Assembly (NCBI GenBank): GCA_015075075.1 | Contig: JABTVA010000004.1 | Location: 124,001-188,000, forward strand | From: Deltaproteobacteria bacterium | Lineage (GTDB): Bacteria > Desulfobacterota > GWC2-55-46 | Length of the DNA: 64,000 nucleotides | Direction: 5' to 3' | Part shown: positions 1-64,000 of the stretch, in pieces | Numbering within the stretch: the stretch's first letter is position 1 | How the letters are laid out: each line of letters opens with the position of its first letter | Translations under genes and position numbers: made by a program | The notes under the pieces: generated by a model | What the model was told of the DNA's origin: nothing | The model's database searches: none | The model's input: the letters and a program-made list of their open reading frames with translations, nothing else

Positions 1-1
1 C

Positions 2-862
2 ATTTTGGACGTCATAAAATACGGTAGCGACCGCGACTTCTTCATGTACCTCCCCACGAACGGCATCCTCATGGACAGGGACTTCATCGAGCGGGCAGGG
101 GAGGCTGGTGTGGCGGCCATAAACCTCGCGGTCGATAAGATAAAGGAAGCGCCGGGGCTCCCCAAGAGCTTCGAGAGGGTAAAGACGAATTTCAAGCACC
201 TCGTGAGGCTCAGGGAAAAGTACGGCTATATCATTTTCTTCAACATAAACATCACCTCCGAGAACATCGAGGACGTAAAGGAGCTTACCCGCATAGCCCG
301 GGACCACGACATCGGCACCGACTATCACATGAACGAGCACCCCGTCATCGAGCAGAAGCATTACAAGTACCTTGAGCAGGGCTTCTGGATTTCAGATGAG
401 CACTTCAGGAAGACTGACGAGCTCATAGACTGGCTCGTCGAGAGAAACCTCGAAGGCTGGCCGATGGTCAATTCCGCCGAGCATCTCCGGGCCATGAAGT
501 CGTTCGTGAGGGGCAAGGGCGGGCCCTGGGACTGCAGGGCCGGCATCAATTCGCTCGTAATAAGGCTCGACGGCACGCTCGCCCCCTGCTTCGAGCTGTA
601 CTCGACCGAGAAAGACTGGGGCAGGGTCTGGGAGCCGGCATTCGATCATGCCAGGCTCCGCGAGATGAAAAAGGAGTGCAACCCCAAGTGCCTCTCCACA
701 TGCAACTACCAGGTCTATCATTATTACAACACCTATTCGAGGGGGCTTGAGTGGGTCTTGAAGCACATACACAGGGGGTTTTCACGGGAAGAAGACGGAA
801 GGAGGAAGGCCGCTGATGCAGATGGAAAAGGTAAGGGAAAAAGCGAAGAGGCTCGGGCTTAA
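2..862 (+). CDS. Radical SAM/SPASM-type protein, 5'-truncated by window edge
   Basis: The reading frame is open from the window edge, so the N-terminal part that should hold the radical SAM CxxxCxxC cluster is missing. What remains matches the back half of a radical SAM TIM barrel (segments FNINITSENIEDV and YLPTNG) followed by a SPASM-like cysteine region. The cysteines are in WDCRAGI, LAPCFELY and ECNPKCLSTCNYQ, a spacing typical of an auxiliary iron-sulfur site. The last 25 residues are charged and low in complexity, and they overlap the next gene by 47 bases. The substrate cannot be named. SPASM proteins usually modify peptides or activate partner enzymes, but that is family knowledge, not evidence here. 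Confidence 0.8.
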   Translation: MLDVIKYGSDRDFFMYLPTNGILMDRDFIERAGEAGVAAINLAVDKIKEAPGLPKSFERVKTNFKHLVRLREKYGYIIFFNINITSENIEDVKELTRIARDHDIGTDYHMNEHPVIEQKHYKYLEQGFWISDEHFRKTDELIDWLVERNLEGWPMVNSAEHLRAMKSFVRGKGGPWDCRAGINSLVIRLDGTLAPCFELYSTEKDWGRVWEPAFDHARLREMKKECNPKCLSTCNYQVYHYYNTYSRGLEWVLKHIHRGFSREEDGRRKAADADGKGKGKSEEARA

Positions 863-1007
863 GACATCGAGGAAGGGAAAAGGGGAACTCATAAGGGAGA
901 TACAGAGGGCAGAGGGGAATTTTCCATGCTTCGGGACGGCAGGCGATTCATGCGACCAGCTTCATTGCTGCTGGAGGGAAGCCTGCCTTCCGAAAAATTC
1001 CGCATAA
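816..1007 (+). CDS. Small SAP-like helical protein with C-terminal cysteine knuckle
   Basis: A 63-residue protein that begins with a helix-turn-helix stretch resembling a SAP motif (KAKRLGLKTSRKGKGELIRE). It ends in a cysteine-rich part (C38, C46, C51, C52, C57 by eye) reading roughly CFGTAGDSC...HCCWREAC. A strong GGAGG-type ribosome binding site lies just before the ATG at 816. The start is inside the end of the upstream radical SAM gene, which suggests translational coupling. I recall similar short proteins in deltaproteobacteria, but no function is established that I can name. Nucleic-acid binding through the SAP-like part and metal binding through the cysteines are guesses. Confidence 0.68.
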   Translation: MQMEKVREKAKRLGLKTSRKGKGELIREIQRAEGNFPCFGTAGDSCDQLHCCWREACLPKNSA

Positions 1008-1070
1008 CCGGCCCCGTTGAGCGCGGCCGTCTCGAAAGGCTCAAACCGGGTGGCCATAAGGAGGTGCGCC

Positions 1071-1223
1071 ATGCCTGCCGACCCCGTATGCAAGATGGAG
1101 CTTAGCGAAGAGGACGCCGAGGCCACGGCCGAGTACAAGGGCATGACATATTACTTCTGCAGCGAGGCGTGCAAGGAGGCCTTTGAGCACGCGCCCGAGC
1201 GTTTCGTGAAAAAGACGGCGTGA
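1071..1223 (+). CDS. YHS-domain metal-binding protein
   Basis: A 50-residue protein consisting of one YHS domain: DPVCKMEL near the start, then YYFCSEACKEAF and a C-terminal RF. The three cysteines (C6, C29, C33 by eye) are the usual candidates for binding copper or another soft metal. I chose the ATG at 1071 because AAGGAGG sits 5-10 bases before it. An in-frame start 54 bases upstream has no such site and adds an unrelated peptide. YHS domains occur in copper P-type ATPases and stand-alone carriers. This gene has no transporter beside it, so the role is open. Confidence 0.85.
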   Translation: MPADPVCKMELSEEDAEATAEYKGMTYYFCSEACKEAFEHAPERFVKKTA

Positions 1224-1311
1224 GTTTTAAATAGGTGTGAAGGAATCGGACCTTCTCATCAGAACGAATGCTAATTCGCAAAGTCTTTCTTTACCCTGAA
1301 ACAAAACCCCG

Positions 1312-1456
1312 GAGGGTAAGGCGAGCGTAGCATAAGGGAGGCTGAACGTGAACGGGCCGGGGAAGCAGGAGCGAAGCGACTTTAGAGGCCCGTTCACGGG
1401 GTGGGGGAGGTGGACAGCAAGCGAGTCTTACCCTCAAAAACCGCACGGCAGTGCGG
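1312..1456 (+). repeat. Structured repeat element, copy A1
   Basis: An element in the 320-base gap between the YHS gene and the DUF2249-NifU gene; I see nothing else in this gap. Outer arms GAGGGTAAG (1312-1320) and CTTACCCTC (1427-1435) pair perfectly. Inner arms GTGAACGGGCC (1348-1358) and GGCCCGTTCAC (1387-1397) pair perfectly. After five A residues there is a hairpin CCGCAC-GGCA-GTGCGG (1441-1456). The centre holds GGGGAAGCAGGAGCGA, shared with the B copies. The upstream flank ACAAAACCCCGG recurs at A2 and A3. No coding potential is convincing. Confidence 0.8.
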
Positions 1457-1543
1457 AAAAGGTCTGTTGCGATTAGACCAAAAAGTTTGTTCCTGTCCGC
1501 ATAAAGTTTCTGCCACAAATAAGTAAGCAAAAACTTCTAAGCC

Positions 1544-2020
1544 CTAAACCGGCTCGACCCTCAGTATCTCCGGGGCGAATTTTCTCACCTGGACTTCCAC
1601 CCCTGATTTCAAGGTCATGGCCGCCGAGGGGCAGCCCCCGCACGCGCCAGTTAGCCGCACCTTCACGACCTTCCCGGCCTCGTCTATCTCCACAAGCTCG
1701 ACATCGCCGCCGTCGGCCTGCAGGTGCGGCCTCACCTTGTCGAGCCCGGCAATGACCTTTTTTTTGAGCTCCTCGCCGGTCGCCTCCGGAAGCCTGGTCC
1801 TGGTTATGTTCACCACCCACTCGGGGCCGTCGGATACGCACTCCCATTCGAACTTCCCGGCGTATTCGGATTCGAGCATATACCTTACGGCCCTCGGGTC
1901 GTAGTCGTTCACTATCTGCAGGACCTTGCCGGGCCCGAGCCCTTCCCATCCGTCGAATATCATGGGGTGGCGTTCGTGCACGGGCGCGCCCCTCAGGTCA
2001 AGTTTTAATGGTCCGCTCAT
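1544..2020 (-). CDS. DUF2249-NifU C-terminal domain fusion protein
   Basis: A 158-residue protein. Residues about 5-75 match DUF2249 (LDLRG start, then [14 protein letters not shown] and a FEWE segment). Residues about 80-150 are a NifU C-terminal domain ([15 protein letters not shown]) with the CxxC iron-sulfur ligands at C127 and C130 ([10 protein letters not shown]). NifU-C domains carry a transient Fe-S cluster and deliver it to apoproteins. DUF2249 is often found with redox or haem-handling proteins. A GGAGGGA ribosome site precedes the ATG. It stands alone, with no isc, suf or nif genes in view, so the client is unknown. Confidence 0.86.
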
Positions 2021-2178
2021 GGCTCCCTCCGTTCCAGGACTACAATATACAATATTTCCGCGGAACGGTCACTGATTATCGTCAGGCGTGCAATGGGATA
2101 TCCGGGCGGAGGCAACGCGCCTCCGCCCCTGAAAGAGAGGACCGGGAGAGGGGAACTCTTTTTCGGAAGCGGCGGATG

Positions 2179-3432
2179 TCAGATGGCGCAGAGGGCAGGG
2201 ATATGCGAGCCGAACTCCTCGGGTCTTTTAGAGCCGACTATCCACCTCCCGGCGTCCTCCTGGAGGTCGGTTTCCATCGGCTCGTGGAAGGGCAGGCCTT
2301 TCCCGTCGGTTATGAGGAGCACGCGGGGCTTAAGCGGGTGCGAGTGGTTTATCATCCTGACGATGGCCGCCTCGCCGGTGTTGAGCTCAACGCAGGTCCC
2401 TATGGGATAGACGCCGAGGCATTTTATGAGCCTCTCGACGAGCTCGGGGTCGAAGAGCGAGCCGCGTGAATGGTAGAGCCTCTTGAGCGCGTCCTCCTGG
2501 CGCATGCCCTTCTGGTAGACCCTGTTGCTGGTCATTGCGTCGTACACGTCGGCCACTCCCGCTATGCGCGCGTAGAGGTGTATGCCGCCCCCCGAAAGAC
2601 GCATGTGGTAGCCGCTCCCGTCGAAACGCTCGTGGTGCTCGAGCACGACCTTCATCGCGGGCTCCTTCACGCATTTCATCCCCGCGAGCACGTCCTTGCC
2701 GAGCTCAGTGTGCTTTTTCATGACGGTGAACTCGCCTTCACTGAGGCGGCCGGGCTTGTTAAGGAGCTCTCCCGGCACGAGCATCTTGCCTATGTCGTGG
2801 AGTATGGCCCCGAGGCCGAGCTGGTCGAGTTCGTCTTTCTCGAGCCCGAGATGCCTGCCGACGGCAAGCGAGAGTATGCACACGTTCACGGAATGCGCGA
2901 AGGTGTAGTCGTCGAAGCTCTTAAGGCGCGCAAGGCTCGTGAGCGCGTCCTGGTTCCTGATTACAGAGTCGACCATGCGGCCCACGGTTTCGAGCACCTT
3001 TTCTGAGTCTATGCTCTTCCCTGTCCTCGCGTTATGGAGGAAGTCCCTTACCACCTGCTCGGCGTCGTGCCGGATGTTCTCCGCCTCCGCAAGCTCCTTC
3101 TTGAACTCGCTATAGGGAAGAGGCGCGTCGGGTTTGACGCCTTCGGCCTGCCGGGCCCCTTCATCGGTCCCGGCCAGCTCCGCGGTTTCCGGGTAAAAAG
3201 GAGCTGCGGCTGGCCCGCAATCGGCCACCTTCTTTTCGTGGCTCCTGGGCGGAGCTTCCTCATTCAGTGAAATGTATACATGGGCGTATCCCCTGGCCGA
3301 CATCCTCGCCAGGTCGTCATCCGAGCGTACCAATATGTCGTTTACGAGGAAAACCGGGCTCATGCCGCGTTTCTCGACGCCGCAGACATACATGCCTTTT
3401 TCCAACTCATTGAGTCTTATTTGTATCATCAT
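2179..3432 (-). CDS. HD-GYP domain phosphodiesterase-like protein with DUF3391 N-terminus
   Basis: A 417-residue cytoplasmic protein. The N-terminal 60 residues (LNELEKGMYV...) fit DUF3391, common in front of HD-GYP domains. A polar linker and a helix follow, then the HD-GYP domain: HSVN, ILHDIGKM, HTELG, and HHERFDGSGYH. The HD metal ligands are present, but the GYP triplet reads GYH. HD-GYP enzymes hydrolyse c-di-GMP and GYP contacts GGDEF partners, so this one may be active with altered partner binding, or may be a sensor. The start is the first of two adjacent ATGs. It is divergent from the DUF1540 gene. Confidence 0.9.
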   Translation of the reverse strand: MMIQIRLNELEKGMYVCGVEKRGMSPVFLVNDILVRSDDDLARMSARGYAHVYISLNEEAPPRSHEKKVADCGPAAAPFYPETAELAGTDEGARQAEGVKPDAPLPYSEFKKELAEAENIRHDAEQVVRDFLHNARTGKSIDSEKVLETVGRMVDSVIRNQDALTSLARLKSFDDYTFAHSVNVCILSLAVGRHLGLEKDELDQLGLGAILHDIGKMLVPGELLNKPGRLSEGEFTVMKKHTELGKDVLAGMKCVKEPAMKVVLEHHERFDGSGYHMRLSGGGIHLYARIAGVADVYDAMTSNRVYQKGMRQEDALKRLYHSRGSLFDPELVERLIKCLGVYPIGTCVELNTGEAAIVRMINHSHPLKPRVLLITDGKGLPFHEPMETDLQEDAGRWIVGSKRPEEFGSHIPALCAI

Positions 3433-3515
3433 ATGTTTAAGCCGTCCGAAGGGCGATTTTATCCACTCATATTATCGGAAACCGGAAGCAAATCTTTAGC
3501 CTTTTATCGGGCGGA

Positions 3516-3543
3516 TTGACACGACCCGGAACGGGGTTATACT
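3516..3543 (+). promoter_or_regulatory. Sigma-70-type promoter for DUF1540 gene
   Basis: TTGACA at 3516-3521, a 16-base spacer, and TATACT at 3538-3543. This is a near-consensus housekeeping promoter pointing at the DUF1540 gene, whose ATG lies 57 bases downstream of the -10 box. No terminator separates the two. Confidence 0.75.
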
Positions 3544-3599
3544 CAGAATTGACAGGGGTAAAGGGCTGCTCGGATCCCATAAAAAAAGGGGGGAATGCA

Positions 3600-3890
3600 A
3601 TGGCCATTACCATGCCGAAGATAATGAGCTGTACGGTGCTTGAATGCGCGTACAACACAAACAGCGAATGCCATACTATGGCCATCACGGTCGGCGACGG
3701 CGGGCACGCCACATGCGACACATTTTACAGGGCCCCGACAAAGGGCGGGGCTGACATCGTCGGCGGCGTGGGGGCATGCAGGGCCTATGAATGCAATTAT
3801 AACAAGTCCTACGAGTGCACTGCTCCCGGCATAAACGTCTCCCACCACAGCGAGCACGCGGACTGCAAGACCTTCTCCCCCAGGGGCTGA
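3600..3890 (+). CDS. DUF1540 protein, two cysteine repeats
   Basis: A 96-residue protein made of two copies of the DUF1540 motif. The first is MSCTVLECAYNTNSECHTMA with a later HATCDTF, and the second is GACRAYECNYNKSYECTA with a later HADCKTF. Each copy has four cysteines placed as in a small metal-binding fold. The ATG at 3600 follows AGGGGGG at good spacing. A longer frame starting at 3516 would run through the promoter and is rejected. DUF1540 proteins have no established biochemical role that I can state. A strong promoter and single-gene unit suggest it is well expressed. Confidence 0.87.
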   Translation: MAITMPKIMSCTVLECAYNTNSECHTMAITVGDGGHATCDTFYRAPTKGGADIVGGVGACRAYECNYNKSYECTAPGINVSHHSEHADCKTFSPRG

Positions 3891-3907
3891 CGGCTTCAAA
3901 TATTCAA

Positions 3908-3939
3908 GCGGCTGGAGGGTATGAACGCCCTCCAGCCGC
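3908..3939 (+). terminator. Strong hairpin after DUF1540 gene, no T tract
   Basis: A 13-bp stem (3908-3920 with 3927-3939, one G-T wobble) around a 6-base loop, starting 18 bases after the DUF1540 stop. No run of T follows, so it may be an RNA 3'-end stabiliser rather than a classical terminator. The stretch 3985-4032 that follows looks like a remnant of one end of the MITE family (CGCTTTTCCCGGAAGG shared with 7235-7378). Confidence 0.5.
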
Positions 3940-4063
3940 CGCTTGCCTGGCCTCCTCTCTCTCCGGTCCTTAAGCGGCGTCCGGAAAATTTCGAGATCTT
4001 TACCGCTTTTCCCGGAAGGCCGGGATTGAAAAACCCGCCCCCGTGTAATAGACTATTCCCGCA

Positions 4064-4855
4064 ATGGAACGGATAATCACCCTCACGACCGATTTCGGGC
4101 TCAAGGACCCCTACCAGGGCGCCATGAAGGGGGCCGTATTGTCGGTCAACCCGGGGGCCCGGATCGTCGACATAACCCACCTTGTCCAGCCGGGGAACAT
4201 CCTCGAAGGCGCGTTCGTGCTGCTTGGCGCTTCCCCGTATTTTCCTGAAAAGACCATACATGTGGCGGTCGTGGACCCCGGCGTCGGAGGGGACAGGAAA
4301 CCGATACTGGTCGAGACCAGGAGCTTTTTTTATATCGGCCCTGATAACGGGCTCCTTAGCCCCTCGGTCCGCGAGGACGGCATCGTAAGGGCCATAGAGC
4401 TTACAAATAGGGATTTTTTCAGGGACGAGGTAACGAGCACCTTTCACGGACGGGACATCTTCGGCCCTGTCGCGGCCCGCTTAAGCCTCGGCGCAAAGCC
4501 GGAGGAGATGGGGCGGGCTCTCGATAAGATCCGGGCGCTCGATCTGCCGAGGACGGTCTTGGAGGCGGGCGGCATAAGGGGCGAGGTCGTCTATATAGAT
4601 TCCTTCGGAAACCTCATAACGAACATCCGGCGCGAGGAGCTTTCCGGCCTTGACGGGGCCGCGGTGGAGGTTTCAGTCAAGAACGCCGCGCTCTCCGGCC
4701 TCAAAAAGACATACGCCATGGTCGAGAAAGGCGTTGCCGCGGCCCTCATAGGCAGCACAGGGTATCTCGAGGTCGCGGTCAATTGCGGAAGCGCCGCAGA
4801 AGCAATCGGGGCGCGCGTGGGCGACACTGTCGCGGTGAGGGCCGTGAATAAATGA
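4064..4855 (+). CDS. SAM hydroxide adenosyltransferase (DUF62 / SAM hydrolase family)
   Basis: A 263-residue protein of the DUF62 family, related to chlorinase/fluorinase. It shows ITLTTDFGLKDPYQGAMKG at the N-terminus, VDPGVGG near residue 70, IGPDNGLL near residue 90, and STFHGRDIFGP near residue 126. The family converts S-adenosylmethionine and water to adenosine and methionine. Halogenases of this fold need an extra loop that I do not see, so hydrolysis is the likelier activity. The stop overlaps the dtd start in an ATGA, so the two are translationally coupled. Confidence 0.9.
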   Translation: MERIITLTTDFGLKDPYQGAMKGAVLSVNPGARIVDITHLVQPGNILEGAFVLLGASPYFPEKTIHVAVVDPGVGGDRKPILVETRSFFYIGPDNGLLSPSVREDGIVRAIELTNRDFFRDEVTSTFHGRDIFGPVAARLSLGAKPEEMGRALDKIRALDLPRTVLEAGGIRGEVVYIDSFGNLITNIRREELSGLDGAAVEVSVKNAALSGLKKTYAMVEKGVAAALIGSTGYLEVAVNCGSAAEAIGARVGDTVAVRAVNK

Positions 4856-5298
4856 GGGCCGTCGTGCAGAGGGTGGCGTCCGCATCGGTTTCCGTATCCG
4901 GTCGAATAACAGGGGCCATTGAAAAAGGGCTCCTCGTCTTCGTCGGCGTAGAGAAGGGCGACGGCCCGGAGGACCTGGAATACACGGCCTCCAAGATAAC
5001 CGGCCTGAGGGTATTCGAGGACCGCGAGGGCAGGATGAACCTGGACGTCAAAGAGGCCGGCGGGTCGCTTCTCGTCATCTCGCAGTTTAACCTGCTCGCG
5101 GACTGCCGGAAGGGCAGAAGGCCCTCCTTCGACAGGGCCGAGGAGCCGCAAAGGGCAAGGGAGATGTACGAGGCGCTCCTAAAGAGGCTGGGCGAGTCTG
5201 CCCGGGTGGAGACTGGCGAGTTCCAGGCGCACATGGATGTCAGGCTGGTGAACGACGGGCCCGTCACGCTCATCCTTGACAGCAGGAAAGGTTTTTAG
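4852..5298 (+). CDS. dtd: D-aminoacyl-tRNA deacylase
   Basis: A 148-residue protein of normal length for Dtd. It begins MRAVVQRVASASV, has the SQFNLLAD motif (family SQFTL) near residue 80, and has NDGPVTL near the C-terminus (family NxGPVT with the Gly-cisPro pair). Dtd removes D-amino acids or glycine mischarged on tRNA as a dimer in the cytoplasm. Its start overlaps the stop of the SAM hydrolase. It is followed by nearly 600 bases without genes that hold repeat elements. Confidence 0.96.
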   Translation: MRAVVQRVASASVSVSGRITGAIEKGLLVFVGVEKGDGPEDLEYTASKITGLRVFEDREGRMNLDVKEAGGSLLVISQFNLLADCRKGRRPSFDRAEEPQRAREMYEALLKRLGESARVETGEFQAHMDVRLVNDGPVTLILDSRKGF

Positions 5299-5424
5299 TC
5301 TGCTATAGCCTTTCTCGGGGATATGTTCCCATTGTTGAAAAGACCTTTTCCGCGCTGCCGCGCGGTTCGGCATAAACCCCGTAGGGTGCGCTATGCGCAC
5401 CATCGTATTTGCAAATGGCCTTTT

Positions 5425-5590
5425 CCACACTGCCGTGCGGTTTTGAGGGGCTCGCGCTAGCCCCCTCCCCCACCTAGTGAACGGGCCCCTGAAGTCGCGG
5501 AGTTTACCTGAGCGAAGCGAAGGGCCTCATTCTGCTTCCCCGGCCCGTTCACGCTCAGCCTCCCTTATGCTGCGCTCGCCTTACTCTCCG
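5425..5590 (-). repeat. Structured repeat element, copy A2 (decayed)
   Basis: Read on the minus strand it begins after AAACAAACCCCGG and has GAGAGTAAGGCGAGCG, the inner arm GTGAACGGGCC, a centre starting GGGGAAGCAG, the partner GGCCCGTTCAC, and the end hairpin CCGCAC-GGCA-GTGTGG (5425-5440) with one G-U pair. The outer arm pairing is largely lost and the centre is changed. At 5341-5372 there is a further remnant of a minus-strand B-type 3' end. Together A2 and B1 fill the 596-base gap between dtd and yjbQ; I see no gene in it. Confidence 0.72.
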
Positions 5591-5654
5591 GGGTTTGTTT
5601 CAAGACAAAAGAATCTTGCTGCTCCTTTTGTTTTTGTATTTCAAGATAACCAGG

Positions 5655-5811
5655 GGCATAAGGCGTTGCGAGCATAAGGTTGGGGGAAGGGCGAGCGAGG
5701 CGGGGAAGCAGGAGCTCGGCCCCTTGGGCCGAGCGACATAAGAGCCGAGCGAGGAGGATGGAGGCGGAAAGCGAGCGGAGCCTTATGTCCAAAAAGAGCG
5801 CGGCAGCGCGC
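5655..5811 (+). repeat. Structured repeat element, copy B1
   Basis: Outer arms GGCATAAGGC (5655-5664) and GCCTTATGTC (5780-5789) pair with one G-U. The centre has GGCGAGCGAGGCGGGGAAGC and GGCCGAGCGACATAAG. The end hairpin GCGC-GGCA-GCGC follows a run of A (5798-5811). It lies about 65 bases from A2 and points away from it, the same arrangement as A3-B2. Confidence 0.8.
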
Positions 5812-5894
5812 AAAAGGCCTTTTGCAAGTTCGCTCAGATGGTTTTAAGCCCGCCCGGTTTGACAGCCCTGCCTTATGGTGCTATCTTTCCCACC

Positions 5895-6314
5895 ATGACC
5901 TTCTCCTCCCATATCGACATAAGCTCAAGGGGCTTTGCGGACATAATCGACATCACCTCAAGGGTCGAAGCCGCGCTCAATGAGTCGGGCATGAGGGACG
6001 GCATCGTCTCCGTCTTCGTCGTCGGCTCGACCGCCTCCATAACCACCATAGAATACGAGAAGGGCGTCATAGAGGACTTGAAGGACGCCATAGAGCGCAT
6101 GGCCCCGATGGGCATCCCCTATAAGCACGACAGCCGGTGGGGCGACGGCAACGGCTTTGCCCACGTGCGCGCGGCACTTCTTAAGCCCGGCATAACCATA
6201 CCTGTTATCGGGGGCTCGATGGTCCTCGGGACATGGCAGCAGGTGGTGCTCATAGACTTCGATAACAGGCCGAGAAATCGCAGGGTGGTAGTGCAGGCAA
6301 CGGGAGAGAGATGA
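5895..6314 (+). CDS. yjbQ: YjbQ/UPF0047 family protein
   Basis: A 139-residue protein. Family hallmarks are VVGSTASITTIEYE in the first half, HDSRWGDGNGFAH in the middle, and IIGGSMVLGTWQ-type and DFDNRPRNRRV segments at the end. The conserved histidines and aspartates form a metal site. YjbQ proteins have been linked to a weak thiamin phosphate synthase activity and their physiological role is unclear. I placed the start at the ATG at 5895; the open frame extends 57 bases further but that peptide is not family-like. The stop overlaps the kinase start (ATGA). Confidence 0.9.
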   Translation: MTFSSHIDISSRGFADIIDITSRVEAALNESGMRDGIVSVFVVGSTASITTIEYEKGVIEDLKDAIERMAPMGIPYKHDSRWGDGNGFAHVRAALLKPGITIPVIGGSMVLGTWQQVVLIDFDNRPRNRRVVVQATGER

Positions 6315-7201
6315 AGGTAGTAGGGCTCGGGCAGTGCTCGCTGGACTACATAACGCTGCTGGACGGGTTCCCGCCGGAGGACGCCAAAAAAGAGGTCCTC
6401 GATTTCACGGTCCAGGGCGGCGGGCCGGTAGCCACGGCCCTCGTGACACTGAGCCGCCTCGGAGTAAAGACCGCCATGATAGGCCGGGTCTCCGACGACC
6501 CGGCAGGCGACGAGATACGGCGGGGGCTTAAGGCCGAGGGCGTGGACGTGAAGGGCCTTATTACGAAGCCCGGAGGAAGGTCGCAGCAGGCTGTCGTCAT
6601 TGTAAACAAAAAGGCCGGCACAAGGACCATATGCTGGCAGAGGCCCACTGTCGAGCCTCTTTCGGAGCGCGAGGTCGACCCCGCTTTCTTCAAGGGAGCT
6701 GGTTTTCTCCTCTTGGACGGCCTCATGACAGAGGCCTCGTACAAGGCCGCGGAGCGCGCGGCCCGGCTCGGCATCCCCGTCATGCTCGATGCCGGGAGCA
6801 TGAGACCGGGGATGCTGAAGCTCGCGTCCATGTGCGATTATGTGGTCTCTTCGGACCGGTTCGTCTCGGACCTTAAGCTCAGCATAAAGGAGGCCTTCAA
6901 GAAGCTCAGGACCGGCAGGACCAGGGCCATAACCGTTACCGTGGGCGACAAGGGGAGCTTTACCTTTTTTGAGGGCAAGGTCTATCTCCAGAAGGCCTTC
7001 AAGGTGAAGGCGGTCGATACTACCGGTGCGGGCGACGTCTTCCACGGCGCCTACGCGTACGGGGTTATCCAGGGATGGGACATCAAGAAGATTGTTGAGT
7101 TCGCCTCTGCGGTTTCGGCAATGAAGTGCAGGGAACTCGGGGGCAGGGCAGGAATACCGGCGCTTACAGAGGCGCTAAAGTTCATCAAGGAATCGAAATA
7201 A
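6311..7201 (+). CDS. PfkB-family sugar/nucleoside kinase
   Basis: A 296-residue ribokinase-fold enzyme. It has GGGPVATALVTLSRLG near residue 37 (first PfkB signature region) and VDTTGAGDVFHGAYAYG near residue 240 (second signature, with the catalytic Asp in GAGD). It transfers phosphate from ATP to a sugar or nucleoside hydroxyl. The substrate cannot be told from sequence by eye, since ribokinase, fructokinase and adenosine kinase all share these motifs. It is coupled to yjbQ by ATGA and ends in a good terminator. Confidence 0.89.
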   Translation: MKVVGLGQCSLDYITLLDGFPPEDAKKEVLDFTVQGGGPVATALVTLSRLGVKTAMIGRVSDDPAGDEIRRGLKAEGVDVKGLITKPGGRSQQAVVIVNKKAGTRTICWQRPTVEPLSEREVDPAFFKGAGFLLLDGLMTEASYKAAERAARLGIPVMLDAGSMRPGMLKLASMCDYVVSSDRFVSDLKLSIKEAFKKLRTGRTRAITVTVGDKGSFTFFEGKVYLQKAFKVKAVDTTGAGDVFHGAYAYGVIQGWDIKKIVEFASAVSAMKCRELGGRAGIPALTEALKFIKESK

Positions 7202-7203
7202 GA

Positions 7204-7227
7204 AAAGGGGCGGTCTCCCGCCCCTTT
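7204..7227 (+). terminator. Rho-independent terminator after the PfkB kinase
   Basis: Perfect 10-bp stem AAAGGGGCGG / CCGCCCCTTT around TCTC, 2 bases after the kinase stop. The A and T ends of the stem let it work in both directions, and the genes on the far side point towards it. Confidence 0.85.
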
Positions 7228-7234
7228 GATTAAA

Positions 7235-7378
7235 GGCAACCTCTAAAAATTAGAAATTTTTCCCGCTTTTCCCGGAAGGGCGGGAATAAAAAGCGGAGCA
7301 TATATGCGAATATGTGAGCATTTTTATTCACGTAACCTACGCAGAGTCCGGGGAAAATAGCAATTTTTAGAGGTTGCC
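7235..7378. mobile_element. MITE-like palindromic element, copy M1 (intact)
   Basis: A 144-bp non-coding element with terminal inverted repeats GGCAACCTCTAAAAATT and AATTTTTAGAGGTTGCC. It is flanked by a 4-bp direct duplication TAAA (7231-7234 and 7379-7382). Nearly the whole element can fold back on itself, through an inner AATAAAAA...TTTTTATT arm. No transposase is present here or elsewhere in the window. Confidence 0.88.
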
Positions 7379-7396
7379 TAAAGCCGATCGCGCGCC

Positions 7397-7870
7397 TCAG
7401 TGCCTGAACTTCTCGTGGCAGGCGTTGCAGCTTTTTATGAGCCTTGAAAGGTCCATGAGGGCCTTGTCCCTGTTGCCGGCCTCAGCCGATGCCGCGAGCT
7501 CGTCGGCGGTAACGTGCACCGCCTTCCCGAGCGAAAGGAAATCCGGCTCGCCGGTCATTTCACCTACTGCTTCGCAGCGCTCCTCCTCTTCAGGCGTCCA
7601 GCCGAGCCCCCTCGCAATGGAAGCGGCCTTGCCCATGTCGTTTGCGCCAAGCGCGGCGGCTATCTCGCTCACCGTATCGAGGTGCTGGCGCATCATCCTT
7701 TTCTGCATCGCTTTCATGGGGCCGGGAAGCTTAAGCTCCACCCGCTCGTCCGGCTTTGGCCCGCCCGTCTTCATCATCTTATCGTGAATGGCCGAGTGGT
7801 CGGCGGCATGGGATATTCCCGCCGCCGCCAGAAGGCCTGCAAATAATACCGACGCCAAAGCTCTTTTCAT
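7397..7870 (-). CDS. Periplasmic cytochrome c'-like protein
   Basis: A 157-residue protein with a signal peptide (MKRALASVLFAGLLAAAGISHA) and a mature helical domain. A single CxxCH haem motif, SCNACHEKFRH, sits at the very C-terminus, as in cytochrome c' and c-556 four-helix bundles. Such proteins bind NO or CO or transfer electrons; no specific role can be fixed. Its start overlaps the stop of the DUF3365 gene by 4 bases, so the two haem proteins are co-expressed. Confidence 0.85.
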   Translation of the reverse strand: MKRALASVLFAGLLAAAGISHAADHSAIHDKMMKTGGPKPDERVELKLPGPMKAMQKRMMRQHLDTVSEIAAALGANDMGKAASIARGLGWTPEEEERCEAVGEMTGEPDFLSLGKAVHVTADELAASAEAGNRDKALMDLSRLIKSCNACHEKFRH

Positions 7871-8424
7871 CTCTTTTCTCCCGCGGGGTTTTCAGGTACG
7901 GTCACGGATATGATGCCCCGGAGGTCGCCGGGCCTGTATCCGAAAGCCCTGTCGTCCGGGTACTTCTCCTTTATGAAAGCCGGCCTTGCGTCCCTGTCGC
8001 CGTGGCAGGCGAGGCAGGCCTCCTCGACGAATATGGGACGGGTTACGCGCGAATAGGACGCGCCGTCGATAAAGAGCTCGTCACGGACCTCGTTCAGGTC
8101 CTTGTCCCCGGCGAACCTTGCAATAAGCGCGGCCTCTTCAGAGGCCGCCTTGTTAGCCGGGTTCCTGTACTTTTCGGCGGCATGGCGTATCTTCATGCCC
8201 CGCGTCTCGGAGAGTTCCTTTACGCGGGCCCCCACCCTGCCGCATACATTTTTAAAGGTCTCCGGGGTTATCTCCGCGCCAGGCTCTATGAAGGCCTTTG
8301 CAAGGCTTGAGCGCATGTCAATTATTTCCGCCGCGGCATTGGAGGCCTCCTCCATCCGGGGTGTTTCTGCGGACGCCGGGGCCGCGGCAAGCAAAACAGC
8401 CGCAGCCAGAAGCTTGAAATCCAT
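7867..8424 (-). CDS. DUF3365 (Tll0287-like) haem-binding periplasmic protein
   Basis: A 185-residue protein with a signal peptide (cleavage likely near ASA-ET) and a DUF3365 domain. It contains FKNVCGRVG, EEAALIARF and EACLACHGDRDARPAF, the last giving one CxxCH site, then a GDLRGIISVTVP tail. The family is a PAS-like haem sensor or carrier domain, free or attached to signalling proteins. Here it is free-standing, secreted and paired with a cytochrome c'-like gene, which suggests a shared redox or gas-binding job. The ATG is preceded by AAGGAGGGGCC. Confidence 0.87.
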   Translation of the reverse strand: MDFKLLAAAVLLAAAPASAETPRMEEASNAAAEIIDMRSSLAKAFIEPGAEITPETFKNVCGRVGARVKELSETRGMKIRHAAEKYRNPANKAASEEAALIARFAGDKDLNEVRDELFIDGASYSRVTRPIFVEEACLACHGDRDARPAFIKEKYPDDRAFGYRPGDLRGIISVTVPENPAGEKR

Positions 8425-8516
8425 AAGGCCCCTCCTTCAAGGTACTCCAGGATACCATGAACGGGAAATGAACTTTAAGATATATGTCAGGAACCCGCCC
8501 TGGGCTTATGCCTCGC

Positions 8517-10703
8517 CTATATCGCCAATTTCGACAGGTCGGCTATGCCGGAATAGAGCTCCCTTACGGAGGCGAGGAGCTTAAGCCGGTTTCCCTTTAT
8601 CTTCTCGTCCTCCACCATGACCATGACCTCGTCGAAAAAGGAGTCTATCCTGTCCTTTATCGAGGCCAGCGCCTCGAAGGCCCCTGCGTACTCGCCGATC
8701 TTTCGGCGTTCCTCCATGACCGGGGCTATCTCAAGGCTCGCCTTGTAAAGGGAGACCTCCGCAGGTTCGGCGAGGAGCGCGGAGTCAGGTCCGCCCTTAC
8801 CCGGCTCGACGCTCTTAAGTATATTCGAGACCCTCTTGAAGGCGGTGACGAGCCTTCCTGCATCCGGGTGCGACTTGAAACCCTCAAGCGCCCGTATCCT
8901 CCTTACCGCGTCCGGGAGGTCGTACCAGGGGGCGGAGAGCACGGCGTCTATGGAGTCGTGCGAAAGGCCCTGCGAAAGGAGCTGGTTACGGAGCCGTTCC
9001 CTGAAGAACTCCAGCACATCTGAGCGGACCTCGGAGGCTGGCCTTTTAAGCTTCGGTGCAAGGAGCTTGAGAGACTCGTCCACCAGCTCGTCTATCGTGA
9101 GGCGGATGTCCTTTTCGAGGATTATCGCTATGACGCCGAGCGATTGCCTCCGGAGGGCATAAGGGTCCTGCGCGCCGGACGGGATAAGGCCGACCCCGAA
9201 GCAGCCGGCTATGGTGTCGGCCTTGTCGGCTATGCTGATGACGGAGCCGGCGATCGAGGCCGGGAGCGCGCCGCCTGAGGAGACCGGCATGTAATGTTCG
9301 AGGATGGCCGCGCATACTTCCGGCGCCTCGCGCTCTTTTTTGGCGTATACCGAGCCCATTATGCCCTGGAGCTTGGGGAACTCCCCTACGACCCCGGACG
9401 TGAGGTCGGCCTTTGCGAGCATGGCGGCCCTCCCTATTACGAGCTTCTCGAAGAGGCCGGGGTCGATTTCGCTCCGTTCGAACTTCGCGGGGTTGAAGCT
9501 CTCCGTCAGGTAGTCGGAGGGGTTCTCGCCCTCCTCCATAGGCCTTGAAAGCCCGGCCTTTGCGCCTATCGTCAGGGCGAGTGCCGCGAACCTCTCGGCC
9601 TTCTCGTATGACGTGCCGAGCCTGGCCTGGAATACGACTCCCTTGAGCTTCTCGGCCATCGCTGCAAGCGGCTTTTTTATGTCCTGCTCGTAATAGAATT
9701 TGGCGTCATTGAGCCTGGCCCGGAGGACCCGCTCATTGCCTTTCCTTACGACGTCCATGTCCTTTGCGAGCGTGTTGGCGACTGTTATGAAATAGGGGAG
9801 GAGCCCGCCCTTCGCGTCGAGAACGGAGAAGTACCTCTGGTGCTCCCTCATGGCGTTCACGACGATGTCCCTGGGCAGGTCAAGGAACTCGCGGTCGAAT
9901 GAGCCCCTCACAATTACAGGGTATTCTACAAGCCACGCCACCTCCTCAAGGAGCGCCTCGTCCGGCATGACGCTCCCGCCCGCTTCCCCGGCGGCCTTTT
10001 CGATACCTTCGGCTATGAGGCGCTTCCTCTCGTCCTGGCCGGCAATGACAAAGGCCTTCCCGAGCCCTTCGAGATAAGAGCCGACGGAGTCTGCCTTTAT
10101 CGGCTTGAGTTTCGAGTCCTCGCGCTCCGAAAGGAACCTGTGGCCGTATGTGACGCGCGAGCTCTTTATGTGCCCGTAGCTGAAATCTACCGGCTCGCCC
10201 CCGAAGAGGAGGAGTATCCAGTGTATGGGGCGCGAAAACGAGATGTCGTGGGAGCCCCACCTCATGGACTTGGGGAGGAAGTCCCTTGAGAGCATGTCGG
10301 CTATGACCTCGGGGAGTATCTTCGAGGTCTCCTCGCCCTTGACCTCCTTTATCGCCATTACGTATTCGCCCTTGTCGGTCTTTACGCTCTTAAGCTCCGA
10401 GACCTGAACTCCCTGGCTCCGCGCAAAGCCCAGTAGCGCGCCGGTGGGTTTTCCGTCCGCGTCATAGGCGGCCTTCGTGTTCGGGCCCTTGACCTCAAGG
10501 CGCGAATCCGGCTGCCTTTCATCGAGCCCCTCGACAACGAGTGCCAACCTCCTCGGAGTGCCGAGCGCCCGGACAGCGCCGAACTTGAGCTTCCTTGACT
10601 CAAGCCCCTTCTTGAGAAAACCTTCGAGCGCTGAAAGCGCCCTTGGCGCCACCCCGGCCGGGAGTTCTTCGGTTCCTAACTCGAAAAGCAGGTCTTTCGC
10701 CAT
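8517..10703 (-). CDS. glyS: Glycyl-tRNA synthetase beta subunit
   Basis: A protein of about 728 residues, normal for GlyS. It begins AKDLLFELGTEELPAG, the family start. It has MRWGSHDISFSRPIHWI near residue 180, the MREHQRYFSV segment near residue 285, and a C-terminal anticodon-binding and HD-like part ending near VMVEDEKIKGNRLKLL. GlyS joins GlyQ to charge tRNA-Gly. I chose the ATG at 10703, with GAGGG before it; a GTG 15 bases upstream is possible. GlyQ normally sits directly upstream, but here that side holds repeat elements and no glyQ is in the window. Confidence 0.95.
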   Translation of the reverse strand: MAKDLLFELGTEELPAGVAPRALSALEGFLKKGLESRKLKFGAVRALGTPRRLALVVEGLDERQPDSRLEVKGPNTKAAYDADGKPTGALLGFARSQGVQVSELKSVKTDKGEYVMAIKEVKGEETSKILPEVIADMLSRDFLPKSMRWGSHDISFSRPIHWILLLFGGEPVDFSYGHIKSSRVTYGHRFLSEREDSKLKPIKADSVGSYLEGLGKAFVIAGQDERKRLIAEGIEKAAGEAGGSVMPDEALLEEVAWLVEYPVIVRGSFDREFLDLPRDIVVNAMREHQRYFSVLDAKGGLLPYFITVANTLAKDMDVVRKGNERVLRARLNDAKFYYEQDIKKPLAAMAEKLKGVVFQARLGTSYEKAERFAALALTIGAKAGLSRPMEEGENPSDYLTESFNPAKFERSEIDPGLFEKLVIGRAAMLAKADLTSGVVGEFPKLQGIMGSVYAKKEREAPEVCAAILEHYMPVSSGGALPASIAGSVISIADKADTIAGCFGVGLIPSGAQDPYALRRQSLGVIAIILEKDIRLTIDELVDESLKLLAPKLKRPASEVRSDVLEFFRERLRNQLLSQGLSHDSIDAVLSAPWYDLPDAVRRIRALEGFKSHPDAGRLVTAFKRVSNILKSVEPGKGGPDSALLAEPAEVSLYKASLEIAPVMEERRKIGEYAGAFEALASIKDRIDSFFDEVMVMVEDEKIKGNRLKLLASVRELYSGIADLSKLAI

Positions 10704-10734
10704 TTTCCCTCTGTTCACTTAGAAGTTGCAGACA

Positions 10735-10762
10735 AATTTACCAGAGCCACGGTTATTTTCAA
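10735..10762 (-). promoter_or_regulatory. Candidate promoter for glyS
   Basis: On the minus strand TTGAAA (10757-10762), a 16-base spacer and TAAATT (10735-10740). It lies 32 bases upstream of the chosen glyS start in an AT-rich stretch. Confidence 0.5.
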
Positions 10763-10846
10763 CCTATTTTAAATAGTGAATGCAGTTAGATTTTGTTGAA
10801 ATGCGATGACCGGTCATGATTTCCGGTTTTCAGAAATGGGCCTTTT

Positions 10847-10980
10847 CCGCACTGCCGTGCGGTTTTCGAGGGTAAGGCACGCTATCCCACCCCGTGAACG
10901 GGCCCTAAAGTCGCTTCGCTCCTGACTTCCCGGCCCGTTCACGCTCTTCCTTCATATGCAGCGCTCGCCTTACCCTCCGG
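10847..10980 (-). repeat. Structured repeat element, copy A3
   Basis: Outer arms GAGGGTAAG (10868-10876) and CTTACCCTC (10969-10977) pair perfectly. Inner arms at 10894-10904 and 10932-10942 pair perfectly (GTGAACGGGCC type). The end hairpin at 10847-10862 reads CCGCAC-GGCA-GTGCGG on the minus strand. The 508-base gap between glyS and the receiver-PilZ gene holds this copy, B2, and a 12-bp palindrome ATGACCGGTCAT at 10806-10817; no gene is seen. Confidence 0.8.
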
Positions 10981-11025
10981 TGTTTGTTGAAAAACAAAAT
11001 CTTCTGTTTTGTTTCATAAATAACC

Positions 11026-11175
11026 CGGCATAAGGCGGAGCGAACATAGGGATGGAGGAGGGCGGGCGAGGCGGGGCAGCAGGAGCGAGGCCAAAGGCCG
11101 AGCGACATAAGGGCCGAGCCCGGAGGAAGGAGGAGGAACGAGAGCGGAGCCTTATGCCGAAAAGCGCGGCAGCGC
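11026..11175 (+). repeat. Structured repeat element, copy B2
   Basis: Outer arms GGCATAAGGC (11027-11036) and GCCTTATGCC (11149-11158) are perfectly complementary and extend by a further C-G. The centre holds GGGGCAGCAGGAGCGA and GGCCGAGCGACATAAG. The hairpin GCGC-GGCA-GCGC (11164-11175) follows four A residues. It is divergent from A3 across about 45 bases rich in AAACAAA-type sequence. Confidence 0.8.
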
Positions 11176-11226
11176 GTTAATGGTTTTTTGCCGCGTTGTC
11201 TGTCGTTTTGCGCTACCTCGGGAATA

Positions 11227-11997
11227 TTATTCCGTCTCCCTCGACACGAGCGGCGGTATGAAGGCCTTCCGGCCCCGGAGGACTATGGAGATGGCGGTCG
11301 CGGGTATGGGCTCGAAAAGCGAGAGGCCTGAGGCGGCCTCGATGCCGTTAATCGCGCTTGACCATACTATTCGGCCTGTGCTCCTCACATCGAGGTGCTT
11401 GAGTATTATACGCACTGTCGAGTCCTCCTTTATCGGGCTCCCCATGTACCGTATCCTCATCCCGTGCCTGGATATGTCGGTCGTCTGTGTAAAGGGCCTG
11501 GATGTTGTCGGGCCGTCCTCGAAGACCTTGCAGTCCTCGGCCCAGCAGAGCCGCCTCTCCTCGCGCCTGTTTTCGTTCATGTCCCTGTATCTCGCGAAGA
11601 ACGCCGAGAGGTTGGCGCCGGTGAGGCTCTCGACTTTCTTCAAAAGCTCCTTTATGTCGAACGGCTTTATGATATATTTTTCATACTGCCTTGTTATGAC
11701 CTCCTGGCTCTCGAAATCGGCGCAGGTGTCCTCGGTCATGAAAAGGAACCGCTCTTTCATATGGGAATAGACCTTGAGGGTGCTAAGGTAAAGGCCCATG
11801 CCGTCGAGCCCGGGTATCCGCATGCCAGTTATGACCAGGTCGAATTTCGATTCCCTGAGCTTCCCGTACGCCTCCGTGCCGCTGGACGCGACCTCCACAG
11901 CGTAGCCGGCCCCCACCAGGACCTCGGAGCAGAAGCTCCGGAGCCTCTCGTCGTCGTCCACAAGGAGGATTTTCTTTTTCTCCTGCCCGTCGTCCAT
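11227..11997 (-). CDS. Receiver-PilZ protein lacking the phosphoacceptor aspartate
   Basis: A 256-residue protein. Residues about 8-125 are a CheY-like receiver with the acidic pocket D14-D15-D16, T88 and K111 (IIKPF) in place. The position that should be the phosphorylated Asp is G58 (DLVITGMRIPG). Residues about 140-250 are a PilZ domain with both c-di-GMP motifs, RREERR (RxxxR) and DISRHG (DxSxxG). So it probably binds c-di-GMP but cannot be phosphorylated in the standard way. It stands alone, with no kinase beside it. Output could be by protein contact. Confidence 0.9.
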   Translation of the reverse strand: MDDGQEKKKILLVDDDERLRSFCSEVLVGAGYAVEVASSGTEAYGKLRESKFDLVITGMRIPGLDGMGLYLSTLKVYSHMKERFLFMTEDTCADFESQEVITRQYEKYIIKPFDIKELLKKVESLTGANLSAFFARYRDMNENRREERRLCWAEDCKVFEDGPTTSRPFTQTTDISRHGMRIRYMGSPIKEDSTVRIILKHLDVRSTGRIVWSSAINGIEAASGLSLFEPIPATAISIVLRGRKAFIPPLVSRETE

Positions 11998-12204
11998 GTA
12001 TTTTGCCCTCGGTTCGGGAGGGCCCTGGCCATCGAGTTAAGGCGGCGTGAGCTTGAGGAGGCTTGTGGAAAGGAGGGCTCTACGGGGTTTATTTTTTTGC
12101 CGGACCAGGGCTTTTATAAGTCCATATTTAAACCTTAATCTTTTAATCATCGCTGTCAAGGCGCTGAAATGTGCCTTCTCCAGCTTGAAATCCCAAGAAA
12201 CGCC
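11998..12204. other. Gap between receiver-PilZ gene and the tRNA promoter
   Basis: About 200 bases of low coding potential between the divergent PilZ gene and the tRNA. I see no repeat copy, no recognisable RNA and no convincing ORF apart from a T-rich stretch near 12090-12100. Confidence 0.4.
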
Positions 12205-12234
12205 TTGACAAGGAAAGCTTTTATTTCTTAAAAT
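12205..12234 (+). promoter_or_regulatory. Promoter upstream of the CAU tRNA
   Basis: TTGACA at 12205-12210, an 18-base spacer and TAAAAT at 12229-12234. Transcription would begin near 12241 and give a 5' leader of about 75 bases before the tRNA. Confidence 0.6.
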
Positions 12235-12316
12235 GACATATTGAGTAACGGGGGTGCGAATCATCAGCCCGCATCCGTTCAGGGCCCCCCTGCTTTGCCG
12301 CAAGTTCCACCCATAA

Positions 12317-12392
12317 GGGCCCATAGCTCAGTTGGAAGAGCCACCGGCTCATAACCGGTCGGTCCCTGGTTCGAGTCCAGGTGGGCCCACCA
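12317..12392 (+). tRNA. tRNA with CAU anticodon (elongator Met or Ile2)
   Basis: A 76-nt cloverleaf with encoded CCA. The acceptor arm GGGCCCA pairs with TGGGCCC. The anticodon arm is ACCGG-CTCATAA-CCGGT with anticodon CAT, and the T arm is CCTGG-TTCGAGT-CCAGG. The first pair is G-C, so it is not the initiator type with a mismatched end. CAU tRNAs include elongator methionine and the lysidine-modified isoleucine tRNA, and I cannot separate them by eye. The zinc-ribbon gene starts 25 bases downstream. Confidence 0.95.
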
Positions 12393-12417
12393 AAAATCCA
12401 GCCCTGGAGGCATTTTA

Positions 12418-13149
12418 TTGATAGAGACGTTGAGAGTCCTTGAAGAGATACAGCGGATAGACCTTGAGATAAAGTCACTGGGGGAAGAGGAAAAGGAATA
12501 CCTCGGAAGGATGGAGGCGCTCGGGGCCGAGCTCGAAAGGGCCGGGAAAGCCGCAGGCGCCCTCGAAGAGGAGCTTTCAGGCATGAAGGAGCAGCTGAGG
12601 GGCATCGAGGAGAGGATACGGGAGAGCGCCGAGAGGATAACGAAGGACGAAGGCAGGCTCAACTCCGTAAAGAACGACAGGGAGCTCAACGCGATAACCA
12701 AGGAGATAAACGGCGCCAACAAGTCGAGGAAGCAGGCCGAGCAGGAGAAGGCCGCCCTTATGACAAAGGTCCAGGATAAAGAGGCGGCGCTCGCCGTCAG
12801 AAAAGAGGAGCTCCGGGCCCGTCAGGAGGAATTCGACGGGCTCGCGGGCGAGCTGGAATCCAGGAAGGACGGCTGGAGGTCGGCCGAGGAAGAGAAGCTC
12901 AAGTCCAGGGACGCGAAGAAGGCGCCGGTCAGGCCGGATATAATGAGGAAATACGAGATGATCCGGTCAAAGAGGGGCGGCCTCGGGCTTGTACTTGTAA
13001 AAGACGAGATATGCCAGGGCTGCTTCACCCACATCCCCCCGCAGATTTTCATAATGCTTAAGAAAGGCACCGAAGAGATCCATTCCTGCCCCCATTGCCA
13101 CCGGCTCCTGTACGCAGAGCTGCCCCAGGCCGAATTAGAGGCCGTATAG
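12418..13149 (+). CDS. Coiled-coil C4 zinc-ribbon protein (CT398 / CdsZ type)
   Basis: A 243-residue protein. Residues about 5-180 form a long charged coiled coil (heptad-rich, with EELSGMKEQLRGIEERI). A C-terminal zinc ribbon follows, with CQGCF near residue 202 and CPHCHRLLY near residue 228. This matches the DUF164/CT398 family. The family is widespread, its role is not settled, and links to RpoN and secretion have been reported in Chlamydia. Start is a TTG at 12418, nine bases after GGAGG. The RNase H gene follows closely. Confidence 0.87.
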   Translation: MIETLRVLEEIQRIDLEIKSLGEEEKEYLGRMEALGAELERAGKAAGALEEELSGMKEQLRGIEERIRESAERITKDEGRLNSVKNDRELNAITKEINGANKSRKQAEQEKAALMTKVQDKEAALAVRKEELRARQEEFDGLAGELESRKDGWRSAEEEKLKSRDAKKAPVRPDIMRKYEMIRSKRGGLGLVLVKDEICQGCFTHIPPQIFIMLKKGTEEIHSCPHCHRLLYAELPQAELEAV

Positions 13150-13205
13150 ATGTCCTGAAGGGACAGCGCCCTCGTAACGATTCCTTAAAGAACTTTCCAG
13201 CACGC

Positions 13206-13724
13206 TTGACGTCCGGGCCGCGATCAAAAGGCTCGATAACTGAAGACGAGGCGAGGGCCATATTTAAGGGCCTTGCGGGCGAGCCGGTCCAGGAGCCCCT
13301 TTTCGCGCCCCCGCTTTCAGGGCCTTATGAGCTCCGCGTGGACGGCGCGTCGCGCGGCAACCCTGGCGAGGCCGGTGCTGGCGCGGTCATAAAAGACCCG
13401 CAAGGGAAGGTCGTAAGGGAGCTGAGGAAATACCTCGGCATCGCGACCAACAACATGGCCGAGTACAGGGCCCTCGTAATGGCGCTTACCGAGGCCGGGT
13501 CAATGGGCATACGGGACATAGAGGTATTCGCCGATTCCGAGCTGGTCGTTAAGCAGATGACCGGTGCATACAGGGTAAAGAGCGAAGAGCTTAAGTCCCT
13601 TTTCGAGGAAGCTCTGCGGCTCATGAAGGGCTTCAGGACCGCCAAGATAGTACACGTCTACAGGGAAGAGAACAGCCTCGCGGACAAGCTGGCCAACGAG
13701 GCCATAGAGCGGCGGGGGCAGTAA
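13206..13724 (+). CDS. RNase HI-family protein with short N-terminal helical extension
   Basis: Residues from YELRVDGASRGNPGEAG onward are a type 1 RNase H fold. The first catalytic Asp is in VDGASRGNPG, the Glu is in NNMAEYRAL, the next Asp is in FADSELVVKQM, and the last Asp is in ENSLADKLANEA, so the D-E-D-D set is present. It should cut the RNA strand of RNA-DNA hybrids. An N-terminal EDEARAIFKGLAGEP helix precedes the fold. The start is uncertain: TTG at 13206 has no good ribosome site, and the frame stays open back into the zinc-ribbon gene. The stop TAA coincides with the edge of a MITE-like repeat. Confidence 0.85.
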   Translation: MTSGPRSKGSITEDEARAIFKGLAGEPVQEPLFAPPLSGPYELRVDGASRGNPGEAGAGAVIKDPQGKVVRELRKYLGIATNNMAEYRALVMALTEAGSMGIRDIEVFADSELVVKQMTGAYRVKSEELKSLFEEALRLMKGFRTAKIVHVYREENSLADKLANEAIERRGQ

Positions 13725-13827
13725 AAATTGATCTTCGGGTAGTTACGGGAATAAAAAATGCTCACATATTCGCATGCTCCGCCTTTTTATCCCCGGCCTC
13801 CCTTGATTTCGGGAAATATCTCTAACA
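13722..13827. mobile_element. MITE remnant, copy M0
   Basis: Shares TAAAAATTGATC at its left edge, AATAAAAAATGCTCACATATT and GCTCCG...TTTTTAT in the centre, and GAAATATCTCTAA at its right edge with the full-length copies. Both outermost terminal repeats and about 25 bases of the left half are missing. The first three bases are the stop codon of the RNase H gene. With the hairpin repeat at 13829-13967 it fills the gap before rnpB. Confidence 0.7.
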
Positions 13828-13828
13828 G

Positions 13829-13967
13829 GTGGTTGAAAAAGTCCTTCCTGGACTTTTTCAACCACGGCTGGCCGGAATGAACCCGTCCAAGCCTTACAAA
13901 TTGCTCGGCCTGGATAGTCTTCACAATTTGGCAATCCATCCGTGGATTGCTTGGCAGGGTGTTTTTC
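13829..13967. repeat. Hairpin repeat R3, copy 1
   Basis: Begins with a perfect 16-bp stem, GTGGTTGAAAAAGTCC paired with GGACTTTTTCAACCAC around TTCCT (13829-13865), which could also terminate transcription. The part 13912-13967 contains GCAATCCA-TCCG-TGGATTGC (13931-13950). It matches, in reverse orientation, the segment 56046-56107 at the end of the GAF-HD-GYP gene. Confidence 0.75.
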
Positions 13968-14043
13968 CTGCCAAATTAGAGTTGCCGAATTCGAGTCCGG
14001 AGCGACCGGCCTTATCGGTCTTTAAATCTTCATCCGAATAGTG

Positions 14044-14049
14044 TAATAT
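14044..14049 (+). promoter_or_regulatory. -10 box of rnpB
   Basis: TAATAT eight to fourteen bases before the first base of the RNase P RNA helix P1. The -35 region (near 14018-14026) is a poor match to consensus, so only the -10 is assigned. Confidence 0.5.
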
Positions 14050-14057
14050 TAATCCGC

Positions 14058-14427
14058 AGGAGGCTGCCGGGCGGCCGCCGGCCTTCGGGCCGGAGGAAAG
14101 TCCGGACACCACAGGGCAGGGAGGTCGCTAACGGCGACCGGGGGCGACCCCAGGGACAAGGGCCACAGAAAAGATACCGCCGCCCGAAAGGGCGGTAAGG
14201 GTGAAAAGGCGGGGTAAGAGCCCACCAGCCTGCCGGGCGACCGGCAGGGCTTGGCAACCCCCTCCCGGTGCAAGGCCAAATAGGTTCCGCATCAAGGACT
14301 GCCCGTCCTTTTCCTTCGGGAGGGCGGAACGGGTTGGCCGCTCGAGCCTGCCGGCAACGGCAGGCCTAGACGAATGGCCGCCGCCCGGTTTTACCGGGAA
14401 CAGAATCCGGCTTACGGCAGCCTCCGG
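14058..14427 (+). ncRNA. rnpB: RNase P RNA, class A
   Basis: About 370 nt. Helix P1 pairs GGAGGCTGCCG (14059-14069) with CGGCAGCCTCC (14415-14425). Conserved core blocks are in order: GAGGAAAGTCCGGAC, ACAGGGCAG, AGATACCGCC, GGGTGAAAAGGCGG, GGTAAGAGCCCACCAG and GAACAGAATCCGGCTTACGG. The RNA is the catalytic subunit that trims 5' leaders from pre-tRNA. A run of seven T at about 14430-14436 follows P1 and probably ends transcription. The protein subunit gene is not in the window. Confidence 0.97.
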
Positions 14428-14736
14428 CGTTTTTTTCCAAATAAGGTATTCTGGATTTAATGCACTTGAACAAGGGAGAGGTACGGCACGCGTTCGCTCC
14501 GAATCCGGCAGTCCTGCCCCGTTCTTAAAGGGATTTAATCAGCCGCGCCCCCGTGGTTTAATAAACCGGCCTTAATCTCTCCGAGAGTCTCCCATTTCCC
14601 GTAGATGTTTTTCCGTGACCCCGGTCACGGGCATTACAGGCGATTTGTGTTTTTTTAGCGCGCCAGGGCATCGGCTCTCTCGACGCGGCCCGCCGGCATT
14701 GCGGCGCGTTTTCCTTCCATCCGTGGGCGGTCGGAC
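14428..14736. other. Gap between rnpB and the cyclase gene
   Basis: Apart from the T run just after rnpB and a small hairpin CGTGACC/GGTCACG near 14612-14628, I see no gene, repeat copy or recognisable RNA in these 309 bases. Confidence 0.4.
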
Positions 14737-16180
14737 TTGAAGATAGGCATCAAGATAAAGCTGGCGGTCGTACTCTCGACCCTCCTTTTCGCGGCCACCG
14801 TTTCCATAGGCGCGATGCTCGTATTGCAGCACAAGTCCGACCTCGAGGAGCAGCTCCGCTCCATGGCCGGGACCATAACCCACGAATTCGCGAATGGCTC
14901 CAAGATGCCCTTCATGCAAAAGGACACGCTTGGCATGACGCTCGCCGTCCAGAACATACTCAAGTACCCCGGCATACACGACGCCTATATCCTCAACCAC
15001 AGGTTCGAGGTCGAGGCGCACAAGGACGTGCTCGAGGCCGGAGGCGATTTCGTCCTCTTCGACACGGGCCTCATAATGGCAAGGCAGGGCGAGGCGGCCC
15101 CGTGGACCATAGACCACGGCGACCAGGAGTCCATAACCTTCGCCTCGCCCATAGTGTTCAGGGACACGACTGTCGGTTATACCGTAGTGTCCTTTTCGAA
15201 GGCCTTCATAAGGGAGCAGGTAAGGCGCGCGGTCAGGAGGGTGACCATAATGGGTTTCATGGCGGCCGGGGCCGTGACGCTAATCTCCATCCCGCTCGCC
15301 TCGGGGCTCCTCCGGCCCGTCTTCAGGCTCTTCCAGGGCACCAGGGAGATAGCCCTGGGCAACTTCGACTACCGCATACCAGAGATACGGAAGGACGAGA
15401 TAGGGGACCTGGTGGCCTCCTTCAACAGGATGGCATCGGACCTTAAGAAAAAGGAGATACTGAGGGGGGTGTTGAACCGCTACGTGAGCCGGCACGTGGC
15501 CGACGAGATTTTCAGGGACCCGGAGCGCGTAAGGCTCGGGGGCCACAGGCGGGAGGTATCGGTCTTCTTCGCGGATATCCGGGGCTTCACCTCCATGTCT
15601 CGGAACATGGAGCCGGAGGAGATAGTGGACCTCCTCAACAGGTACTTCCACCGTGGTCACCAATATCGTCTTCAGGTTCGAGGGCACCATAGACAAGTTC
15701 ATAGGCGATGCGGTCATGAGCGTATTCGGCTCGCCCATCAGGAATCTCTCCCACCTCGAACAGGGCGTGAAGGCGGCAATGGCCGTGAAGCTCGCGGTCG
15801 AGAGGATGAACTCACTCCGGGCCGAGCGCGGGGAGACGGCCCTCGAGATGGGCATCGGCCTCGATTCAGGCGAGGTCATCGTCGGGAACATGGGCTCAAG
15901 CGTAAGGATGGAGTACACCGCCGTGGGAGATCCGGTAAACACGGCCTCCAGGCTCACCGACCTCGCGAGGGGAGGGGAGATACTCGTAAGCGAATTCATC
16001 TACGGCAGGGTGGCGGCTGACGTGGCCGCGGAGGAGATGCGGGGCGTGTACCTTAAGGGCTTCGACAAGCCCGTTACGCTCTACAACATAAAGGAGCTCG
16101 GGCCGCGCTGGAAGGACGAGGTGGAAGGGGTCGTAAGCCTCGCGTGCAGCGTGCTCAGGGAGGAAGGCTTTGTTATTTAG
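14737..16180 (+). CDS. Membrane class III adenylate/guanylate cyclase, one frameshift
   Basis: Two overlapping frames make one protein of about 480 residues. There is a TM helix near residues 8-28, a periplasmic sensor part, a second TM near 170-190 (TIMGFMAAGAVTLISIPLA), a HAMP domain, and a class III cyclase domain. The cyclase part has VFFADIRGFTSMSR with a metal Asp, then after the shift FIGDAVMSVFG (second metal Asp) and AVGDPVNTASRL. It should make cAMP or cGMP from NTP. The frame breaks near 15648, where one extra C (TTCCACCGTGG) displaces the expected FTVVTNI. This is probably a sequence error. Start is a TTG. Confidence 0.87.
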
Positions 16181-17012
16181 GCTGTCGATGATAGCGCTCC
16201 TCGTCTTCATGGCCGGGTGCGTGCAGATGTCCTCGCGGTACGCGCAGGGCACCGAGTACGACAGGGCCGTCCTGCTGTACGAGAGCGGCAGGCTCTCCGA
16301 GGCCAGGGAGAAGGCGGGCAGGATACCCAAGGGCGACCCGAACTACAAGGCGTCCAGGAAGCTCCTCCAGGACATAAACTCCATTTCAATGCAGCTTTCC
16401 AGGAGGCACATGGAGTTGGCCGAGGATTACGAGAGGGCCGGAATACTTTCAAAGGCCGCGGCAGAGTACAGGGACTCTCTCCGGCATAATCCGGAAAACC
16501 TCCTCGCCAAGCGCAAGCTCGAGCTCGTAACCGAGGCGATGAGGTCCGGTGGTGCGCCGCAAAGGACGGCGGCCTCACGCGGCGCCCCTCCCCAAGCCGT
16601 GAAAAAGGCCGCCGCGAACCCGGCCACTGCGGCGAAAAGGATCCTGTCCAAGGACGACGCGCCCGAGGACCTCGCCAACATCCATTACCTGAAGGGCAAG
16701 GTCTATTTCGAATCGAGCGCATACCACAGGGCCATCGAGGAGTTTACGGCGGCCTTGAGGATAGTCCCCTCGTACATGAACGCGAAGGATCTCCTTGAGA
16801 AGGCCGTATCCGAGCGGGACAAGGCTGTTGAGAAGCACCTCAGAAACGGGATCGCGTATTTCCAGAGCGAGGAGATGGAGTTAGCGATAAAGGAATGGGA
16901 TATGGTGCTGGAGCTCGATCCCTCTAACAGGGTGGCCGCCGATTACAAGTACAGGGCCGAGGTAATACTCGAGAGGTTCGAGAGGATAAGGGGAAACCAG
17001 CGCGAGGGGTAA
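16170..17012 (+). CDS. TPR-repeat lipoprotein
   Basis: A 280-residue protein with a lipoprotein signal: LLVFMAGC, with the lipidated Cys near residue 17. TPR-like helical pairs follow. One set is near residues 30-130 (AVLLYESGRLSEAREKAG, YERAGILSKAAAEYRDSL) and a second is near 180-270 (YHRAIEEFTAALRIVPSYMNA, EMELAIKEWDMVLELDPSN). A low-complexity Ala/Pro linker sits between. It is probably anchored in the periplasm as a scaffold. The start overlaps the cyclase end by 11 bases, so it may serve that sensor. Start is TTG 16170 or ATG 16188. Confidence 0.8.
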   Translation: MLFRLSMIALLVFMAGCVQMSSRYAQGTEYDRAVLLYESGRLSEAREKAGRIPKGDPNYKASRKLLQDINSISMQLSRRHMELAEDYERAGILSKAAAEYRDSLRHNPENLLAKRKLELVTEAMRSGGAPQRTAASRGAPPQAVKKAAANPATAAKRILSKDDAPEDLANIHYLKGKVYFESSAYHRAIEEFTAALRIVPSYMNAKDLLEKAVSERDKAVEKHLRNGIAYFQSEEMELAIKEWDMVLELDPSNRVAADYKYRAEVILERFERIRGNQREG

Positions 17013-17339
17013 GCCTGAGTTCGCCTTCCCTGTCTCATGCGCCCGGAAAAGGCCTCTTAGCAAGAGACATACGCTAAGAGTCCCGTGATTTTTCAAGACA
17101 ATGTGCTTTTCTTTGTATCGAAGCCCGCTCGCCTGAAATCTGTCTAAAAATTTACAGACCAGCGCGGAAATCCCACTTTTGGCCGCGATACCCCCTCTTT
17201 GGATTGATTTTTCGAGGGATTTTTGCCAACCGCCCTAATCAAGCCCCCACTAATAGTATGCCCTGAAATCTCTTCTACTATAAGTTGAATACTGCTGATT
17301 TCCCGAGAATTTCTGAAGCCTTACCTTTTTAGATTTCCC
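17013..17339. other. Gap upstream of the dcw promoter
   Basis: Holds an inverted repeat CTCTTAGC / GCTAAGAG (about 17054-17079), a possible terminator for the TPR gene, and then about 230 bases that are richer in AT than the surrounding genes. I see no gene or known RNA in it. Confidence 0.4.
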
Positions 17340-17368
17340 TTGACAAAGAATTTCATCGGGAATATAGT
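17340..17368 (+). promoter_or_regulatory. Promoter of the dcw (mraZ) operon
   Basis: TTGACA (17340-17345), a 17-base spacer and TATAGT (17363-17368): an almost perfect housekeeping promoter. Transcription would start near 17375, directly in front of the MraZ repeat array. Confidence 0.85.
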
Positions 17369-17378
17369 TGACCAGCGT

Positions 17379-17428
17379 GTGGTATAAAGTGGTATTAAGT
17401 GGTATAAGAGGCCCCCAAGTGGAATGAA
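17379..17428 (+). promoter_or_regulatory. MraZ operator: GTGGTAT-type boxes at 10-bp period
   Basis: Direct repeats GTGGTATAAA (17379), GTGGTATTAA (17389), GTGGTATAAG (17399), a skipped unit (17409), and GTGGAATGAA (17419), each exactly one helical turn apart. Known MraZ proteins bind tandem GTGG/TGGG-containing boxes in front of their own gene. The array lies just after the predicted transcription start, so bound MraZ would block initiation or escape. Confidence 0.85.
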
Positions 17429-17473
17429 ATGGCATTCCTTAAGCCTGCTCATGCAGACCGGGGAAGATAAGCG

Positions 17474-17908
17474 ATGTTCAAAGGCAGGTACGAGCACCTA
17501 ATCGATTCCAAGGGCAGGATCAGCATACCCTCGAGGTTCAGGGAGACGCTGAACGAGAGATACGATTCCCGCCTCGTCGTGACCAATTACGACGGCTGCC
17601 TCATAGCCTACCCCCTTGCCGAATGGCAGAAACTCGAAGAGAAGATATCCGCCCTGCCGGAGTTCAAGAAGGACACGAAGGCGTTCCTCCGTTTTTTCTA
17701 CTCCAGCGCGGCTGATTGCGCAATCGACAAGCTCGGGAGGATCCTCATCCCGCAGACGCTCAGGGACTATGCGAAGCTGGAAAAAGAGGTCGTCCTCATC
17801 GGCGCGTTCAGGCACATGGAGATATGGAGCAAGACGCTCTGGGAGCAGGCTGCCGCAGCCGCCTCGGATGACGAGATAGTGAACACCCTCGAGCGGCTGG
17901 GGCTTTAG
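17474..17908 (+). CDS. mraZ: Transcriptional regulator MraZ
   Basis: A 144-residue protein with two SpoVT-AbrB-like halves: MFKGRYEHLIDSKGRISIPS at the start and AIDKLGRILIPQTLRDYA near residue 80. MraZ forms a ring-shaped oligomer that binds tandem boxes before its own gene and controls the division cluster. The matching boxes are seen at 17379-17428. The ATG follows GGGAAGATAAGCG. It is the first gene of the dcw operon, and rsmH starts 3 bases after its stop. Confidence 0.96.
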   Translation: MFKGRYEHLIDSKGRISIPSRFRETLNERYDSRLVVTNYDGCLIAYPLAEWQKLEEKISALPEFKKDTKAFLRFFYSSAADCAIDKLGRILIPQTLRDYAKLEKEVVLIGAFRHMEIWSKTLWEQAAAAASDDEIVNTLERLGL

Positions 17909-17911
17909 GGA

Positions 17912-18847
17912 ATGGCGGAGTTCGCGCACCTTCCCGTGATGCCCGCCGAGGTCGTTGATTTTCTCGGCTGCGCCCGGGCCGGGGCCTATGTGGACGGCAC
18001 CGTGGGCGGCGGCGGCCACGCCTCCGAGATACTCAAGGCGAACCCGGGGAACAGGCTCATAGGCCTGGACCGGGATTCGGATGCGCTGGCCGCGGCCCAA
18101 AAGGCGCTCGCGCCCTTTGCCGGAAGGTTCGTCCTCGTAAAGGAGAACTTCAGGAACGTAAGCGCGGTCCTCGACCGACTCGACGAGGGACCTGTGGACG
18201 GCATGCTCATGGACCTGGGTGTCTCGTCATACCAGCTCGAAAGCCCGGAGCGGGGCTTCAGCTTCCGCTTCGACGCAAAGCTCGATATGAGGATGGACAG
18301 GTCCTCGGGGCTCACTGCCCGCGACCTGGTCAATACGCTCGACGAAGGCGAGCTCTTCCGCATCTTCAGGGAATACGGGGAGGAAGCCCACTCGAGGAGG
18401 ATAGCCAGGGCCATCGTGAAGGCGAGGGCGGCTGGAACGATAGAGACGACCAATGAGCTTCAGCGCATTGTCGTCGAGGCGGTCCCGGCGAAGTCCAGGG
18501 GCGGCAGGATACACCCGGCCACGCGCGTCTTCCAGGCCCTGAGGATAGCGGTGAACGACGAGCTCGGGAGCCTCAGGGAAGGGCTCGCAGCCGGCATGGA
18601 GTCGCTTAAACCAGGCGGCAGGATGGTAGTCATATCCTTCCACTCGCTCGAGGACAGGATCGTGAAGGACGCGTTCAGGAAGGCCGCGACCGGCTGCATA
18701 TGCCCTCCGAAGTTCCCGGTCTGCGTATGCAAGAGGACGCCGCAGGCGCGGCTCGTATCGAAAAAGGCGGTCGCGCCCTCGGAGGAAGAGGTCGACGGGA
18801 ACCCGAGGGCAAGGAGCGCAAAGCTTCGCGCCATCGAGAAGCTCTGA
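17912..18847 (+). CDS. rsmH: 16S rRNA (cytosine-1402-N4)-methyltransferase
   Basis: A 311-residue protein. HLPVMPAEVVDFL opens the protein, YVDGTVGGGGHASEIL near residue 28 is the SAM-binding motif I, and LMDLGVSSYQLESPERGFSF near residue 100 is the family signature. HPATRVFQALRIAVNDEL is near residue 200 and VISFHSLEDRIVKDAF is near residue 240. RsmH methylates C1402 of 16S rRNA in the decoding centre. The gene is in its normal place after mraZ. Confidence 0.97.
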   Translation: MAEFAHLPVMPAEVVDFLGCARAGAYVDGTVGGGGHASEILKANPGNRLIGLDRDSDALAAAQKALAPFAGRFVLVKENFRNVSAVLDRLDEGPVDGMLMDLGVSSYQLESPERGFSFRFDAKLDMRMDRSSGLTARDLVNTLDEGELFRIFREYGEEAHSRRIARAIVKARAAGTIETTNELQRIVVEAVPAKSRGGRIHPATRVFQALRIAVNDELGSLREGLAAGMESLKPGGRMVVISFHSLEDRIVKDAFRKAATGCICPPKFPVCVCKRTPQARLVSKKAVAPSEEEVDGNPRARSAKLRAIEKL

Positions 18848-18944
18848 AAAATGGCAGCCCTCAATTTTAGAGGTGCCGATATACAATCCGGTGTTCCGGC
18901 CAGAAGCCGGAAAGGGTGCGAGGCAGAAAGAGAAGGAGGCGGTC

Positions 18945-19289
18945 ATGGCTCAAGTGGTAAGAAAAAAGCTCGATTTCCCGGGGGTGCTCCTAGGGCAGGA
19001 CGTGAAGGCCAAGAGGGACCCGAAGGACCTGAATTTCATCTACCTCGCCGTAGCCGCCTCGCTCGCCGCCATGCTTATCGTATTCGGCTTCGTCTGGAGC
19101 AGGCTCATGGTCGTGAACGCCGGCTACGAGATATCAAGGGCAAATAGCGCCAGGGCGGCCCTCATAGAGCAGAATAAAAGGCTTAAGCTCGAGTACGTGC
19201 GCCTTAAGTCGCCGGAGAGGATAGAGAGGATCGCGGCGGAGATGGGCTTCGACAACCCCAAGAGCGGGCAGATAATCGTCCTCAGATGA
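18945..19289 (+). CDS. ftsL: Cell division protein FtsL
   Basis: A 114-residue bitopic protein with a cytoplasmic part of about 35 residues, one TM helix (FIYLAVAASLAAMLIVFGFV), and a periplasmic coiled coil (ANSARAALIEQNKRLKLEYV). It ends with the LKSPERIERIAAEMGF motif typical of FtsL. FtsL bridges FtsQ/FtsB to the FtsWI synthase. I chose ATG 18945 because AAGGAGG lies just before it; the frame is open 72 bases further upstream. Its stop overlaps the ftsI start. Confidence 0.88.
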   Translation: MAQVVRKKLDFPGVLLGQDVKAKRDPKDLNFIYLAVAASLAAMLIVFGFVWSRLMVVNAGYEISRANSARAALIEQNKRLKLEYVRLKSPERIERIAAEMGFDNPKSGQIIVLR

Positions 19290-21253
19290 GGAGGCGAAAG
19301 CAGGCCAAGAAGGGAGATGCTTACCTCAAGCTCAGGCTGTATGTCATCCTGGGCCTTTTCCTTGCGGCATTCGGCGCGATAGTCTTCAGGGCCGTCCAGC
19401 TCCAGATAGTGAAAGGGCCGGAGCTTAAGAAGATGGCCGAAAGGCAGCACAGGAAGACCCTGAACCTCCAGTCCAAGAGGGGGGACATATACGACAGGAA
19501 CCTTAAAGAGCTGGCCGTTAGCATTGATGTGGACTCGGTCTTTGCCCAGCCCGACAAGATAGAATCCCCCAGGGCTACGGCCAGGGCGCTCGCTCCGGTA
19601 ATCGGGGTGTCCTCCTTCGAGCTCGAAAAGAAGCTCTCCGGGGACGGGAGGTTCGTGTGGCTCAAGCGCCAGGTGGACTTGAAGGGCGAAGACCGCGACA
19701 TGATACGCGGCCTCGAAGGCATAGGGATAATAAAGGAGGGCAGGAGGTTTTACCCGAACAGGCAGCTCGCCTCCAACCTCATAGGCTTCACCGGCCTGGA
19801 CGCAAGCGGCCTTGAAGGCGTCGAGAAGTACTACGACACGATGCTCAAGGGCTCCTCGGCAAGGCTCACCGGCGAGAGGGACGCGATGGGCAGGGGCCTC
19901 CTCTACAAGGACCTCGACAAGACCGTGCCGCTTCAGGGCATGGAGGTCGAGCTTACGATCGACAAGTCGATCCAGTACATAGCCGAGAAGTCGCTCAAGA
20001 AGGCGGTCGACGAGTACGACGCGAAGGGCGGGACGGCCATAGTCATGGACCCCATGACGGGCGAGATACTCGCAATGGCGACCCAGCCCTCCTTTGACCC
20101 GAACGACATACGTCGCTACGGCTCGGGGAGCTGGAGGAACAGGGCCATAGCCGACGTTTTCGAGCCGGGCTCGACTTTCAAGCTCTTTCTCATAGCTGCC
20201 GCCCTGGAGGAGAACATAGTAAAGCCGGAAAACCGTTTCTACTGTGAAAACGGCAAGTACAGGGTGGCGGACAGGGTCTTCCACGACACCAAGGAGTACG
20301 GCTGGCTGACCGTCACCGAGATACTCAAGTATTCGAGCAACATAGGGACCGCCAAGATAGGAGAGAAGCTCGGCAGCGAGCAGATTTACAGGTATCTGAA
20401 GGCGTTCGGCTTCGGCGCAAGGAACGGCATAGACCTGCCGGGCGAGGCTACGGGCGTACTCAGGCACCCGAAGAACTGGTCGAAGGTCTCTCTCCATACC
20501 ATTTCCTTCGGCCAGGGCGTGTCGGTAACCGGGCTTCAGATGATCACGGCGCTTTCATCGATAGCGAACGGCGGCTTCCTCATGCAGCCCTACGTGGTGA
20601 AATCCGTCAAGGAGCCCGGCGGCAGGCCGGTCGCGGAGACCCATCCGGTCGTCGTGAAAAGGGTTATCTCCGAGGATACGGCGAGGAAGCTTACGAATAT
20701 GATGGTTGAGGCCACCGGGAAAAAAAGCACGGGCGAGCTTGCGGCGCTTCCGGATTTCGAGGTCGCCGGGAAGACCGGGACCGCGCAGAAGCCCGACTTC
20801 AAAAATGGCGGCTATGCGAGAGGGGCCTACATAGCCTCTTTCATGGGCTTTGTGCCGGCGGATGACCCGATGCTTGCGATACTCGTTACCGTTGACGAGC
20901 CCAGGGGCGAGTATTACGGCGGGCGGGTGGCCGGCCCTGTATTCAGGGAGATAGCCGAGGAGTCATTGGCGTACCTTGGGGTCTTCAGGGAAGGGCCGGG
21001 CGCGATGAGGGTCGAAAGGGCCCTCATGCATGAGGACGCGGCGCCTGTTGACGGGGATGCCGAGGAGCCTTCCGGGATACGGCCCATGGCCGTCCCGGAC
21101 TTCAAGGGGAAGTCCGTGAGGATGGTGATGAGGATGTCAAGCGAGAGGTCCTTTGACGTCGAGATACGGGGTAGCGGCAGGGCCGTAAGCCAGAGCCCGA
21201 CCCCGGGCTCGTCCATACCGTCAAAAGGGCCGGTCATAGTGGAGTTCAGGTAA
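19286..21253 (+). CDS. ftsI: Peptidoglycan transpeptidase FtsI/PBP3 with PASTA domain
   Basis: A 655-residue class B penicillin-binding protein. It has an N-terminal TM near residues 18-38, a dimerisation domain with KRGDIYDRN, and a transpeptidase domain with the serine nucleophile S296 (PGSTFK), SSN at 350-352, and KTGTA from K496. A C-terminal PASTA repeat (AVPDFKGKSVRMVM...) covers about residues 600-655. It cross-links septal peptidoglycan with FtsW. PASTA-ended FtsI is known in several Gram-negative groups. The start overlaps ftsL by 4 bases. Confidence 0.95.
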   Translation: MRRRKQAKKGDAYLKLRLYVILGLFLAAFGAIVFRAVQLQIVKGPELKKMAERQHRKTLNLQSKRGDIYDRNLKELAVSIDVDSVFAQPDKIESPRATARALAPVIGVSSFELEKKLSGDGRFVWLKRQVDLKGEDRDMIRGLEGIGIIKEGRRFYPNRQLASNLIGFTGLDASGLEGVEKYYDTMLKGSSARLTGERDAMGRGLLYKDLDKTVPLQGMEVELTIDKSIQYIAEKSLKKAVDEYDAKGGTAIVMDPMTGEILAMATQPSFDPNDIRRYGSGSWRNRAIADVFEPGSTFKLFLIAAALEENIVKPENRFYCENGKYRVADRVFHDTKEYGWLTVTEILKYSSNIGTAKIGEKLGSEQIYRYLKAFGFGARNGIDLPGEATGVLRHPKNWSKVSLHTISFGQGVSVTGLQMITALSSIANGGFLMQPYVVKSVKEPGGRPVAETHPVVVKRVISEDTARKLTNMMVEATGKKSTGELAALPDFEVAGKTGTAQKPDFKNGGYARGAYIASFMGFVPADDPMLAILVTVDEPRGEYYGGRVAGPVFREIAEESLAYLGVFREGPGAMRVERALMHEDAAPVDGDAEEPSGIRPMAVPDFKGKSVRMVMRMSSERSFDVEIRGSGRAVSQSPTPGSSIPSKGPVIVEFR

Positions 21254-21369
21254 AAAGAAGGTTTGAAAAGAAAGCCCCTCTTGTGAGACAATACCGCGTT
21301 GAAGCAGGCGCTCAGGCCCCGGCTTTCGGGAGCGTAAGCCGCCGGTTTCCTTAAGTTTTAAGAGGCAGC

Positions 21370-22899
21370 ATGAAACTTGGCCAGTTAACACCGTCCCTGG
21401 GCTGCAAGGTCCTCGGAAGCGTCGATATAGAGATTACCGGCATCTCCTCTGATTCTCGGAATATCGTAAGAAGCAGCCGCCCTGGCGAAGGGGTCCTCTT
21501 CGCCGCCATTCCAGGCGAGCACGTTGACGGCCATTCCTTCATACCCGGGGCCGTTTCGTCCGGCGCTCTTGCCGTCCTTGCCGAAAGGGAGACCCCTTCC
21601 ATATCCGCGACCCAGCTCATAGTGCCTGACATAAGGGAGGCCCTCTCAAGGGCCTCTGACGTCTTCTACGGCGAGCCGTCAAGGGAAGTGGCGGTAATCG
21701 GCATTACGGGCACGAACGGTAAGACGACCACCACCTATCTCATAGAGTCCATACTCCTCGAGGCCGGGATGAAACCCGGCGTAATAGGCACGGTCAATTA
21801 CCGCTATAACGGACAGGTCTTCAGCGCCCCGCATACGACGCCGCAGGCCCCGGAGCTCCAGAAGATGCTCCGGGAGATGGCGGACGCCGGTGTCACGCAC
21901 TGCGTAATGGAGGTCTCCTCCCACGCGCTCGAGCAGAAGCGGGCGGCGCATTTGAGATTCAGGGCCGGGGCCTTCACCAACCTCACGCACGACCACCTTG
22001 ACTACCACAAGACGATGGACGAGTACTTCAGGTGCAAATCAATCCTCTTCGGCATGCTCCGCTCAACAGGCGGAATACAAGTCATAAACATCGACGACCC
22101 CTGGGGGAGAAGGCTCAAGGAGGCCAACCCGGGCGCAATCACCTTTAGCCTGAGGGACGGCAGCGCCCAGGTCAGCTCTAAGAGCTACTCCCTCTTAGAA
22201 GGCAGGACCGAGGCCGTCATATCGACCCCCGCAGGCGAGGCCGCGATAGACGCGCACCTGGTCGGCGAATACAACCTCCAGAACATGCTATGCGCGATGG
22301 CGGTTGCCGTATCGATGGGCATAGACCCGATTGTCGCGGCCAGGGGCATAGGCAGGCTCGAACGCGTGCCCGGAAGGCTTGAGAAGCTCGTATCCGGCGG
22401 CGAGGACGCGTTCAGGGCCTATGTCGACTACGCGCACACTGCGGACGCGCTGGAGCGCGCGCTCACGGCCCTGAGGCCCGTTACGAGCGGCAGGCTCATA
22501 ACCGTATTCGGCTGCGGCGGAAACCGCGACAGGAAAAAGAGGCCCATGATGGGAGAGGCCGCGGCCAGGCATTCGGACTTGGTCATAGTAACGTCCGACA
22601 ACCCGAGGGACGAGGACCCGCTGGAGATAATAATCGAGATAGAGGCGGGCATGAAGGGAATAAGGAAGTTCGGCCCGGGGGAGAGGCCCTCCGGAAAGGG
22701 CTACATGGTGGTCCCCGACAGGAGAGAGGCGCTCCGGAAGGCCGTGAGCCTCGCCTGCAAGGGCGACACCATACTCGCCGCGGGCAAGGGGCACGAGGAC
22801 TACCAGATAATAAAGGGCGTAAAGCACCGCTTCGACGACTACGAGGAGCTCCGCTCCCTTATCCACCCGGGCGGCATGGCCGCGAGGCAGGCCCTGTGA
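21370..22899 (+). CDS. murE: UDP-MurNAc-tripeptide synthetase MurE, meso-DAP type
   Basis: A 509-residue ATP-dependent Mur ligase. The P-loop ITGTNGKTTTTYLI is near residue 116, the middle-domain motif CVMEVSSHAL is near residue 180, FTNLTHDHLDYH is near 205, and the C-terminal specificity motif DNPRDEDP is near residue 413. DNPR marks enzymes that add meso-diaminopimelate, so the peptidoglycan is of the usual Gram-negative DAP kind. It follows ftsI after a 116-base gap that shows no clear terminator. The stop overlaps murF. Confidence 0.97.
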   Translation: MKLGQLTPSLGCKVLGSVDIEITGISSDSRNIVRSSRPGEGVLFAAIPGEHVDGHSFIPGAVSSGALAVLAERETPSISATQLIVPDIREALSRASDVFYGEPSREVAVIGITGTNGKTTTTYLIESILLEAGMKPGVIGTVNYRYNGQVFSAPHTTPQAPELQKMLREMADAGVTHCVMEVSSHALEQKRAAHLRFRAGAFTNLTHDHLDYHKTMDEYFRCKSILFGMLRSTGGIQVINIDDPWGRRLKEANPGAITFSLRDGSAQVSSKSYSLLEGRTEAVISTPAGEAAIDAHLVGEYNLQNMLCAMAVAVSMGIDPIVAARGIGRLERVPGRLEKLVSGGEDAFRAYVDYAHTADALERALTALRPVTSGRLITVFGCGGNRDRKKRPMMGEAAARHSDLVIVTSDNPRDEDPLEIIIEIEAGMKGIRKFGPGERPSGKGYMVVPDRREALRKAVSLACKGDTILAAGKGHEDYQIIKGVKHRFDDYEELRSLIHPGGMAARQAL

Positions 22900-24290
22900 G
22901 GCCCATGACGGCCGCGGATATGGCCTCCGTAATCGGAGGGAAGCTTGTGAGGGGCGGCATGGATGCGCTCTCAAGCGGCGTATCCACCGATTCACGGAAT
23001 ATAAAGCCTGGCGAGGCCTTCTTCGCGCTTAAGGGGCCGAGGTTTGACGGGCACGCGTTCCTCAAGGATGTCTTCGCAAAAGGCGCCTCCGTTGCCGTCG
23101 TGGAAAAAGAGGACAATATCGCGGAGCTTCCCAAAGGGGCCGCGGTTATAAGCGTAAAGGACGCGCTTAAGGCGCTCGGCTCCCTTGCGGCCCATGCGAG
23201 GAACCTCCACCGCATACCGGTCGTGGCCGTCACGGGGAGCGCGGGGAAGACGACCACCAAGGAGATGATAGCCTCGATCCTTTCGGTATCGAGGAAGGTG
23301 CTGAAGACCGAGGGGAACAGGAATAACCTCATCGGCCTTCCGCTTACGCTCCTCGGGCTCGACGCCTCGCACGAGGCGGCCGTCCTCGAGCTCGGCATAA
23401 GCGAGGAGGGCGAGATGGAACGCCTCGCGAATATCTGCAGGCCCGACGTCGCGCTCATAACTAACATCGGAAGGAGCCATCTCCAGAGCCTCGGCTCCAT
23501 CGAGGGCGTTCAAAGGGAGAAGGGACGGCTATTCGAGCTCCTCCCTCCGCACGGGGTGAAGGTCGTGAACCTCGACGACCCGAGGGTCGTCGAGGCGGCA
23601 AAAGGCCCCGGCGAGACCGTCACTTATTCAATATCGGGGAAGGCCGACGTACAGGCCGAAGGCTGGGACTCCGAGGGCCCCTTCTCAGGACCCGGCGTTG
23701 TCTATAAAGTACGCGGAAAAAAGGTGGAAGCCAGGTTCGCGTCGCCAGGCTTTACGAACGTGGTGAACGGCGCTGCCGCCGTTGCCGCGGCCCTTGCGCT
23801 CGGGGCTCCTATCGAGGACATGGCGGCCGGGCTTTCTGCCCCCCTTGCGGTCAAGGGGAGGATGGCGGTGGTAAAAGCGGGAGGGGTCGTTGTGCTTGAC
23901 GACACCTATAACGCCAACCCCGAATCGATGACGGCGGCCCTTAAGACCCTGGCCGGGGCGCGGGGGAGAAAGGTCGCGGTGCTCGGCGATATGCTCGAGC
24001 TCGGCGGCGTGAGCGCGGCGGAGCACGCGTCCATCGGAGCGCTCGCCGCCAGGCTCGGGGTCAATGCGCTCGTCGCCATAGGGGAGTTCTCACGGAGCAC
24101 GGCGGAGGCGGCGCGAGCGGCCGGGGTCGAGAAGTCGTTCGGGTTCGCCTCAAAGGGAGAGGCGTTAAATGCCATCCGGGCCGTCGTGTCGGACGGCGAT
24201 ACGGTCCTCGTAAAAGGCTCAAGGGGTGTCGCGCTCGAAGATGTCGTGGAGTTCCTTAAACGCATGGACTCCGAAAGGGCCTGCGGATAA
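22896..24290 (+). CDS. murF: UDP-MurNAc-tripeptide:D-Ala-D-Ala ligase MurF
   Basis: A 464-residue Mur ligase. [18 protein letters not shown] near residue 30 is the MurE/F N-terminal motif, [14 protein letters not shown] near residue 113 is the P-loop, [12 protein letters not shown] is near residue 165, and [14 protein letters not shown] near residue 330 is the C-domain motif. It adds D-Ala-D-Ala to the tripeptide precursor. The start is GTG 22896 overlapping the murE stop, or ATG 22905. A short MITE derivative separates it from mraY. Confidence 0.96.
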
Positions 24291-24303
24291 GAAATCAAGA
24301 GGA

Positions 24304-24364
24304 GGCAACCTCTGAAAAATTAGAGATTTTTCTCTCGGGGAAAAGATCGATTTTTAAGGTTGCC
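24304..24364. mobile_element. Short MITE derivative, copy M2, inside the dcw operon
   Basis: A 61-bp palindrome with ends GGCAACCTCTGAAAAATTAG and TTTTTAAGGTTGCC and the internal central region deleted. It is flanked by a 4-bp duplication AGGA (24300-24303 and 24365-24368). It sits between murF and mraY without a T tract that would suggest termination. Confidence 0.85.
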
Positions 24365-24385
24365 AGGAAAGAGAAACAGGAAGAG

Positions 24386-25456
24386 ATGCTCTATTATTTC
24401 CTATATCCGCTGGCCAAGTACCATACTATATTCAACGTATTCCAGTATATCACCTTCAGGACCATCTACGCGGCCATAACCGCGCTCGTCCTGAGCTTCA
24501 TCATAGGCCCGTACATAATAAGGAAGCTTAAGTCCCTCAAGGTCGGCGAGGTCATAAGGGACTGCGGCCCCTCGAACCACCAGAGCAAGGCCGGCACCCC
24601 GACCATGGGCGGCGCCATCATACTGCTCGTCGTCATAATATCGGTGCTCCTCTGGGGCAACATGATGAACGCATACGTATGGCTCCTCCTCTTCGTCACC
24701 CTCGGCATGGGGGCCATAGGGTTCGTTGACGACTACGACAAGGTCGTAAGGTAAAAGGGCGGCCTTCGGGCCAGGACCAAGTTCGTTTCGCAGGTCGCCG
24801 TCGCGCTCGCCGCCGCGCTCTTCCTCTACTACAACGGCGCCGATACGGTCGTGTCCATCCCCTTCTTCAAAAACGCCTCCCTTGACCTGAAGGCCTTCTA
24901 TATCCCGTTCGTGGTCTTCGTCATCGTGGGCACCTCGAACGCCGTGAACCTGACGGACGGACTGGACGGCCTGGCGATAGGGCCCATGATAATATCGGCG
25001 GCCACCTTCATGCTCTTTGCCTACCTCGTGGGGCACGTGAAGATCGCCAGCTACCTGCATGTCATGTACGTGCCAAAGGCCGGGGAGCTTACCGTATTCG
25101 CCGGGGCGATGGTCGGCGCCTCGCTGGGGTTCCTCTGGTACAACTCTTACCCGGCGCAGGTCTTCATGGGGGACGTCGGCTCGCTTTCGCTCGGTGGCGC
25201 GCTCGGCACCATAGCCGTCATCACCAAGAACGAGTTCCTTCTCCTTATCGTGGGCGGCATATTCGTGGTCGAGGCCCTCTCGGTCATCTTCCAGGTGGCC
25301 TCCTTCAAGCTCACCGGGAAGAGGGTCTTCGCGATGGCGCCGATCCACCACCACTTCGAGCTCAAGGGATGGGCCGAGCCCAAGATAATAGTGCGGTTCT
25401 GGATAATATCCATAATACTCGCCCTCGTGGCGATAAGCACCCTCAAGATAAGATGA
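24386..25456 (+). CDS. mraY: Phospho-MurNAc-pentapeptide transferase MraY, with an in-frame TAA
   Basis: Two segments in the same frame (24386-24754 and on to 25456) make a normal MraY of about 356 residues with ten TM helices. It has [14 protein letters not shown] near residue 75, FVDDYDKVV near residue 117 (catalytic Asp pair), [13 protein letters not shown] near residue 190, [12 protein letters not shown] near residue 260, and the HHHFE motif near residue 315. A TAA at 24752-24754 interrupts the cytoplasmic loop right after VVR, where relatives have basic residues. One base change (TAA for AAA) explains it. MraY is essential, so a sequence error is the simplest view. It makes lipid I. Confidence 0.93.
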
Positions 25457-26844
25457 TACGGAGCGCCGTCATGAAAGGGGACTGCATCGACGCAGCCAGG
25501 ACGTACCTTGACGGGAAGAGCGCGGTAGTGGTCGGGCTCGGCAGGACCGGCATTTCGGTTTCCAGGTTCCTCCGCGGCTCAGGCGCCAGGGTCGTTGCGA
25601 CCGACTCGAAAGACGCCGGGAAGATAGAGGGGGCCGATAGCCTCCTTTCAATGGGCGTCGAGGTAAGGGCAGGCGGCCACGACGGGGTGGGCCTTGACGG
25701 GGTGGACCTCGTGGTCGTAAGCCCGGGGGTGCCTTCGGACCTGCCGCTCCTTGAGCGGGCAAGGGAGAACGGGGCAGAGGTCATAAGCGAGATAGAGCTC
25801 GCGTGGAGGTTCATGGACGCTCCTGTCTTAGCGATAGCCGGGACCAACGGGAAGACGACCGCCACCGCCCTCCTCGGGGAGGTGATGAAAAAGGCGGGTT
25901 TTTCCGCGTTCGTCGGCGGCAACATCGGCACCCCTGCGATAGAGTACGTCGAGAAGAACGGGGGCGCGGACTTTGTGGTCCTCGAGGTCTCAAGTTTCCA
26001 GCTCGAGACGACAAGGCATTTCAGGCCCCGCGTGGGGGCGCTATTGAATATTACCGACGACCACCTCGACAGGTACAGGGACTTCGGCCATTACGCGGAG
26101 ACCAAGATGAGGCTATTCGAGAACCAGGCCGCGGGAGACTTCGCGGTCTATAACGCTAACGACCCGGCAATAACCCAAAGGGCGCGCCTCCTCGGGCACG
26201 GAAGGGCCGTGCCGTTCACCATAGAGGGCAGGGTGGACAAAGGGCTTTTTCTCGACGGCGGGTCTATTGTCTTCCGGCACGACGGCGGAACGGAGGAGTA
26301 CCCGGTAAGCGGCGTTAAGCTCAAGGGACTCCACAATATCGAGAACGTCATGGCGGTCATAGCCTCCGCGCGCCTTTCCGGCGCTGAAAGGGATGCGGTG
26401 CTGGAAGCGCTCTCGTCCTTTGCAGGCCTCCACCACAGGATGGAGGTCGTGAGGGAAACGGGCGGGGTAACTTACGTAGACGACTCCAAGGGCACCAATG
26501 TCGGCGCGCTCATGATGGCGCTCAAGGGGCTGAAGGGGCCGGTGGTGCTCATAGCCGGCGGCGTGGACAAGGGCGGCGACTACGGCGTGCTCGCGGGCCT
26601 CGTGAAGGAAAAGGTGAAGCTCATGGTCCTCATCGGGGAGGCCAGGCCCAAGATAGAAAAGGCGCTGGGGGGGTGCTGCAGGACGGTCCTCGCGGAGTCG
26701 TTCGAGGAGGCTGTTAGGACCGCGCATAAAAACGCTCTTCCAGGGGACACGGTCCTCCTTTCCCCGGCCTGCTCGAGCTTCGACATGTTCAGGGACTACA
26801 AGGAAAGGGGCGAGAGGTTCAGGTCTCTCGTGGAGGCGCTCTGA
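25453..26844 (+). CDS. murD: UDP-MurNAc-L-Ala:D-Glu ligase MurD
   Basis: A 463-residue Mur ligase. [15 protein letters not shown] near residue 18 is the N-terminal UMAG site, [20 protein letters not shown] near residue 130 is the P-loop, and LEVSSFQLE is near residue 177. [11 protein letters not shown] is near residue 200, [12 protein letters not shown] is near residue 340, and [12 protein letters not shown] is near residue 435. It adds D-glutamate to UDP-MurNAc-L-Ala. I placed the start at ATG 25453, which overlaps the mraY stop; the frame is open further upstream inside mraY. FtsW follows without a gap. Confidence 0.95.
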
Positions 26845-27938
26845 TAAAGATAAAGGACATAGACAGGGTCCTCATAATCTCGACCCTTCTCCTCGTGGTG
26901 CTCGGGGTGGTGATGGTCTATTCCACGAGCTACGTGGTGGCGATGAAGAGGTTCGGCGACGAGTACTTCTTCGTGAAAAAACATTTAACCTATGCCCTGG
27001 CCGGGTCGTCATGATGATAGCCGCCTCCAGGGTGCCCTACGTCGTCTACAAAGATGGCCTACCCCATACTCATACTGGCAGCCCTCTTCCTCATATTCAT
27101 CTACATACCGGGCATAGGCTTCTCCGCCGGAGGCGCCCGGAGGTGGATACGGCTCGGCCCCGTCGCTTTCCAGCCCTCGGAGCCGGCGAAGCTCGCGGTG
27201 ATATTCTTCCTCGCGTACTCGCTTGCCGCCAAGAAGGACCTCATAAAGACCTTTTCCCCGGGGTTTCTCCCGAACGTGCTCATACCCGGGGTGATAATAG
27301 GCCTTATCATGTTCGAGACCGACCTCGGCACCTCGCTCGCGCTCGCTTCGATAGTATTTCTCATGATATTCGCCGCGGGCGTAAGGCTCCGGTATTTGCT
27401 CGGCTCTCTCGCGCTCCTGGGGGCCGCCATCTGGGTCGTGGTGCACAATTTCAAGTACATGATGGACAGGATAATGATATTCGTCGACCCCTGGAAAGAC
27501 CCGGAGGGCAAGGGGTTCCAGATGGTACAGTCGTTCCTCGCTTTCGGCTCCGGCGGACTGTACGGGGTGGGCCTCGGCGAAGGCAGGCAGAAGCTTTTTT
27601 TCCTCCCCGAGGCGCATACGGATTTCATCCTCTCGGTCATAGGCGAGGAGCTGGGACTCATAGGTGTTGCCGGTGTAGCGGCCTTCTTTCTCGTGATACT
27701 CGTCTGCGGGATAAAGGTGGCGCTCAAGGCAAAGGACCTCCACGGGCAGTACCTGGCCCTTGGCCTCACCTTCATGATCGTCTTTCAGGCCGCCATGAAC
27801 ATGGGGGTCGTGACGGGGCTACTGCCCCCGAAGGGGCTGCCGCTGCCGTTCATAAGCTATGGCGGGACGTCGCTCATGGTGAACCTCATAGCAATCGGGA
27901 TATTGCTCAACATCTACATCAGGGAAAACGAGGCCTGA
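26841..27938 (+). CDS. ftsW: Lipid II polymerase FtsW, two small indels
   Basis: A SEDS-family membrane protein. The N-terminal piece (KDIDRVLIISTLLLVVLGVVM) ends in a false stop at about 27012, a middle piece (MMIAASRVPYVVYK) is in another frame, and the bulk from 27054 reads PILILAALFLIF to the end. Restoring one G near 27003 and two bases near 27050 joins them. Conserved parts are PGIGFSAGGARRWIRLG, FQPSEPAKLAVI, FETDLGTSLA, QSFLAFGSGGLYGVGLG, EELGLIG, and PFISYGGTS. FtsW polymerises septal glycan with FtsI. The start is unclear: CTG 26841, overlapping the murD stop, or nearby. Confidence 0.9.
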
Positions 27939-27945
27939 GGGGGGA

Positions 27946-29025
27946 ATGGCGCTCCGTGAAGAAAAGGCGAAAAAGGGCTTAAGGCTTGTCTTCGCGGGCG
28001 GCGGGACAGGCGGCCACCTCTTCCCGGCGATCGCGCTTGCCGAGGAGTTCAGGCGGAGGGATCCGGGCATCGACATAACCTTCATGGGCGGCAGGGGCGG
28101 CCTCGAGGAGAAGGTCGTCCCGAAATACGGCTACCCCCTCAAGGTCTTCAGGGTCGAGGGGCTGAAGAGGAAGAAGGGCCTCGGGCGGATAAGGGCGGTC
28201 TTGAAGGCCGCGAGCTCCACGATGGAGGCGCTCCGGCACTTCCGCTCGACGAGGCCGGACGGGGTCATAGGTAGCGGAAGCTACTCGTCCGCGCCGGTCG
28301 TGACCGCGGCGAGGCTCCTGGGCATAAAGACGGCCATACTGGAGCAGAACGCCCTCCCGGGGCTCACGAACAGGGTCCTCGGCAGGTTCGTAGACAGGGT
28401 CTACATCTCTTTCGAGGAATCGAGGAGGTACTTCCCCGGCGGGCGCACGATATTGAGCGGCAACCCCGTACGGAGGGAGATCGCGAGGAAGCTCGAGGAC
28501 AGGAGGGTGGCGGACAAGTTCTCCATACTCGTCTTCGGCGGGAGCCAGGGCGCCACGGCCGTCAACGCGGCCTTCCTGGACGCCATAGAGTTCCTCACCG
28601 ACATCTGGAGCGGCCTCCGGATAGCGCACCAGACCGGCAAGGAGGGCTACGACGCGGTGGTCGCCGCGTACAGGAGGAAGAACCTCAAGGCCGAGGTCTC
28701 GGTATTCATAGAGGACATGGGGGCCGCGTACAGCTCCGCCGACCTCGTGGTATGCAGGGCCGGCGCGACGTCGCTCGCGGAGATAACTGCGTCAGCTCGC
28801 GGCAATACTGACACTGCATCCGTCTCGCGTCGGACGACCACCAGACCGTCAACGCGGCGCCTTGAGAAGGCCGGGGCAGCGGATGATAAGGCAGGACGTT
28901 TACTGGAGCGACGCTGGCGGAGGCCAAAGAGGCTTCACCACGACCGCCAGGCCCCAGGCTCATGCGGGAGAGGTCGAAAGCTGGGGAGGCCCAGGGCCTC
29001 GCAGGAGATAGCGGAACCTTCTTGA
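27946..29025 (+). CDS. murG: UDP-GlcNAc:lipid I transferase MurG, frameshifted C-terminus
   Basis: The first 280 residues are a standard MurG: LVFAGGGTGGHLFPAIALAEE near the start, GSGSYSSAPVVTAARLLG near residue 105, HEQN-equivalent LEQNALPGLTNR near 125, FGGSQGATAVN near 200, and SADLVVCRAGATSLAEI near 265. After about 28785 the frame is lost, but the expected sequence can be read in other frames (SDDHQTVNAA, then LEKAGAAD, then RRLHHDRQA). Several indels therefore lie in 28790-29030. MurG adds GlcNAc to lipid I at the inner membrane. The GGGGGAATGG start is good. Confidence 0.9.
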   Translation: MALREEKAKKGLRLVFAGGGTGGHLFPAIALAEEFRRRDPGIDITFMGGRGGLEEKVVPKYGYPLKVFRVEGLKRKKGLGRIRAVLKAASSTMEALRHFRSTRPDGVIGSGSYSSAPVVTAARLLGIKTAILEQNALPGLTNRVLGRFVDRVYISFEESRRYFPGGRTILSGNPVRREIARKLEDRRVADKFSILVFGGSQGATAVNAAFLDAIEFLTDIWSGLRIAHQTGKEGYDAVVAAYRRKNLKAEVSVFIEDMGAAYSSADLVVCRAGATSLAEITASARGNTDTASVSRRTTTRPSTRRLEKAGAADDKAGRLLERRWRRPKRLHHDRQAPGSCGRGRKLGRPRASQEIAEPS

Positions 29026-29064
29026 GGTTATTAGGGCGGCTTAGGCCGCGAAAGAGGTGAAGCG

Positions 29065-30432
29065 GTGTACAGGGGCAGGATACGAAGACAAGATTTCACC
29101 AGGGGTCGGCGGCAGCGGCATGAACGGCATAGCCGAGGTCCCTCGTCAACATGGGCCAATGTGACCGGCTCGGACCTCGCCGAGAGCGAGACCACCAGAG
29201 GCCTCAAGGGCCTGGGTGGCCATATTCATCGGCCACAGGGCGGAAAACGTCCTCGGTCTGACTGCGTGGTCTATCCTCAGCCGTGAAAAGGGAACCCGGA
29301 ATTCAGGAGGCCGAATCCCGCCAGATACCCATAATCCCCAGGGCCGAGATGCTCGCCGAGCTCATGCGCATGAAATACGGCATAGCCATAGCGGGGAACG
29401 CACGGGAAGACCACGACGACCTCGATGGTCTCGATGATACTCGCGGCAGCGCACATGGACCCGACCATCGTCACCGGCGGGAAGCTCAATAGCCTCGGCG
29501 CGAACGCGAAGCTCGGGGGCGGGGACTTCCTCGTCGCCGAGGCCGACGAGAGCGACGGGAGCTTCCTTAAGCTATCGCCCACCATAGCCGTGGTCACGAA
29601 TATCGACAGGGAGCACATGGACCACTACCGGGACATGGAGGAGGTCAAGGGCGCGTTCCTCGACTTCATGAACAAGGTCCCGTTCTACGGGTGCGCGGTA
29701 ATATGCCTGGACCACCCTGTCATACAGGGCCTAATACCTAAGATAACGAGGAGGTTCAGGTCCTACGGGCTCACGGCCCAGGCCGACTTCCATGCGAAGA
29801 AAATAGCGCCGGACGGCATGAGGACCTCTTTCGAGGTCTGGAACGGCGCGCGCCTGGGAGAGATTACCTCAACATGCCCGGCGAGCACAACGTATATAAC
29901 TCGCTTGCCGCGGTCGCCGGGCAAGGAGCTGGAGATACCTTTCGACGGGATAAGTACCGCCCGAAGGCTTTACCGAGTTGAAGCGTTTCCATCTGAGGGA
30001 GAGGCCGCCGGCATAACCGTGGTCGACGACTACGGGCACCACCCCGAGGAGATAAAGGCAGTGCTCAGGGCCGCTCGGATGGGCTGGACAAGGAGGGTCG
30101 TTGCCGTTTTCCAGCCGCACAGGTTCACGAGGACCAGGGACCTCTTTAACGAATTTCTCTCCTCTTTCAACGACGCTGAGAAGCTCATCATTACCGAGGT
30201 CTATCCCGCGGGCGAGGAAAGGATAGAGGGCGCATCGGGCGAGGCGCTCTACAAGGGCATAAAGGCCTACGGCCACAAGGACGTTTCGTACGTCCCCGAT
30301 CTTGCCAGGCTCCCGGAGCACCTCTCCGGCGTGGTCGAGACCGGGGACATGGTCATAACTCTCGGGGCCGGGGACGTCTGGAAGGCAGGGGTGGCATTCG
30401 TAAATACGCTTAAGAGCAGGGCGGGCGCGTAG
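29065..30432 (+). CDS. murC: UDP-MurNAc:L-Ala ligase MurC, many indels in 5' third
   Basis: Pieces in three frames make one Mur[12 protein letters not shown] lies near 29110-29145, [12 protein letters not shown] near 29162-29195, and [11 protein letters not shown] near 29226. The P-loop [13 protein letters not shown] near 29395-29435 is broken by one extra A. An intact stretch from 29440 reads [19 protein letters not shown] through the C-terminus, including [16 protein letters not shown] and [14 protein letters not shown] second local shift lies at about 29865-29965, where [16 protein letters not shown] reads in another frame. MurC starts the peptide stem. The GTG start follows AAAGAGGTGAAGC. 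Confidence 0.9.
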
Positions 30433-30434
30433 CC

Positions 30435-31373
30435 GTGCAGGCCGGAAGGGGCAGGGAAGACAGGAACTCCATGCAGTATTCGTTATTTTTCATACAGCGC
30501 TTCAAGGGCAAGGTGCTCTTCAACGTGCCCATGAGCGAGCACACCTCGTTCAGGATAGGCGGCCCGGCGGACGTCATGGCATTCCCGCAGGACGACGGAG
30601 ACCTCAAGGACTTAGTTGCCTTTGCAGAGTCCAAGGGCTTCCAGTTCCACGTCCTCGGCGCGGGCACGAACCTACTTGTGAGAGACGGCGGCGTCAGGGG
30701 CATAGTAGTCAACATGTGCGAGGGTTTCAAGGACACAAGCTGGCTCGATGAAGGCAAGGCCGTTGTCGGCGCGGGGGTGAGGCTTCCGGAGCTCGTCAAT
30801 CAGGCCAGGGACAGGGGCCTTTCCGGGCTCGAGTTCGCGGTCAATATCCCGGGGACGGTCGGCGGCGCGGTCATGATGAACGCGGGCGCGTACGGCGGCG
30901 AGATGGCGGACGTGGTGGAAGGTATAGAGGTGATAGGCCGGAAGGGGCAGAAGGGCTTCATACCGAAAAGCGAGCTCAACTTCTCATACAGGAAGGCCGT
31001 GCTCCCGAAGGGCGCGATAGTAACGCGGGCCCATATGCGTTTCCGGAAGGGCGACCCCGAGGGGATAAGGGGGAGGATGGCGGAGTTCAGGGAGAGGAGA
31101 AAGGCATCGAGCGCGATACCTTACCCCAACGCGGGCTCCATATTCAAGAACCCCGAGGGCAGGATAGCCGGGAAGCTCATAGAGGAGGCGGGCTTGAAGG
31201 GCGAGCGCTCGGGCGGGGCGATGGTCTCCGAGGCGCACGCCAACTATATAGTCAACGCAGGCGGGGCAAAGGCAAAGGACGTTCTCGCGCTCATGGCCCT
31301 CGTAAGGGACAAGGTATTCAGCTCATTGGGCATCGTGCTCGAGCCTGAGATAAAGGTGATAGGGGAGGATTAG
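30435..31373 (+). CDS. murB: UDP-N-acetylenolpyruvoylglucosamine reductase MurB
   Basis: A 312-residue FAD enzyme. HTSFRIGGPADVMAFP near residue 36, LGAGTNLLVRDGGVRGIVV near residue 75 (FAD site), NIPGTVGGAVMMNAGAYGGE near residue 138, PNAGSIFKNP with the catalytic Ser near residue 235, and a final Glu in EPEIKVIG. It lacks the long extra loop of the E. coli form. It reduces the enolpyruvyl group to make UDP-MurNAc. Start is GTG 30435, two bases after the murC stop, or ATG 30471. Confidence 0.95.
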   Translation: MQAGRGREDRNSMQYSLFFIQRFKGKVLFNVPMSEHTSFRIGGPADVMAFPQDDGDLKDLVAFAESKGFQFHVLGAGTNLLVRDGGVRGIVVNMCEGFKDTSWLDEGKAVVGAGVRLPELVNQARDRGLSGLEFAVNIPGTVGGAVMMNAGAYGGEMADVVEGIEVIGRKGQKGFIPKSELNFSYRKAVLPKGAIVTRAHMRFRKGDPEGIRGRMAEFRERRKASSAIPYPNAGSIFKNPEGRIAGKLIEEAGLKGERSGGAMVSEAHANYIVNAGGAKAKDVLALMALVRDKVFSSLGIVLEPEIKVIGED

Positions 31374-31376
31374 GCC

Positions 31377-32291
31377 TTGAAGCCCGGCATACTCAAAAAG
31401 AAGAAGATAGGCGTCCTCATGGGCGGGACCTCCGAGGAGAGGGAGATTTCCCTTAAGACCGGCAGGGCCGTCCTGGGCGCTCTTCTTGAAAAGGGCTACA
31501 GGGCCGTTGCCATCGACGCTGGGAAAGACCTGCCTGCAAGGCTCAGGGCCGGGAAGATAGAGGTGGCCTTTATCGCGCTCCACGGTAGATTTGGCGAGGA
31601 CGGATGCGTGCAGGGCCTCCTCGAGGTCATGGGCATACCGTACACGGGCTCCGGCGTAAGGGCCTCTGCAATGGCCATGGACAAGGCGGTCGCCAAGAAG
31701 GTGATGGAGAGCCATGATGTTTCGACCCCGAGGTCTTTTGTCCATGACGGCAAGAGCGCCGTCACGCTCAGGCCCCCGCTCGTCGTAAAGCCCGCGTGCC
31801 AGGGCTCGGCAATAGGCGTAAGCATCGTGAAGGGAAGGTCCGGGCTCAAAAGGGCGCTTGAGCTCGCGGCGGGCTTCGGCGGCGGCGTGCTGGTCGAGAA
31901 GTATATAGAGGGAAGGGAAATCACGATAGGCATACTGGACGGCGCGGTCCTGCCGACAATCGAGATAAGGCCCAGGAAGGGCTTTTATGATTACAAGGCC
32001 AAGTACACTAAAGGCATGACCGACTTCCTGGTCCCCGCGCCGATTCCGAAGGCAATCGATAGAAGGGCGGCCAGAGAAGCCCTTGCCGCTTACCGGGCGC
32101 TCGGGTGCTCGGGCGCGGCCAGGGTGGACGTGATGCTCGGCAAAAACGGGACCCCTTACGTGCTGGAGGTCAACACGGTCCCGGGCATGACTGAGCTGAG
32201 CCTCCTTCCGAGGGCCGCAGAGGCGGCAGGCATGGACTATCCCGCGCTTGTGGAAGAGATACTGAAGGGAGCCGGGCTTAATAAGTTCTGA
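31377..32291 (+). CDS. ddl: D-alanine--D-alanine ligase
   Basis: A 304-residue ATP-grasp enzyme. KIGVLMGGTSEEREISLKTG is at the start, FIALHGRFGEDGCVQG near residue 63, PPLVVKPACQGSAIGVS near residue 136, VEKYIEGREITIGIL near 174, and VLEVNTVPGMTELSL near 260. It makes the dipeptide used by MurF. Start is TTG 31377, nine bases after GGGGAGG. Two further Ddl-like genes near 61 kb are more divergent, so this one is the housekeeping copy. The stop shares one base with the ftsQ start. Confidence 0.96.
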   Translation: MKPGILKKKKIGVLMGGTSEEREISLKTGRAVLGALLEKGYRAVAIDAGKDLPARLRAGKIEVAFIALHGRFGEDGCVQGLLEVMGIPYTGSGVRASAMAMDKAVAKKVMESHDVSTPRSFVHDGKSAVTLRPPLVVKPACQGSAIGVSIVKGRSGLKRALELAAGFGGGVLVEKYIEGREITIGILDGAVLPTIEIRPRKGFYDYKAKYTKGMTDFLVPAPIPKAIDRRAAREALAAYRALGCSGAARVDVMLGKNGTPYVLEVNTVPGMTELSLLPRAAEAAGMDYPALVEEILKGAGLNKF

Positions 32292-33130
32292 TGAAGAGGA
32301 TAATGAAAAAGAGGAACAGGAGGCTTAAGGAGCCCTTCAGGCTCCGGGCCGCCCGCGCGGCAAGGGGCGCGGCCAGGGTCCTTGCCTTCGCGCTACCCCT
32401 GCCTCTCCTCGCCTTCGGCTCATGGTGGGCGTACGGGAAGCTCACGACCGCCGGCTATTTGAGCATAACAGGCATAAGCGTTATCGGGGCGGAGAGGGTG
32501 GCCGAGGAGGAGGTAATAGGGCTTTCGGGACTCAAGGAGGGGCAGAACCTCTTCTCGTTCTCCAAAGACCAGGTCATATCGAGCCTCAAGGCCAACGCGT
32601 GGATAGAGTCCGCGAGCATCGACAGGAAGCTCCCGGACAGGGTCGTCATAGAAATAACCGAGAGGCGTCCCGCGGTATTCGTAAAGACGGACGCGTTATA
32701 TCTTATGGACGCGCGCGGGATAATATTCAAGAGGTACTCGGCGGAGGACGAGGGGCTTGACCTCCCGGTCGTCACCGGCTTCCTTCCCGGGAGGCTCGGG
32801 GAGAGGGAAGAGGAGATGGAAGGCAGGCTCCTTGAGCTCATATCCCTGTTGAATAACCGGAGCGGCTTCAATATAACAGGCGTATCGGAGATAAGCGTCG
32901 ACCCGGCGCACGGGCTTTCCATATACACGCTCGACGAGGGGGTGAGGCTCGACATCGGCCTGGACGGGTTCGAGGAGAAGCTCGTCTCCTTTGAGAGGAT
33001 ACTCGGGACGAGGGACGGGGTGCTCCGGGGCATAGAGGCTTTCGACCTCAAAAACCACCGCGAGGTGGTGGTGAGGTTTGCAACCGACGTCGTAAAGAGA
33101 GGCGGTGAGGCGAATGGCAAAGAGGGATAA
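32291..33130 (+). CDS. ftsQ: Cell division protein FtsQ
   Basis: A 279-residue protein. It has a basic cytoplasmic tail (residues 1-30), one TM helix (about 33-52, LAFALPLPLLAFGSWWAYG), a POTRA domain (ISVIGAERVAEEEVIGLSGL), and an FtsQ beta domain with SIDRKLPDRVVIEITERRPAV near residue 115. FtsQ recruits FtsL/FtsB and regulates FtsWI from the periplasm. The order ddl-ftsQ-ftsA-ftsZ is standard. It overlaps the start of ftsA. Confidence 0.92.
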   Translation: MKRIMKKRNRRLKEPFRLRAARAARGAARVLAFALPLPLLAFGSWWAYGKLTTAGYLSITGISVIGAERVAEEEVIGLSGLKEGQNLFSFSKDQVISSLKANAWIESASIDRKLPDRVVIEITERRPAVFVKTDALYLMDARGIIFKRYSAEDEGLDLPVVTGFLPGRLGEREEEMEGRLLELISLLNNRSGFNITGVSEISVDPAHGLSIYTLDEGVRLDIGLDGFEEKLVSFERILGTRDGVLRGIEAFDLKNHREVVVRFATDVVKRGGEANGKEG

Positions 33131-34343
33131 CATAATCGTCGGGCTCGACATAGGCACGACCAAGATATGCGCCATAGTCGGCGAGAAGACCCGGGAGGGG
33201 GTCGAGGTAATCGGGATAGGCACCCACCCCTCCAAGGGGCTCCGTAAGGGCGTGGTCGTGAATATCGAGAGCACGGTCGAGTCCATCCGTAAGGCCGTCG
33301 AAGAGGCAGAGCTAATGGCCGGGTGCGAGATAAACAGGGTCTACTGCGGCATAGCGGGCGGCCACATACGCGCCTTCAACAGCCACGGCGTCATCGCCAT
33401 AAAGAACAGGGAGATAAACCAGGCGGACATAGACCGCGTGATAGAGGCGGCCCAGGCGGTCGTCATACCCCCGGACAGGGAGGTGATACACGTCATCCCA
33501 CAGGAATACATAGTGGACGACCAGGAGGGCATACAGGAGCCGCTGGGCATGATAGGGATAAGGCTCGAGGTCAAGGTGCACATAGTGACCGCCGCCGTAA
33601 CCTCGGCGCAGAACATCGTGAAATGCGCGAACAAGGCCGGGCTCGACGTCGCGGACATCGCCCTCCAGCAGATAGCCTCGAGCGAGGCGGTATTGAACCC
33701 CGACGAGAGGGAGATAGGGGTGGTGCTGGTCGATATAGGCGGCGGCACCACCGACATTGCCCTTTACCACGGCGGGACAATAAAGTATACTACGGTAATT
33801 TCACTCGGCGGGAACCAGGTCACGGGCGACATCTCGGTGGGTTTGCGGACTACCGCGAACGAGGCTGAGAAATTGAAGCGCGAGCACGGGTGCGCCATGA
33901 CCGCCATGGTATCGAGGGACGACGTCATGGAGGTCCAGAGCGTCGGCGGGAACACCTCGAAGACCGTCTCGCGGTACATGCTCTGCGAGATAATAGAGCC
34001 GAGGATAGAGGAGATATTCCAGCTCGTGAAGCGCGAGATAATGAAGTCCGGCTACGAGAACCTGGTCTCCTCTGGCGTTGTCCTCACGGGCGGCACCGCC
34101 GCGATGGAGGGCATAACCGAGCTCGCGGAGCAGGTCTTCAACCTGCCGGTCAGGAGGGGGCTCCCCATAGGAATAACCGGGCTCGTGGACGTGGTGAAGG
34201 GGCCCATGTACTCGACCGGAGTGGGCCTCGTCCTCTACGGCGGAAAGCACCTTAACGGCACGCAGTTCATGAGGGGCTCGGACAGCACCCTCTTCAACAA
34301 GCTCTCGTCCAGGATGAAAGGCTGGATGAAGGAGTTTTTTTGA
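33114..34343 (+). CDS. ftsA: Cell division actin-like protein FtsA
   Basis: A 409-residue actin-fold ATPase. IIVGLDIGTTKICAIVGE is phosphate loop 1, INRVYCGIAGGHIRAFNSHG begins the 1C (SHS2) domain, VVLVDIGGGTTDIALYHGG near residue 205 is phosphate loop 2, and VLTGGTAAMEGITELAEQ near residue 320 binds the nucleotide base. The C-terminal amphipathic helix LSSRMKGWMKEFF is the membrane tether. FtsA anchors FtsZ to the membrane. I prefer ATG 33114 with GGTGAGG before it; GTG 33105 is possible. Confidence 0.96.
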   Translation: MAKRDNIIVGLDIGTTKICAIVGEKTREGVEVIGIGTHPSKGLRKGVVVNIESTVESIRKAVEEAELMAGCEINRVYCGIAGGHIRAFNSHGVIAIKNREINQADIDRVIEAAQAVVIPPDREVIHVIPQEYIVDDQEGIQEPLGMIGIRLEVKVHIVTAAVTSAQNIVKCANKAGLDVADIALQQIASSEAVLNPDEREIGVVLVDIGGGTTDIALYHGGTIKYTTVISLGGNQVTGDISVGLRTTANEAEKLKREHGCAMTAMVSRDDVMEVQSVGGNTSKTVSRYMLCEIIEPRIEEIFQLVKREIMKSGYENLVSSGVVLTGGTAAMEGITELAEQVFNLPVRRGLPIGITGLVDVVKGPMYSTGVGLVLYGGKHLNGTQFMRGSDSTLFNKLSSRMKGWMKEFF

Positions 34344-34400
34344 GCGCGGATAAACGGATTTGAAAAATACTCTCGGCGGCGGATATCAAGGAGGTGGTCG

Positions 34401-35564
34401 ATGGTGATTGAAATGGACGAGAACTTTAATTGCGGCGCGAAACTCAAGGTCATCGGGGTCGGGGGCTGCGGCGGGAACGCCGTGAACACCATGATAGAGA
34501 GCGGGCTTGACGGGGTCGAGTTCATGACGGCCAATACCGACAGCCAGGCCCTCGAAAAATCGCTGGCGAGCATAAGGGTCCAGCTCGGCGGTAGCCTCAC
34601 CAAGGGCCTCGGCGCGGGCGCAAACCCCGAGGTCGGAAGGAACGCGGCGATCGAGAGCAAGGACCAGCTCGTCGAGGCCGTGCGGGGCGCGGACATGGTA
34701 TTCGTGACCGCCGGGATGGGCGGCGGCACGGGCACAGGCGCCGGCCCGATAGTCGCCGAGGCCGCGAGAGAGGCCGGCGCGCTCGTCGTGGCCGTCGTAA
34801 CCAAGCCCTTCGCCTTCGAGGGCCAGAAGAAGATGAGGCAGGCAGAGGAAGGCCTGAAGAGGCTCCGCGAAGTCGTCGACACCGTGATCACCATCCCTAA
34901 CCAGAGGCTCCTTTCCGTCTCCAACAAGAACACCTCCCTCAAGGACGCCTTCAGGAGGGCCGACGAGGTGCTCCTGCAGGCCGTAAGGGGCATATCCGAC
35001 GTCATCACCATCCCCGGGCTCGTGAACGTGGACTTCGCGGACGTGCGCACCATCATGTCCGAGATGGGGCAGGCCCTCATGGGGAGCGGCTCGGCTCGGG
35101 GCGAGAACAGGGCGGCCGAGGCGGCAAGGAAGGCCATATCCTCGCCGCTCCTTGAGGACATCTCCATCAGCGGGGCCAGGGGCATACTCATAAACATCAC
35201 CGGCTCATCAGATATGACCATACACGACGTTGACGAGGCGTCGAGCCTCGTACACGAGGAGGCGCACGATGACGCGAACATCATCTTCGGCGCGGTCATC
35301 GACGAGTCCATGGGCGAGGAAGTAAGGGTAACGGTCATCGCCACCGGCTTCGGAAGGGAAGGCCGCCAAAAAGAGGTGATCGCCCCTGCCATGGTCCTCG
35401 ACGACAACCTCGACGTGCCGACGGTCCTCAGGAAAGGATTTGACAGGGGCGGCTATGAGCTTAAGAGCACGGAAATAAGGAGGCTCGGCAAGCTCGGCGG
35501 CTTCAATGTGGACGACGAAGACCTTTATGATACGCCGACCTTTCTCCGGAAGCAGGCGGACTGA
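34401..35564 (+). CDS. ftsZ: Cell division tubulin-like GTPase FtsZ
   Basis: A 387-residue protein. [18 protein letters not shown] is near the start. The tubulin signature [10 protein letters not shown] begins at G107, and the T7-loop region reads [20 protein letters not shown] near residue 205. The conserved C-terminal peptide [11 protein letters not shown] binds FtsA and other partners. FtsZ forms the division ring. AAGGAGG precedes the ATG. It closes the dcw operon. A short MITE-like remnant begins right at its stop codon. Confidence 0.98.
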
Positions 35565-35628
35565 CTCTTAAAATTGATTTTTTTCCCGGACTCTGCGTGG
35601 TTGCGGGAAAGGTTTTTCAGAGGTCGCC
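35565..35628. mobile_element. Short MITE remnant, copy M3, after ftsZ
   Basis: Reads CTCTTAAAATTGATTTTT at the left, CCCGGACTCTGCGTGG in the middle and TTTTTCAGAGGTCGCC at the right. These are the left part and right end of the MITE with the centre deleted. No clear target duplication is seen. The rest of the gap to 35819 shows nothing I can name. Confidence 0.65.
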
Positions 35629-35819
35629 GAAACCAGTCCGCCTCCGGACGGGGCGCTTCCAGGCCCAGCCAGTCATAACGTGGAAAAGGACAAAGGCCGC
35701 TCTGCCCGGTGAGGACGGCCTTTGCCGCGCTCTTGCCCGCTTTTCCGGGGGCGCGCCTGCCCTCCTTCCCGCCTTGTAAACCCGCCACCGCTATGGGATA
35801 ATTTCAAGGATGCGTTCTA

Positions 35820-37544
35820 TTGTCGCCCGGAGGCAGCCCGATATCCTGGTCTATTAAAAAAAAGATAAGGGAGGCGCTCTCTCTTGAGCGCGGGACCGTT
35901 TACAAGGAGCACGGCGGAAGGCTAAGGCTCGCCCTGGTCTACCCGAACACCTATGGCGTGGGCATGGCGAACCTGGGCTTCCAGTCGGTCTACATGCTCG
36001 CGAACGACATGGAGGACTGCGCATGCGAGAGGGCCTTCCTCCCTGATAAGGACGCCCTCCTTGAGCATGAGAGGACCGGAACATCGCTCCTGTCCTACGA
36101 GTCGCAGACCCCTCTGGCGGATTTCGACATAATCGCCTTCGCGATCCCCTTTGAAGAGGACTACTCAAATGTCCCCAGGATACTGAGTCTCGCCGGCATA
36201 AGCCCGATGGCCGCTGAAAGGCGGGGCCGCGGGCCGCTAATTGCCGCAGGCGGGGTCGGGGTCTCGCTCAACCCGGAGCCTTTGGCGGATTTCATGGATT
36301 TCTTTCTCATAGGCGAGGCCGAGGGCTCGTTAAGGCCGGTCCTTGAGGACATCGGGAAAGGGATTGAAACGGGCCGGGGCAGGGACGAAACGCTCGAGGC
36401 CCTCGACTCTTTCATCTGGGTCTACGTGCCGTCATTTTATGAGTTCACTTATGAGGGGGCGGCGATAAGGGAGATACGGCCCAGGCCGAACGCGAAACCC
36501 CTTGTAAGGGCGGCCAAGGCAATGGACGTAAACGGGCTCCCGGTCCCGCGTAGCTTCGTCTACGCGCCCGGTACCGAGTTCAAGGAGACATACTGCCTGG
36601 AGGTCGAGCGCGGCTGCGGCAAGGGGTGCAGGTTCTGCGCAGCCGGGTTCCTGTACCTGCCGCCCCGCATGCGCGAAAGAGGCGCTGTTGCCGAAGCGAT
36701 GGACGAAGGCATGGCGCGGGCCGGAAAAGTAGGGCTCGTGGGCGCGGCAGTATCAGAGTACCCGGAGATAAAGGAGCTCCTTAAGAAGGGCATTGGGAAG
36801 GAAGCGACCGTCACACTTTCGTCCCTCAGGCTCGACGAGCTTGACGAGGGGTTCCTCTCGCTCCTTAAGGAAGCGGGATACAGGACCATAACGCTTGCCC
36901 CGGAGGCCGGGACCGAGCGGATGAGGGACATAATAAACAAGGGCATTACGGACGCCGAGATAATGGAGGCGGTCCGGCTCATAAGCGAGGCCGGTTTAAG
37001 GAGGGTAAGGCTCTATTTCATGGTCGGTCTCCCCGGCGAGGCCGACGAGGATGTGCAGGGCATAATCGACCTTTCGATAAACATAAGGAAGGCGCTCAGG
37101 GGCGGGGAGGTCAACTTGAGCCTCAACCCCTTTGTCCCCAAGCCTTGCACCCCTTTCCAGTGGCACCCGTTCGCGCCCCTTGAAGTCATTGAGAAGAGGA
37201 TGAGCAGGGTGAAGAAGGCATTGGGAAAGGCCGGAATAACCGTGAGGGATCTCCCCGCCAAAGAGGCCTTTGTGCAGGCCTATCTTTCGAGGGCCGACAG
37301 GAGGGCCGGAAGGATAATCGAGGCGGCCTCTCAAAAGGGCTGGAAAAGGGCGATCAGGGGGCAGGAGGAGTTTGTCGGGGAATCGGTATTCCACCCGAGG
37401 GGAAGGGGCGATGTCCTCCCCTGGGACATGATAGACCACGGCATAAAAAAAGACTATCTCTGGAAGGAGTACCAGAAGGGCCTTGCCGGAAAGACGACCC
37501 CGCCGTGTATTGTCGGCAAATGCACGAGGTGCGGGGTGTGTTGA
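35820..37544 (+). CDS. B12-binding-like radical SAM protein (TIGR03960-like), short form
   Basis: A 574-residue protein. Residues about 35-200 resemble a cobalamin-binding-type fold (LALVYPNTYGVGMANLGFQ). The radical SAM domain follows with the 4Fe-4S ligands C266, C270 and C273 (CGKGCRFC), then VTLSSLRLDELDEGFL and LYFMVGLPGEADEDV. A C-terminal cysteine group CIVGKCTRCGVC ends the protein. This is the same family as the next gene but lacks the DUF2344 part. The family is widespread and linked by position to RNase E/G. Its reaction is not known to me. Start is TTG 35820 after AAGGATGCG. Confidence 0.87.
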   Translation: MSPGGSPISWSIKKKIREALSLERGTVYKEHGGRLRLALVYPNTYGVGMANLGFQSVYMLANDMEDCACERAFLPDKDALLEHERTGTSLLSYESQTPLADFDIIAFAIPFEEDYSNVPRILSLAGISPMAAERRGRGPLIAAGGVGVSLNPEPLADFMDFFLIGEAEGSLRPVLEDIGKGIETGRGRDETLEALDSFIWVYVPSFYEFTYEGAAIREIRPRPNAKPLVRAAKAMDVNGLPVPRSFVYAPGTEFKETYCLEVERGCGKGCRFCAAGFLYLPPRMRERGAVAEAMDEGMARAGKVGLVGAAVSEYPEIKELLKKGIGKEATVTLSSLRLDELDEGFLSLLKEAGYRTITLAPEAGTERMRDIINKGITDAEIMEAVRLISEAGLRRVRLYFMVGLPGEADEDVQGIIDLSINIRKALRGGEVNLSLNPFVPKPCTPFQWHPFAPLEVIEKRMSRVKKALGKAGITVRDLPAKEAFVQAYLSRADRRAGRIIEAASQKGWKRAIRGQEEFVGESVFHPRGRGDVLPWDMIDHGIKKDYLWKEYQKGLAGKTTPPCIVGKCTRCGVC

Positions 37545-37605
37545 TTTCGCATTAAAAACAACTTAAGCGCGGAGGATGCGTATCCATTTGTTTTCCAGAT
37601 ATACG

Positions 37606-37758
37606 GGTGCAGGGCGGAGCGAGCATAGGGCTGGAGGAAGGGCTGGCGAGGCGGGGGGCAGGAGCGAGGCCCAAGGGGCCGAGCGACTTAAGGGCCGAGC
37701 CAGGAGGCTGGAGGTTGAAAGCGAACGGAGCCCTGCACCAAAGCGCGCGGCAGCGCGC
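37606..37758 (+). repeat. Structured repeat element, copy B3 (compensatory variant)
   Basis: Outer arms GGTGCAGGGC (37606-37615) and GCCCTGCACC (37730-37739) pair perfectly but differ from B2 at four positions on each side. The centre has GGGGGGCAGGAGCGAGGCCC and GGGGCCGAGCGACTTAAGGG. The end hairpin is GCGCGC-GGCA-GCGCGC (37743-37758). It is the only feature seen in the 361-base gap between the two radical SAM genes. Confidence 0.82.
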
Positions 37759-37905
37759 TAAGGGATTTTACATTCAAGATGGTCTGATTAATCCGTTTAG
37801 TGTTATCTGAGTGAACGTAAGCGAGTTTTTTCTGAATACGAGATTCTTCGCTCCGCTCAGAATGACAATATTTGCGAAGTAATCAGAGCCTCATAACTAA
37901 ATCAA

Positions 37906-40435
37906 ATGGCCATTGACATAAAAAAACTCCTTCCCCTCGTAAGAAAGCCTTCGAGGTACATGGGCGGGGAGGTCAATTCAATAAGGAAAGACCTCTCAAG
38001 GGTGAAGCTCGCCTTCGGCCTGGGCTTCCCTGACGCCTACGAGATAGGCATGAGCCATCTGGGCATCCAGATACTTTATCAGATACTGAACGGCAGAGAG
38101 GATATCGCATGCGAAAGGGTGTTCGCGCCCTGGGCCGATATGGAGGCGCTCCTCCGGGAGCGAGGCATGCCGCTATCCACACTCGAATCCGGCATACCCT
38201 TAAATGAGCTCGACATTCTGGGCCTTTCGCTACAGTATGAGCTTTCTTATACCAATGTCCTCAATATCCTCGACCTGGGCCGCATCCCCTTTTTCGCTAA
38301 AGAGAGAAAGAAAGACGACCCCTTTGTCATAGGCGGCGGGCCGGCAACCTTCAACCCCGAGCCGGTTGCCGAGTTCTTCGACGCCTTTCTTTTGGGAGAC
38401 GGCGAAGGGGCCGTATTGGAGATAGCAGACGCCGTCATCGAATGGAAGGAGAAAGGCGGTGAAAGGGAAGAGGCCTTGAAGGCCCTTGCCCGCATACCGG
38501 GCGTCTACGTGCCGTCATTTTTCGAGCCGGAATATAACGGCGACGGCACTGTAAAGAGGATAGTCCCGCTCCTTGAGGGATACGAAAGGGTCGTAAAAAG
38601 GACCGTCCCGGACATAAACGCCCTGCCGCTTCCGACGAGGCCCGTAGTGCCCTTCATGGAGACGGTCCATGACAGGGTGAGCGTCGAAATAGCGCGCGGC
38701 TGCACAAGGGGATGCAGGTTCTGCCAGGCCGGGATGATATACAGGCCGGTGAGGGAAAGGGAGCCGGCGCTCATAAAGAGGATAATCGACGAGACCTTGA
38801 GCAATACCGGCTATGACGAGGTATCGCTCCTTTCCTTGAGTACCGGCGACTATACGGACATAGAAGCGCTCCTCTCAGGCCTGATGAGGAGGTTTTCCGA
38901 GGAGAAGGTGGCGGTATCGCTGCCTTCCTTGAGGGTCGGCACCTTGAATCCCGCGCCTCGCCTCCGAAACAAGGAAGGTGAGAAAGACAGGCTTTACCTC
39001 GCGCCCGAGGCAGGAGCCGAAAGTGTTAAGGCGGCCCACAAACAAGGGCATAACAGAGGAGGACCTCCACGCGGCGGCCCGCGACATATTCACGCTCGGC
39101 TGGAGCTTGGTAAAGCTCTATTTCATGATAGGCCTCCCGACCGAGACCGGGGAGGACATACTCCAGATAGTCCGGCTTGCCGGGTGCGTGAAGAACATCG
39201 GCAAGGAGGCCTCGGGCAGGTGGCCGCAGATAAACGTGAGTGCGTCGTCCTTTATCCCCAAGCCCCACACCCCGTTCCAGTGGGAGCCGCAGATCACGAT
39301 GGAGGATGGGATTCAGAAGCAGGCGGTCCTCCGGCGCGAGCTTGCGAAACTCAAGCTCGGCTTCAAATGGCACGACGCGGACATGAGTCTCATCGAGGGC
39401 GTATTCTCCAGGGGCGACCGGAGGCTCTCGAAGGCGGTCCTCATTGCCTTCAGGAAAGGGTGCAGGTTCGACGGCTGGAGCGAGCTCTTCGACTTCGCGA
39501 AATGGAAGGAGGGGCTTTCCGAGGCAGGCCTGGACCCCCATTTTTATACGTTACGGAGGAGGCCCTTTGACGAGGTCTTCCCCTGGGACCACCTTGAGAC
39601 CGGCGCAACTAAGGAGTTCCTCATAAAGGAGTACGAGAAGGCCCTTGAGCTTGCGGGGACCCCGGACTGCAAGGCAGGCAAGTGCTCGGACTGCGGCCTC
39701 TGCGACTGGAAGGCCATAAGGCCCAGGTCCGCCTCCGGCGCGATAGGGTGCGCGGATGAGGCGAAAACGCCCGTTCTGCCCGATGAGGTCTTCAGGATGA
39801 GGCTCAGGTACTCTAAAACCGGCGAGTCCAGGCTCTTGAGCCACCTTGAGCTCATGGCCGCTGTCATAAGGGGCATAAGGAGGGCCGGCCTCCCCATAAG
39901 GTACTCGCAGGGCTTCCATCCCATGCCCCGGCTCTCGTTCGGCCAGCCCTTGCCCGTAGGTATCGAGTCAGTGGACGAGTACATGGATATGGAGCTGTCA
40001 GGGAAAACTGACCCTGCCGGGCTCGTTGAGAAGCTCAACCGGGAGATGCCCGAGGGGATAAGGTTTCTTTCCGCTTCCTTCTTGCCCTTGAAAGTTCCGC
40101 TCCCCTCTGGTATCATGACTGAGTATATTATTACATTGAAGGACGGCCCTCTGGGCTTGGATATAGATTCTGAAAGAATTGATGGGCTTTTAAGGGATTT
40201 TCTAAGCAGGGACTCCATTCCGGTAAGTATCGAAAAGGAAGGCAGGACAAAGGACGTAGACTTGAGGCCGCTCGTCAACGGGCTTTCCCGCACCGACGGC
40301 CTGACGCTCAGGCTTATGCTCAAAAAGGCCTCTGGCGCGTCTGTCCGGCCTCACGACGTGCTCGCGTGCCTTCTCGGCCTGCCAAGGGAATCCGCCTCCT
40401 TAATACCCATCCTGAAGACCAGGTCCGTCCAGTAA
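37906..40435 (+). CDS. TIGR03960 radical SAM / TIGR03936 (DUF2344) fusion, frameshifted
   Basis: Pieces in two frames make one protein of about 840 residues. The first is an N-terminal fold (LAFGLGFPDAYEIGMSHLG), then radical SAM ligands C266, C270 and C273 (CTRGCRFC), then after a break at about 38950-39050 the rest of the barrel (LYFMIGLPTETGEDILQIV). A Cys cluster follows (CKAGKCSDCGLC), then a DUF2344 domain from about 39790 (MRLRYSKTGESRLLSHLE, YSQGFHPMPRLSFGQPLPVG). Fused forms are common and precede RNase E/G, as here. A tRNA or ribosome role has been guessed for the family, but I know of no proof. Confidence 0.9.
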
Positions 40436-40474
40436 AGGCGCTCTTTCCCGCTACGTAGAGCGTCCATCGCGGGT

Positions 40475-41948
40475 ATGAAAAACACCAGAACAGAACTTTT
40501 GATAAGCTCGAACCCCTTTGAGACCAGGGTGGCTCTTATCGAGCAGGGCAGGCTCTCCGAATTCTACGTGGAGCGCGCCAAGGACAGGGGCATAACCGGA
40601 AACATCTACAAGGGCCGGATAGTGAGGGCCCCTTCCGGGCATGCAGTCCGCCTTCGTCGAGGTAGGCATCCAGAGGACCTCATTCCTCCACGTCTCTGAC
40701 ATAAAGGAGCCGCCCGAGGGCTTTGAGGAGGACGAGGAGGAGCACAAGAGGCACGCGAACGTCCGCATCCAGGACATCGTGAAGGAGGGCCAGGAGATAA
40801 TGGTGCAGGCCGCGAAGGAGCCCATCGGCACAAAGGGCGCCCGCGTGACCTCCTACGCCTCTCTCCCGGGCCGTTACCTTGTTCTCATGCCCACCTACGA
40901 CAAGATCGCCATATCGAGGAGGATATCGAGCGAGAAGGAGAGAAAGAGGCTCCGCGAGATAGTCTCTTCCATACGCCCGGCAGGGTACGGCTTCATCATA
41001 CGGACCGTCTGCGAGGGCATGAGGAAGGAAGACGTGCAGGCCGACATGGAGTTCCTCATAAAGCTCTGGAAGGCCATCCTGAAAAAGAAGGAAGAGGTGC
41101 GGACGCCGGGGCTCATCTGGGCCGAGCTGGATCTGACACTGAGGACCATAAGGGACCTCTTCTCGGAGGACATAGAAAGGCTCGTCATAGACTCGAAAGA
41201 CGAGTACGAGCGCGCCAGGAAGTTCCTCGAGGAGTTCATGCCGCACCTCGCGGGCAGGCTCGCGCTATACGAGGGCAAGGAGGACATATTCGACGCGCAC
41301 GGCGTCGAGATAGAGCTCACCGACGCCCTCGAAAGGAAGGTATGGCTCCGCTCCGGCGGGCATATCGTGATAGACCAGATGGAGGCCTTGACGGCCGTTG
41401 ACGTAAATACCGGAAAATACGTGGGCAAGAGGAGCTCCGAGGACACTATCGTCAAGACCAACCTCGAGGCCGTAAAGGAGATAGTCTACCAGCTCCGGCT
41501 CCGTAACATCGGCGGCATCATCGTAATAGACTTCATAGACATGGCAAGGCAGTCAGACAGGGAAAAGGTCTACAACACCCTCAAGGAGGCGTTGAAGGCC
41601 GACAAGGCCCGCACCAACATATTGAAGATATCCGAGCTCGGCATAGTCGAGATGACGAGGAAACGGGTGAGGGAGAGCCTCTCGCAGTCGCTTTGCGAGC
41701 CCTGTCCCTATTGCGACGGGAACGCCCAGATAAAGGCCAAGGACACCATAATAATGGATATATACAGGGAGCTTGCAAGGGAGCTTCCCTTGAGGAAGAA
41801 GAAGGCGACCATCTACGTGAGCCCGTCGATATCCGAGCGCATAAAGGAAGACCCCGCCCCCATACAGGACATAGAGCGCAAATTCGGGAAAAAGGTCTTC
41901 GTGAAGCCGGTCGAGAGGTTTCATCAGGAAAGGTACGAAATCATCTGA
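40475..41948 (+). CDS. rng: Ribonuclease E/G family, one frameshift
   Basis: About 490 residues. It begins ELLISSNPFETRVALIEQG and has an S1 domain with SAFVEVGIQRTSFLHVSDI. The RNase H-like region with YGFIIRTVCEGM follows, the catalytic magnesium site is in ALTAVDVNTGKYVGKR and GIIVIDFIDM, and a zinc-link CPYC comes near 41700. The length and lack of a degradosome tail fit RNase G. It processes 16S rRNA and decays mRNA. The frame breaks near 40630, where one extra C in GGGCCCCTTCC replaces the expected VRVLPGMQSAF. It follows the radical SAM fusion closely. Confidence 0.92.
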
Positions 41949-41995
41949 CGCCTCCAGAAGCCCGTGTTTTGAAAGGGCTTTTCAGCTCAAAACCC

Positions 41996-42024
41996 TTGAC
42001 AAAAGAAACCCGGCCCGTTACCAT
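41996..42024 (+). promoter_or_regulatory. Candidate promoter for the cytochrome pair
   Basis: TTGACA (41996-42001), a 17-base spacer and TACCAT (42019-42024), 30 bases before the first cytochrome gene. The -35 box overlaps an imperfect hairpin (AAGGGCTTTT...AAAACCCTT) that may end the rng transcript. Confidence 0.6.
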
Positions 42025-42053
42025 GAGTCTGCATATCATTTCCGGGAGTAGAA

Positions 42054-42719
42054 ATGCGTAGAGCCGTTTATCTATCCGCCATTCCGGTTTTGGCTGCGGC
42101 AATCTTCATATCGACAGGCGCCCATGCCGGGGTGGCAGAGGGCAAAAAGGCGTTCGAGGCCAGAAAGTGCGCCTCGTGCCACCAGGTCGCCGGTCCGGCG
42201 GCTGAAAAGACCATAAAGGACCAGCTCTCAAAAAAGGGCCCTGAGCTGTGGTATTCCGGGAGCAAGTTCAAGGCCGGGTTCCTCGAGAAATGGCGCGCTG
42301 ACCCGAGGCCCATAAGGCCCCTGGCCTACAACTCCGTGACCGAGAGGAACACGGGCGGCCACCCGATGCTTTCCGGGCAGGAGAAGGCGGACGTCGCGGC
42401 CTATCTGATGAGCCTCAAGTCGGCTGATGTGAAACCGCTCGGCATACAGGCGGCGGACAACCCAAAGGGCAGGATCGCCTTTGTAAGAAAGCATTCATGC
42501 TATGGCTGCCACCAGGTGAGGACGAGGGGCAGTCTTGTCGGGGGCTTCTCCGGCCCTTCGCTCGCCGAGGCCTCGGAGAGGCTGAATCCCGACTGGGTGT
42601 ACGCGTATCTCTCAAAGCCCTCCGTATTCAAGCCGGTAAAGATGATGCCCGTCTACGCCGGGATAATCAATGACGCGGAGATGAAGGGGCTTGCCGCGTA
42701 TGTGGGGAGCCTGAGATGA
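42054..42719 (+). CDS. Periplasmic dihaem cytochrome c
   Basis: A 221-residue protein with a signal peptide ending near AHA (residue 25). Two class I haem domains follow: CASCHQVAG near residue 39 and CYGCHQVRT near residue 148. Methionines suited as distal ligands are in GHPMLSG and KMMPVYAG. It should carry electrons in the periplasm. Its stop TGA is part of an ATGA that was duplicated by a MITE insertion, so it probably once overlapped the next cytochrome gene directly. Confidence 0.9.
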   Translation: MRRAVYLSAIPVLAAAIFISTGAHAGVAEGKKAFEARKCASCHQVAGPAAEKTIKDQLSKKGPELWYSGSKFKAGFLEKWRADPRPIRPLAYNSVTERNTGGHPMLSGQEKADVAAYLMSLKSADVKPLGIQAADNPKGRIAFVRKHSCYGCHQVRTRGSLVGGFSGPSLAEASERLNPDWVYAYLSKPSVFKPVKMMPVYAGIINDAEMKGLAAYVGSLR

Positions 42720-42862
42720 TGCATCCTCTAAAAATTGATCTTTTCCCCGGACTCTGCGTCAGGCCGTTAATAAAAATGCTCACATATTGTCTTATATGCT
42801 CCGCTTTTTATTCCCGGCCTTCCGGGAAAAGCGGGAAAAATCTCTAATTTTTAGAGGCTGCA
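42720..42862. mobile_element. MITE copy M4, inserted in an ATGA stop/start overlap
   Basis: A 143-bp element with ends TGCATCCTCTAAAAATT and AATTTTTAGAGGCTGCA. It is flanked by the 4-bp duplication ATGA (42716-42719 and 42863-42866). The left ATGA holds the stop of the upstream cytochrome and the right ATGA holds the start of the downstream one. The end AGAGG lies five bases before that ATG. Confidence 0.88.
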
Positions 42863-43219
42863 ATGACTATTAGACTCCTTATGCCGGCTTTGGTTTTTTT
42901 TGCGCTCGGGGCGGGTATTCCCGCTTACGCCGCGACGGCAGAGGAGAACTACAGGTTCCACTGCGCCCAGTGCCACGGCCTTGAGGGAAAGGGGAACGGC
43001 ATAAACGCTACGAGGGAGATGCCCGTAAGCCCGAGAGACCACACGAGCGCGCTCGAGATGGGAAAGCTTACGGACGCGGACATAATAAACGCCATAACGG
43101 ACGGCGGCAGGCGACAAGCAAGTCGAGCCTCATGCCGCCGTACGGAAAACACTTTCAAAAACGAGATACCTCGAATTGAAGGACTATCTGAGGAAGCTCT
43201 GCAACTGCAAGGCAGGTAA
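42863..43219 (+). CDS. Small class I cytochrome c, frameshifted C-terminus
   Basis: Signal peptide (MTIRLLMPALVFFALGAGIPAYA), then CAQCHGLEGKGNG near residue 34. A proper C-terminal part can be read only across indels from about 43105: KSSLMPPYGK (distal Met) and then ELKDYLRKLCNCKAG. So it is a cytochrome of about 115 residues with two or three indels in the last third. The listed end is that of the uncorrected frame; the corrected frame runs a few codons further. The ATG lies in the right-hand target duplication of MITE M4, whose end AGAGG could act as ribosome site. Confidence 0.82.
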   Translation: MTIRLLMPALVFFALGAGIPAYAATAEENYRFHCAQCHGLEGKGNGINATREMPVSPRDHTSALEMGKLTDADIINAITDGGRRQASRASCRRTENTFKNEIPRIEGLSEEALQLQGR

Positions 43220-43274
43220 ACCTTCTAGAAGCTTTAGGCGGCCCTGACGCCGCCTTGAACAAAAGAGAACGGAA

Positions 43275-43473
43275 ATGGCTTCAGAAAAGTTTGGCATCCT
43301 CCTTATGGTCCTCGGGCGGTCCTCGTTATAGAGGGCATCCCGTATTTCGCTCTGAAGGCCGTAAGGAATGGGCAGCGTTTCTTCACAGGCCCCGGAGAAG
43401 AGGTGATGCCCTTCGGCTTAATCATAATGGCGGTCGGCATAACCTCCTCGCCATCAGGGACATCTGGCGTTGA
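43275..43473 (+). CDS. DUF2065/YjeT-like small membrane protein, frameshifted
   Basis: Joining three frames gives a protein of about 65 residues: MASEKFGILLMVLG, then VLVIEGIPYFAL, then MPFGLIIMAVGIT, ending LLAIRDIWR. Two TM helices around an EG-PYFA motif match DUF2065 (YjeT), a small inner-membrane family of unknown function. At least two indels lie in under 200 bases. The exact coding path cannot be fixed from this sequence. Confidence 0.6.
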
Positions 43474-43541
43474 GCGCGGATGCGCATGCGGAATACGCGA
43501 GACCTTTGCCGTATCGCCGTCCCTGGCACAAATCCCGGAAA

Positions 43542-44654
43542 ATGACTGACCTCAAGACAAGCCCGCCCAGGCCCATATGGGTACTTGCGCCTTCATCGGG
43601 GTTGCCTCCATGCCGCGCCAGGGCAGGCGGGCGGCGATGAGAAGGTAGTCCTGATACTCAGAACAGGCGGACAGGTCGAACTCAAGGGCACTGACAGGGC
43701 GATATCGTAGTGCGCTCCGGCACGAACGGCACGATATTATTAAACGGCTCCAGGGTGGCGCTCCCGGTAATGCTTTATCCCAAAGGCAGGTTCATATCCG
43801 TAAACGGGAAACCCTACAGGGGCGTTATAAAGATAGCGGCCGGCGAGGGGCAGGCGCTTGTCATAAATGAAATAGGGCTCGAAGCCTATGTGGCAGGGAT
43901 AATCAATAACGAGATATCCTCCAGGTGGCCGGAAGAGGTGCTTAAAACCCAGGCGGTCATTGCCCGGACCTATGCCGTATACAACATGAGGAAGAGGTCG
44001 AACCTTCCGTACCACCTCGAAAGCTCGGTCATGGGGCAGGTCTACGGCGGCGCATCGAGCGAGGACAGCGCCTCCATACGGGCTGTCATGGATACCAGGG
44101 GCGAGATACTCGTCTTCGAGGGCGAGCCTGCCCTTACGGTGTACCATTCCAATGCCGGAGGCATGACGGAAGCGGCAAGCGAGGTCTGGCTCAAGGGCTA
44201 TCCGTATCTCGTTCCAGTGGAAAGCCCGTTCGACGAGTCGGCCCCGAGATACATCTGGGAGTTCGCGGTTTCAGCCGAGTCGCTCGGCGAGGCGCTCTCC
44301 AGGGCAGGCCATCAGATAGGCGCGCCCGAAGAGCTCAGGGTTATAGAGACCACCTCTGCCGCTCGGATACGGACCTTGAGCGTCCGCGACCGCGAAGGCA
44401 GGGACGCCTGGCTTTCGGGGGAGGAGCTAAGGAAGGTCCTGGGCTATTCGAGCCTTAGGTCAACGATCTTCGAGGTGGCGAAGGAAGGCGAGGTCTTCGT
44501 ATTCAGGGGGAGGGGGTCTGGCCACGGGGTAGGCCTTTCACAGTGGGGGGCAAAGGGCATGGCCGAGAACGGGTATTCCTACAGGGACATACTCAGGCAC
44601 TTCTATCCGGGCACCGAGCTCCAACGGGGCCCCTCTTTCCGTAACCAGCCGTAA
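43542..44654 (+). CDS. SpoIID/LytB-domain protein, frameshifted N-terminus
   Basis: The intact part (from about 43710) is a SpoIID domain. Motifs are LEAYVAGIINNEISSRWPEE, LKTQAVIARTYAVYNM, VYGGASSEDSASIRAVMDT, VYHSNAGGMTEAASEVW and RGSGHGVGLSQWGAKGMAE with a final HFYPGTEL. SpoIID cleaves denuded glycan strands in sporulation, and non-sporulating homologues act on cell-wall glycan at division. The N-terminus at 43542-43710 (MTDLKTSPPRPIW, then ILRTGGQVELKGT) has several indels and probably encodes a membrane anchor or signal. The start is tentative. Confidence 0.83.
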
Positions 44655-44708
44655 AATAAAGGTTTTATCCTACTTTCCTTTTGTTTAGAATATAAGGGAC
44701 GGTTTTGC

Positions 44709-45728
44709 ATGGAGCTTACGGATTTCCTGTTCGACCTGCCCGAGCATCTAATTGCCCAGCGCCCGCTCCCCGAGCGCGACTCATCAAGGCTTATGGCAGT
44801 CTCAAGGGAGGCCGGGACCATAGAGCACGGGTCTTTCAGGGACTTCCCAGGGTATCTAAGGCCAGGCGACCTCCTTGTCCTTAACGATACGAGGGTCATA
44901 CCAACAAGGGTCTTTGGAAAGAGGGCAGGGGGCGGGAAGCTTGAGCTACTATTGGTCGAAAGAATTGCCTCTACAGGAGGCGAGGAATGGAGGTGCATGG
45001 CAAGACCCGGAAAGGGCCTTAAGGCCGGGTCTGCCGTTTTCCTCGAAGGGACTCAAGGCGAGATAACCGGAAAGGACGAGGAAGGGCTCTTTACGGTGAG
45101 GTTCAAGAGCCCGGTCGATCTTGAGAGAATAGGTAAAATCCCGCTCCCGCCTTATATAAGGAGGGAGGCCGACGAGTCCGACAGGACCAGGTACCAGACC
45201 GTATTCGCAGGAGAGGACGGGGCCATAGCCGCCCCGACCGCCGGCCTCCACTTTACGCCCGGGCTTCTGGACGAGATAAGGAGCAAGGGCGTGCTCGTAA
45301 GAACCCTTACGCTCCATACGGGCCCCGGGACATTCCTGCCGGTACGATCGGAGCGGATAGAAGAGCACAGGATGATGAGGGAGCGGTATTCGATAGGAAG
45401 GGATGTGTTCGAGGAGGTCGTAAGCGCCAAAAAAGAGGGCCGCAGGGTCGTCGCGGTCGGCACGACCGCTACAAGGGCGCTTGAGTCGAGCGTGATGAAC
45501 GGGCTCGATAGGGCTGTTCTTTCCGGCTCTACCGGGCTTTTCATATACCCCGGGTACGAGTTCAAGGTGGTGGACGCGCTCCTTACTAACTTTCATCTGC
45601 CGGGTTCGACATTGATAATGCTGGTGTCAGCTCTCGCCGGGAGGGGATTAATACTCAGGTCGTACGCTGAGGCCGTCCGCATGGAGTACAGGTTTTTCAG
45701 CTACGGCGACGCGATGTTTATCAGCTAA
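44709..45728 (+). CDS. queA: S-adenosylmethionine:tRNA ribosyltransferase-isomerase
   Basis: A 339-residue protein, normal for QueA. Motifs are [20 protein letters not shown] at the start, [16 protein letters not shown] near residue 57, [14 protein letters not shown] near 180, [14 protein letters not shown] near 205, [13 protein letters not shown] near 245 and [19 protein letters not shown] near 295. It moves the ribosyl part of SAM to preQ1 in tRNA to make epoxyqueuosine. It is followed by tgt, the previous step of the pathway. Confidence 0.97.
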
Positions 45729-45808
45729 AAAAGTCTGCTATAATATTTTGCATCGGTTTCCGGTCCGGCATCAGAAGTCGAGTTCATCTGAAGAGAGGGA
45801 AGCCCGTA

Positions 45809-46929
45809 GTGAAGGGATTCGGATTCGAGCTTGAGAAGAAAGATTCATCCGCAAGGCTGGGACGCGTTACAACTCCGCACGGCACGTTCAAGACACCCGT
45901 CTTCATGCCCGTGGGCACGAAGGCCTCCGTAAAGGGCATGACCCCGTCGGAGCTTAAGTCAATCGGGGTCGAGGTGATACTCGCTAACACCTATCACCTT
46001 TACCTCCGGCCCGGGCACGAGCTTGTAAGGGACCTCGGAGGCCTGCACGGGTTCATGGGCTGGGACGGCCCGGTGCTTACCGATAGCGGCGGCTTCCAGG
46101 TATTCAGCCTCTGCAAGCTGAGGAAGATAACCGAGGAAGGGGTCCAGTTCAGCTCGCACATAGACGGCACCCGGTACACGCTCACCCCCGAGAGCGCGGT
46201 CGCAATACAGGAGGCGCTCGGCGCTGACATAATAATGCCTCTCGACGAATGCACGCCCTATCCTGCCGACAGGGAGTATACGATAGAATCCATGAACCTC
46301 ACGCACAGGTGGGCCAGGAGGTGCAAGGAGTCCAAGGTACCGAACGGGCAGGCCCTCTTCGGCATAGTGCAGGGGGGGATGTACCCGGACTTGAGGGAGG
46401 AGAGCGCCAGGGCCCTTGTGGACATCGGCTTTGACGGCTACTCCATAGGGGGCTTGAGCGTCGGCGAGGAAAAAGGGCTCATGAAGGAGATGGCCCTTTC
46501 GGCCCTGCAGCACCTCCCGTCGGACAAGCCCAGGTATCTGATGGGGGTGGGCACGCCAGAGGACCTCGTATTCGGGGTAGGGGCCGGGATAGACATGTTC
46601 GACTGCGTCATGCCGACCCGAACGCCGAACGGAACCCTTACAGGCGGGGAAAATTGGTTATAAAGAATGCGCAATACGAGAAAGACCCCAGGCCCGTAGA
46701 GGAGGACTGCGGCTGCTACACCTGCAGGAACTTCTCGCGGGCATACCTCAGGCACCTCTTCATGGCCGGCGAGATGCTCGCGCCCAGGCTGAATACCATG
46801 CACAACCTCTTCTATTACACCAGGCTCATGCATGAGATGAGGGAGGCCATAGGGCAGGGCAGGTTCGAGGAGTTCAGGAAGAGGTTCCACGCCGACAGGT
46901 CGGAGCCCGATGCGATCGCGGCCCTGTAG
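45809..46929 (+). CDS. tgt: Queuine/preQ1 tRNA-guanine transglycosylase, one frameshift
   Basis: Two pieces make a normal Tgt of about 373 residues. [20 protein letters not shown] is near the start, [13 protein letters not shown] with the catalytic Asp near residue 90, [11 protein letters not shown] near 145, [12 protein letters not shown] near 190, and RTPNGTL near 270. After a break near 46650 the zinc site follows ([17 protein letters not shown]). One extra A in GGGGAAAATTGG explains the shift. Tgt exchanges guanine 34 for preQ1. Start is GTG. It works with QueA directly upstream. Confidence 0.94.
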
Positions 46930-46997
46930 CCGCGCTTAGGAAGCATTAAAGACCGCCCTCCGGTTTCGGAGGCAGACCAAACAAGGAGGACCGTATA

Positions 46998-47318
46998 GTG
47001 CTGTTTCTACCCGTTGCAACCGCTTACGCCCAGGACGCCCCTGCTGCCGCGCCGTTTTCCGGCATCATGAGCATAGCCCCGCTCATAATCCTCTTCGTCA
47101 TCTTCTATTTCCTCCTCATAAGGCCGCAGCAGAAGAGGGCCAAGGAGCACAAGCAGATGATATCGGCCCTCCAGAAGGGCGACAGCGTCATCACCTCGGG
47201 CGGCATACACGGCAGGATAACCGCCGTGAACGAGGACTCCGTGACAGTCGAGATTTCCGAGGGCGTGAGGGTAAAGGTCTCGAAGGAGGCCGTCACCGTC
47301 AGGAAGCCCCAGTCATAG
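46998..47318 (+). CDS. yajC: Sec translocase accessory subunit YajC
   Basis: A 106-residue protein. It has a TM helix near residues 25-45 (IAPLIILFVIFYFLLIRPQQ), the RPQQKRAKEHKQM motif after it, and a beta domain with SVITSGGIHGRITAV. YajC joins SecD and SecF at the membrane in protein export. The GTG start follows AAGGAGG. The order queA-tgt-yajC-secD-secF is kept across many bacteria, but here a MITE and a terminator lie between yajC and secD. Confidence 0.94.
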   Translation: MLFLPVATAYAQDAPAAAPFSGIMSIAPLIILFVIFYFLLIRPQQKRAKEHKQMISALQKGDSVITSGGIHGRITAVNEDSVTVEISEGVRVKVSKEAVTVRKPQS

Positions 47319-47320
47319 CT

Positions 47321-47462
47321 GGCAACCTCTAAAAATTGATATTTTCCCCGGACTCTGTGTCAGGCCGTGAATAAAAATGCTCACATATTGTCATCTATGC
47401 TCCGCTTTTTATTCCCGGTCTTCCTTGATTGCGGGAAAAATCTCTAATTTTTAGAGATTGTC
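47321..47462. mobile_element. MITE copy M5, between yajC and secD
   Basis: A 142-bp element starting GGCAACCTCTAAAAATTGAT two bases after the yajC stop and ending AATTTTTAGAGATTGTC. The centre has CCCCGGACTCTGTGTCAGGC and ATAAAAATGCTCACATATTG, as in the other copies. Flanking bases AGCT and AGTA agree only partly, so the target duplication has drifted. Confidence 0.85.
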
Positions 47463-47484
47463 AGTATTCAAATAATAATGGAGG

Positions 47485-47520
47485 CCGCCGCCCCTGCCTG
47501 AGAGATGCGCGGCGGTTTTT
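47485..47520 (+). terminator. Terminator-like hairpin upstream of secD
   Basis: Stem CCGCCGC (47485-47491) with GCGGCGG (47509-47515), then five T (47516-47520). It lies 85 bases before secD, so it may uncouple secDF from yajC or act as an attenuator; some read-through is likely. Confidence 0.65.
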
Positions 47521-47605
47521 CTTGAGAGAATCCCGCTGCAAATCGTTCCGGTAGGGGCGAGGGCGGCTATTCCGGAGCCGGTTGCCGGCTTCATTCGGAG
47601 ACGTA

Positions 47606-49192
47606 ATGAGAAGCATCTTTTGGCGTGTCATCCTTGTAGTCGTGTTTACGGCGCTGGCGTTTGTCCTTTTCCTGCCCTCTACCCCGGTCTCAAAGAGGCT
47701 CCCCTCTTTCTGGGCCGACAGTATTCCCAAGATAAACCTCGGCCTCGACCTCCAGGGCGGCATGCACCTGGTGCTTGACGTTGACCAGGACAAGGCCGTT
47801 GAGAACCATACCCAGAGGCTCGCCGGCTCCGTCGAGGACGCGCTCAAGAGAAAGGGTGCCGCGTTCTATAACGTCGTCCGCGAGGGGCTCGACTCCGTAG
47901 CGGTCTCCTACCCGGACGAGAGGTCAAAAAGTGAGATATCTCGGGTCGTAAAGGACGAGCTGGGCGTCTTCGGCTCGCCTTCCGACCAGAACGGCAGGCT
48001 CCTTTTCACGCTGGACAAGGGCGAGAGCGACCGCATACGGGAGTGGTCGCTTTCCCAGGCGCTCGAGACCATAAGGAACAGGATAGACAAGTTCGGGGTG
48101 GCCGAGCCCATAATACAGAAGCAGGGCGTAAACGAGGTCGTTGTGCAGCTCCCGGGCTTGAAGGACCCTGAAAGGGCCATTCAGCTCATAGGGAAGACCG
48201 CGGTCCTCGAGTTCAGGCTCGTGGACGAGTCCATGAGCCCGTACACCGCCGAGACCCAGGGGGCCCCCTTCGGCTCCGAGATCGTATACCAGCAGGGCTA
48301 CGACAGCCAGACCGGGACGGTCCAGAAAACACCGTTCCTCGTAAAGAGGGATGCCGCGCTCACAGGCGACTCTCTCTCCGACGCCCGGATGGCCTTCGAC
48401 ACCCAGTATAACGAGCCCTACGTCTCCCTCACCTTCGACTCGAACGGAGCGCGCGTATTCGAGAGGCTCACGACCCAGAACGTCGGGAAAAGGCTCGCCA
48501 TAGTCCTGGACGGGAACCTCCACTCCGCGCCGCAGATACGGGAGCCCATAGCCGGGGGCAAGGCCCAGATAAGCGGCGGGTTCACCCCCGAGGAGGCGAC
48601 CGACCTCGCCATTATATTGAGGGCAGGCGCGCTCCCCGCGCCCGTCAATATCGTTCAGAACGTAACAGTGGGGCCGAGCCTCGGCCAGGACTCCATTGAG
48701 GCGGGCTTGAAGGCCGGTCTCCTCGGCGCGGCTCTCGTCCTTCTCTTCATGATTATTTATTACAGGGCCTCCGGGGTCATAGCCGACTTTGCCGTCTTCC
48801 TTAATATCATAATGCTCCTCGGCGCGATGGCGTGGCTTAGCTCCACGCTTACGCTCCCTGGCATAGCCGGGATAGTCCTGACGATTGGCATGGGGGTCGA
48901 CTCGAACGTCCTCATATTCGAGAGGATAAAGGAGGAGCTCCATGCCGGGCGCACACCGAGGTCGGCCATAAACGCAGGGTTCGACAGGGCGTTTTGGAGC
49001 ATCGTGGACGCGCACGTCACGACACTCATCACGGCGGCCGTCCTCTTCCAGTTCGGGAGCGGCCCCATAAAGGGCTTTGCCGTGACGCTCAGCCTCGGCA
49101 TACTCATAAACCTTTTTACTGCGCTCGTCGGCACAAAGCTCATGTTCGACATACAGAGCGAGAGGTTCAGGGTCAAGAGGCTCAGCATATGA
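47606..49192 (+). CDS. secD: Protein translocase subunit SecD
   Basis: A 528-residue RND-fold membrane protein. It has an N-terminal TM (residues 5-25), NLGLDLQGGMHLVLDVD near residue 45, a large periplasmic P1 domain, VDESMSPYTAETQGAPFGS, and PVNIVQNVTVGPSLGQDSI before the second TM block. The last five TM helices hold IGMGVDSNVLIFERIKEEL, the SecD signature. SecD and SecF use the proton gradient to help release exported proteins. ATG 47606 is chosen over an upstream in-frame start because MRSIFWR begins the family sequence. Confidence 0.95.
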   Translation: MRSIFWRVILVVVFTALAFVLFLPSTPVSKRLPSFWADSIPKINLGLDLQGGMHLVLDVDQDKAVENHTQRLAGSVEDALKRKGAAFYNVVREGLDSVAVSYPDERSKSEISRVVKDELGVFGSPSDQNGRLLFTLDKGESDRIREWSLSQALETIRNRIDKFGVAEPIIQKQGVNEVVVQLPGLKDPERAIQLIGKTAVLEFRLVDESMSPYTAETQGAPFGSEIVYQQGYDSQTGTVQKTPFLVKRDAALTGDSLSDARMAFDTQYNEPYVSLTFDSNGARVFERLTTQNVGKRLAIVLDGNLHSAPQIREPIAGGKAQISGGFTPEEATDLAIILRAGALPAPVNIVQNVTVGPSLGQDSIEAGLKAGLLGAALVLLFMIIYYRASGVIADFAVFLNIIMLLGAMAWLSSTLTLPGIAGIVLTIGMGVDSNVLIFERIKEELHAGRTPRSAINAGFDRAFWSIVDAHVTTLITAAVLFQFGSGPIKGFAVTLSLGILINLFTALVGTKLMFDIQSERFRVKRLSI

Positions 49193-49263
49193 CGGGTAGA
49201 TAACCCGGCCTTTGAAACAAAGGGGTTTACGCGGCGGGAACGCCCGGGCCCCCTGGAGGATAG

Positions 49264-50178
49264 ATGGATTTCGTGCGGAATACCAATATAGACTTCATGA
49301 GCAAGAGGCGGATCGCCTTCGTCATCTCCGTCGTGCTCGCGGTTATCGGCCTTGTCGCGGCGGTGTCGATACCGCTGGGAAAGGCCAACCTGAGCATAGA
49401 CTTCGAGGGCGGGGTGGCCGTGCAGTTCAGGTTCGAGAAGCCTATTGAAATAGACAGGATGAGGACGGTCCTTGCGGAAAAGGGCTTCAAGGACGCCAAC
49501 CTCCAGCAGTTCGCCGAGCCCACCAAGCTCCTCGTGAAGCTCAAGGGCGGGGAGGGCGACCTGAGGGCCGTATCGAATTCCATCGGGAGCGCCTTTACCG
49601 AGAGCATGCCCGACAACCCCTTCATTATAGATTCCACCTCAGAAATAGGCCCGACCGTCGGCAGGAAGCTCCAGAAGGACGCGCTCTGGGCGGTAATAGT
49701 CGCGCTTATAGGCATACTCCTGTATGTCGCGAGGAGGTACGAGCTGAGGTTCGGGGTCGCGGCGGTCGTAGCCACCTTCCATGACGTCCTGGCCGTCCTC
49801 GGGATATTCTATCTCTTCGACAGGGAGATGAGCCTCCTTATAGTCACGGCGCTCCTTACGGTCGCCGGGTACTCGCTCACCGACACCGTCGTCGTATTCG
49901 ACAGGATACGCGAGAACATGAGGAAAAAGGCCAAGGGGGACTTCGCGTCCCTCTTGAACAGGTCCGTAAACGAGGTGCTTAGCAGGACCATAGTGACATC
50001 CTCGACCACCCTCCTTGCCGCACTTTCGCTCACCTTCCTGGGCGGGGAGGTCATACACGATTTCGCCCTCGCCCTCTCGCTCGGGGTGGTAGTCGGCACC
50101 TTCTCCTCGATCTTTGTAGCGAGCCCGCTCCTTCTTTTGTGGAAAAACAAGAAAAAACCGGCCCTTGCAAAGGCCTGA
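49264..50178 (+). CDS. secF: Protein translocase subunit SecF
   Basis: A 304-residue protein. NLSIDFEGGVAVQFRF near residue 42 is the first periplasmic signature, EIGPTVGRKLQKDA near residue 122 leads into the TM block, and LTVAGYSLTDTVVVFDRIREN near residue 198 is the SecF TM motif with the Asp and Arg of the proton path. SNTTL-type SSTTLLAALSLTFLGGEVI follows. Six TM helices are present. It pairs with SecD, which ends 72 bases upstream. Confidence 0.95.
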   Translation: MDFVRNTNIDFMSKRRIAFVISVVLAVIGLVAAVSIPLGKANLSIDFEGGVAVQFRFEKPIEIDRMRTVLAEKGFKDANLQQFAEPTKLLVKLKGGEGDLRAVSNSIGSAFTESMPDNPFIIDSTSEIGPTVGRKLQKDALWAVIVALIGILLYVARRYELRFGVAAVVATFHDVLAVLGIFYLFDREMSLLIVTALLTVAGYSLTDTVVVFDRIRENMRKKAKGDFASLLNRSVNEVLSRTIVTSSTTLLAALSLTFLGGEVIHDFALALSLGVVVGTFSSIFVASPLLLLWKNKKKPALAKA

Positions 50179-50517
50179 CCGGCCCCATTCCCATCATCCC
50201 TGTTCCGGTCCTGGCAGGCATCAGGCCTTGAGGCCTCGGTTTGCCCTGAGGTCGCGGATATCCCGCCAGGTTCACGCCATTTTCCCCCGATAAACCTTAA
50301 AAATCACGGTTGTAATTTTTTGGCATTTGTGCTATTCACAGTTATCGGCTGCGGCGGTCAAATCAATCGGAAGTTGAAGGAAAGCAACCGGCGCTGGATT
50401 GTTTTCCTTGCCGCATAGGGGCTCACGATGGGCCGCGCCAGGCTAAGATGCCGTTAAACCTGAAGGTATTTTCGGCGTCTTTTTTTTGCTTGAAAAGGAG
50501 CAGCCATTCTCAAGCAG
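50179..50517. other. Gap between secF and the GGDEF gene
   Basis: About 340 bases without a gene. It holds GC-rich short palindromes near 50215-50240 and an AT-rich stretch near 50295-50345 that could carry a promoter for the signalling block, but I find no pair of boxes good enough to assign. No riboswitch core was recognised. Confidence 0.4.
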
Positions 50518-52070
50518 ATGGAAAACAAGGACTGCATCCCGAAGGTCCTGCCGCCCCTGGACCTGTCCGGCTGGCGCGAATTCCAGAACGGGCTATCGTC
50601 CCTGCTGGCATGCCGCTCTCCTCCATGATTCCGGGGCGCTGCTCGTCCGCCCGCCTGGGGAGCCGTGCGCAGGTCGATAGCCGGAAGCCGCGGGCGCCGA
50701 GCTATCTCGGCAGCGATAGCCTGCAATCAGCGAGGCGCGCTGAGAAGAAGAGCGTCCATATCCATAAATGCCACGCCAACAATTACATCTTCGGGATCCC
50801 GGTACTGCTCGATTCCGGCCACTCGTTCGTGATACTCGGGGGCCGCACCTATCTTAAGGGGACCGAGATACGGGATTTCTACGAAGGGGTGATGGGCTAC
50901 GGCCTGGACGAGCAGGCCGTATTCGGGCTCCGGCAGGAGATAAACCCTGTCCCGCCCGGTTCGATATTCATGGTCCCGGCCATCGTGAACGGCATGGCGG
51001 CGCCGTTTCTGAGGTGTGTCGTGACGTCCGCAGGCTCCTGCCTCGGCGAGCCCGCCCCCGTGGGCCTCAAGGGCTTCAAGGCGCTCGAGGAGGTGTACAA
51101 GTCGCTCGCGCCGGTCCTGGACAGGGAGGAGCTCTACGAGACGATACTCGCGAAATCGTCCGAGCTCGTGGGCGCCGACAGGGGCTCGCTCATGATACTC
51201 GACAAGAAAAACAACGTCCTTTCGGTCAAGGCCGCCAGGGGCATGGACTTTAAGGCGGTCGAGAACCTTAAGATAAAGGTCGGGGAGGGGATCTCGGGCG
51301 CAATCGCCGCAAAGGGTATGCCGGTCTTCGTAAGGGACATCGAAAGAGAGGTGCCGGCCTGGAAGAACAGGCCGAGGTACAAGACGAAGTCCTTCATATC
51401 CATCCCGCTCATGCTGGAGCGGAAGGTGATAGGCGTCCTGAACGTCTCCGACAAGACTTCCGGCGCGGTCTTCTCCGAGGAGGACCTCCACCTCCTCACC
51501 TCGTTCGCCAACTACGCCTCCATAGCGCTCGAGCGCGGAGCGTACTACAGCATGAGCGAGGAATTGAAGATGCTCTCCATGACCGACCCGCTCACCGGCC
51601 TTTTCAACAGGAGGTACTTCAGGGAAAGGCTCTTCGAGGAGGTCGAGAGGGTAAAGAGGCACAACGAGTGCTTCACTTCCTTTGTTATAGACATAGACAA
51701 CTTTAAGACCTTTAACGACAGGTACGGCCACCTCGCCGGGGACGAGGTCCTGAAGGGGGTCGCGAGGGCCATAAGGGACGCGGTCAGGTCAATGGACGTG
51801 GTCGCGCGCTACGGGGGCGAGGAGTTCGCGGTCATACTGCCCCACACGAACAAGAAGGACGCCTATGTCATCGCCGAGAGGATACGGAGGGGCGTGCAGG
51901 ACTACAGGCCGCCTAACGCCGACCACGACGTATGGCCTACGATAAGCCTGGGGGTCGCGGAGTTCCCGGTGGACGCGAGCCACATAGACGACCTCATAAA
52001 CAAGGCCGACAAGGCCATGTATCTCGCAAAGAGGATGGGAAAGAACAAGGTTGTCGTTTATGAAAGATAA
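50518..52070 (+). CDS. PocR-GAF-GGDEF diguanylate cyclase, indels in first 200 bases
   Basis: From about 50750 the frame is intact. The PocR-type sensor (HKCHANNYIFGIPVLLDSGH, ILGGRTYLKGTEI) is followed by a GAF domain (LGADRGSLMIL-like LVGADRGSLMILDKKNNVL) and a GGDEF domain with RYGGEEFAVILP. The I-site RSMD lies five residues before GGEEF, so product inhibition is likely. Before 50750 the PocR start can be read across frames (MENKDCIPKVLPPLDLSGW, then LLVRPPGEP), so indels lie there. It makes c-di-GMP from GTP. It overlaps the ATPase gene by 11 bases. Confidence 0.9.
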
Positions 52071-54273
52071 GACGCTTTTCAGCACCTGCCCGGACGGCGA
52101 GTTCTTCGGCAGGGCTTCCGAGATTGAATATATCTGCGGGAGGGCCGGTGCCGCCCTGCCGGCGCCCGCCATATTCCTCTTCGGCAGGCGCTGGACCGGG
52201 AAGACAGAGGTCCTCCGGAGGGTCTTCAGGAACCTCTTCTGGGGGCAGGCCAGGGTCGTGCCCCTGTATTACCAGTTCAGGGGAGGGCGGCCCGGGGAGG
52301 AGTTCGCAGAGGACTACCTTAAAGAGGTGCTTAAGCAGTACCTGGCGTTCAGGCTCCGTGATTCAAGGCTCGTAAGGAACGAGCTAACGCTCGATAAAAT
52401 CGAGAGCCTGCTCGTCGACAACGACCTCTACGACCTCGCCGACCTCGCTGCCGTCCACCGGGAGGCGAAAAAGGCCGGTGACGAGACCGCGGCCCTGAGG
52501 AATGCCCTCCAGGCGCCGACGGCCGTATCGGCCCGCTCAGGGATCCCGGTCTACCTCATCCTCGACGACCTTGACCGCGCGGTCTCGGGCGCAGGGCAGA
52601 ACGAGGCCAGGCTGGCCAGGGAACTTATGGACTCGCTCGGGCCGTCTTCGTTCGTGGCCTCGGCTTCGGCAAGGCGGCTCATCGAAGGAGGCGTCTTTAA
52701 CGGCCCGGCTGAGGCCATCGAACTCGAAGGCCTCGACGAGGAGACCGCATCTTCAATGATGATGGACCTCTGCCGCCTCTACGGGGTGGGGTTCGACGCG
52801 GAGATAGTGAAGCTCGGGGCCCACAGGCTCGACGGCAACCCCATGTACATGAGGAACCTCGTCTGGGCCGCGTCAAAGGCCGGCACCGGGCTTACGACGC
52901 TCAAGGACTTCGCCGACATATATACGCAGGAGCTATTTGAGGGCAATACCGGGTTTGCGCTGAAATCCGCACTGGGTCTACGGGGCATCAATGCCCTCCG
53001 CGTGCTGCATGCCTGCTCAATCGCCAGGAAACCCCTAACGAGCGAGGAACTCTCGGAAAGGTTCAGGCAGGGCGAATCCGAGCTCGATTCCATCATAAGA
53101 ACACTTTCGGCCGCCGGCCTCCTCGAGGCGAGCCTCGGGTCGCTCAAATGGACCGGGGACGCGGCAGTAAAGGACTTCGTTTATTTCGCCTACGAGACGA
53201 GGGTCAAGGGCAGGTCAACGGAAGAGGTGCGGACTTACCTCGCTCGGGAGGTCTTGAAGGAGGGGTTCAACTTCAGGAGCTCCAAGATAGCGGTCAATCC
53301 TCAGGACGAGGTCTCAGAGGCCCTCAAGTCGTTTAACGGCCAGAAGTCCCGGAAGGTCCTTTTCAGCCATCAGGCCTTTGCCGCCCGGTTCCAGAAAGGG
53401 GCGCAGAAGGCCGGGGCAGTGGATGACGGAGAGCTTGCCTTCCCGCAGGTCGTGGGCTGCTTCGATTCCGAACGGCTCGAGGCCAATGAAGCGGGCCCTC
53501 CGATAATCGTGGCCCACGGGTTCCAGAACGGCAGGTACGATTCCGGGAACGAGGTGGTCTGGATGGCCGCGGTAAAGGACTCGGTCTCGCCGGTGAACAT
53601 CGGGGACGTCGAGAACTTCCTCAGGAGGTCCCAGATACTCAGGGAGAACTTCAGGGCAGCCAGGGTCGTCAGGTGGATAGTATCCAGGGAGGGCTTCACT
53701 GCTGAGGCGCTCAAGCGGGCCGAGGCGGAGGGCGTCCTCTCTTCCGATTCCGTGCAGCTTAAGATTATAAGGGAAAACCTTGAGAGCAGGGGCAAGGGCG
53801 CCGGGGCAGCTGAGATAAACGGGATAGCGCCGGTCAAGGAATTCGAGGTCGTCCTGCCCTCGGCCTCAAAGGCCGAGCTCGTCGCCGCGAGGGCCGTCGA
53901 GGAGATAGGCACCGAGATGGGCTTTGACGATGCCGCCATAGGGCAGATAAAGGCCGCCCTCGTCGAGGCTTGCATAAACGCCTTCGAGCACAGCAGGGTC
54001 AGGACGGCGAAGGTGTACCTGAAATTCGCGGCCTCGGCAAAGAGGCTAACCATCCACGTCCAGAACGGCGGGGTGGACTTCGACAGCCTCTCCGAGGCGG
54101 CATCGGCCCCTGCCGAGGCTGGAAAGCTCCCCAAAAAGCGCGGCTGGGGCTTCGAGCTCATGAAGGGGCTCATGGATGAAGTAAGGGTCGAAAAGGTCCG
54201 GGGCGGGGCCAAGGTCGTCCTGGTGAAGTACCTTGTCAGAAAAGGAGACGGCGGGAATGGTCAAGAGATATAG
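52060..54273 (+). CDS. AAA/STAND-like ATPase fused to an anti-sigma-type histidine-kinase-like domain
   Basis: A 737-residue protein. Residues about 15-300 are a P-loop ATPase with Walker A GRRWTGKT (42-49) and Walker B VYLILDDLD (164-172). A winged-helix-like part near 310-390 (LTSEELSERFRQGESELDSI) and a middle region near 400-580 follow. The C-terminal 130 residues are a GHKL ATPase of the RsbW/SpoIIAB kind: N-box E636..N640 (EACINAFEHS) and G-box GWGFELMKGLMDEV near 695. Such kinases phosphorylate STAS antagonists, and a STAS gene starts inside its last codons. I do not know a described protein with this layout. Confidence 0.88.
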   Translation: MKDKTLFSTCPDGEFFGRASEIEYICGRAGAALPAPAIFLFGRRWTGKTEVLRRVFRNLFWGQARVVPLYYQFRGGRPGEEFAEDYLKEVLKQYLAFRLRDSRLVRNELTLDKIESLLVDNDLYDLADLAAVHREAKKAGDETAALRNALQAPTAVSARSGIPVYLILDDLDRAVSGAGQNEARLARELMDSLGPSSFVASASARRLIEGGVFNGPAEAIELEGLDEETASSMMMDLCRLYGVGFDAEIVKLGAHRLDGNPMYMRNLVWAASKAGTGLTTLKDFADIYTQELFEGNTGFALKSALGLRGINALRVLHACSIARKPLTSEELSERFRQGESELDSIIRTLSAAGLLEASLGSLKWTGDAAVKDFVYFAYETRVKGRSTEEVRTYLAREVLKEGFNFRSSKIAVNPQDEVSEALKSFNGQKSRKVLFSHQAFAARFQKGAQKAGAVDDGELAFPQVVGCFDSERLEANEAGPPIIVAHGFQNGRYDSGNEVVWMAAVKDSVSPVNIGDVENFLRRSQILRENFRAARVVRWIVSREGFTAEALKRAEAEGVLSSDSVQLKIIRENLESRGKGAGAAEINGIAPVKEFEVVLPSASKAELVAARAVEEIGTEMGFDDAAIGQIKAALVEACINAFEHSRVRTAKVYLKFAASAKRLTIHVQNGGVDFDSLSEAASAPAEAGKLPKKRGWGFELMKGLMDEVRVEKVRGGAKVVLVKYLVRKGDGGNGQEI

Positions 54274-54625
54274 GAACTTCAAGGAGCTTGGCGATACGGT
54301 CGTCCTGTATCCCGACGACTACATAAACGATATCGAGGGGGAGAAGCTCGAAGACCTCTGCGCAAATTACCTCGACCGGGGATTCAGGAAGATAGTCGTG
54401 GACTTCTCGGAGACCGAGCTCGTCAACTCAATAGGCGTGTCCATACTGATAGGGGTGATAGAGAAGGTCAGGGAAAGGGACGCGAACATCTACTTCTCGG
54501 GCTTGAAGCGCGTGAACTACGACATATTCAGCATAGTGGGGCTAACCAAGCACATCAGGATATTCGAGACCGAAGAGGATGCCCTCGGCATTGGTCCCAA
54601 GACGGCGGGCCAGGCGGTCCTGTGA
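54257..54625 (+). CDS. STAS-domain protein (anti-sigma antagonist type)
   Basis: A 122-residue single STAS domain. KIVVDFSETELVNSIGVSIL near residue 45 is the central strand-helix motif, and S58 in NSIGV stands at the usual phosphorylation site. The protein ends in a tail of about 12 residues. It overlaps the end of the ATPase-kinase gene by 17 bases and has GGAG before the ATG, so it is the natural substrate of that kinase domain by context. A MITE follows immediately. Confidence 0.92.
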   Translation: MVKRYRNFKELGDTVVLYPDDYINDIEGEKLEDLCANYLDRGFRKIVVDFSETELVNSIGVSILIGVIEKVRERDANIYFSGLKRVNYDIFSIVGLTKHIRIFETEEDALGIGPKTAGQAVL

Positions 54626-54749
54626 TGAAAATTGATCTTTTCCCCGGACTCTGTGTCAGGCCGGGAATAAAAATGCTCACATATTGCTTATATGCTCCGC
54701 TTTTTATTCCCGGCCTTCCTTGATTGCGGGGAAAATCTCTAATTTTCAT
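54626..54749. mobile_element. MITE copy M6, after the STAS gene
   Basis: Begins ATGAAAATTGATCTTTTCCC next to the STAS stop and ends AATCTCTAATTTTCAT. The central arms GGCCGGGAATAAAAA and TTTTTATTCCCGGCC pair perfectly. The outer ends differ from the consensus (ATGAAAATT in place of TCTAAAAATT) but still match each other. It separates STAS from the GAF-HD-GYP gene by about 160 bases in total. Confidence 0.82.
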
Positions 54750-54787
54750 AGCTTTCATGAATAAACACCAACCCCCCGGAGGTATGG

Positions 54788-56200
54788 ATGTCTGAGACCG
54801 AACTGAGCCTCGAAAGGCTCCTCTTCAACCTTAACACCCTTGCCGAGCTCGGGGAAGAGATAACTTCCCCGAAGGACTTCACGCGCGTGGTGAAGTCCTC
54901 CCTCTACATGGTCATGGGCACGTTCTCGTCGTCCAAGGGGGCCATATTCCAGCACGAGAACGGGAACGGCTCCTACATACCGATCGCGTCCAAGGGCCTT
55001 GGCGACATAGGCGGCCTGAGGCTCAAGCTCGCCCCGGAGACCATAGCCGAGCTCTTGAAGCGCAGGGAGCCGGTCGAGCTCGGGGGCGGCAAGGACGCAG
55101 GTTTCCTCGGCGCCGCAGGGGAAACACTCGAAAAGATCGACGCGAAGGTCCTGGCCTGCCTGACGGTAAAGGACGAGCTATTGGGCCTCATAGCCATAAA
55201 CGGGAAGTTCTCCGGGGAGCCCTTCACGCTCTACGACCACCAGCTCCTTTCGGTCATGTCCCAGCACATATCGTTCTCGCTCCACAGCCATTCGCTTCTC
55301 ATGAAGCTCATGCACAAGTACACCGAGAACAAGGGCCTCTACGAGAACCTGAGGCGCATATACTACGACACCATACACGCGTTCGCCGCAGCCATCGACG
55401 CCAAGGACTCGTACACGAGGGGCCATTCCCACAGGGTCTCGGCCTACAGCGCCGCGCTCGCGCGCGAGATGGGCTGGTCCAACGAGGAGGTGGAAGGCAT
55501 AAGGATAGCCGGGCTCCTCCACGACATCGGGAAGATAACCGTCGATAAGACCATAATAAACAAGGCCAGCCCCCTTACGAGCTACGAGTGCAGGGAACTC
55601 AACTCCCACCCGGTCATAGGCTACGAGATACTCTCGAAGATAAAGTTCCCCTGGAAGGGCATACCCATGATGACAAGGAACCACCACGAAAAGGTGGACG
55701 GCACAGGGTATCCCGACAGGCTCAGGAAATCCGAGATACCGATAGGCGCCCGGATAATGGCGCTGGTCGACGCCTTCGACGCAATGACCACTGACAGGCC
55801 CTACAGGCCCAAGCTCTCCTTCAAGGAGGCGATATGCGAGGTCAGGGAGAACTGGAACAGGCAGTTCGACCCCGAGGTGATACAACCCTTCATATCGGTC
55901 ATCAGGAAGGAAGTGAGGAGGGAGGCGGACAACCCCACCATAGTGCCGCTCCTTCAGGAAGAGCTGGACGCAGTGTCGCTTAACAGGATCCTCGAAGGGT
56001 TCCCCGGGCCTAGATCAGCGTCGCGCCCCTGCCGGTGGATCAGCAGGGTGTTGAAAAACACCTGCCAGGCAATCCACGGATGGATTGCCGAATTGCAGAG
56101 ACTATGCGGCCTGAATAAAAACGGAGTTTTTTCATCAAGCTGCAAAAGGCCGAACCAAAATCCCCGCACTCTCCGCGAAGCTGCACATATCGTCCGTTAA
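54788..56200 (+). CDS. GAF-HD-GYP c-di-GMP phosphodiesterase with repeat-derived tail
   Basis: A 470-residue protein. Residues about 10-180 are a GAF-like sensor, and residues about 200-400 are an HD-GYP domain with RGHSHRVSAYS, LLHDIGK (H245, D246), NSHPVIGYEIL, HHEKVDGTGYP (GYP at 307-309) and DAFDAMTTDRPYRP. All HD-GYP landmarks are present, so it should hydrolyse c-di-GMP. From about residue 420 the frame runs through a copy of hairpin repeat R3 (CQAIHGWIAEL), so the last 50 residues are probably not ancestral. GGAGG precedes the ATG. It counters the GGDEF protein of the same block. Confidence 0.92.
   Translation: MSETELSLERLLFNLNTLAELGEEITSPKDFTRVVKSSLYMVMGTFSSSKGAIFQHENGNGSYIPIASKGLGDIGGLRLKLAPETIAELLKRREPVELGGGKDAGFLGAAGETLEKIDAKVLACLTVKDELLGLIAINGKFSGEPFTLYDHQLLSVMSQHISFSLHSHSLLMKLMHKYTENKGLYENLRRIYYDTIHAFAAAIDAKDSYTRGHSHRVSAYSAALAREMGWSNEEVEGIRIAGLLHDIGKITVDKTIINKASPLTSYECRELNSHPVIGYEILSKIKFPWKGIPMMTRNHHEKVDGTGYPDRLRKSEIPIGARIMALVDAFDAMTTDRPYRPKLSFKEAICEVRENWNRQFDPEVIQPFISVIRKEVRREADNPTIVPLLQEELDAVSLNRILEGFPGPRSASRPCRWISRVLKNTCQAIHGWIAELQRLCGLNKNGVFSSSCKRPNQNPRTLREAAHIVR
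56046..56107 (-). repeat. Hairpin repeat R3, copy 2, inside the HD-GYP reading frame
   Basis: Inverse match to 13912-13967. It has the hairpin GCAATCCA-CGGA-TGGATTGC (56069-56088) and beside it GGTGTT-GAAA-AACACC (56047-56062). It forms the 3' end of the upstream CDS. Confidence 0.75.
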
Positions 56201-56348
56201 CAGGACATCCCCCCTACACACAGATGGATTTCGGCGCGGCCTCAGTCCTTTTGACGGGCGTTCCTTTCCTGACCTTTGCTCCTTTTGAAAGTAAAATGGT
56301 CTCCGACCGACCCGTTTACTTATTTTCGGACAGGGTGAAGATTGATTG

Positions 56349-58044
56349 ATGCTCGGAAGACGGTGGAAAATCAGCCCGGCTAACAGGGAACTGCAGGAGC
56401 GGCTGGGCAGGAAATTGAACATACTGCCCCTTACGGCGCAGCTTCTCGTAAACAGGGGCGCTGTCGACGCGGACAAGGCCTTTTCTTTCTAAGCCGGACC
56501 TCGCCTCCCTCCACGACCCCATGCTCATGAAAGGCATGGACAGGGCCGTCGAGCGCATAGCCCGCGGCTTCGCGAGAGGGAAAGATTACCGTCTACGGCG
56601 ACTACGACGTCGACGGCGCGACCTCGACGGCCCTTCTTCCTCTTTCTCCGCGGAAATAGGGCGGACGCCGCCACGTACATACCGAGAGGCTCTCCGAGGG
56701 TACGGCCTGAACCCCGAGGCCGTGAAGAAGCTCGCCGCCTCGGGCTGCCGCCTCGTCATAACCGTGGACTGCGGCTCATCGAACAGGGCCGAGGTGGAAC
56801 TGGCAAACTCGCTCGGCATTGACGTCATCGTGACCGACCACCATGAAATGCCCAAGGACGCGCCTCCCGCGCTCGCGGTCCTCAATCCAGGCCAGGAGAG
56901 TTGCCGTTTCCCTTTCAAAGGGCTCGAGGGTGGGTGTCGCATTCAACCTCGCGCTTGCGCTCCAGGCATATCTCCGCGAGACGGGTGGTTCAGGAAGGCG
57001 ACCGAACCTCAAGAGGTACTCGACCTCGTGGCCCTGGGGACGGTAGCGGACCTCGTCCCGCTCTATGTGACGAGAACCGCGTTTTCGTGCACTACGGCGT
57101 CGAAGGCTCGAGGCGATGAAGAGCCGTTGGGCTTAAGGCCCCGGAGGGGCCGGGCTCAAGGGCGGCAGCTCTCCGCAAGCCACATCGCCCTTCAGATGGC
57201 AGCCGAGGCTCAATGCCGCCGGGAGGATATCGACCGCGGACACGGCGCTCAGGCTCCCTTACGACCGAAAGCCCGGAAGAGGCCTCGGCCCTGCGGCTGC
57301 CCTCGAAAAAGAACTCCTCGCGCCAGAGATAGAGGCCGAGACCCTGGAGGAGGCCCTCTCCATGCCTCGAAGGGCACAGGGACAGGGGCATAGTCCTACT
57401 CAGAGCGCTGGCATCCGGGCGTCATAGGCATAGTCGCGTCCCGTCTCGTGGACAGGTTCTCGAGGCCCGCGGTCCTCATAGCCCTTGAGAACGGTGTGGG
57501 CAAGGGCTCGGCCAGGAGCATACGCTCCTTCAACATCCTCGAGGGGCTCAAGGGCTGCGCTGTCCTCCTCGAACGCTTCGGCGGGCACAAGGCAGCGGCG
57601 GGCCTGACCGTCTCCGGCGGGATGGTCGAGGCCTTCAGAAAAGAGTTTATCAGGCAGGTGAACGGCGCCCTTACGGACGAGGACCTCGTATACGAGGTTA
57701 CGCTCGACGCGGTCGTCTCCCTCGAGGAAGTGGGCAGGAGGCTCGTCTCCGAGATAGAGAGCCTGGCCCCGTTCGGCGCCTCCAACCACGAGCCGCTCCT
57801 GTGCCTGCCCGACACGCACATAGTGGAAACCGAAGTCGTGGGCGCAAGGCACCTGAAGTTCAAGGTGAAGCATAACGGGCGCCTCCAGCGCGGCATAGGG
57901 TTCGGGCTCGCCGGCCTCCACCCGGTGCAGGGAAAGGGCTACGGCATAGCTTTTTCGCCCTACATGGACGAATGGCAGGGCAATACGAGCTTGAGGCTGC
58001 GGATAAAGGACGTCAAGCAGGGCTTTGTAAATCCCTTGACATGA
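56349..58044 (+). CDS. recJ: Single-strand-specific 5'-3' exonuclease RecJ, heavily frameshifted
   Basis: Pieces across all three frames follow the RecJ order. MLGRRWKISPANRELQERLG is at the start and DYDV-type YGDYDVDGAT can be read near 56600. VKKLAASGCRLVITVDCGSSN and DVIVTDHHEMPKDAPPALAVLNPG (DHH motif) lie at 56720-56890, then FNLALALQAYLRE near 56945 and VLDLVALGTVADLVPL near 57018. The C-terminal part from 57448 is intact (FGGHKAAAGLTV is the DHHA1 motif). Ten or so indels lie in 56480-57440. RecJ acts in recombination and mismatch repair. The gene is probably whole in the organism. Confidence 0.87.
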
Positions 58045-58098
58045 AACATGAAACAAAATATATTTTCATGTTGCTTCTTTTTGGGAGATATCCTCTTG

Positions 58099-58734
58099 AT
58101 GCATCTCGGGAAATCACATAAAATGTTCCTCCGGAAAGGGCTGGCCGCCTTCGTCTTCGCCCTCGTCCTCGGGGCCGTTTTCGCGCCGTCTTTTACGAGC
58201 GGCAAGTTCGTGACAGGGGCCTTCCCTGAGGGCGACAGGTCGCTTAACTCGTCCAGGCACTATGTGCTGGACGTATTGCGCGAGAACAGGACCGGGCTCG
58301 GCGCGCTCGAGGAGCTTAAGCTCGCGGAGGTCATAATAATGGAGAGCGTCGAGCACAAGCTCGACCCTCTTTTCGTCCTCGCCCTCATAGAGACCGAGTC
58401 CGCCTTTTACAACTGGTCGAGGTCATTGAGGGGAGCAATGGGGCTTATGCAGATAATGCCCTCGACAGGGGAGGAGATAGCCGGCCAGCTCAGGCTTGAA
58501 TGGAAGGGCGGGGAAACGCTCCTCGATCCCTATACCAATATAAAGATGGGCGTGCATTACTTCTCGAAGCTCAAGCGCCGGTACAAGGACGTCGGGTTGA
58601 CTCTCGCCGCCTATAACGCGGGCCCCGGCAAGGTGGACGCGTGGGTGAAGGACGGGGGCGAGCCGGATGCCTTTTACGCCGAGAGGGTATTGGAGAACTA
58701 CAGAAGGTTCCGGGAAAGGGCCGAATACAATTAA
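58099..58734 (+). CDS. Lytic transglycosylase, SLT domain
   Basis: About 211 residues with an N-terminal signal/anchor (AAFVFALVLGAVFAPSF). The SLT domain has the catalytic Glu in LALIETESAFYNW, then RGAMGLMQIMPSTGEEIA and LAAYNAGPGKVDAWVK. It cleaves the MurNAc-GlcNAc bond in periplasmic peptidoglycan. The start is uncertain: ATG 58099 with GGGAG upstream is chosen. ATG 58123 would give a cleaner signal peptide, and 58048 has no ribosome site. The gap that follows holds GGAGTCG...CGACTCC arms (58760-58826) of unknown meaning. Confidence 0.88.
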   Translation: MHLGKSHKMFLRKGLAAFVFALVLGAVFAPSFTSGKFVTGAFPEGDRSLNSSRHYVLDVLRENRTGLGALEELKLAEVIIMESVEHKLDPLFVLALIETESAFYNWSRSLRGAMGLMQIMPSTGEEIAGQLRLEWKGGETLLDPYTNIKMGVHYFSKLKRRYKDVGLTLAAYNAGPGKVDAWVKDGGEPDAFYAERVLENYRRFRERAEYN

Positions 58735-58904
58735 CCGGCCACGAAAAAGCCCGTTCAAGGGAGTCGTCAAAACCGGACACTCCGGCGTACTATAAGAATT
58801 CGTCTCACCCGTCATTTTTCGACTCCTTAGCATCCGGGTTTTTCAGGCAACCTGCAGGCGCGTTGTTTGAGTTTTTATGGAAATACGAAGGTAAAGGCGG
58901 AGAA

Positions 58905-59838
58905 ATGAGCGTCAAGAGAAAGGCGGGCCCGGCCGAGTCCATGTTCAACTTCGGCGGGGTTTCAAGCGAGGTATTCGAGGGGAAGAGCCCCAGATATTCG
59001 GTGCTGCCGGTCCCCTATGACCTCACGGCCTCGTACATAAGCGGCATGAGGGGCGGCCCCAGGGCCATAATCGACGCCCCACCCCATGGAGCTCTATGAC
59101 GAGGAGCTCGGGTGCGAGCCGTACGAGGCCGGGATAGAGACCCTGCCCCAGCTCGAGGCCACGGCGCTCGGGCCCGAGGAGATGATACGGAGGGTCAGGG
59201 AGTCGGTCGCGTCCATCCTTGACGAAGGCAAGGTGCCCGTAATGCTCGGCGGCGAGCATTCGATAACGCTCGGGCTCGTGCAGGCCCTCCTGGAAAGATA
59301 CCCGGGACTGTCGGTTTTGCAGCTCGACGCTCACGCCGATATGCGGGAAGCCTACCAGGACACCCCCTTCAACCACGCCTGCGTTGCCAGGAGGATATCC
59401 GAGCTCTGCCCCATAGTCCAGGTGGGGATAAGGAGCCTTTCTTCCGAGGAGGCCTCGTTCCTCGAAGGTGAAAGGAAGGCGGGCAGGAAGGCCGGGACGT
59501 GCATAAAGACGTTCACCGCGCTCGATGTTCTGAAGGGCGCAAGCCCGCAAAAGATAGCCTCAAGCCTGACAGATGACGTTTGCATCACCATCGACCTGGA
59601 CGTTTTCGACCCCTCGATCATGCCGGCCACAGGCACACCCGAGCCCGGCGGGCTCGGGTGGTATAACGTCCTGGACGTAGTCAGGGAGGCAGTCTCAAGG
59701 AAAAAGGTGGTAGGGTTCGACGTCGTAGAGCTCTGCCCGCTTCCGGGCAACATAGCGCCGGATTTCCTGGCCGCTAAACTCGTATACAAGATAATGGGCT
59801 ACATGAACCGCGGCAGGAGGAGGCAGCGCCTGCCTTAA
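58905..59838 (+). CDS. speB: Agmatinase/ureohydrolase, one frameshift
   Basis: Two pieces make a ureohydrolase of about 310 residues. [20 protein letters not shown] and [18 protein letters not shown] are in the first. After a break near 59080 come [51 protein letters not shown] and [11 protein letters not shown]. The metal ligands (H in GGEHS; D, H, D in LDAHAD; D, D in DLDVFD) are all present. With the next gene it fits agmatine to putrescine plus urea. The ATG follows AAGGCGGAG. A GGCCGC-AAAA-GCGGCC hairpin lies before the next gene. Confidence 0.9.
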
Positions 59839-59903
59839 GACGCGCTCCACGGCCGCAAAAGCGGCCTCAACCACATAATCCGCTATTCCGGGGGTATAGA
59901 AAA

Positions 59904-60449
59904 ATGTTCGTTCCGAAAAGGGTGTTTTTTACAAAAGGCGTAGGGATACACAAAGAGGAGCTCACGTCCTTCGAGCTTGCGTTGAGGGACGCGGGGATAG
60001 AGAAGTTCAACCTGGTGCAGGTCTCGAGCATTTTCCCGCCTGCCGCCAAGATAGTGCCCAAGACCGTCGGGCTTAAGAAGCTCTCCCCCGGCCAGATAGT
60101 CTTCTGCGTCATGAGCAGGCTTTCGAGCAACGAGCCCCGGAGGCTCCTCGCGGCCTCGGTCGGCTGCGCGATACCGATGGACAGGAAGCTCTACGGCTAT
60201 CTTAGCGAGCACCACGCCTACGGGGAGACCGACACCGCAGCGGGCGACTACGCCGAGGACCTTGCGGCCGCGATGCTCGCCTCGACTCTCGGCATAGACC
60301 TGGACGAGAACCTCGGCTGGGACGAGAAGAAAGAGATATACAGGATAAGCGACAAGATAGTAAAGACGACCAACATAACGCAGTCGGCGATAGTAAAGAG
60401 CGACGGGAAGTTCACCACCGTCGTGGCCGCGGCGGTCCTCATACCTTAA
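59904..60449 (+). CDS. Pyruvoyl-dependent arginine decarboxylase
   Basis: A 181-residue protein of the PvlArgDC family. The self-cleavage site is S41-S42 in VQVSSIFPP, which yields the pyruvoyl cofactor on the new N-terminus. Other family parts are [30 protein letters not shown], and [12 protein letters not shown] with AMLASTLGI. It turns arginine into agmatine, the substrate of the agmatinase upstream. The pair gives putrescine without ornithine. This enzyme type is known from archaea and some bacteria. A good GGGGG ribosome site precedes the ATG. Confidence 0.93.
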
Positions 60450-60626
60450 GCCCGGCTTAAGCGCCGGACTGTCCGGCGCATTCCGGTGCATTGGACAAAT
60501 AGAGGCGCAAGGAGCCGGTTGCGGGGCCCTGCCCCATCGGCCGGGCGGAAGGACAAGCCGTGATCCTACCCTGCCCGCGCCATCTTTGCGCAAACCCGAG
60601 TTGATGCTGAGCCTGAACCCGGTACC

Positions 60627-61640
60627 ATGAAAGTCGCACTTACCTATAACCTCAAGAAAGAGCTCGGGGAGGCGCAAATCCTCCCCAGGGACTTCTATGC
60701 CGAATGCGACGAGCCCGAGACGGTCTACGCCGTCCGGGACGCCCTGGCCGGGCGCCACGGGGACATCCTCATGGTCGAGGCGGACGAGGACGCGTTCGAG
60801 AAGCTCAGGCGCGAGAGGCCGGATATCGTCTTCAACATGGCCGAGGGGCTTTGGGGAGAGAGCCGGGAATCTCAGATACCTGCCATGCTCGAGATGCTCC
60901 GGATACCGTATACCGGCTCAAACCCGCTCACGCTCGGCCTCTGCCTCAACAAGGCGCGCGCAAAGGAGGTGCTGGCCTATTACGGCATCCCGACCGCCAG
61001 GTTCGTTGTCGCGCGGACGAACGGCCTCGGAATTCACAGGCTCCTCTCATTTCCCATGATAGTGAAGCCCCTTTTCGAGGGGTCGAGCAAGGGTATAAAG
61101 AATGATTCCATAGTATCGGGGCCCGAGGAGCTCGAAAAGAAAGTGGCTTCCGTTCTTGAGGAATACTCCCAGCCGGCCCTGGTCGAGGAGTACCTCCCGG
61201 GACGCGAGTTCACGGTGGCCCTCATGGGGAACGGCGGCAATATCAAGGTGCTCCCCATAGTCGAGATAAACTACTCGGCCCTGCCTGCCGGCATAAACCA
61301 CATCTATTCCTACGAGGCCAAATGGGTGCTCGACACCCCCGATGCCCCTCTCGATATTTTCAGCTGCCCTGCTGACATACCCGAAAGGCTCAAGGCCGCC
61401 ATAGAGGCCGTCTCAAGGGACGCCTTTACGGCGCTCGACGTCAAGGACTGGTGCCGGATAGACGTGAGGCTCGATACCTCCGGCCTGCCGCACGTAATAG
61501 AGCTCAACCCGCTCCCCGGTATACTCATGGACCCAAAGTGCAATTCCTGCTTCCCCAAGGCCGCCCGGGCCGCGGGCATGGACTTCAGCGCGCTCGTGAA
61601 CGGGGTTCTCGACGCGGCGCGCGAGAGGTACGGGGTATGA
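60627..61640 (+). CDS. D-Ala-D-Ala-ligase-like ATP-grasp enzyme 1
   Basis: A 337-residue ATP-grasp protein. An N-terminal domain with IVFNMAEGLWGESRESQIPAM is followed by PYTGSNPLTLGLCLNK. The ATP-grasp core has PMIVKPLFEGSSKGI, PALVEEYLPGREFTVALMG and a magnesium site in DVRLDTSGLPHVIELNPLPG. It is related to Ddl but differs from the dcw Ddl at 31377. The acceptor pocket is not readable by eye, so the peptide it makes is unknown. Its stop overlaps the start of the second ATP-grasp gene (ATGA). Confidence 0.87.
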   Translation: MKVALTYNLKKELGEAQILPRDFYAECDEPETVYAVRDALAGRHGDILMVEADEDAFEKLRRERPDIVFNMAEGLWGESRESQIPAMLEMLRIPYTGSNPLTLGLCLNKARAKEVLAYYGIPTARFVVARTNGLGIHRLLSFPMIVKPLFEGSSKGIKNDSIVSGPEELEKKVASVLEEYSQPALVEEYLPGREFTVALMGNGGNIKVLPIVEINYSALPAGINHIYSYEAKWVLDTPDAPLDIFSCPADIPERLKAAIEAVSRDAFTALDVKDWCRIDVRLDTSGLPHVIELNPLPGILMDPKCNSCFPKAARAAGMDFSALVNGVLDAARERYGV

Positions 61641-62680
61641 CCCCCGCCAGGGTAAAGATAATCTTCAACGACGACGGGAGCGATACCTATACACTCGGCG
61701 AAAAGACCGTAGACCTGGATAACATACTAACGACCGTAAGCGACGTCGAGGGCGCTCTCCGCTCGAAGGGGTACGAGACCGCAAGGGTGCCCTTGCGGAG
61801 GCGCGAAGACCTCGAGCGGTTCACGAAGGAGATAAGGGACCCGGAAGAGGTCATCTTCAACCTCTGCGAGGGCGCGTTCAACAGGAGCTCGCTCGAGATG
61901 CACGTGGCCGCCCTCCTCGAGCTCCACGGCGCCAGGTTCACGGGGAGCGGCCCGCTGACGCTCGGGCTCGCGCTGGATAAGGGACTTACAAAAGACATAC
62001 TCTCGAGGCGGGGCGTGCCCACCCCCGGATACGCGGTAATGACCGAGGCGTCCGGGAAAACCGGGGAGATCGAGTTCCCGCTTATCGTCAAGCCGCTGCG
62101 CGAGGACGCGAGCATCGGGATAGATTCCGGGGCCGTCGTCGAGAGCCCCTCTGAGCTCAAGGAAAGGGTCGAGCATATAATCTCAACTTACGCCCAGCCC
62201 GCGATAGTCGAGGAGTACGTGGACGGCAGGGAATTCAATATCGCGGTAATGGGGAACGGGAAGAGCAGGCGCGCCCTGCCCCCTTCCGAGATACTCTTCG
62301 TCGATTTCCCCGAGGGCAAGCCCAAGATATGCTGCTACGAGGCGAAATGGGTCGAAGAGAGCCCTTTTTACCGCAAGACCGTGCCCTCCTGCCCGGCGGA
62401 GATACCCGAGAAGCTCAAGGGAGAGCTCCAGGCGGTCGCGCTCAAGGCCTACGGAATGATGGGGTGCAGGGACTATGCCAGGGTGGACATGAGGCTCGGG
62501 AAGGACGGGAAGGCCAAGGTCCTGGAGGTCAACCCGAACCCGGACATATCCTCTGACGCGGGGTTCGCAAGGGCCGCAAAGGCCGCCGGCCTCGATTACC
62601 CGGACCTCATAGCCGCCATAGTGGATGCGGCCGTATCGAGGTACACGCCGCAGGCCGGAACGGTCTCGGCAAGGACATGA
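61637..62680 (+). CDS. D-Ala-D-Ala-ligase-like ATP-grasp enzyme 2
   Basis: A 347-residue homologue of the preceding gene. VIFNLCEGAFNRSSLEMH parallels the first copy, then ARFTGSGPLTLGLALDK. The core has PLIVKPLREDASIGID, PAIVEEYVDGREFNIAVMG, CCYEAKW and DMRLGKDGKAKVLEVNPNPD. The start is set at ATG 61637 by the ATGA overlap; the frame is open upstream inside the first copy. The N-terminal part is about 30 residues longer and carries DDGSDTYTLGE. Two adjacent ligases suggest sequential or paired ligation of one product. Confidence 0.87.
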   Translation: MTPARVKIIFNDDGSDTYTLGEKTVDLDNILTTVSDVEGALRSKGYETARVPLRRREDLERFTKEIRDPEEVIFNLCEGAFNRSSLEMHVAALLELHGARFTGSGPLTLGLALDKGLTKDILSRRGVPTPGYAVMTEASGKTGEIEFPLIVKPLREDASIGIDSGAVVESPSELKERVEHIISTYAQPAIVEEYVDGREFNIAVMGNGKSRRALPPSEILFVDFPEGKPKICCYEAKWVEESPFYRKTVPSCPAEIPEKLKGELQAVALKAYGMMGCRDYARVDMRLGKDGKAKVLEVNPNPDISSDAGFARAAKAAGLDYPDLIAAIVDAAVSRYTPQAGTVSART

Positions 62681-63192
62681 GCTGGAACGGAGGCGGGATA
62701 ACCGTGAGGAAAACGCTTCCCGGCGACAGGCCCGCCCTGGTCGCCATCATAGAAAACTCGGAGAACCTGAGCAGGGAGGAGATGGATTGCGCCTCGGAAC
62801 TCCTTGATATATACTTTAAAAACCCGCTTGAGACCGATTACCTCTTTCTTACGGCGGTAGACCCCTCCTCCTCTCCCGCGGGTTACGCCTGCTACGGGAA
62901 AAGGCCGCTCACGGACGCCGTATATGACCTCTACTGGATCGTGGTGGACAGCCGCAGGAGGCGCGGTGGCATAGGGACCAGGCTCATCGAGGAGCTTGAA
63001 AAACTGCTCAGGGAAGAGGGGGCCCGGATGCTGGTGGCCGAGACATCGGGGCTCCCGGCCTATGAGGCCGCGAGGAGGCTTTATCTCAGGAGCGGCTTTT
63101 GCGAAGAGGCCCGGATAAGGGAGTTCTACAAGCCCGGAGACGACATCGTCTTCTATACCAAACGCTTACAAAAATCAAACGGGGACGCCTGA
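62677..63192 (+). CDS. GNAT-family N-acetyltransferase
   Basis: A 171-residue GNAT. VRKTLPGDRPALVAIIENS is the first helix, DLYWIVVDSRRRRGGIGTRL near residue 88 is the acetyl-CoA loop, and LPAYEAARRLYLRSGFCEEAR is the C-terminal GNAT motif. It overlaps the second ATP-grasp gene by 4 bases (ATGA), so it belongs to the same translation unit and may acetylate the product or its amine donor. The substrate is unknown. Confidence 0.9.
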   Translation: MSWNGGGITVRKTLPGDRPALVAIIENSENLSREEMDCASELLDIYFKNPLETDYLFLTAVDPSSSPAGYACYGKRPLTDAVYDLYWIVVDSRRRRGGIGTRLIEELEKLLREEGARMLVAETSGLPAYEAARRLYLRSGFCEEARIREFYKPGDDIVFYTKRLQKSNGDA

Positions 63193-63193
63193 A

Positions 63194-63811
63194 TTGGAGC
63201 TGGAGAGCATAAAGAAGATCTACGCCGGTTACTCGAACGTCTATGACGTCCTCTTCAAGGGGATATTCTATCCGAGGATAAAGCACGCCATCAACTATAT
63301 GGACATCAAGCCCGGGGACAGGGTGCTCGACGTCGGGGTCGGGACGGGCCTCTCCCTTTCGGAGTTCCCGGGCTGCTGCAAGGTGGTGGGGATAGACCTC
63401 TCCACGGCCATGCTCAAAAAGGCCAGGGACAAGATACGGAAGCACGGCCTCGGCCACATAAACGTCATGAGCATGGACGCGATGAGCATAGGTTTCAGGG
63501 ACGACAGCTTCGACAAGGTATTCATCTCGCACGTGGTGAGCGTCGTGCCCGACCCCTACAAGCTCATGTCCGAGGTCAGGCGGGTCTGCAAGAAGGGCGG
63601 GCAGGTGGTGATAGTGAACCACTTCAAGTCGAGCAACAAGGTGGTGGAGGTCGTCGAGAAGCTCATAAACCCCGTCTGCAAGAAGATAGGGTGGAGGTCG
63701 GACCTCTGCCTTAACGAGTTCATAAACCGCTCGGGACTCAACGTCAGGCAGAAGTACATGCTCAAGAAACTGGACTTCTGGCACATACTCTTCGCAACGA
63801 ACGAGAAGTAA
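63194..63811 (+). CDS. Class I SAM-dependent methyltransferase (PmtA/UbiE-like)
   Basis: A 205-residue methyltransferase. YSNVYDVLFKGIFYPRIKHA is an N-terminal motif shared with phosphatidylethanolamine N-methyltransferases. GDRVLDVGVGTGLSLSEFP near residue 42 is motif I, KVVGIDLSTAMLKKA binds the adenosine ribose, and VSVVPDPYKLMSEVRRVCKK follows. A phospholipid-type substrate is possible but unproved. Start is TTG 63194, one base after the GNAT stop. It may belong to the ATP-grasp operon. Confidence 0.88.
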   Translation: MELESIKKIYAGYSNVYDVLFKGIFYPRIKHAINYMDIKPGDRVLDVGVGTGLSLSEFPGCCKVVGIDLSTAMLKKARDKIRKHGLGHINVMSMDAMSIGFRDDSFDKVFISHVVSVVPDPYKLMSEVRRVCKKGGQVVIVNHFKSSNKVVEVVEKLINPVCKKIGWRSDLCLNEFINRSGLNVRQKYMLKKLDFWHILFATNEK

Positions 63812-63824
63812 GCCCCGGGGGCAT

Positions 63825-64000
63825 TTGCGTTCCAAGGACAATATCCTATCCGGCCATTCGATCCAGCCGATGTCCTCCGGGGACCTCGAAGACGTCCTCA
63901 GGATAGAGAAGGCCTCTTTCCCGAAGCCCTGGACCAGGGCCATGTTCGAAGGGGAGCTCAAGAACCCGGTCTCGTTCGCGTACACCCTGCGGGTGCGCTC
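63825..64000 (+). CDS. rimI: Ribosomal-protein alanine acetyltransferase RimI, 3'-truncated
   Basis: Only the first 58 residues are in the window: SIQPMSSGDLEDVLRIEKAS, FPKPWTRAMFEGELKNPVS and AYTLRV. This matches RimI (IRPM...DL..VLAIE..SF..PW). RimI acetylates the N-terminus of ribosomal protein S18. Start is TTG 63825. In many bacteria rimI neighbours tsaB, which cannot be seen here. Confidence 0.8.
   Translation, partial: MRSKDNILSGHSIQPMSSGDLEDVLRIEKASFPKPWTRAMFEGELKNPVSFAYTLRVR

Follow-up and report, generated by a model that had tools for sequence, protein, structure and literature searches.

A short inverted-repeat element in the ATGA overlap of two cytochrome genes, with a candidate ribosome-binding site at its tip

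Introduction

Bacterial MITEs such as RUP, Correia/NEMIS, ERIC and MITEAba12 are short, non-coding elements with terminal inverted repeats and a short target duplication, which reach high copy number, can form hairpins and are found mostly between genes. Insertions near start codons are usually expected to disrupt translation. The family described here resembles these MITEs in all of the above respects, but differs in its 4-bp AT-rich target, in its GGCAACCTCTAAAAATT ends, and in its tips, which bear AGAGG at a spacing of five bases from the target and occur ahead of ATG starts. A term search of a MITE review (PMC10969869) gave no match to ‘ribosom’ or ‘start codon’.

Two further systems offer points of comparison. 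In pneumococcal BOX, too, a repeat at the end of a gene supplies a coding signal: the accessible part of one study (PMC3049150) gives 36 of 58 overlapping genes as taking their stop codon from BOX, and describes the tested BOX-started ORFs as lacking good Shine-Dalgarno candidates. The present element differs in that the target copy restores both the stop and the start codon while the tip offers a candidate ribosome site. The second system is the coupling of translation by termination and re-initiation at ATGA overlaps. Before the insertion our gene pair had the common −4 overlap of such pairs; the two genes now differ from them in lying 143 bp apart, beyond the gaps of 20–38 nt over which re-initiation is nearly lost according to the sections available of PMC10666635. 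In the literature searched, part of it as partial texts and with most subscription journals outside the search, we found neither a MITE tip described as a ribosome site nor an insertion into an ATGA overlap.

Results

An inverted-repeat element between two cytochrome genes

The window, by which we mean the whole stretch of DNA analysed, comprises 64,000 nucleotides (C34:124001–188000) from a draft genome of 2.6 Mb and 39 contigs. The features at the junction are as follows.

42054–42719, plus strand: upstream c-type cytochrome gene, 221 aa (Pfam Cytochrom_C, Cytochrome_CBB3), stop codon TGA at 42717–42719
42716–42719, plus strand: left ATGA copy of the target duplication, carrying the upstream stop codon TGA
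42720–42862, plus strand: MITE-like element, 143 bp, without an ORF (inverted repeats, family match)
42720–42736, plus strand: left terminal inverted repeat TGCATCCTCTAAAAATT (inverted-repeat scan)
42846–42862, plus strand: right terminal inverted repeat AATTTTTAGAGGCTGCA (inverted-repeat scan)
42853–42857, plus strand: AGAGG, candidate Shine-Dalgarno sequence, 5 nt upstream of the ATG, spacer CTGCA
42863–42866, plus strand: right ATGA copy of the target duplication, carrying the downstream start codon ATG
42863–43219, plus strand: downstream cytochrome gene, 118 aa in this assembly, with a signal peptide and CxxCH; reading frame lost from about 43107
43107–43699, no strand: cluster of short indels peculiar to this genome, a probable assembly-error patch by comparison with near relatives, which breaks the downstream gene

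Read directly, positions 42716–42866 consist of ATGA, a 143-bp palindromic element and ATGA again, the junction running CTG AGA TGA, then TGCATCCTCTAAAAATT...AATTTTTAGAGGCTGCA, then ATG ACT ATT. The terminal repeats, 17 bp long and 94% complementary, form the sole inverted pair detected in the stretch, and no ORF of 80 aa or more lies inside the element, which is thus short, bounded by inverted repeats and without a transposase gene, as MITEs are. With at most one mismatch allowed, CCTCTAAAAATT occurs six times in the window against 0.21 expected, a count of six or more being reached in none of 100 shuffles.

The element belongs to a family of at least 117 copies, 90 of them near full length, as counted by a profile run on the stretches retrieved around the matches listed. 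A search with the element in its own genome produced 160 first-look candidates, of which 40 were scored as copies (87–100% identity), and element ends occur in 25 of the 59 genomes searched, G002 having 133 end matches and G005 having 72. The family consensus measures 142 bp and reads GGCAACC...GGTTGCC; the copy studied here has T...A rather than G...C as its end bases, which holds for 3 of the 90 copies, itself included. Identical 4-mers flank 24 of the 90 near-full copies, compared with identical 3-mers at 8, 5-mers at 2 and 6- to 9-mers at none, as expected of an element with a target duplication of fixed length. Their targets are TTAA and TTTA (5 each), TCAA, TAAA, TATA and ATAA (2 each) and six single types, which include the ATGA at 42716 and one TCAT, the same target on the other strand. 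Because the family itself makes 4-bp duplications, the ATGA copies at 42716 and 42863 can be taken as a true target duplication. A preliminary description of this DNA had proposed a 143-bp element with an ATGA target duplication, the TGA of one gene in its left copy and the ATG of the next in its right, and direct reading together with the 4-bp family rule bears this out.

Copies are dispersed, and some have moved recently, given that the cytochrome insertion is lacking in G001, G002, G003 and G005. Others in the window are as follows.

7235–7378, minus strand: further family copy, target duplication TTTA/TAAA, its site empty in G002, which has a single TAAA
13719–13825, plus strand: partial family copy (family match)
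47321–47460, plus strand: further family copy, common to this genome and G005
54626–54753, plus strand: degenerate family copy, common to this genome and G002

Among ORFs of at least 150 aa lying inward of element ends at the examined loci, to a depth of 1.9 kb, clustering revealed no transposase family, and lone ends in the genome studied adjoin ordinary genes. In the planctomycete GWF2_42_9 (L277, 6195–7780), similar ends, each bordered by TAAA, are separated by 1586 bp and enclose a 367-aa ORF. This pair is possibly a cargo-carrying relative; its ORF was considered as the parent transposase and rejected, its sequence not being transposase-like on inspection. Three contig ends (C5:1, C21:5292 and C34:13) fall inside element copies, so the repeat breaks the assembly. 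Copies adjoin argH- and lysA-like genes at two loci in this genome (L140, L143) and at one in another (L263), reflecting either a shared insertion or one site used repeatedly.

The ATGA overlap predates the insertion

In a search of 59 genomes the upstream cytochrome was present in 47, G004 being among those that gave no match, and the junction could be parsed at 27 of 30 loci. The preliminary description had supposed that the two genes overlapped as ATGA and had suggested looking for the empty site in close relatives. The two nearest relatives both carry it. In G005 (86% amino acid identity in the upstream cytochrome) the junction reads CTTAG-ATGA-AGAAATTC, a clean four-base overlap without the element, and in G002 (94% identity) it reads CTGAG-ATGA-TGGCC-ATGACG, where the ATG of the overlap is in frame and the element is again missing. 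G001 reads CAG-ATGA-GATCG, in frame and with no family element, and G003 reads CAG-ATGA-TAACG followed by a different palindromic element. The ATGA context is therefore present in all four genus members with a readable junction, and since these relatives carry it without the family element, the overlap must be older than the insertion, which among the genomes compared was found in this genome only. Alignment with G002 places the left flank in agreement to its last base (94.8% over 500 bp), with the match resuming 13 bases into the right flank.

G002 also bears on a different history, in which both ATGAs are native: a G002-like ancestor would have had five bases between them, which the element replaced or pushed aside. 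This nearest relative reads exactly ATGA-TGGCC-ATGAC, and the alignment sets the last of its three ATGs opposite the ATG of the window. Against this, the family makes 4-bp duplications (24 of 90), the element ends abut the ATGAs exactly, G005 has a plain single ATGA overlap, and a precise 5-bp loss would be needed that is seen at no other copy; we give this history very little weight. The TGGCC of G002 was also considered as the excision scar of a lost copy, an idea that was dropped since such a scar cannot be told from native sequence.

Insertion into the ATGA overlap with duplication of the target is established by the sequence, by the duplication rule of the family and by the empty sites in relatives. 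A non-autonomous element entered the four-base overlap and duplicated ATGA, and with the target duplicated the TGA of the upstream gene and the ATG of the downstream gene were both retained, now 143 bp apart. Strains of the same species without the element would be expected to read CTGAGATGACTATT at this site.

Among the parsed loci, those from other genera of the taxonomic family mostly have the cytochrome pair separated by a normal gap. In two genomes of another genus (L066 in G025, L067 in G019) the gap holds a copy of the same element family, with TTTA / TTTG on both sides and its own AAGGAG downstream. The palindromic element of G003 (L329, G003:C58) has ends like GGCTGCTGAAAAAGTC...TTTTTCAGCAACC and is situated some 16 bases into the start region of that genome's downstream cytochrome.

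The tip as a possible ribosome site and the predicted hairpin that holds it

The earliest start available to the downstream gene is 42863, given an in-frame TAA at 42845–42847 and the lack of any start codon in the interval. AGAGG stands five bases ahead of this ATG, as the preliminary description had noted, and with the anti-Shine-Dalgarno sequence CACCTCC intact in the 16S rRNA of G002 and G005, AGAGG-N5-ATG is a Shine-Dalgarno-like sequence at a working distance from a true start. The former ribosome site of the downstream gene, GGGGAG, is in the tail of the upstream gene and now 143 bp off. Estimated pairing with the anti-Shine-Dalgarno sequence is −5.8 kcal/mol for AGAGGC, −8.1 for GGGGAG and −7.0 for the family consensus tip. 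The right tip most likely now serves as the Shine-Dalgarno sequence of the downstream cytochrome. An action of the element on transcription, as a promoter or terminator, would be another way to read the junction, and outward promoter-like sequences are known from other MITEs, for instance MITEAba12 in the part of PMC6382973 that was accessible; a consensus-type scan of 42600–43000, however, found no sigma-70-like promoter and no terminator-like site (shuffle means 0.3 and 0.4), and we regard such an action as improbable.

Folding in three contexts pairs AGAGG with the other arm of the element, with a mean unpaired probability of 0.001 and an opening cost of 10.1–13.9 kcal/mol. If the modelled hairpin forms, it is either opened by a terminating ribosome or leaves the downstream gene weakly translated. 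When bases up to 42729 were blocked, which is roughly as far as we take a ribosome to reach when it terminates at the TGA, the modelled cost fell by 5–10 kcal/mol, to 3.5–4.7. A ribosome terminating at 42717–42719 may therefore cover the left arm (42720–42729) and free AGAGG by opening the hairpin, in which case translation of the downstream gene would probably still depend on that of the upstream gene, the dependence now running through hairpin opening and not through direct re-initiation. The preliminary description had the element possibly supplying a ribosome site in place of translational coupling; this is not supported as worded, given that AGAGG is predicted to be paired with the other arm and that the stop codon sits where a ribosome would open that arm.

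Coupling kept in a new form is a tentative idea, which we would sooner doubt than accept. RNA unfolding is one of two coupling models put forward in the available part of PMC12548453, and the near loss of re-initiation over gaps of 20–38 nt (PMC10666635, seen in part) speaks for it, as does the modelled cost. On the other hand, the same modelled result would be obtained for any palindromic element directly behind a stop codon, and a screen described in the accessible sections of PMC12548453 linked structure directly after the stop codon with lower coupling. In the older insertions shared between species (below), moreover, the left arm carries mutations, and most copies at mreD and V-type ATPase B have lost it, so coupling is not what was kept there. 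Judging from the modelling, coupling by hairpin opening and independent initiation appear equally likely; the former is compatible with the best explanation of the locus, being its second and weaker half.

The downstream gene and the quality of the assembly

The claim that both genes were preserved stands for the stop and start signals, and falls short for the body of the downstream gene. Its start and first 80 codons are intact, but as assembled it is frameshifted from 43107 (about codon 82), probably through sequencing error. Comparison of the window with G002 and G005 gave 103 frame-changing indels peculiar to this genome, with long clean stretches between the places where they mainly bunch, at 28.8–30.0, 43.1–43.7, 50.2–50.75 and 56.2–57.4 kb. 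These bunches, of indels of 1–2 bases, are probably uncorrected assembly patches and not decay caused by the element, and they will disrupt gene calls (28800–30000, 43107–43699, 50200–50750 and 56270–57400). The 16S rRNA gene of this genome (L345, G000:C2:35995–37457) is damaged at its 3′ end and lacks CACCTCC, in contrast to the normal genes of G002 and G005, which again points to assembly error.

The insertion might nonetheless have been tolerated and not used, with the hairpin hiding the ribosome site and the downstream cytochrome poorly translated and decaying. The complete pairing of AGAGG in free RNA, the distance of 143 bp to the former Shine-Dalgarno sequence and the frameshifts from 43107, found in this genome alone, would all fit. 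The intact first 80 codons speak against it, as do the like clusters at 28.8–30.0, 50.2–50.75 and 56.2–57.4 kb, away from the element, and we consider it rather unlikely. Decay of the downstream gene as such was set aside, the same indel clusters being found at three other sites of the window.

The same junction at other genes

The preferred reading, in which the tip serves as a ribosome site, can be compared with other junctions of the same kind. Ahead of the aconitase gene (Pfam-supported) the element directly precedes the ATG in this genome, G002 and G005 and in shortened form in G004, and is missing in G001; the tip reads AGAGG here, AAGAG in G002, AGAGG in G005 and AGGGG in G004, in each case 5 nt before the ATG. 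The orphan left ATGA is intact here and in G002; G005 has ATAA in its place, and G004 has lost it. At mreD, this genome and G002 keep a remnant ending AGAGGTTGCC-ATG, the element of G005 is almost complete, with an ATGA at either end and its tip shortened, and no element was found in the stretch read in G004 and G001 (G003 was not parsed). The V-type ATPase B gene has remnants reading AGAGGTTGCC-ATG in this genome and AGAGGTTACC-ATG in G002, with no element in G005 or G004 and none in the stretch read in G001. At both of the latter genes only the right-hand tip is left in the genome studied. Four species thus share the element at aconitase, three at mreD and two at V-type ATPase B.

Insertions in single genomes show a similar arrangement. 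An EamA transporter in this genome reads AGAGG-TTGCCT-ATG, with no element within the 180 nt read in G002, G004 and G005. nuoL in G005 and cobS in G020 have ATGA on both sides and AGAGG-N5-ATG; the stop codon TAG upstream of nuoL lies 2 nt before the ATG, so this was an insertion into a start codon and not into an overlap.

The retention of the tip within one genus, with the same spacing, while the rest of the element decayed is the strongest support for a Shine-Dalgarno role. It is seen at aconitase, mreD and V-type ATPase B across species, while the cytochrome copy exists in one genome only, and decay alone may explain it. The claim that AGAGG acts as a ribosome site at the cytochrome junction is accordingly backed in an indirect way, through the same geometry at these three genes. 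The calculated opening cost is 0.9–8.0 kcal/mol in nine sequences of the three shared cases and 10.5–17.2 in four single-genome cases, with a median of 13.4 in 24 copies with perfect target duplications; a lower cost in older copies could also be expected from plain decay.

Some counts speak against the ribosome-site reading. Long ORFs stand behind 2 of 8 ATGs at profile-defined element ends and behind 56 of 273 ATGs 2–89 nt off, so that there is no excess. Nineteen junctions of an element end with an ATG were read in 18 stretches chosen from the matches listed (mostly exact ones, and not a full sample); 5 of them head ORFs of at least 150 aa, among them L396, whose ORF may truly begin further in, and 14 head none of that length. 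Two ATGA duplications have no gene at the right copy, L394 and L390, the latter seemingly the same insertion as L260.

Where copies lie relative to genes

A survey of the 90 copies with a crude gene caller placed none inside a gene and 67 between co-directed genes. Within these 67 gaps the stop codon was nearer in 45 and the start codon in 21, with one tie, at median distances of 11 nt (stop) and 78 nt (start). Distances to the start were 0–1 nt at 4 of 86 copies, 2–19 nt at 5 and 20–39 nt at 18, and the corresponding counts for the stop were 9, 24 and 5 of 85. These distances agree with a simple picture: an insertion that separates a start codon from its ribosome site is eliminated, except where the element's own tip comes to lie at a suitable spacing. 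At six copies in this genome, with stop distances of −12, −19 or −31 (L030, L021, L003, L103, L101 and L154), the same crude caller has the upstream ORFs end inside the element, which gives them a stop codon and a short new tail such as GGC AAC CTC TAA.

Discussion

We have described a 143-bp element that duplicated the ATGA overlap of two cytochrome genes. Taken whole, the explanation that combines this insertion with use of the tip as ribosome site and a dependence on hairpin opening appears to us probable, its last part being the least firm. At this four-base gene overlap a single short element has left the stop and start codons unharmed, and possibly ribosome binding as well.

A broader reading would see the family as a portable ribosome-binding site, whose recurrent insertions mature by losing the arm that masks the tip while the tip stays permanently; we put this at a little under an even chance. 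If it is correct, an element entering an ATGN start codon re-creates the start and contributes a Shine-Dalgarno sequence of its own five bases off, and one entering an ATGA overlap re-creates stop, start and ribosome site together. Such events would have recurred at the cytochrome, aconitase, mreD, V-type ATPase B and EamA genes of this genome and at nuoL and cobS of relatives. Across several species of a single genus, housekeeping genes seem to have had their ribosome sites replaced by this family. Mobile DNA could then rewire translation without altering a protein, and tightly coupled gene pairs would have a natural route by which to separate.

Follow-up and report, generated by a model that had tools for sequence, protein, structure and literature searches.

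A four-gene cassette for c-di-GMP turnover

Within the 64,000-nucleotide stretch of DNA analysed here (the window), four genes follow one another on the forward strand, encoding a PocR-GAF-GGDEF diguanylate cyclase, a large fusion protein, a STAS protein of the anti-sigma-factor-antagonist type and a GAF-HD-GYP phosphodiesterase (Table 1). A preliminary description of this DNA had placed these genes in line with the first three overlapping, and the open reading frame (ORF) coordinates bear this out, the cyclase and fusion genes sharing exactly 11 bases and the fusion and STAS genes exactly 17. Domains were called by Pfam profile matches: GGDEF (7e-51) and GAF_2 (3e-20) in the cyclase ORF, HATPase_c_2 (1.3e-16) in the fusion, STAS (6e-12) in the third protein and HD_5 (4e-38) in the fourth all lie above their cut-offs, and AAA_16 in the fusion (5e-7, 30.9 bits) falls slightly below its cut-off of 32.6 bits. 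Elsewhere the window carries a bacterial RNase P class A RNA (14059-14429) and a tRNA (12317-12389). The DNA belongs to an uncultured lineage that was deposited as Deltaproteobacteria and shares its genus with UBA5799 (G004/L075).

Table 1. Positions in the window of the cassette genes and of the domains and motifs that they encode.
Feature	Position	Strand	Basis or remark
PocR-GAF-GGDEF diguanylate cyclase gene	50518..52070	+	Start via orthology; open frame from 50448
I-site RSMD and active-site GGEEF of cyclase	51786..51827	+	Orthologue motif count
Fusion gene, 737 aa (AAA+ ATPase, winged helix, nuclease-like fold, GHKL)	52060..54273	+	
AAA+ ATPase part, residues 14-177 by Pfam, fold continuing to about 300	52099..52590	+	AAA_16, ATPase_2, Foldseek
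Walker A, GRRWTGKTE	52183-52209	+	Within AAA+ part
Winged-helix segment, residues about 310-365	52987..53154	+	Weak MarR_2, Rrf2 and HTH_20 matches; secondary structure
Restriction-endonuclease-like fold, residues about 463-576	53446..53787	+	Foldseek; without catalytic D...(D/E)xK acids
GHKL domain, RsbW/SpoIIAB-like, residues about 593-726	53836..54237	+	Pfam, profile matches, Foldseek
N-box E636-A-C-I-N640, catalytic-base and Mg positions	53965..53979	+	Invariant in alignment A1
G1-box Asn669 (AAC), replacing adenine-contacting Asp	54064..54066	+	Alignment against SpoIIAB Asp
G2-box R694-G-W-G697	54139..54150	+	Alignment A1
STAS gene, 122 aa, anti-sigma-factor-antagonist type	54257..54625	+	
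Ser58 codon, NSIG motif	54428..54430	+	Aligned to SpoIIAA
GAF-HD-GYP phosphodiesterase gene	54788..56200	+	Conserved to about 56008; ORF tail beyond not conserved

The cyclase had been credited with an active GGEEF and an I-site and the HD-GYP protein with a full motif set, and their orthologues agree: the R-x-x-D I-site plus GGEEF is present in 30/30 cyclase orthologues, and HD plus GYP (HHExxDGxGYP) in all 24 domain-complete HD-GYP orthologues, with both of the latter also found in the window. The cyclase start at ATG 50518 was assigned by orthology with L055, the closest relative of the window (94% identity), which served as our reference for indels; the frame from this ATG stops within 40 codons. 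Relative to L055, small indels cluster at 50608-50740 in this assembly and disturb the PocR part of the cyclase; intact cyclase relatives match PocR at up to 3e-18. A second cluster (56161-57397) runs from the end of the HD-GYP gene through recJ, splitting recJ into several ORFs, and the HD-GYP ORF beyond about 56008 is dissimilar to its 408-residue relatives. The indels in both clusters are of 1-4 bases each, and a compensating pair lies within the fusion gene (53298/53302). We read the clusters as probable assembly errors, given that the cassette is otherwise intact and that the genes are whole in relatives; real decay is another possibility.

A palindromic repeat of about 128 bases occupies the region between the STAS and HD-GYP genes (54622-54765), with further copies in the window at 42731-42851 and 47332-47459. 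At least 40 copies are present in the genome at 87-100% identity (149 first-look candidates, of which 40 were scored), and the copy between the two genes folds far better than its shuffles (z -8.1). The 162-base STAS/HD-GYP gap is similar in L055 and absent in most relatives, so the repeat, which looks like a mobile or REP-type element, appears to have been inserted recently.

Architecture of the fusion protein

The second gene had been described as a fusion of a P-loop ATPase to a GHKL kinase domain; both of these parts are confirmed, but a winged helix and a nuclease-like fold that lie between them had been overlooked. Foldseek searches with the AlphaFold model (mean pLDDT 81) match the N-terminal part to the archaeal ATPase_2 proteins 2qen and 2fna, to Cdc6/Orc1 and to CED-4. 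The Walker B motif of this part is LILDD, ending in D169 and D170, and these two residues, together with G47, K48 and T49 of Walker A, are invariant in an alignment of 26 fusions (alignment A1). The C-terminal part matches RsbW (6m36, TM-score to target 0.92-0.94) and SpoIIAB by predicted fold, and RsbW and SpoIIAB are also its best profile matches.

Modelled separately, the middle domain retrieves the nuclease folds MspJI, EndoMS, AF1548 and Cdn1, several nuclease families at probabilities of 0.97-1.00, with weak scores throughout (best E 6e-4, for MspJI, and low TM-scores). A sequence-profile search of the PDB with this domain gave nothing usable, returning only designed barrels and a weak hypothetical protein. 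In the window and its orthologues strand 3 reads A-V-K or similar and strand 2 bears no acidic residue; with the catalytic D and (D/E)xK acids missing, we reject the reading as an active PD-(D/E)XK nuclease.

Residue S58 of the STAS protein, previously proposed to stand at the phosphorylation position, aligns with S58 of SpoIIAA. The serine is kept (NSIG) in 26/27 STAS orthologues, the remaining one having threonine (NTVG).

Conservation across the class

All 63 genomes of our class sample were searched, and 33 carry the fusion, in a single copy each (genomes with a contig break inside the fusion show it as two pieces). A STAS orthologue (E<1e-30) accompanies it in 32 of these 33, all but G053, where the contig ends, and occurs in none of the 30 fusion-less genomes, one of which (G049) has a distant STAS at 2e-6. 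The complete order GGDEF-fusion-STAS-HD-GYP is found in the window and in 23 further class genomes and is never contradicted where contigs reach. The cassette is flanked by secDF and recJ in the family of the window and in family f7; its flanks differ in families f4, f10, f11 and f12 with the order unchanged, and the 11-base overlap of the cyclase and fusion genes recurs at most class loci. With gene order fixed in 23 further genomes, the arrangement is far beyond chance, and the four genes are one fixed, co-inherited unit in this uncultured bacterial class. The linkage proposed from a single locus thus extends across the class: genomes that bear the fusion have it linked to GGDEF, STAS and HD-GYP genes in essentially every case, and within the class it was not found unlinked from them. 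No PADLOC model matched the fusion or the STAS protein and a plasmid search returned no match, on which grounds we reject the readings of a defence system and of a plasmid-borne element.

An altered G1 box in the GHKL domain

In alignment A1 Glu636 and Asn640 of the N-box and the glycines of the G2 box are invariant, as is Asn669. The G1 box of the window protein is N-G-G-V-D instead of D-x-G-x-G with its adenine-contacting Asp. All GGDEF-linked fusion orthologues have Asn here; the canonical Asp is found in distant fusions (L106-L116, 24-28% identity) and in 35 standalone GHKL relatives. An apparent Asp-type G1 in the class fusion L072 proved to be an artefact of the V-S-D-D pattern, A1 showing Asn. 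The Asn-type fusions form one clade (support 97/86) in a GHKL tree; since this tree is rooted arbitrarily, it gives no answer on a single origin of the fusion.

Gene neighbourhood follows the same division. Asn-type loci have a GGDEF gene upstream, with one exception (L089), which has none in the 1.9 kb of upstream sequence present on its contig. Where the upstream region of an Asp-type locus can be read (L106, L108-L114), it contains no GGDEF gene; the order is fusion-STAS-HD-GYP, with HD-GYP usually the neighbour, although in a few of these loci STAS or HD-GYP went undetected. This association of Asn with GGDEF is suggestive only, since it represents at most one evolutionary event. In L109, L110, L112 and L113 the Asp-type fusion-STAS-HD-GYP sets divergently adjoin a gene of about 830 residues, which in L109 encodes a radical SAM protein (Radical_SAM_N2 plus DUF2344).

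The substitution removes a normally essential ATP-contacting residue, and the GHKL domain may therefore not be an ordinary kinase. VanS proteins with the same Asp-to-Asn change bind ATP very weakly and show no preference for GTP (PMC10017428). That paper cites two further cases. In ThkA a G1 Asn still contacts and hydrogen-bonds adenine, and a histidine kinase carrying the substitution reportedly depends on GTP (Scaramozzino 2009, cited in PMC10017428). For the fusion, conservation of the N-box speaks for continued binding of some nucleotide.

Phosphatase and sigma partners

Neither SpoIIE (PF07228) nor PP2C_2 (PF13672) has a match in the genome, which is about 93% complete, and a canonical partner switch is thus incomplete in it. 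Of the 33 class genomes with the fusion, 30 likewise lack SpoIIE; it is present in G035, G038 and G042. A SpoIIE gene of G035 has a separate RsbW-like domain some 5 kb away, which suggests that this genome has an independent system. SpoIIE is also lacking in 11 of the 12 genomes that carry the distant fusions L104 and L106-L116. L104 is Asn-type and the other distant fusions are Asp-type, so absence of the phosphatase does not track Asn, and we rejected the idea that phosphatase loss accompanies the Asp-to-Asn change. From the class and distant genomes together, the fusion family seems to do without the phosphatase by which canonical partner switching is defined, barring one that went unrecognised. 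No sigma gene was found in the cassette at any class locus read; eight sigma-70-type region-2 matches lie elsewhere in the genome. The assignment of an RsbW-like GHKL domain therefore stands by sequence and by fold, but the further suggestion of an active anti-sigma kinase working in a partner switch of the usual kind is not supported in that form, given the G1 Asn, the absence of SpoIIE and PP2C_2 from the genome and the absence of a sigma gene from the cassette.

Standalone relatives of the GHKL domain

STAS is the next gene in 34 of the 35 standalone relatives. A class III adenylate/guanylate cyclase directly follows STAS in 15/35 (Bacteroidota, one Marinimicrobia and one gammaproteobacterial bin; L124, L126, L128-L131, L133, L134, L138, L140 and L143-L147), and a GGDEF gene follows it, directly or one gene later, in 2/35 (Sericytochromatia-like bins). 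The GHKL-STAS pair thus repeatedly adjoins second-messenger enzymes. Among other cases sampled, the gene after STAS is SpoIIE (Poribacteria, Acidobacteriota and Gemmatimonadota) or ExbBD (Marinimicrobia). In five Marinimicrobia loci (L118, L120, L122, L142 and L151) a series of small ExbB/ExbD-type genes comes next after GHKL-STAS, the type having been assigned by Pfam for L118.

A proposed mechanism and its alternatives

We lean towards reading the locus as a self-contained c-di-GMP control cassette, in which the STAS protein would be held by the fusion and would tune the cyclase or the HD-GYP enzyme. The PocR-GAF-GGDEF protein would make c-di-GMP and the HD-GYP protein would break it down. 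STAS would be the mobile regulator: held by the GHKL domain and, once free, able to bind and tune the linked cyclase (or the HD-GYP enzyme), by analogy with SiaC and HsbA. The AAA+, winged-helix and nuclease-like part may gate this holding by sensing a signal, either nucleotide state or possibly nucleic acid, and the kinase activity of the GHKL domain would be weak, altered or lost. The fusion is then probably an AAA+-gated STAS-binding protein, with a weak or nucleotide-shifted kinase, that steers the linked cyclase. Since distant fusions (L106, L108-L114) lack GGDEF and usually neighbour HD-GYP, the target may originally have been HD-GYP or have lain outside the cassette; co-inheritance of the cassette genes is in any case no proof of physical interaction.

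The role assigned to the GHKL domain is where other readings depart from this one. It might be a nucleotide-free pseudokinase that clamps STAS constitutively, all switching coming from the AAA+ domain. The fixed Asp-to-Asn change, the very weak ATP binding of VanS and a genome without SpoIIE or PP2C_2 to reset STAS are consistent with such a clamp, but E636, N640 and the G2 glycines would have been expected to decay had nucleotide binding been lost, and Asp-bearing relatives lack SpoIIE too (11/12 genomes); we regard it as unlikely. Also unlikely, in our judgement, is a canonical partner switch, in which the GHKL domain would be both an ATP-dependent kinase of S58 and an anti-sigma factor, the c-di-GMP genes being merely co-expressed. 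Its best profile matches, the invariant N-box Glu and Asn and G2 box, the near-universal S58 and the sigma-70-type matches elsewhere in the genome all suit that role, and the ThkA example, as cited in PMC10017428, indicates that a G1 Asn can still hydrogen-bond adenine; against it stand the Asn found throughout the GGDEF-linked group, the missing SpoIIE and PP2C_2, and cassettes with no sigma gene at the loci read.

The Asp-to-Asn change might instead have retuned the domain to use GTP in place of ATP when phosphorylating (or releasing) STAS, which we hold to be quite improbable. If true, the cassette would read GTP, the substrate of the cyclase, and would constitute a GTP-sensing partner switch for c-di-GMP production. 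We consider very unlikely a nucleic-acid or stress sensor, whose winged-helix and inactive nuclease-like parts would bind DNA or RNA and so switch on STAS phosphorylation. CapK-CapS offers a precedent, as a GHKL-STAS pair activated by ssDNA (PMC13373217), and the middle domain is nuclease-like while the AAA+ part resembles Cdc6/Orc1-type ATPases. The fold match of the middle domain is weak, however (best E 6e-4, low TM-score), no PADLOC model matched, no toxin or immune operon is adjacent and the c-di-GMP linkage points elsewhere.

Comparison with known systems

The preliminary description could match the ATPase fusion within a c-di-GMP block to no described system. A STAS/GHKL switch coupled to a diguanylate cyclase has already been described (PMC8457831, PMC5085249), and experiments have established that STAS-type proteins control cyclases in the pairs SiaC-SiaD, HsbA-HsbD and BgrV-BgrR (PMC8457831, PMC5085249). 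The fused protein and the four-gene unit are, as far as we found, undescribed: within the open-licence literature searched, no example came to light of an AAA ATPase joined to an RsbW-like domain together with STAS/GGDEF.

SiaABCD of Pseudomonas aeruginosa resembles the cassette in that a kinase acting on the STAS-like SiaC controls the diguanylate cyclase of the same cluster (PMC8457831, PMC7647112). There, however, SiaC is a DUF1987 protein whose phosphorylation site is Thr68, the kinase SiaB is small and stands alone, and the PP2C phosphatase SiaA belongs to the cluster, whereas here the GHKL domain is fused to AAA+, winged-helix and nuclease-like parts, SpoIIE and PP2C_2 were not found and an HD-GYP gene is included. 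In HptB-HsbR-HsbA/HsbD, a STAS protein with a phosphorylatable serine (S56) binds a diguanylate cyclase (PMC5085249); there, a phosphorelay feeds HsbR, a response regulator that has both phosphatase and kinase functions (PMC5085249), and no such components were found here. BgrSTUWV-BgrR of Sinorhizobium meliloti, as cited in PMC8457831, is a partner-switching set controlling a diguanylate cyclase through the STAS protein BgrV; it differs as a separate multi-gene partner switch, for which that citing account mentions no AAA+ fusion.

RsbW/RsbV and SpoIIAB/SpoIIAA have in common with our pair the GHKL fold, the N-box, the G2 box and a STAS partner with S58. The cassette departs from them in its G1 Asn for Asp, in a GHKL domain embedded in a 737-residue four-part fusion, and in lacking SpoIIE, PP2C_2 and an adjacent sigma gene. 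CapK-CapS and VapKSC likewise contain a GHKL-STAS pair, which controls an operon or toxin linked to it (PMC13373217), but CapK is HTH-STAS-GHKL, CapS is a STAS-wHTH repressor, and the effectors are immune operons or the VapC toxin rather than c-di-GMP enzymes (PMC13373217). The archaeal ATPase_2-type ATPases (2qen and 2fna) share an AAA+ core followed by a winged helix; they have no GHKL domain, and their TM-scores to target are only 0.57-0.64.

A G1 Asp-to-Asn change naturally fixed within a protein-serine-kinase family would make any effect of that change on nucleotide choice directly testable. Since the nearest relatives of the GHKL-STAS pair adjoin GGDEF or class III cyclase genes across several phyla, second-messenger switches of this sort may form a broader class. 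If our reading of the cassette is right, an AAA+ machine, not a phosphatase, would decide when STAS is free to act on c-di-GMP enzymes, and partner switching would extend past the kinase-plus-phosphatase scheme.
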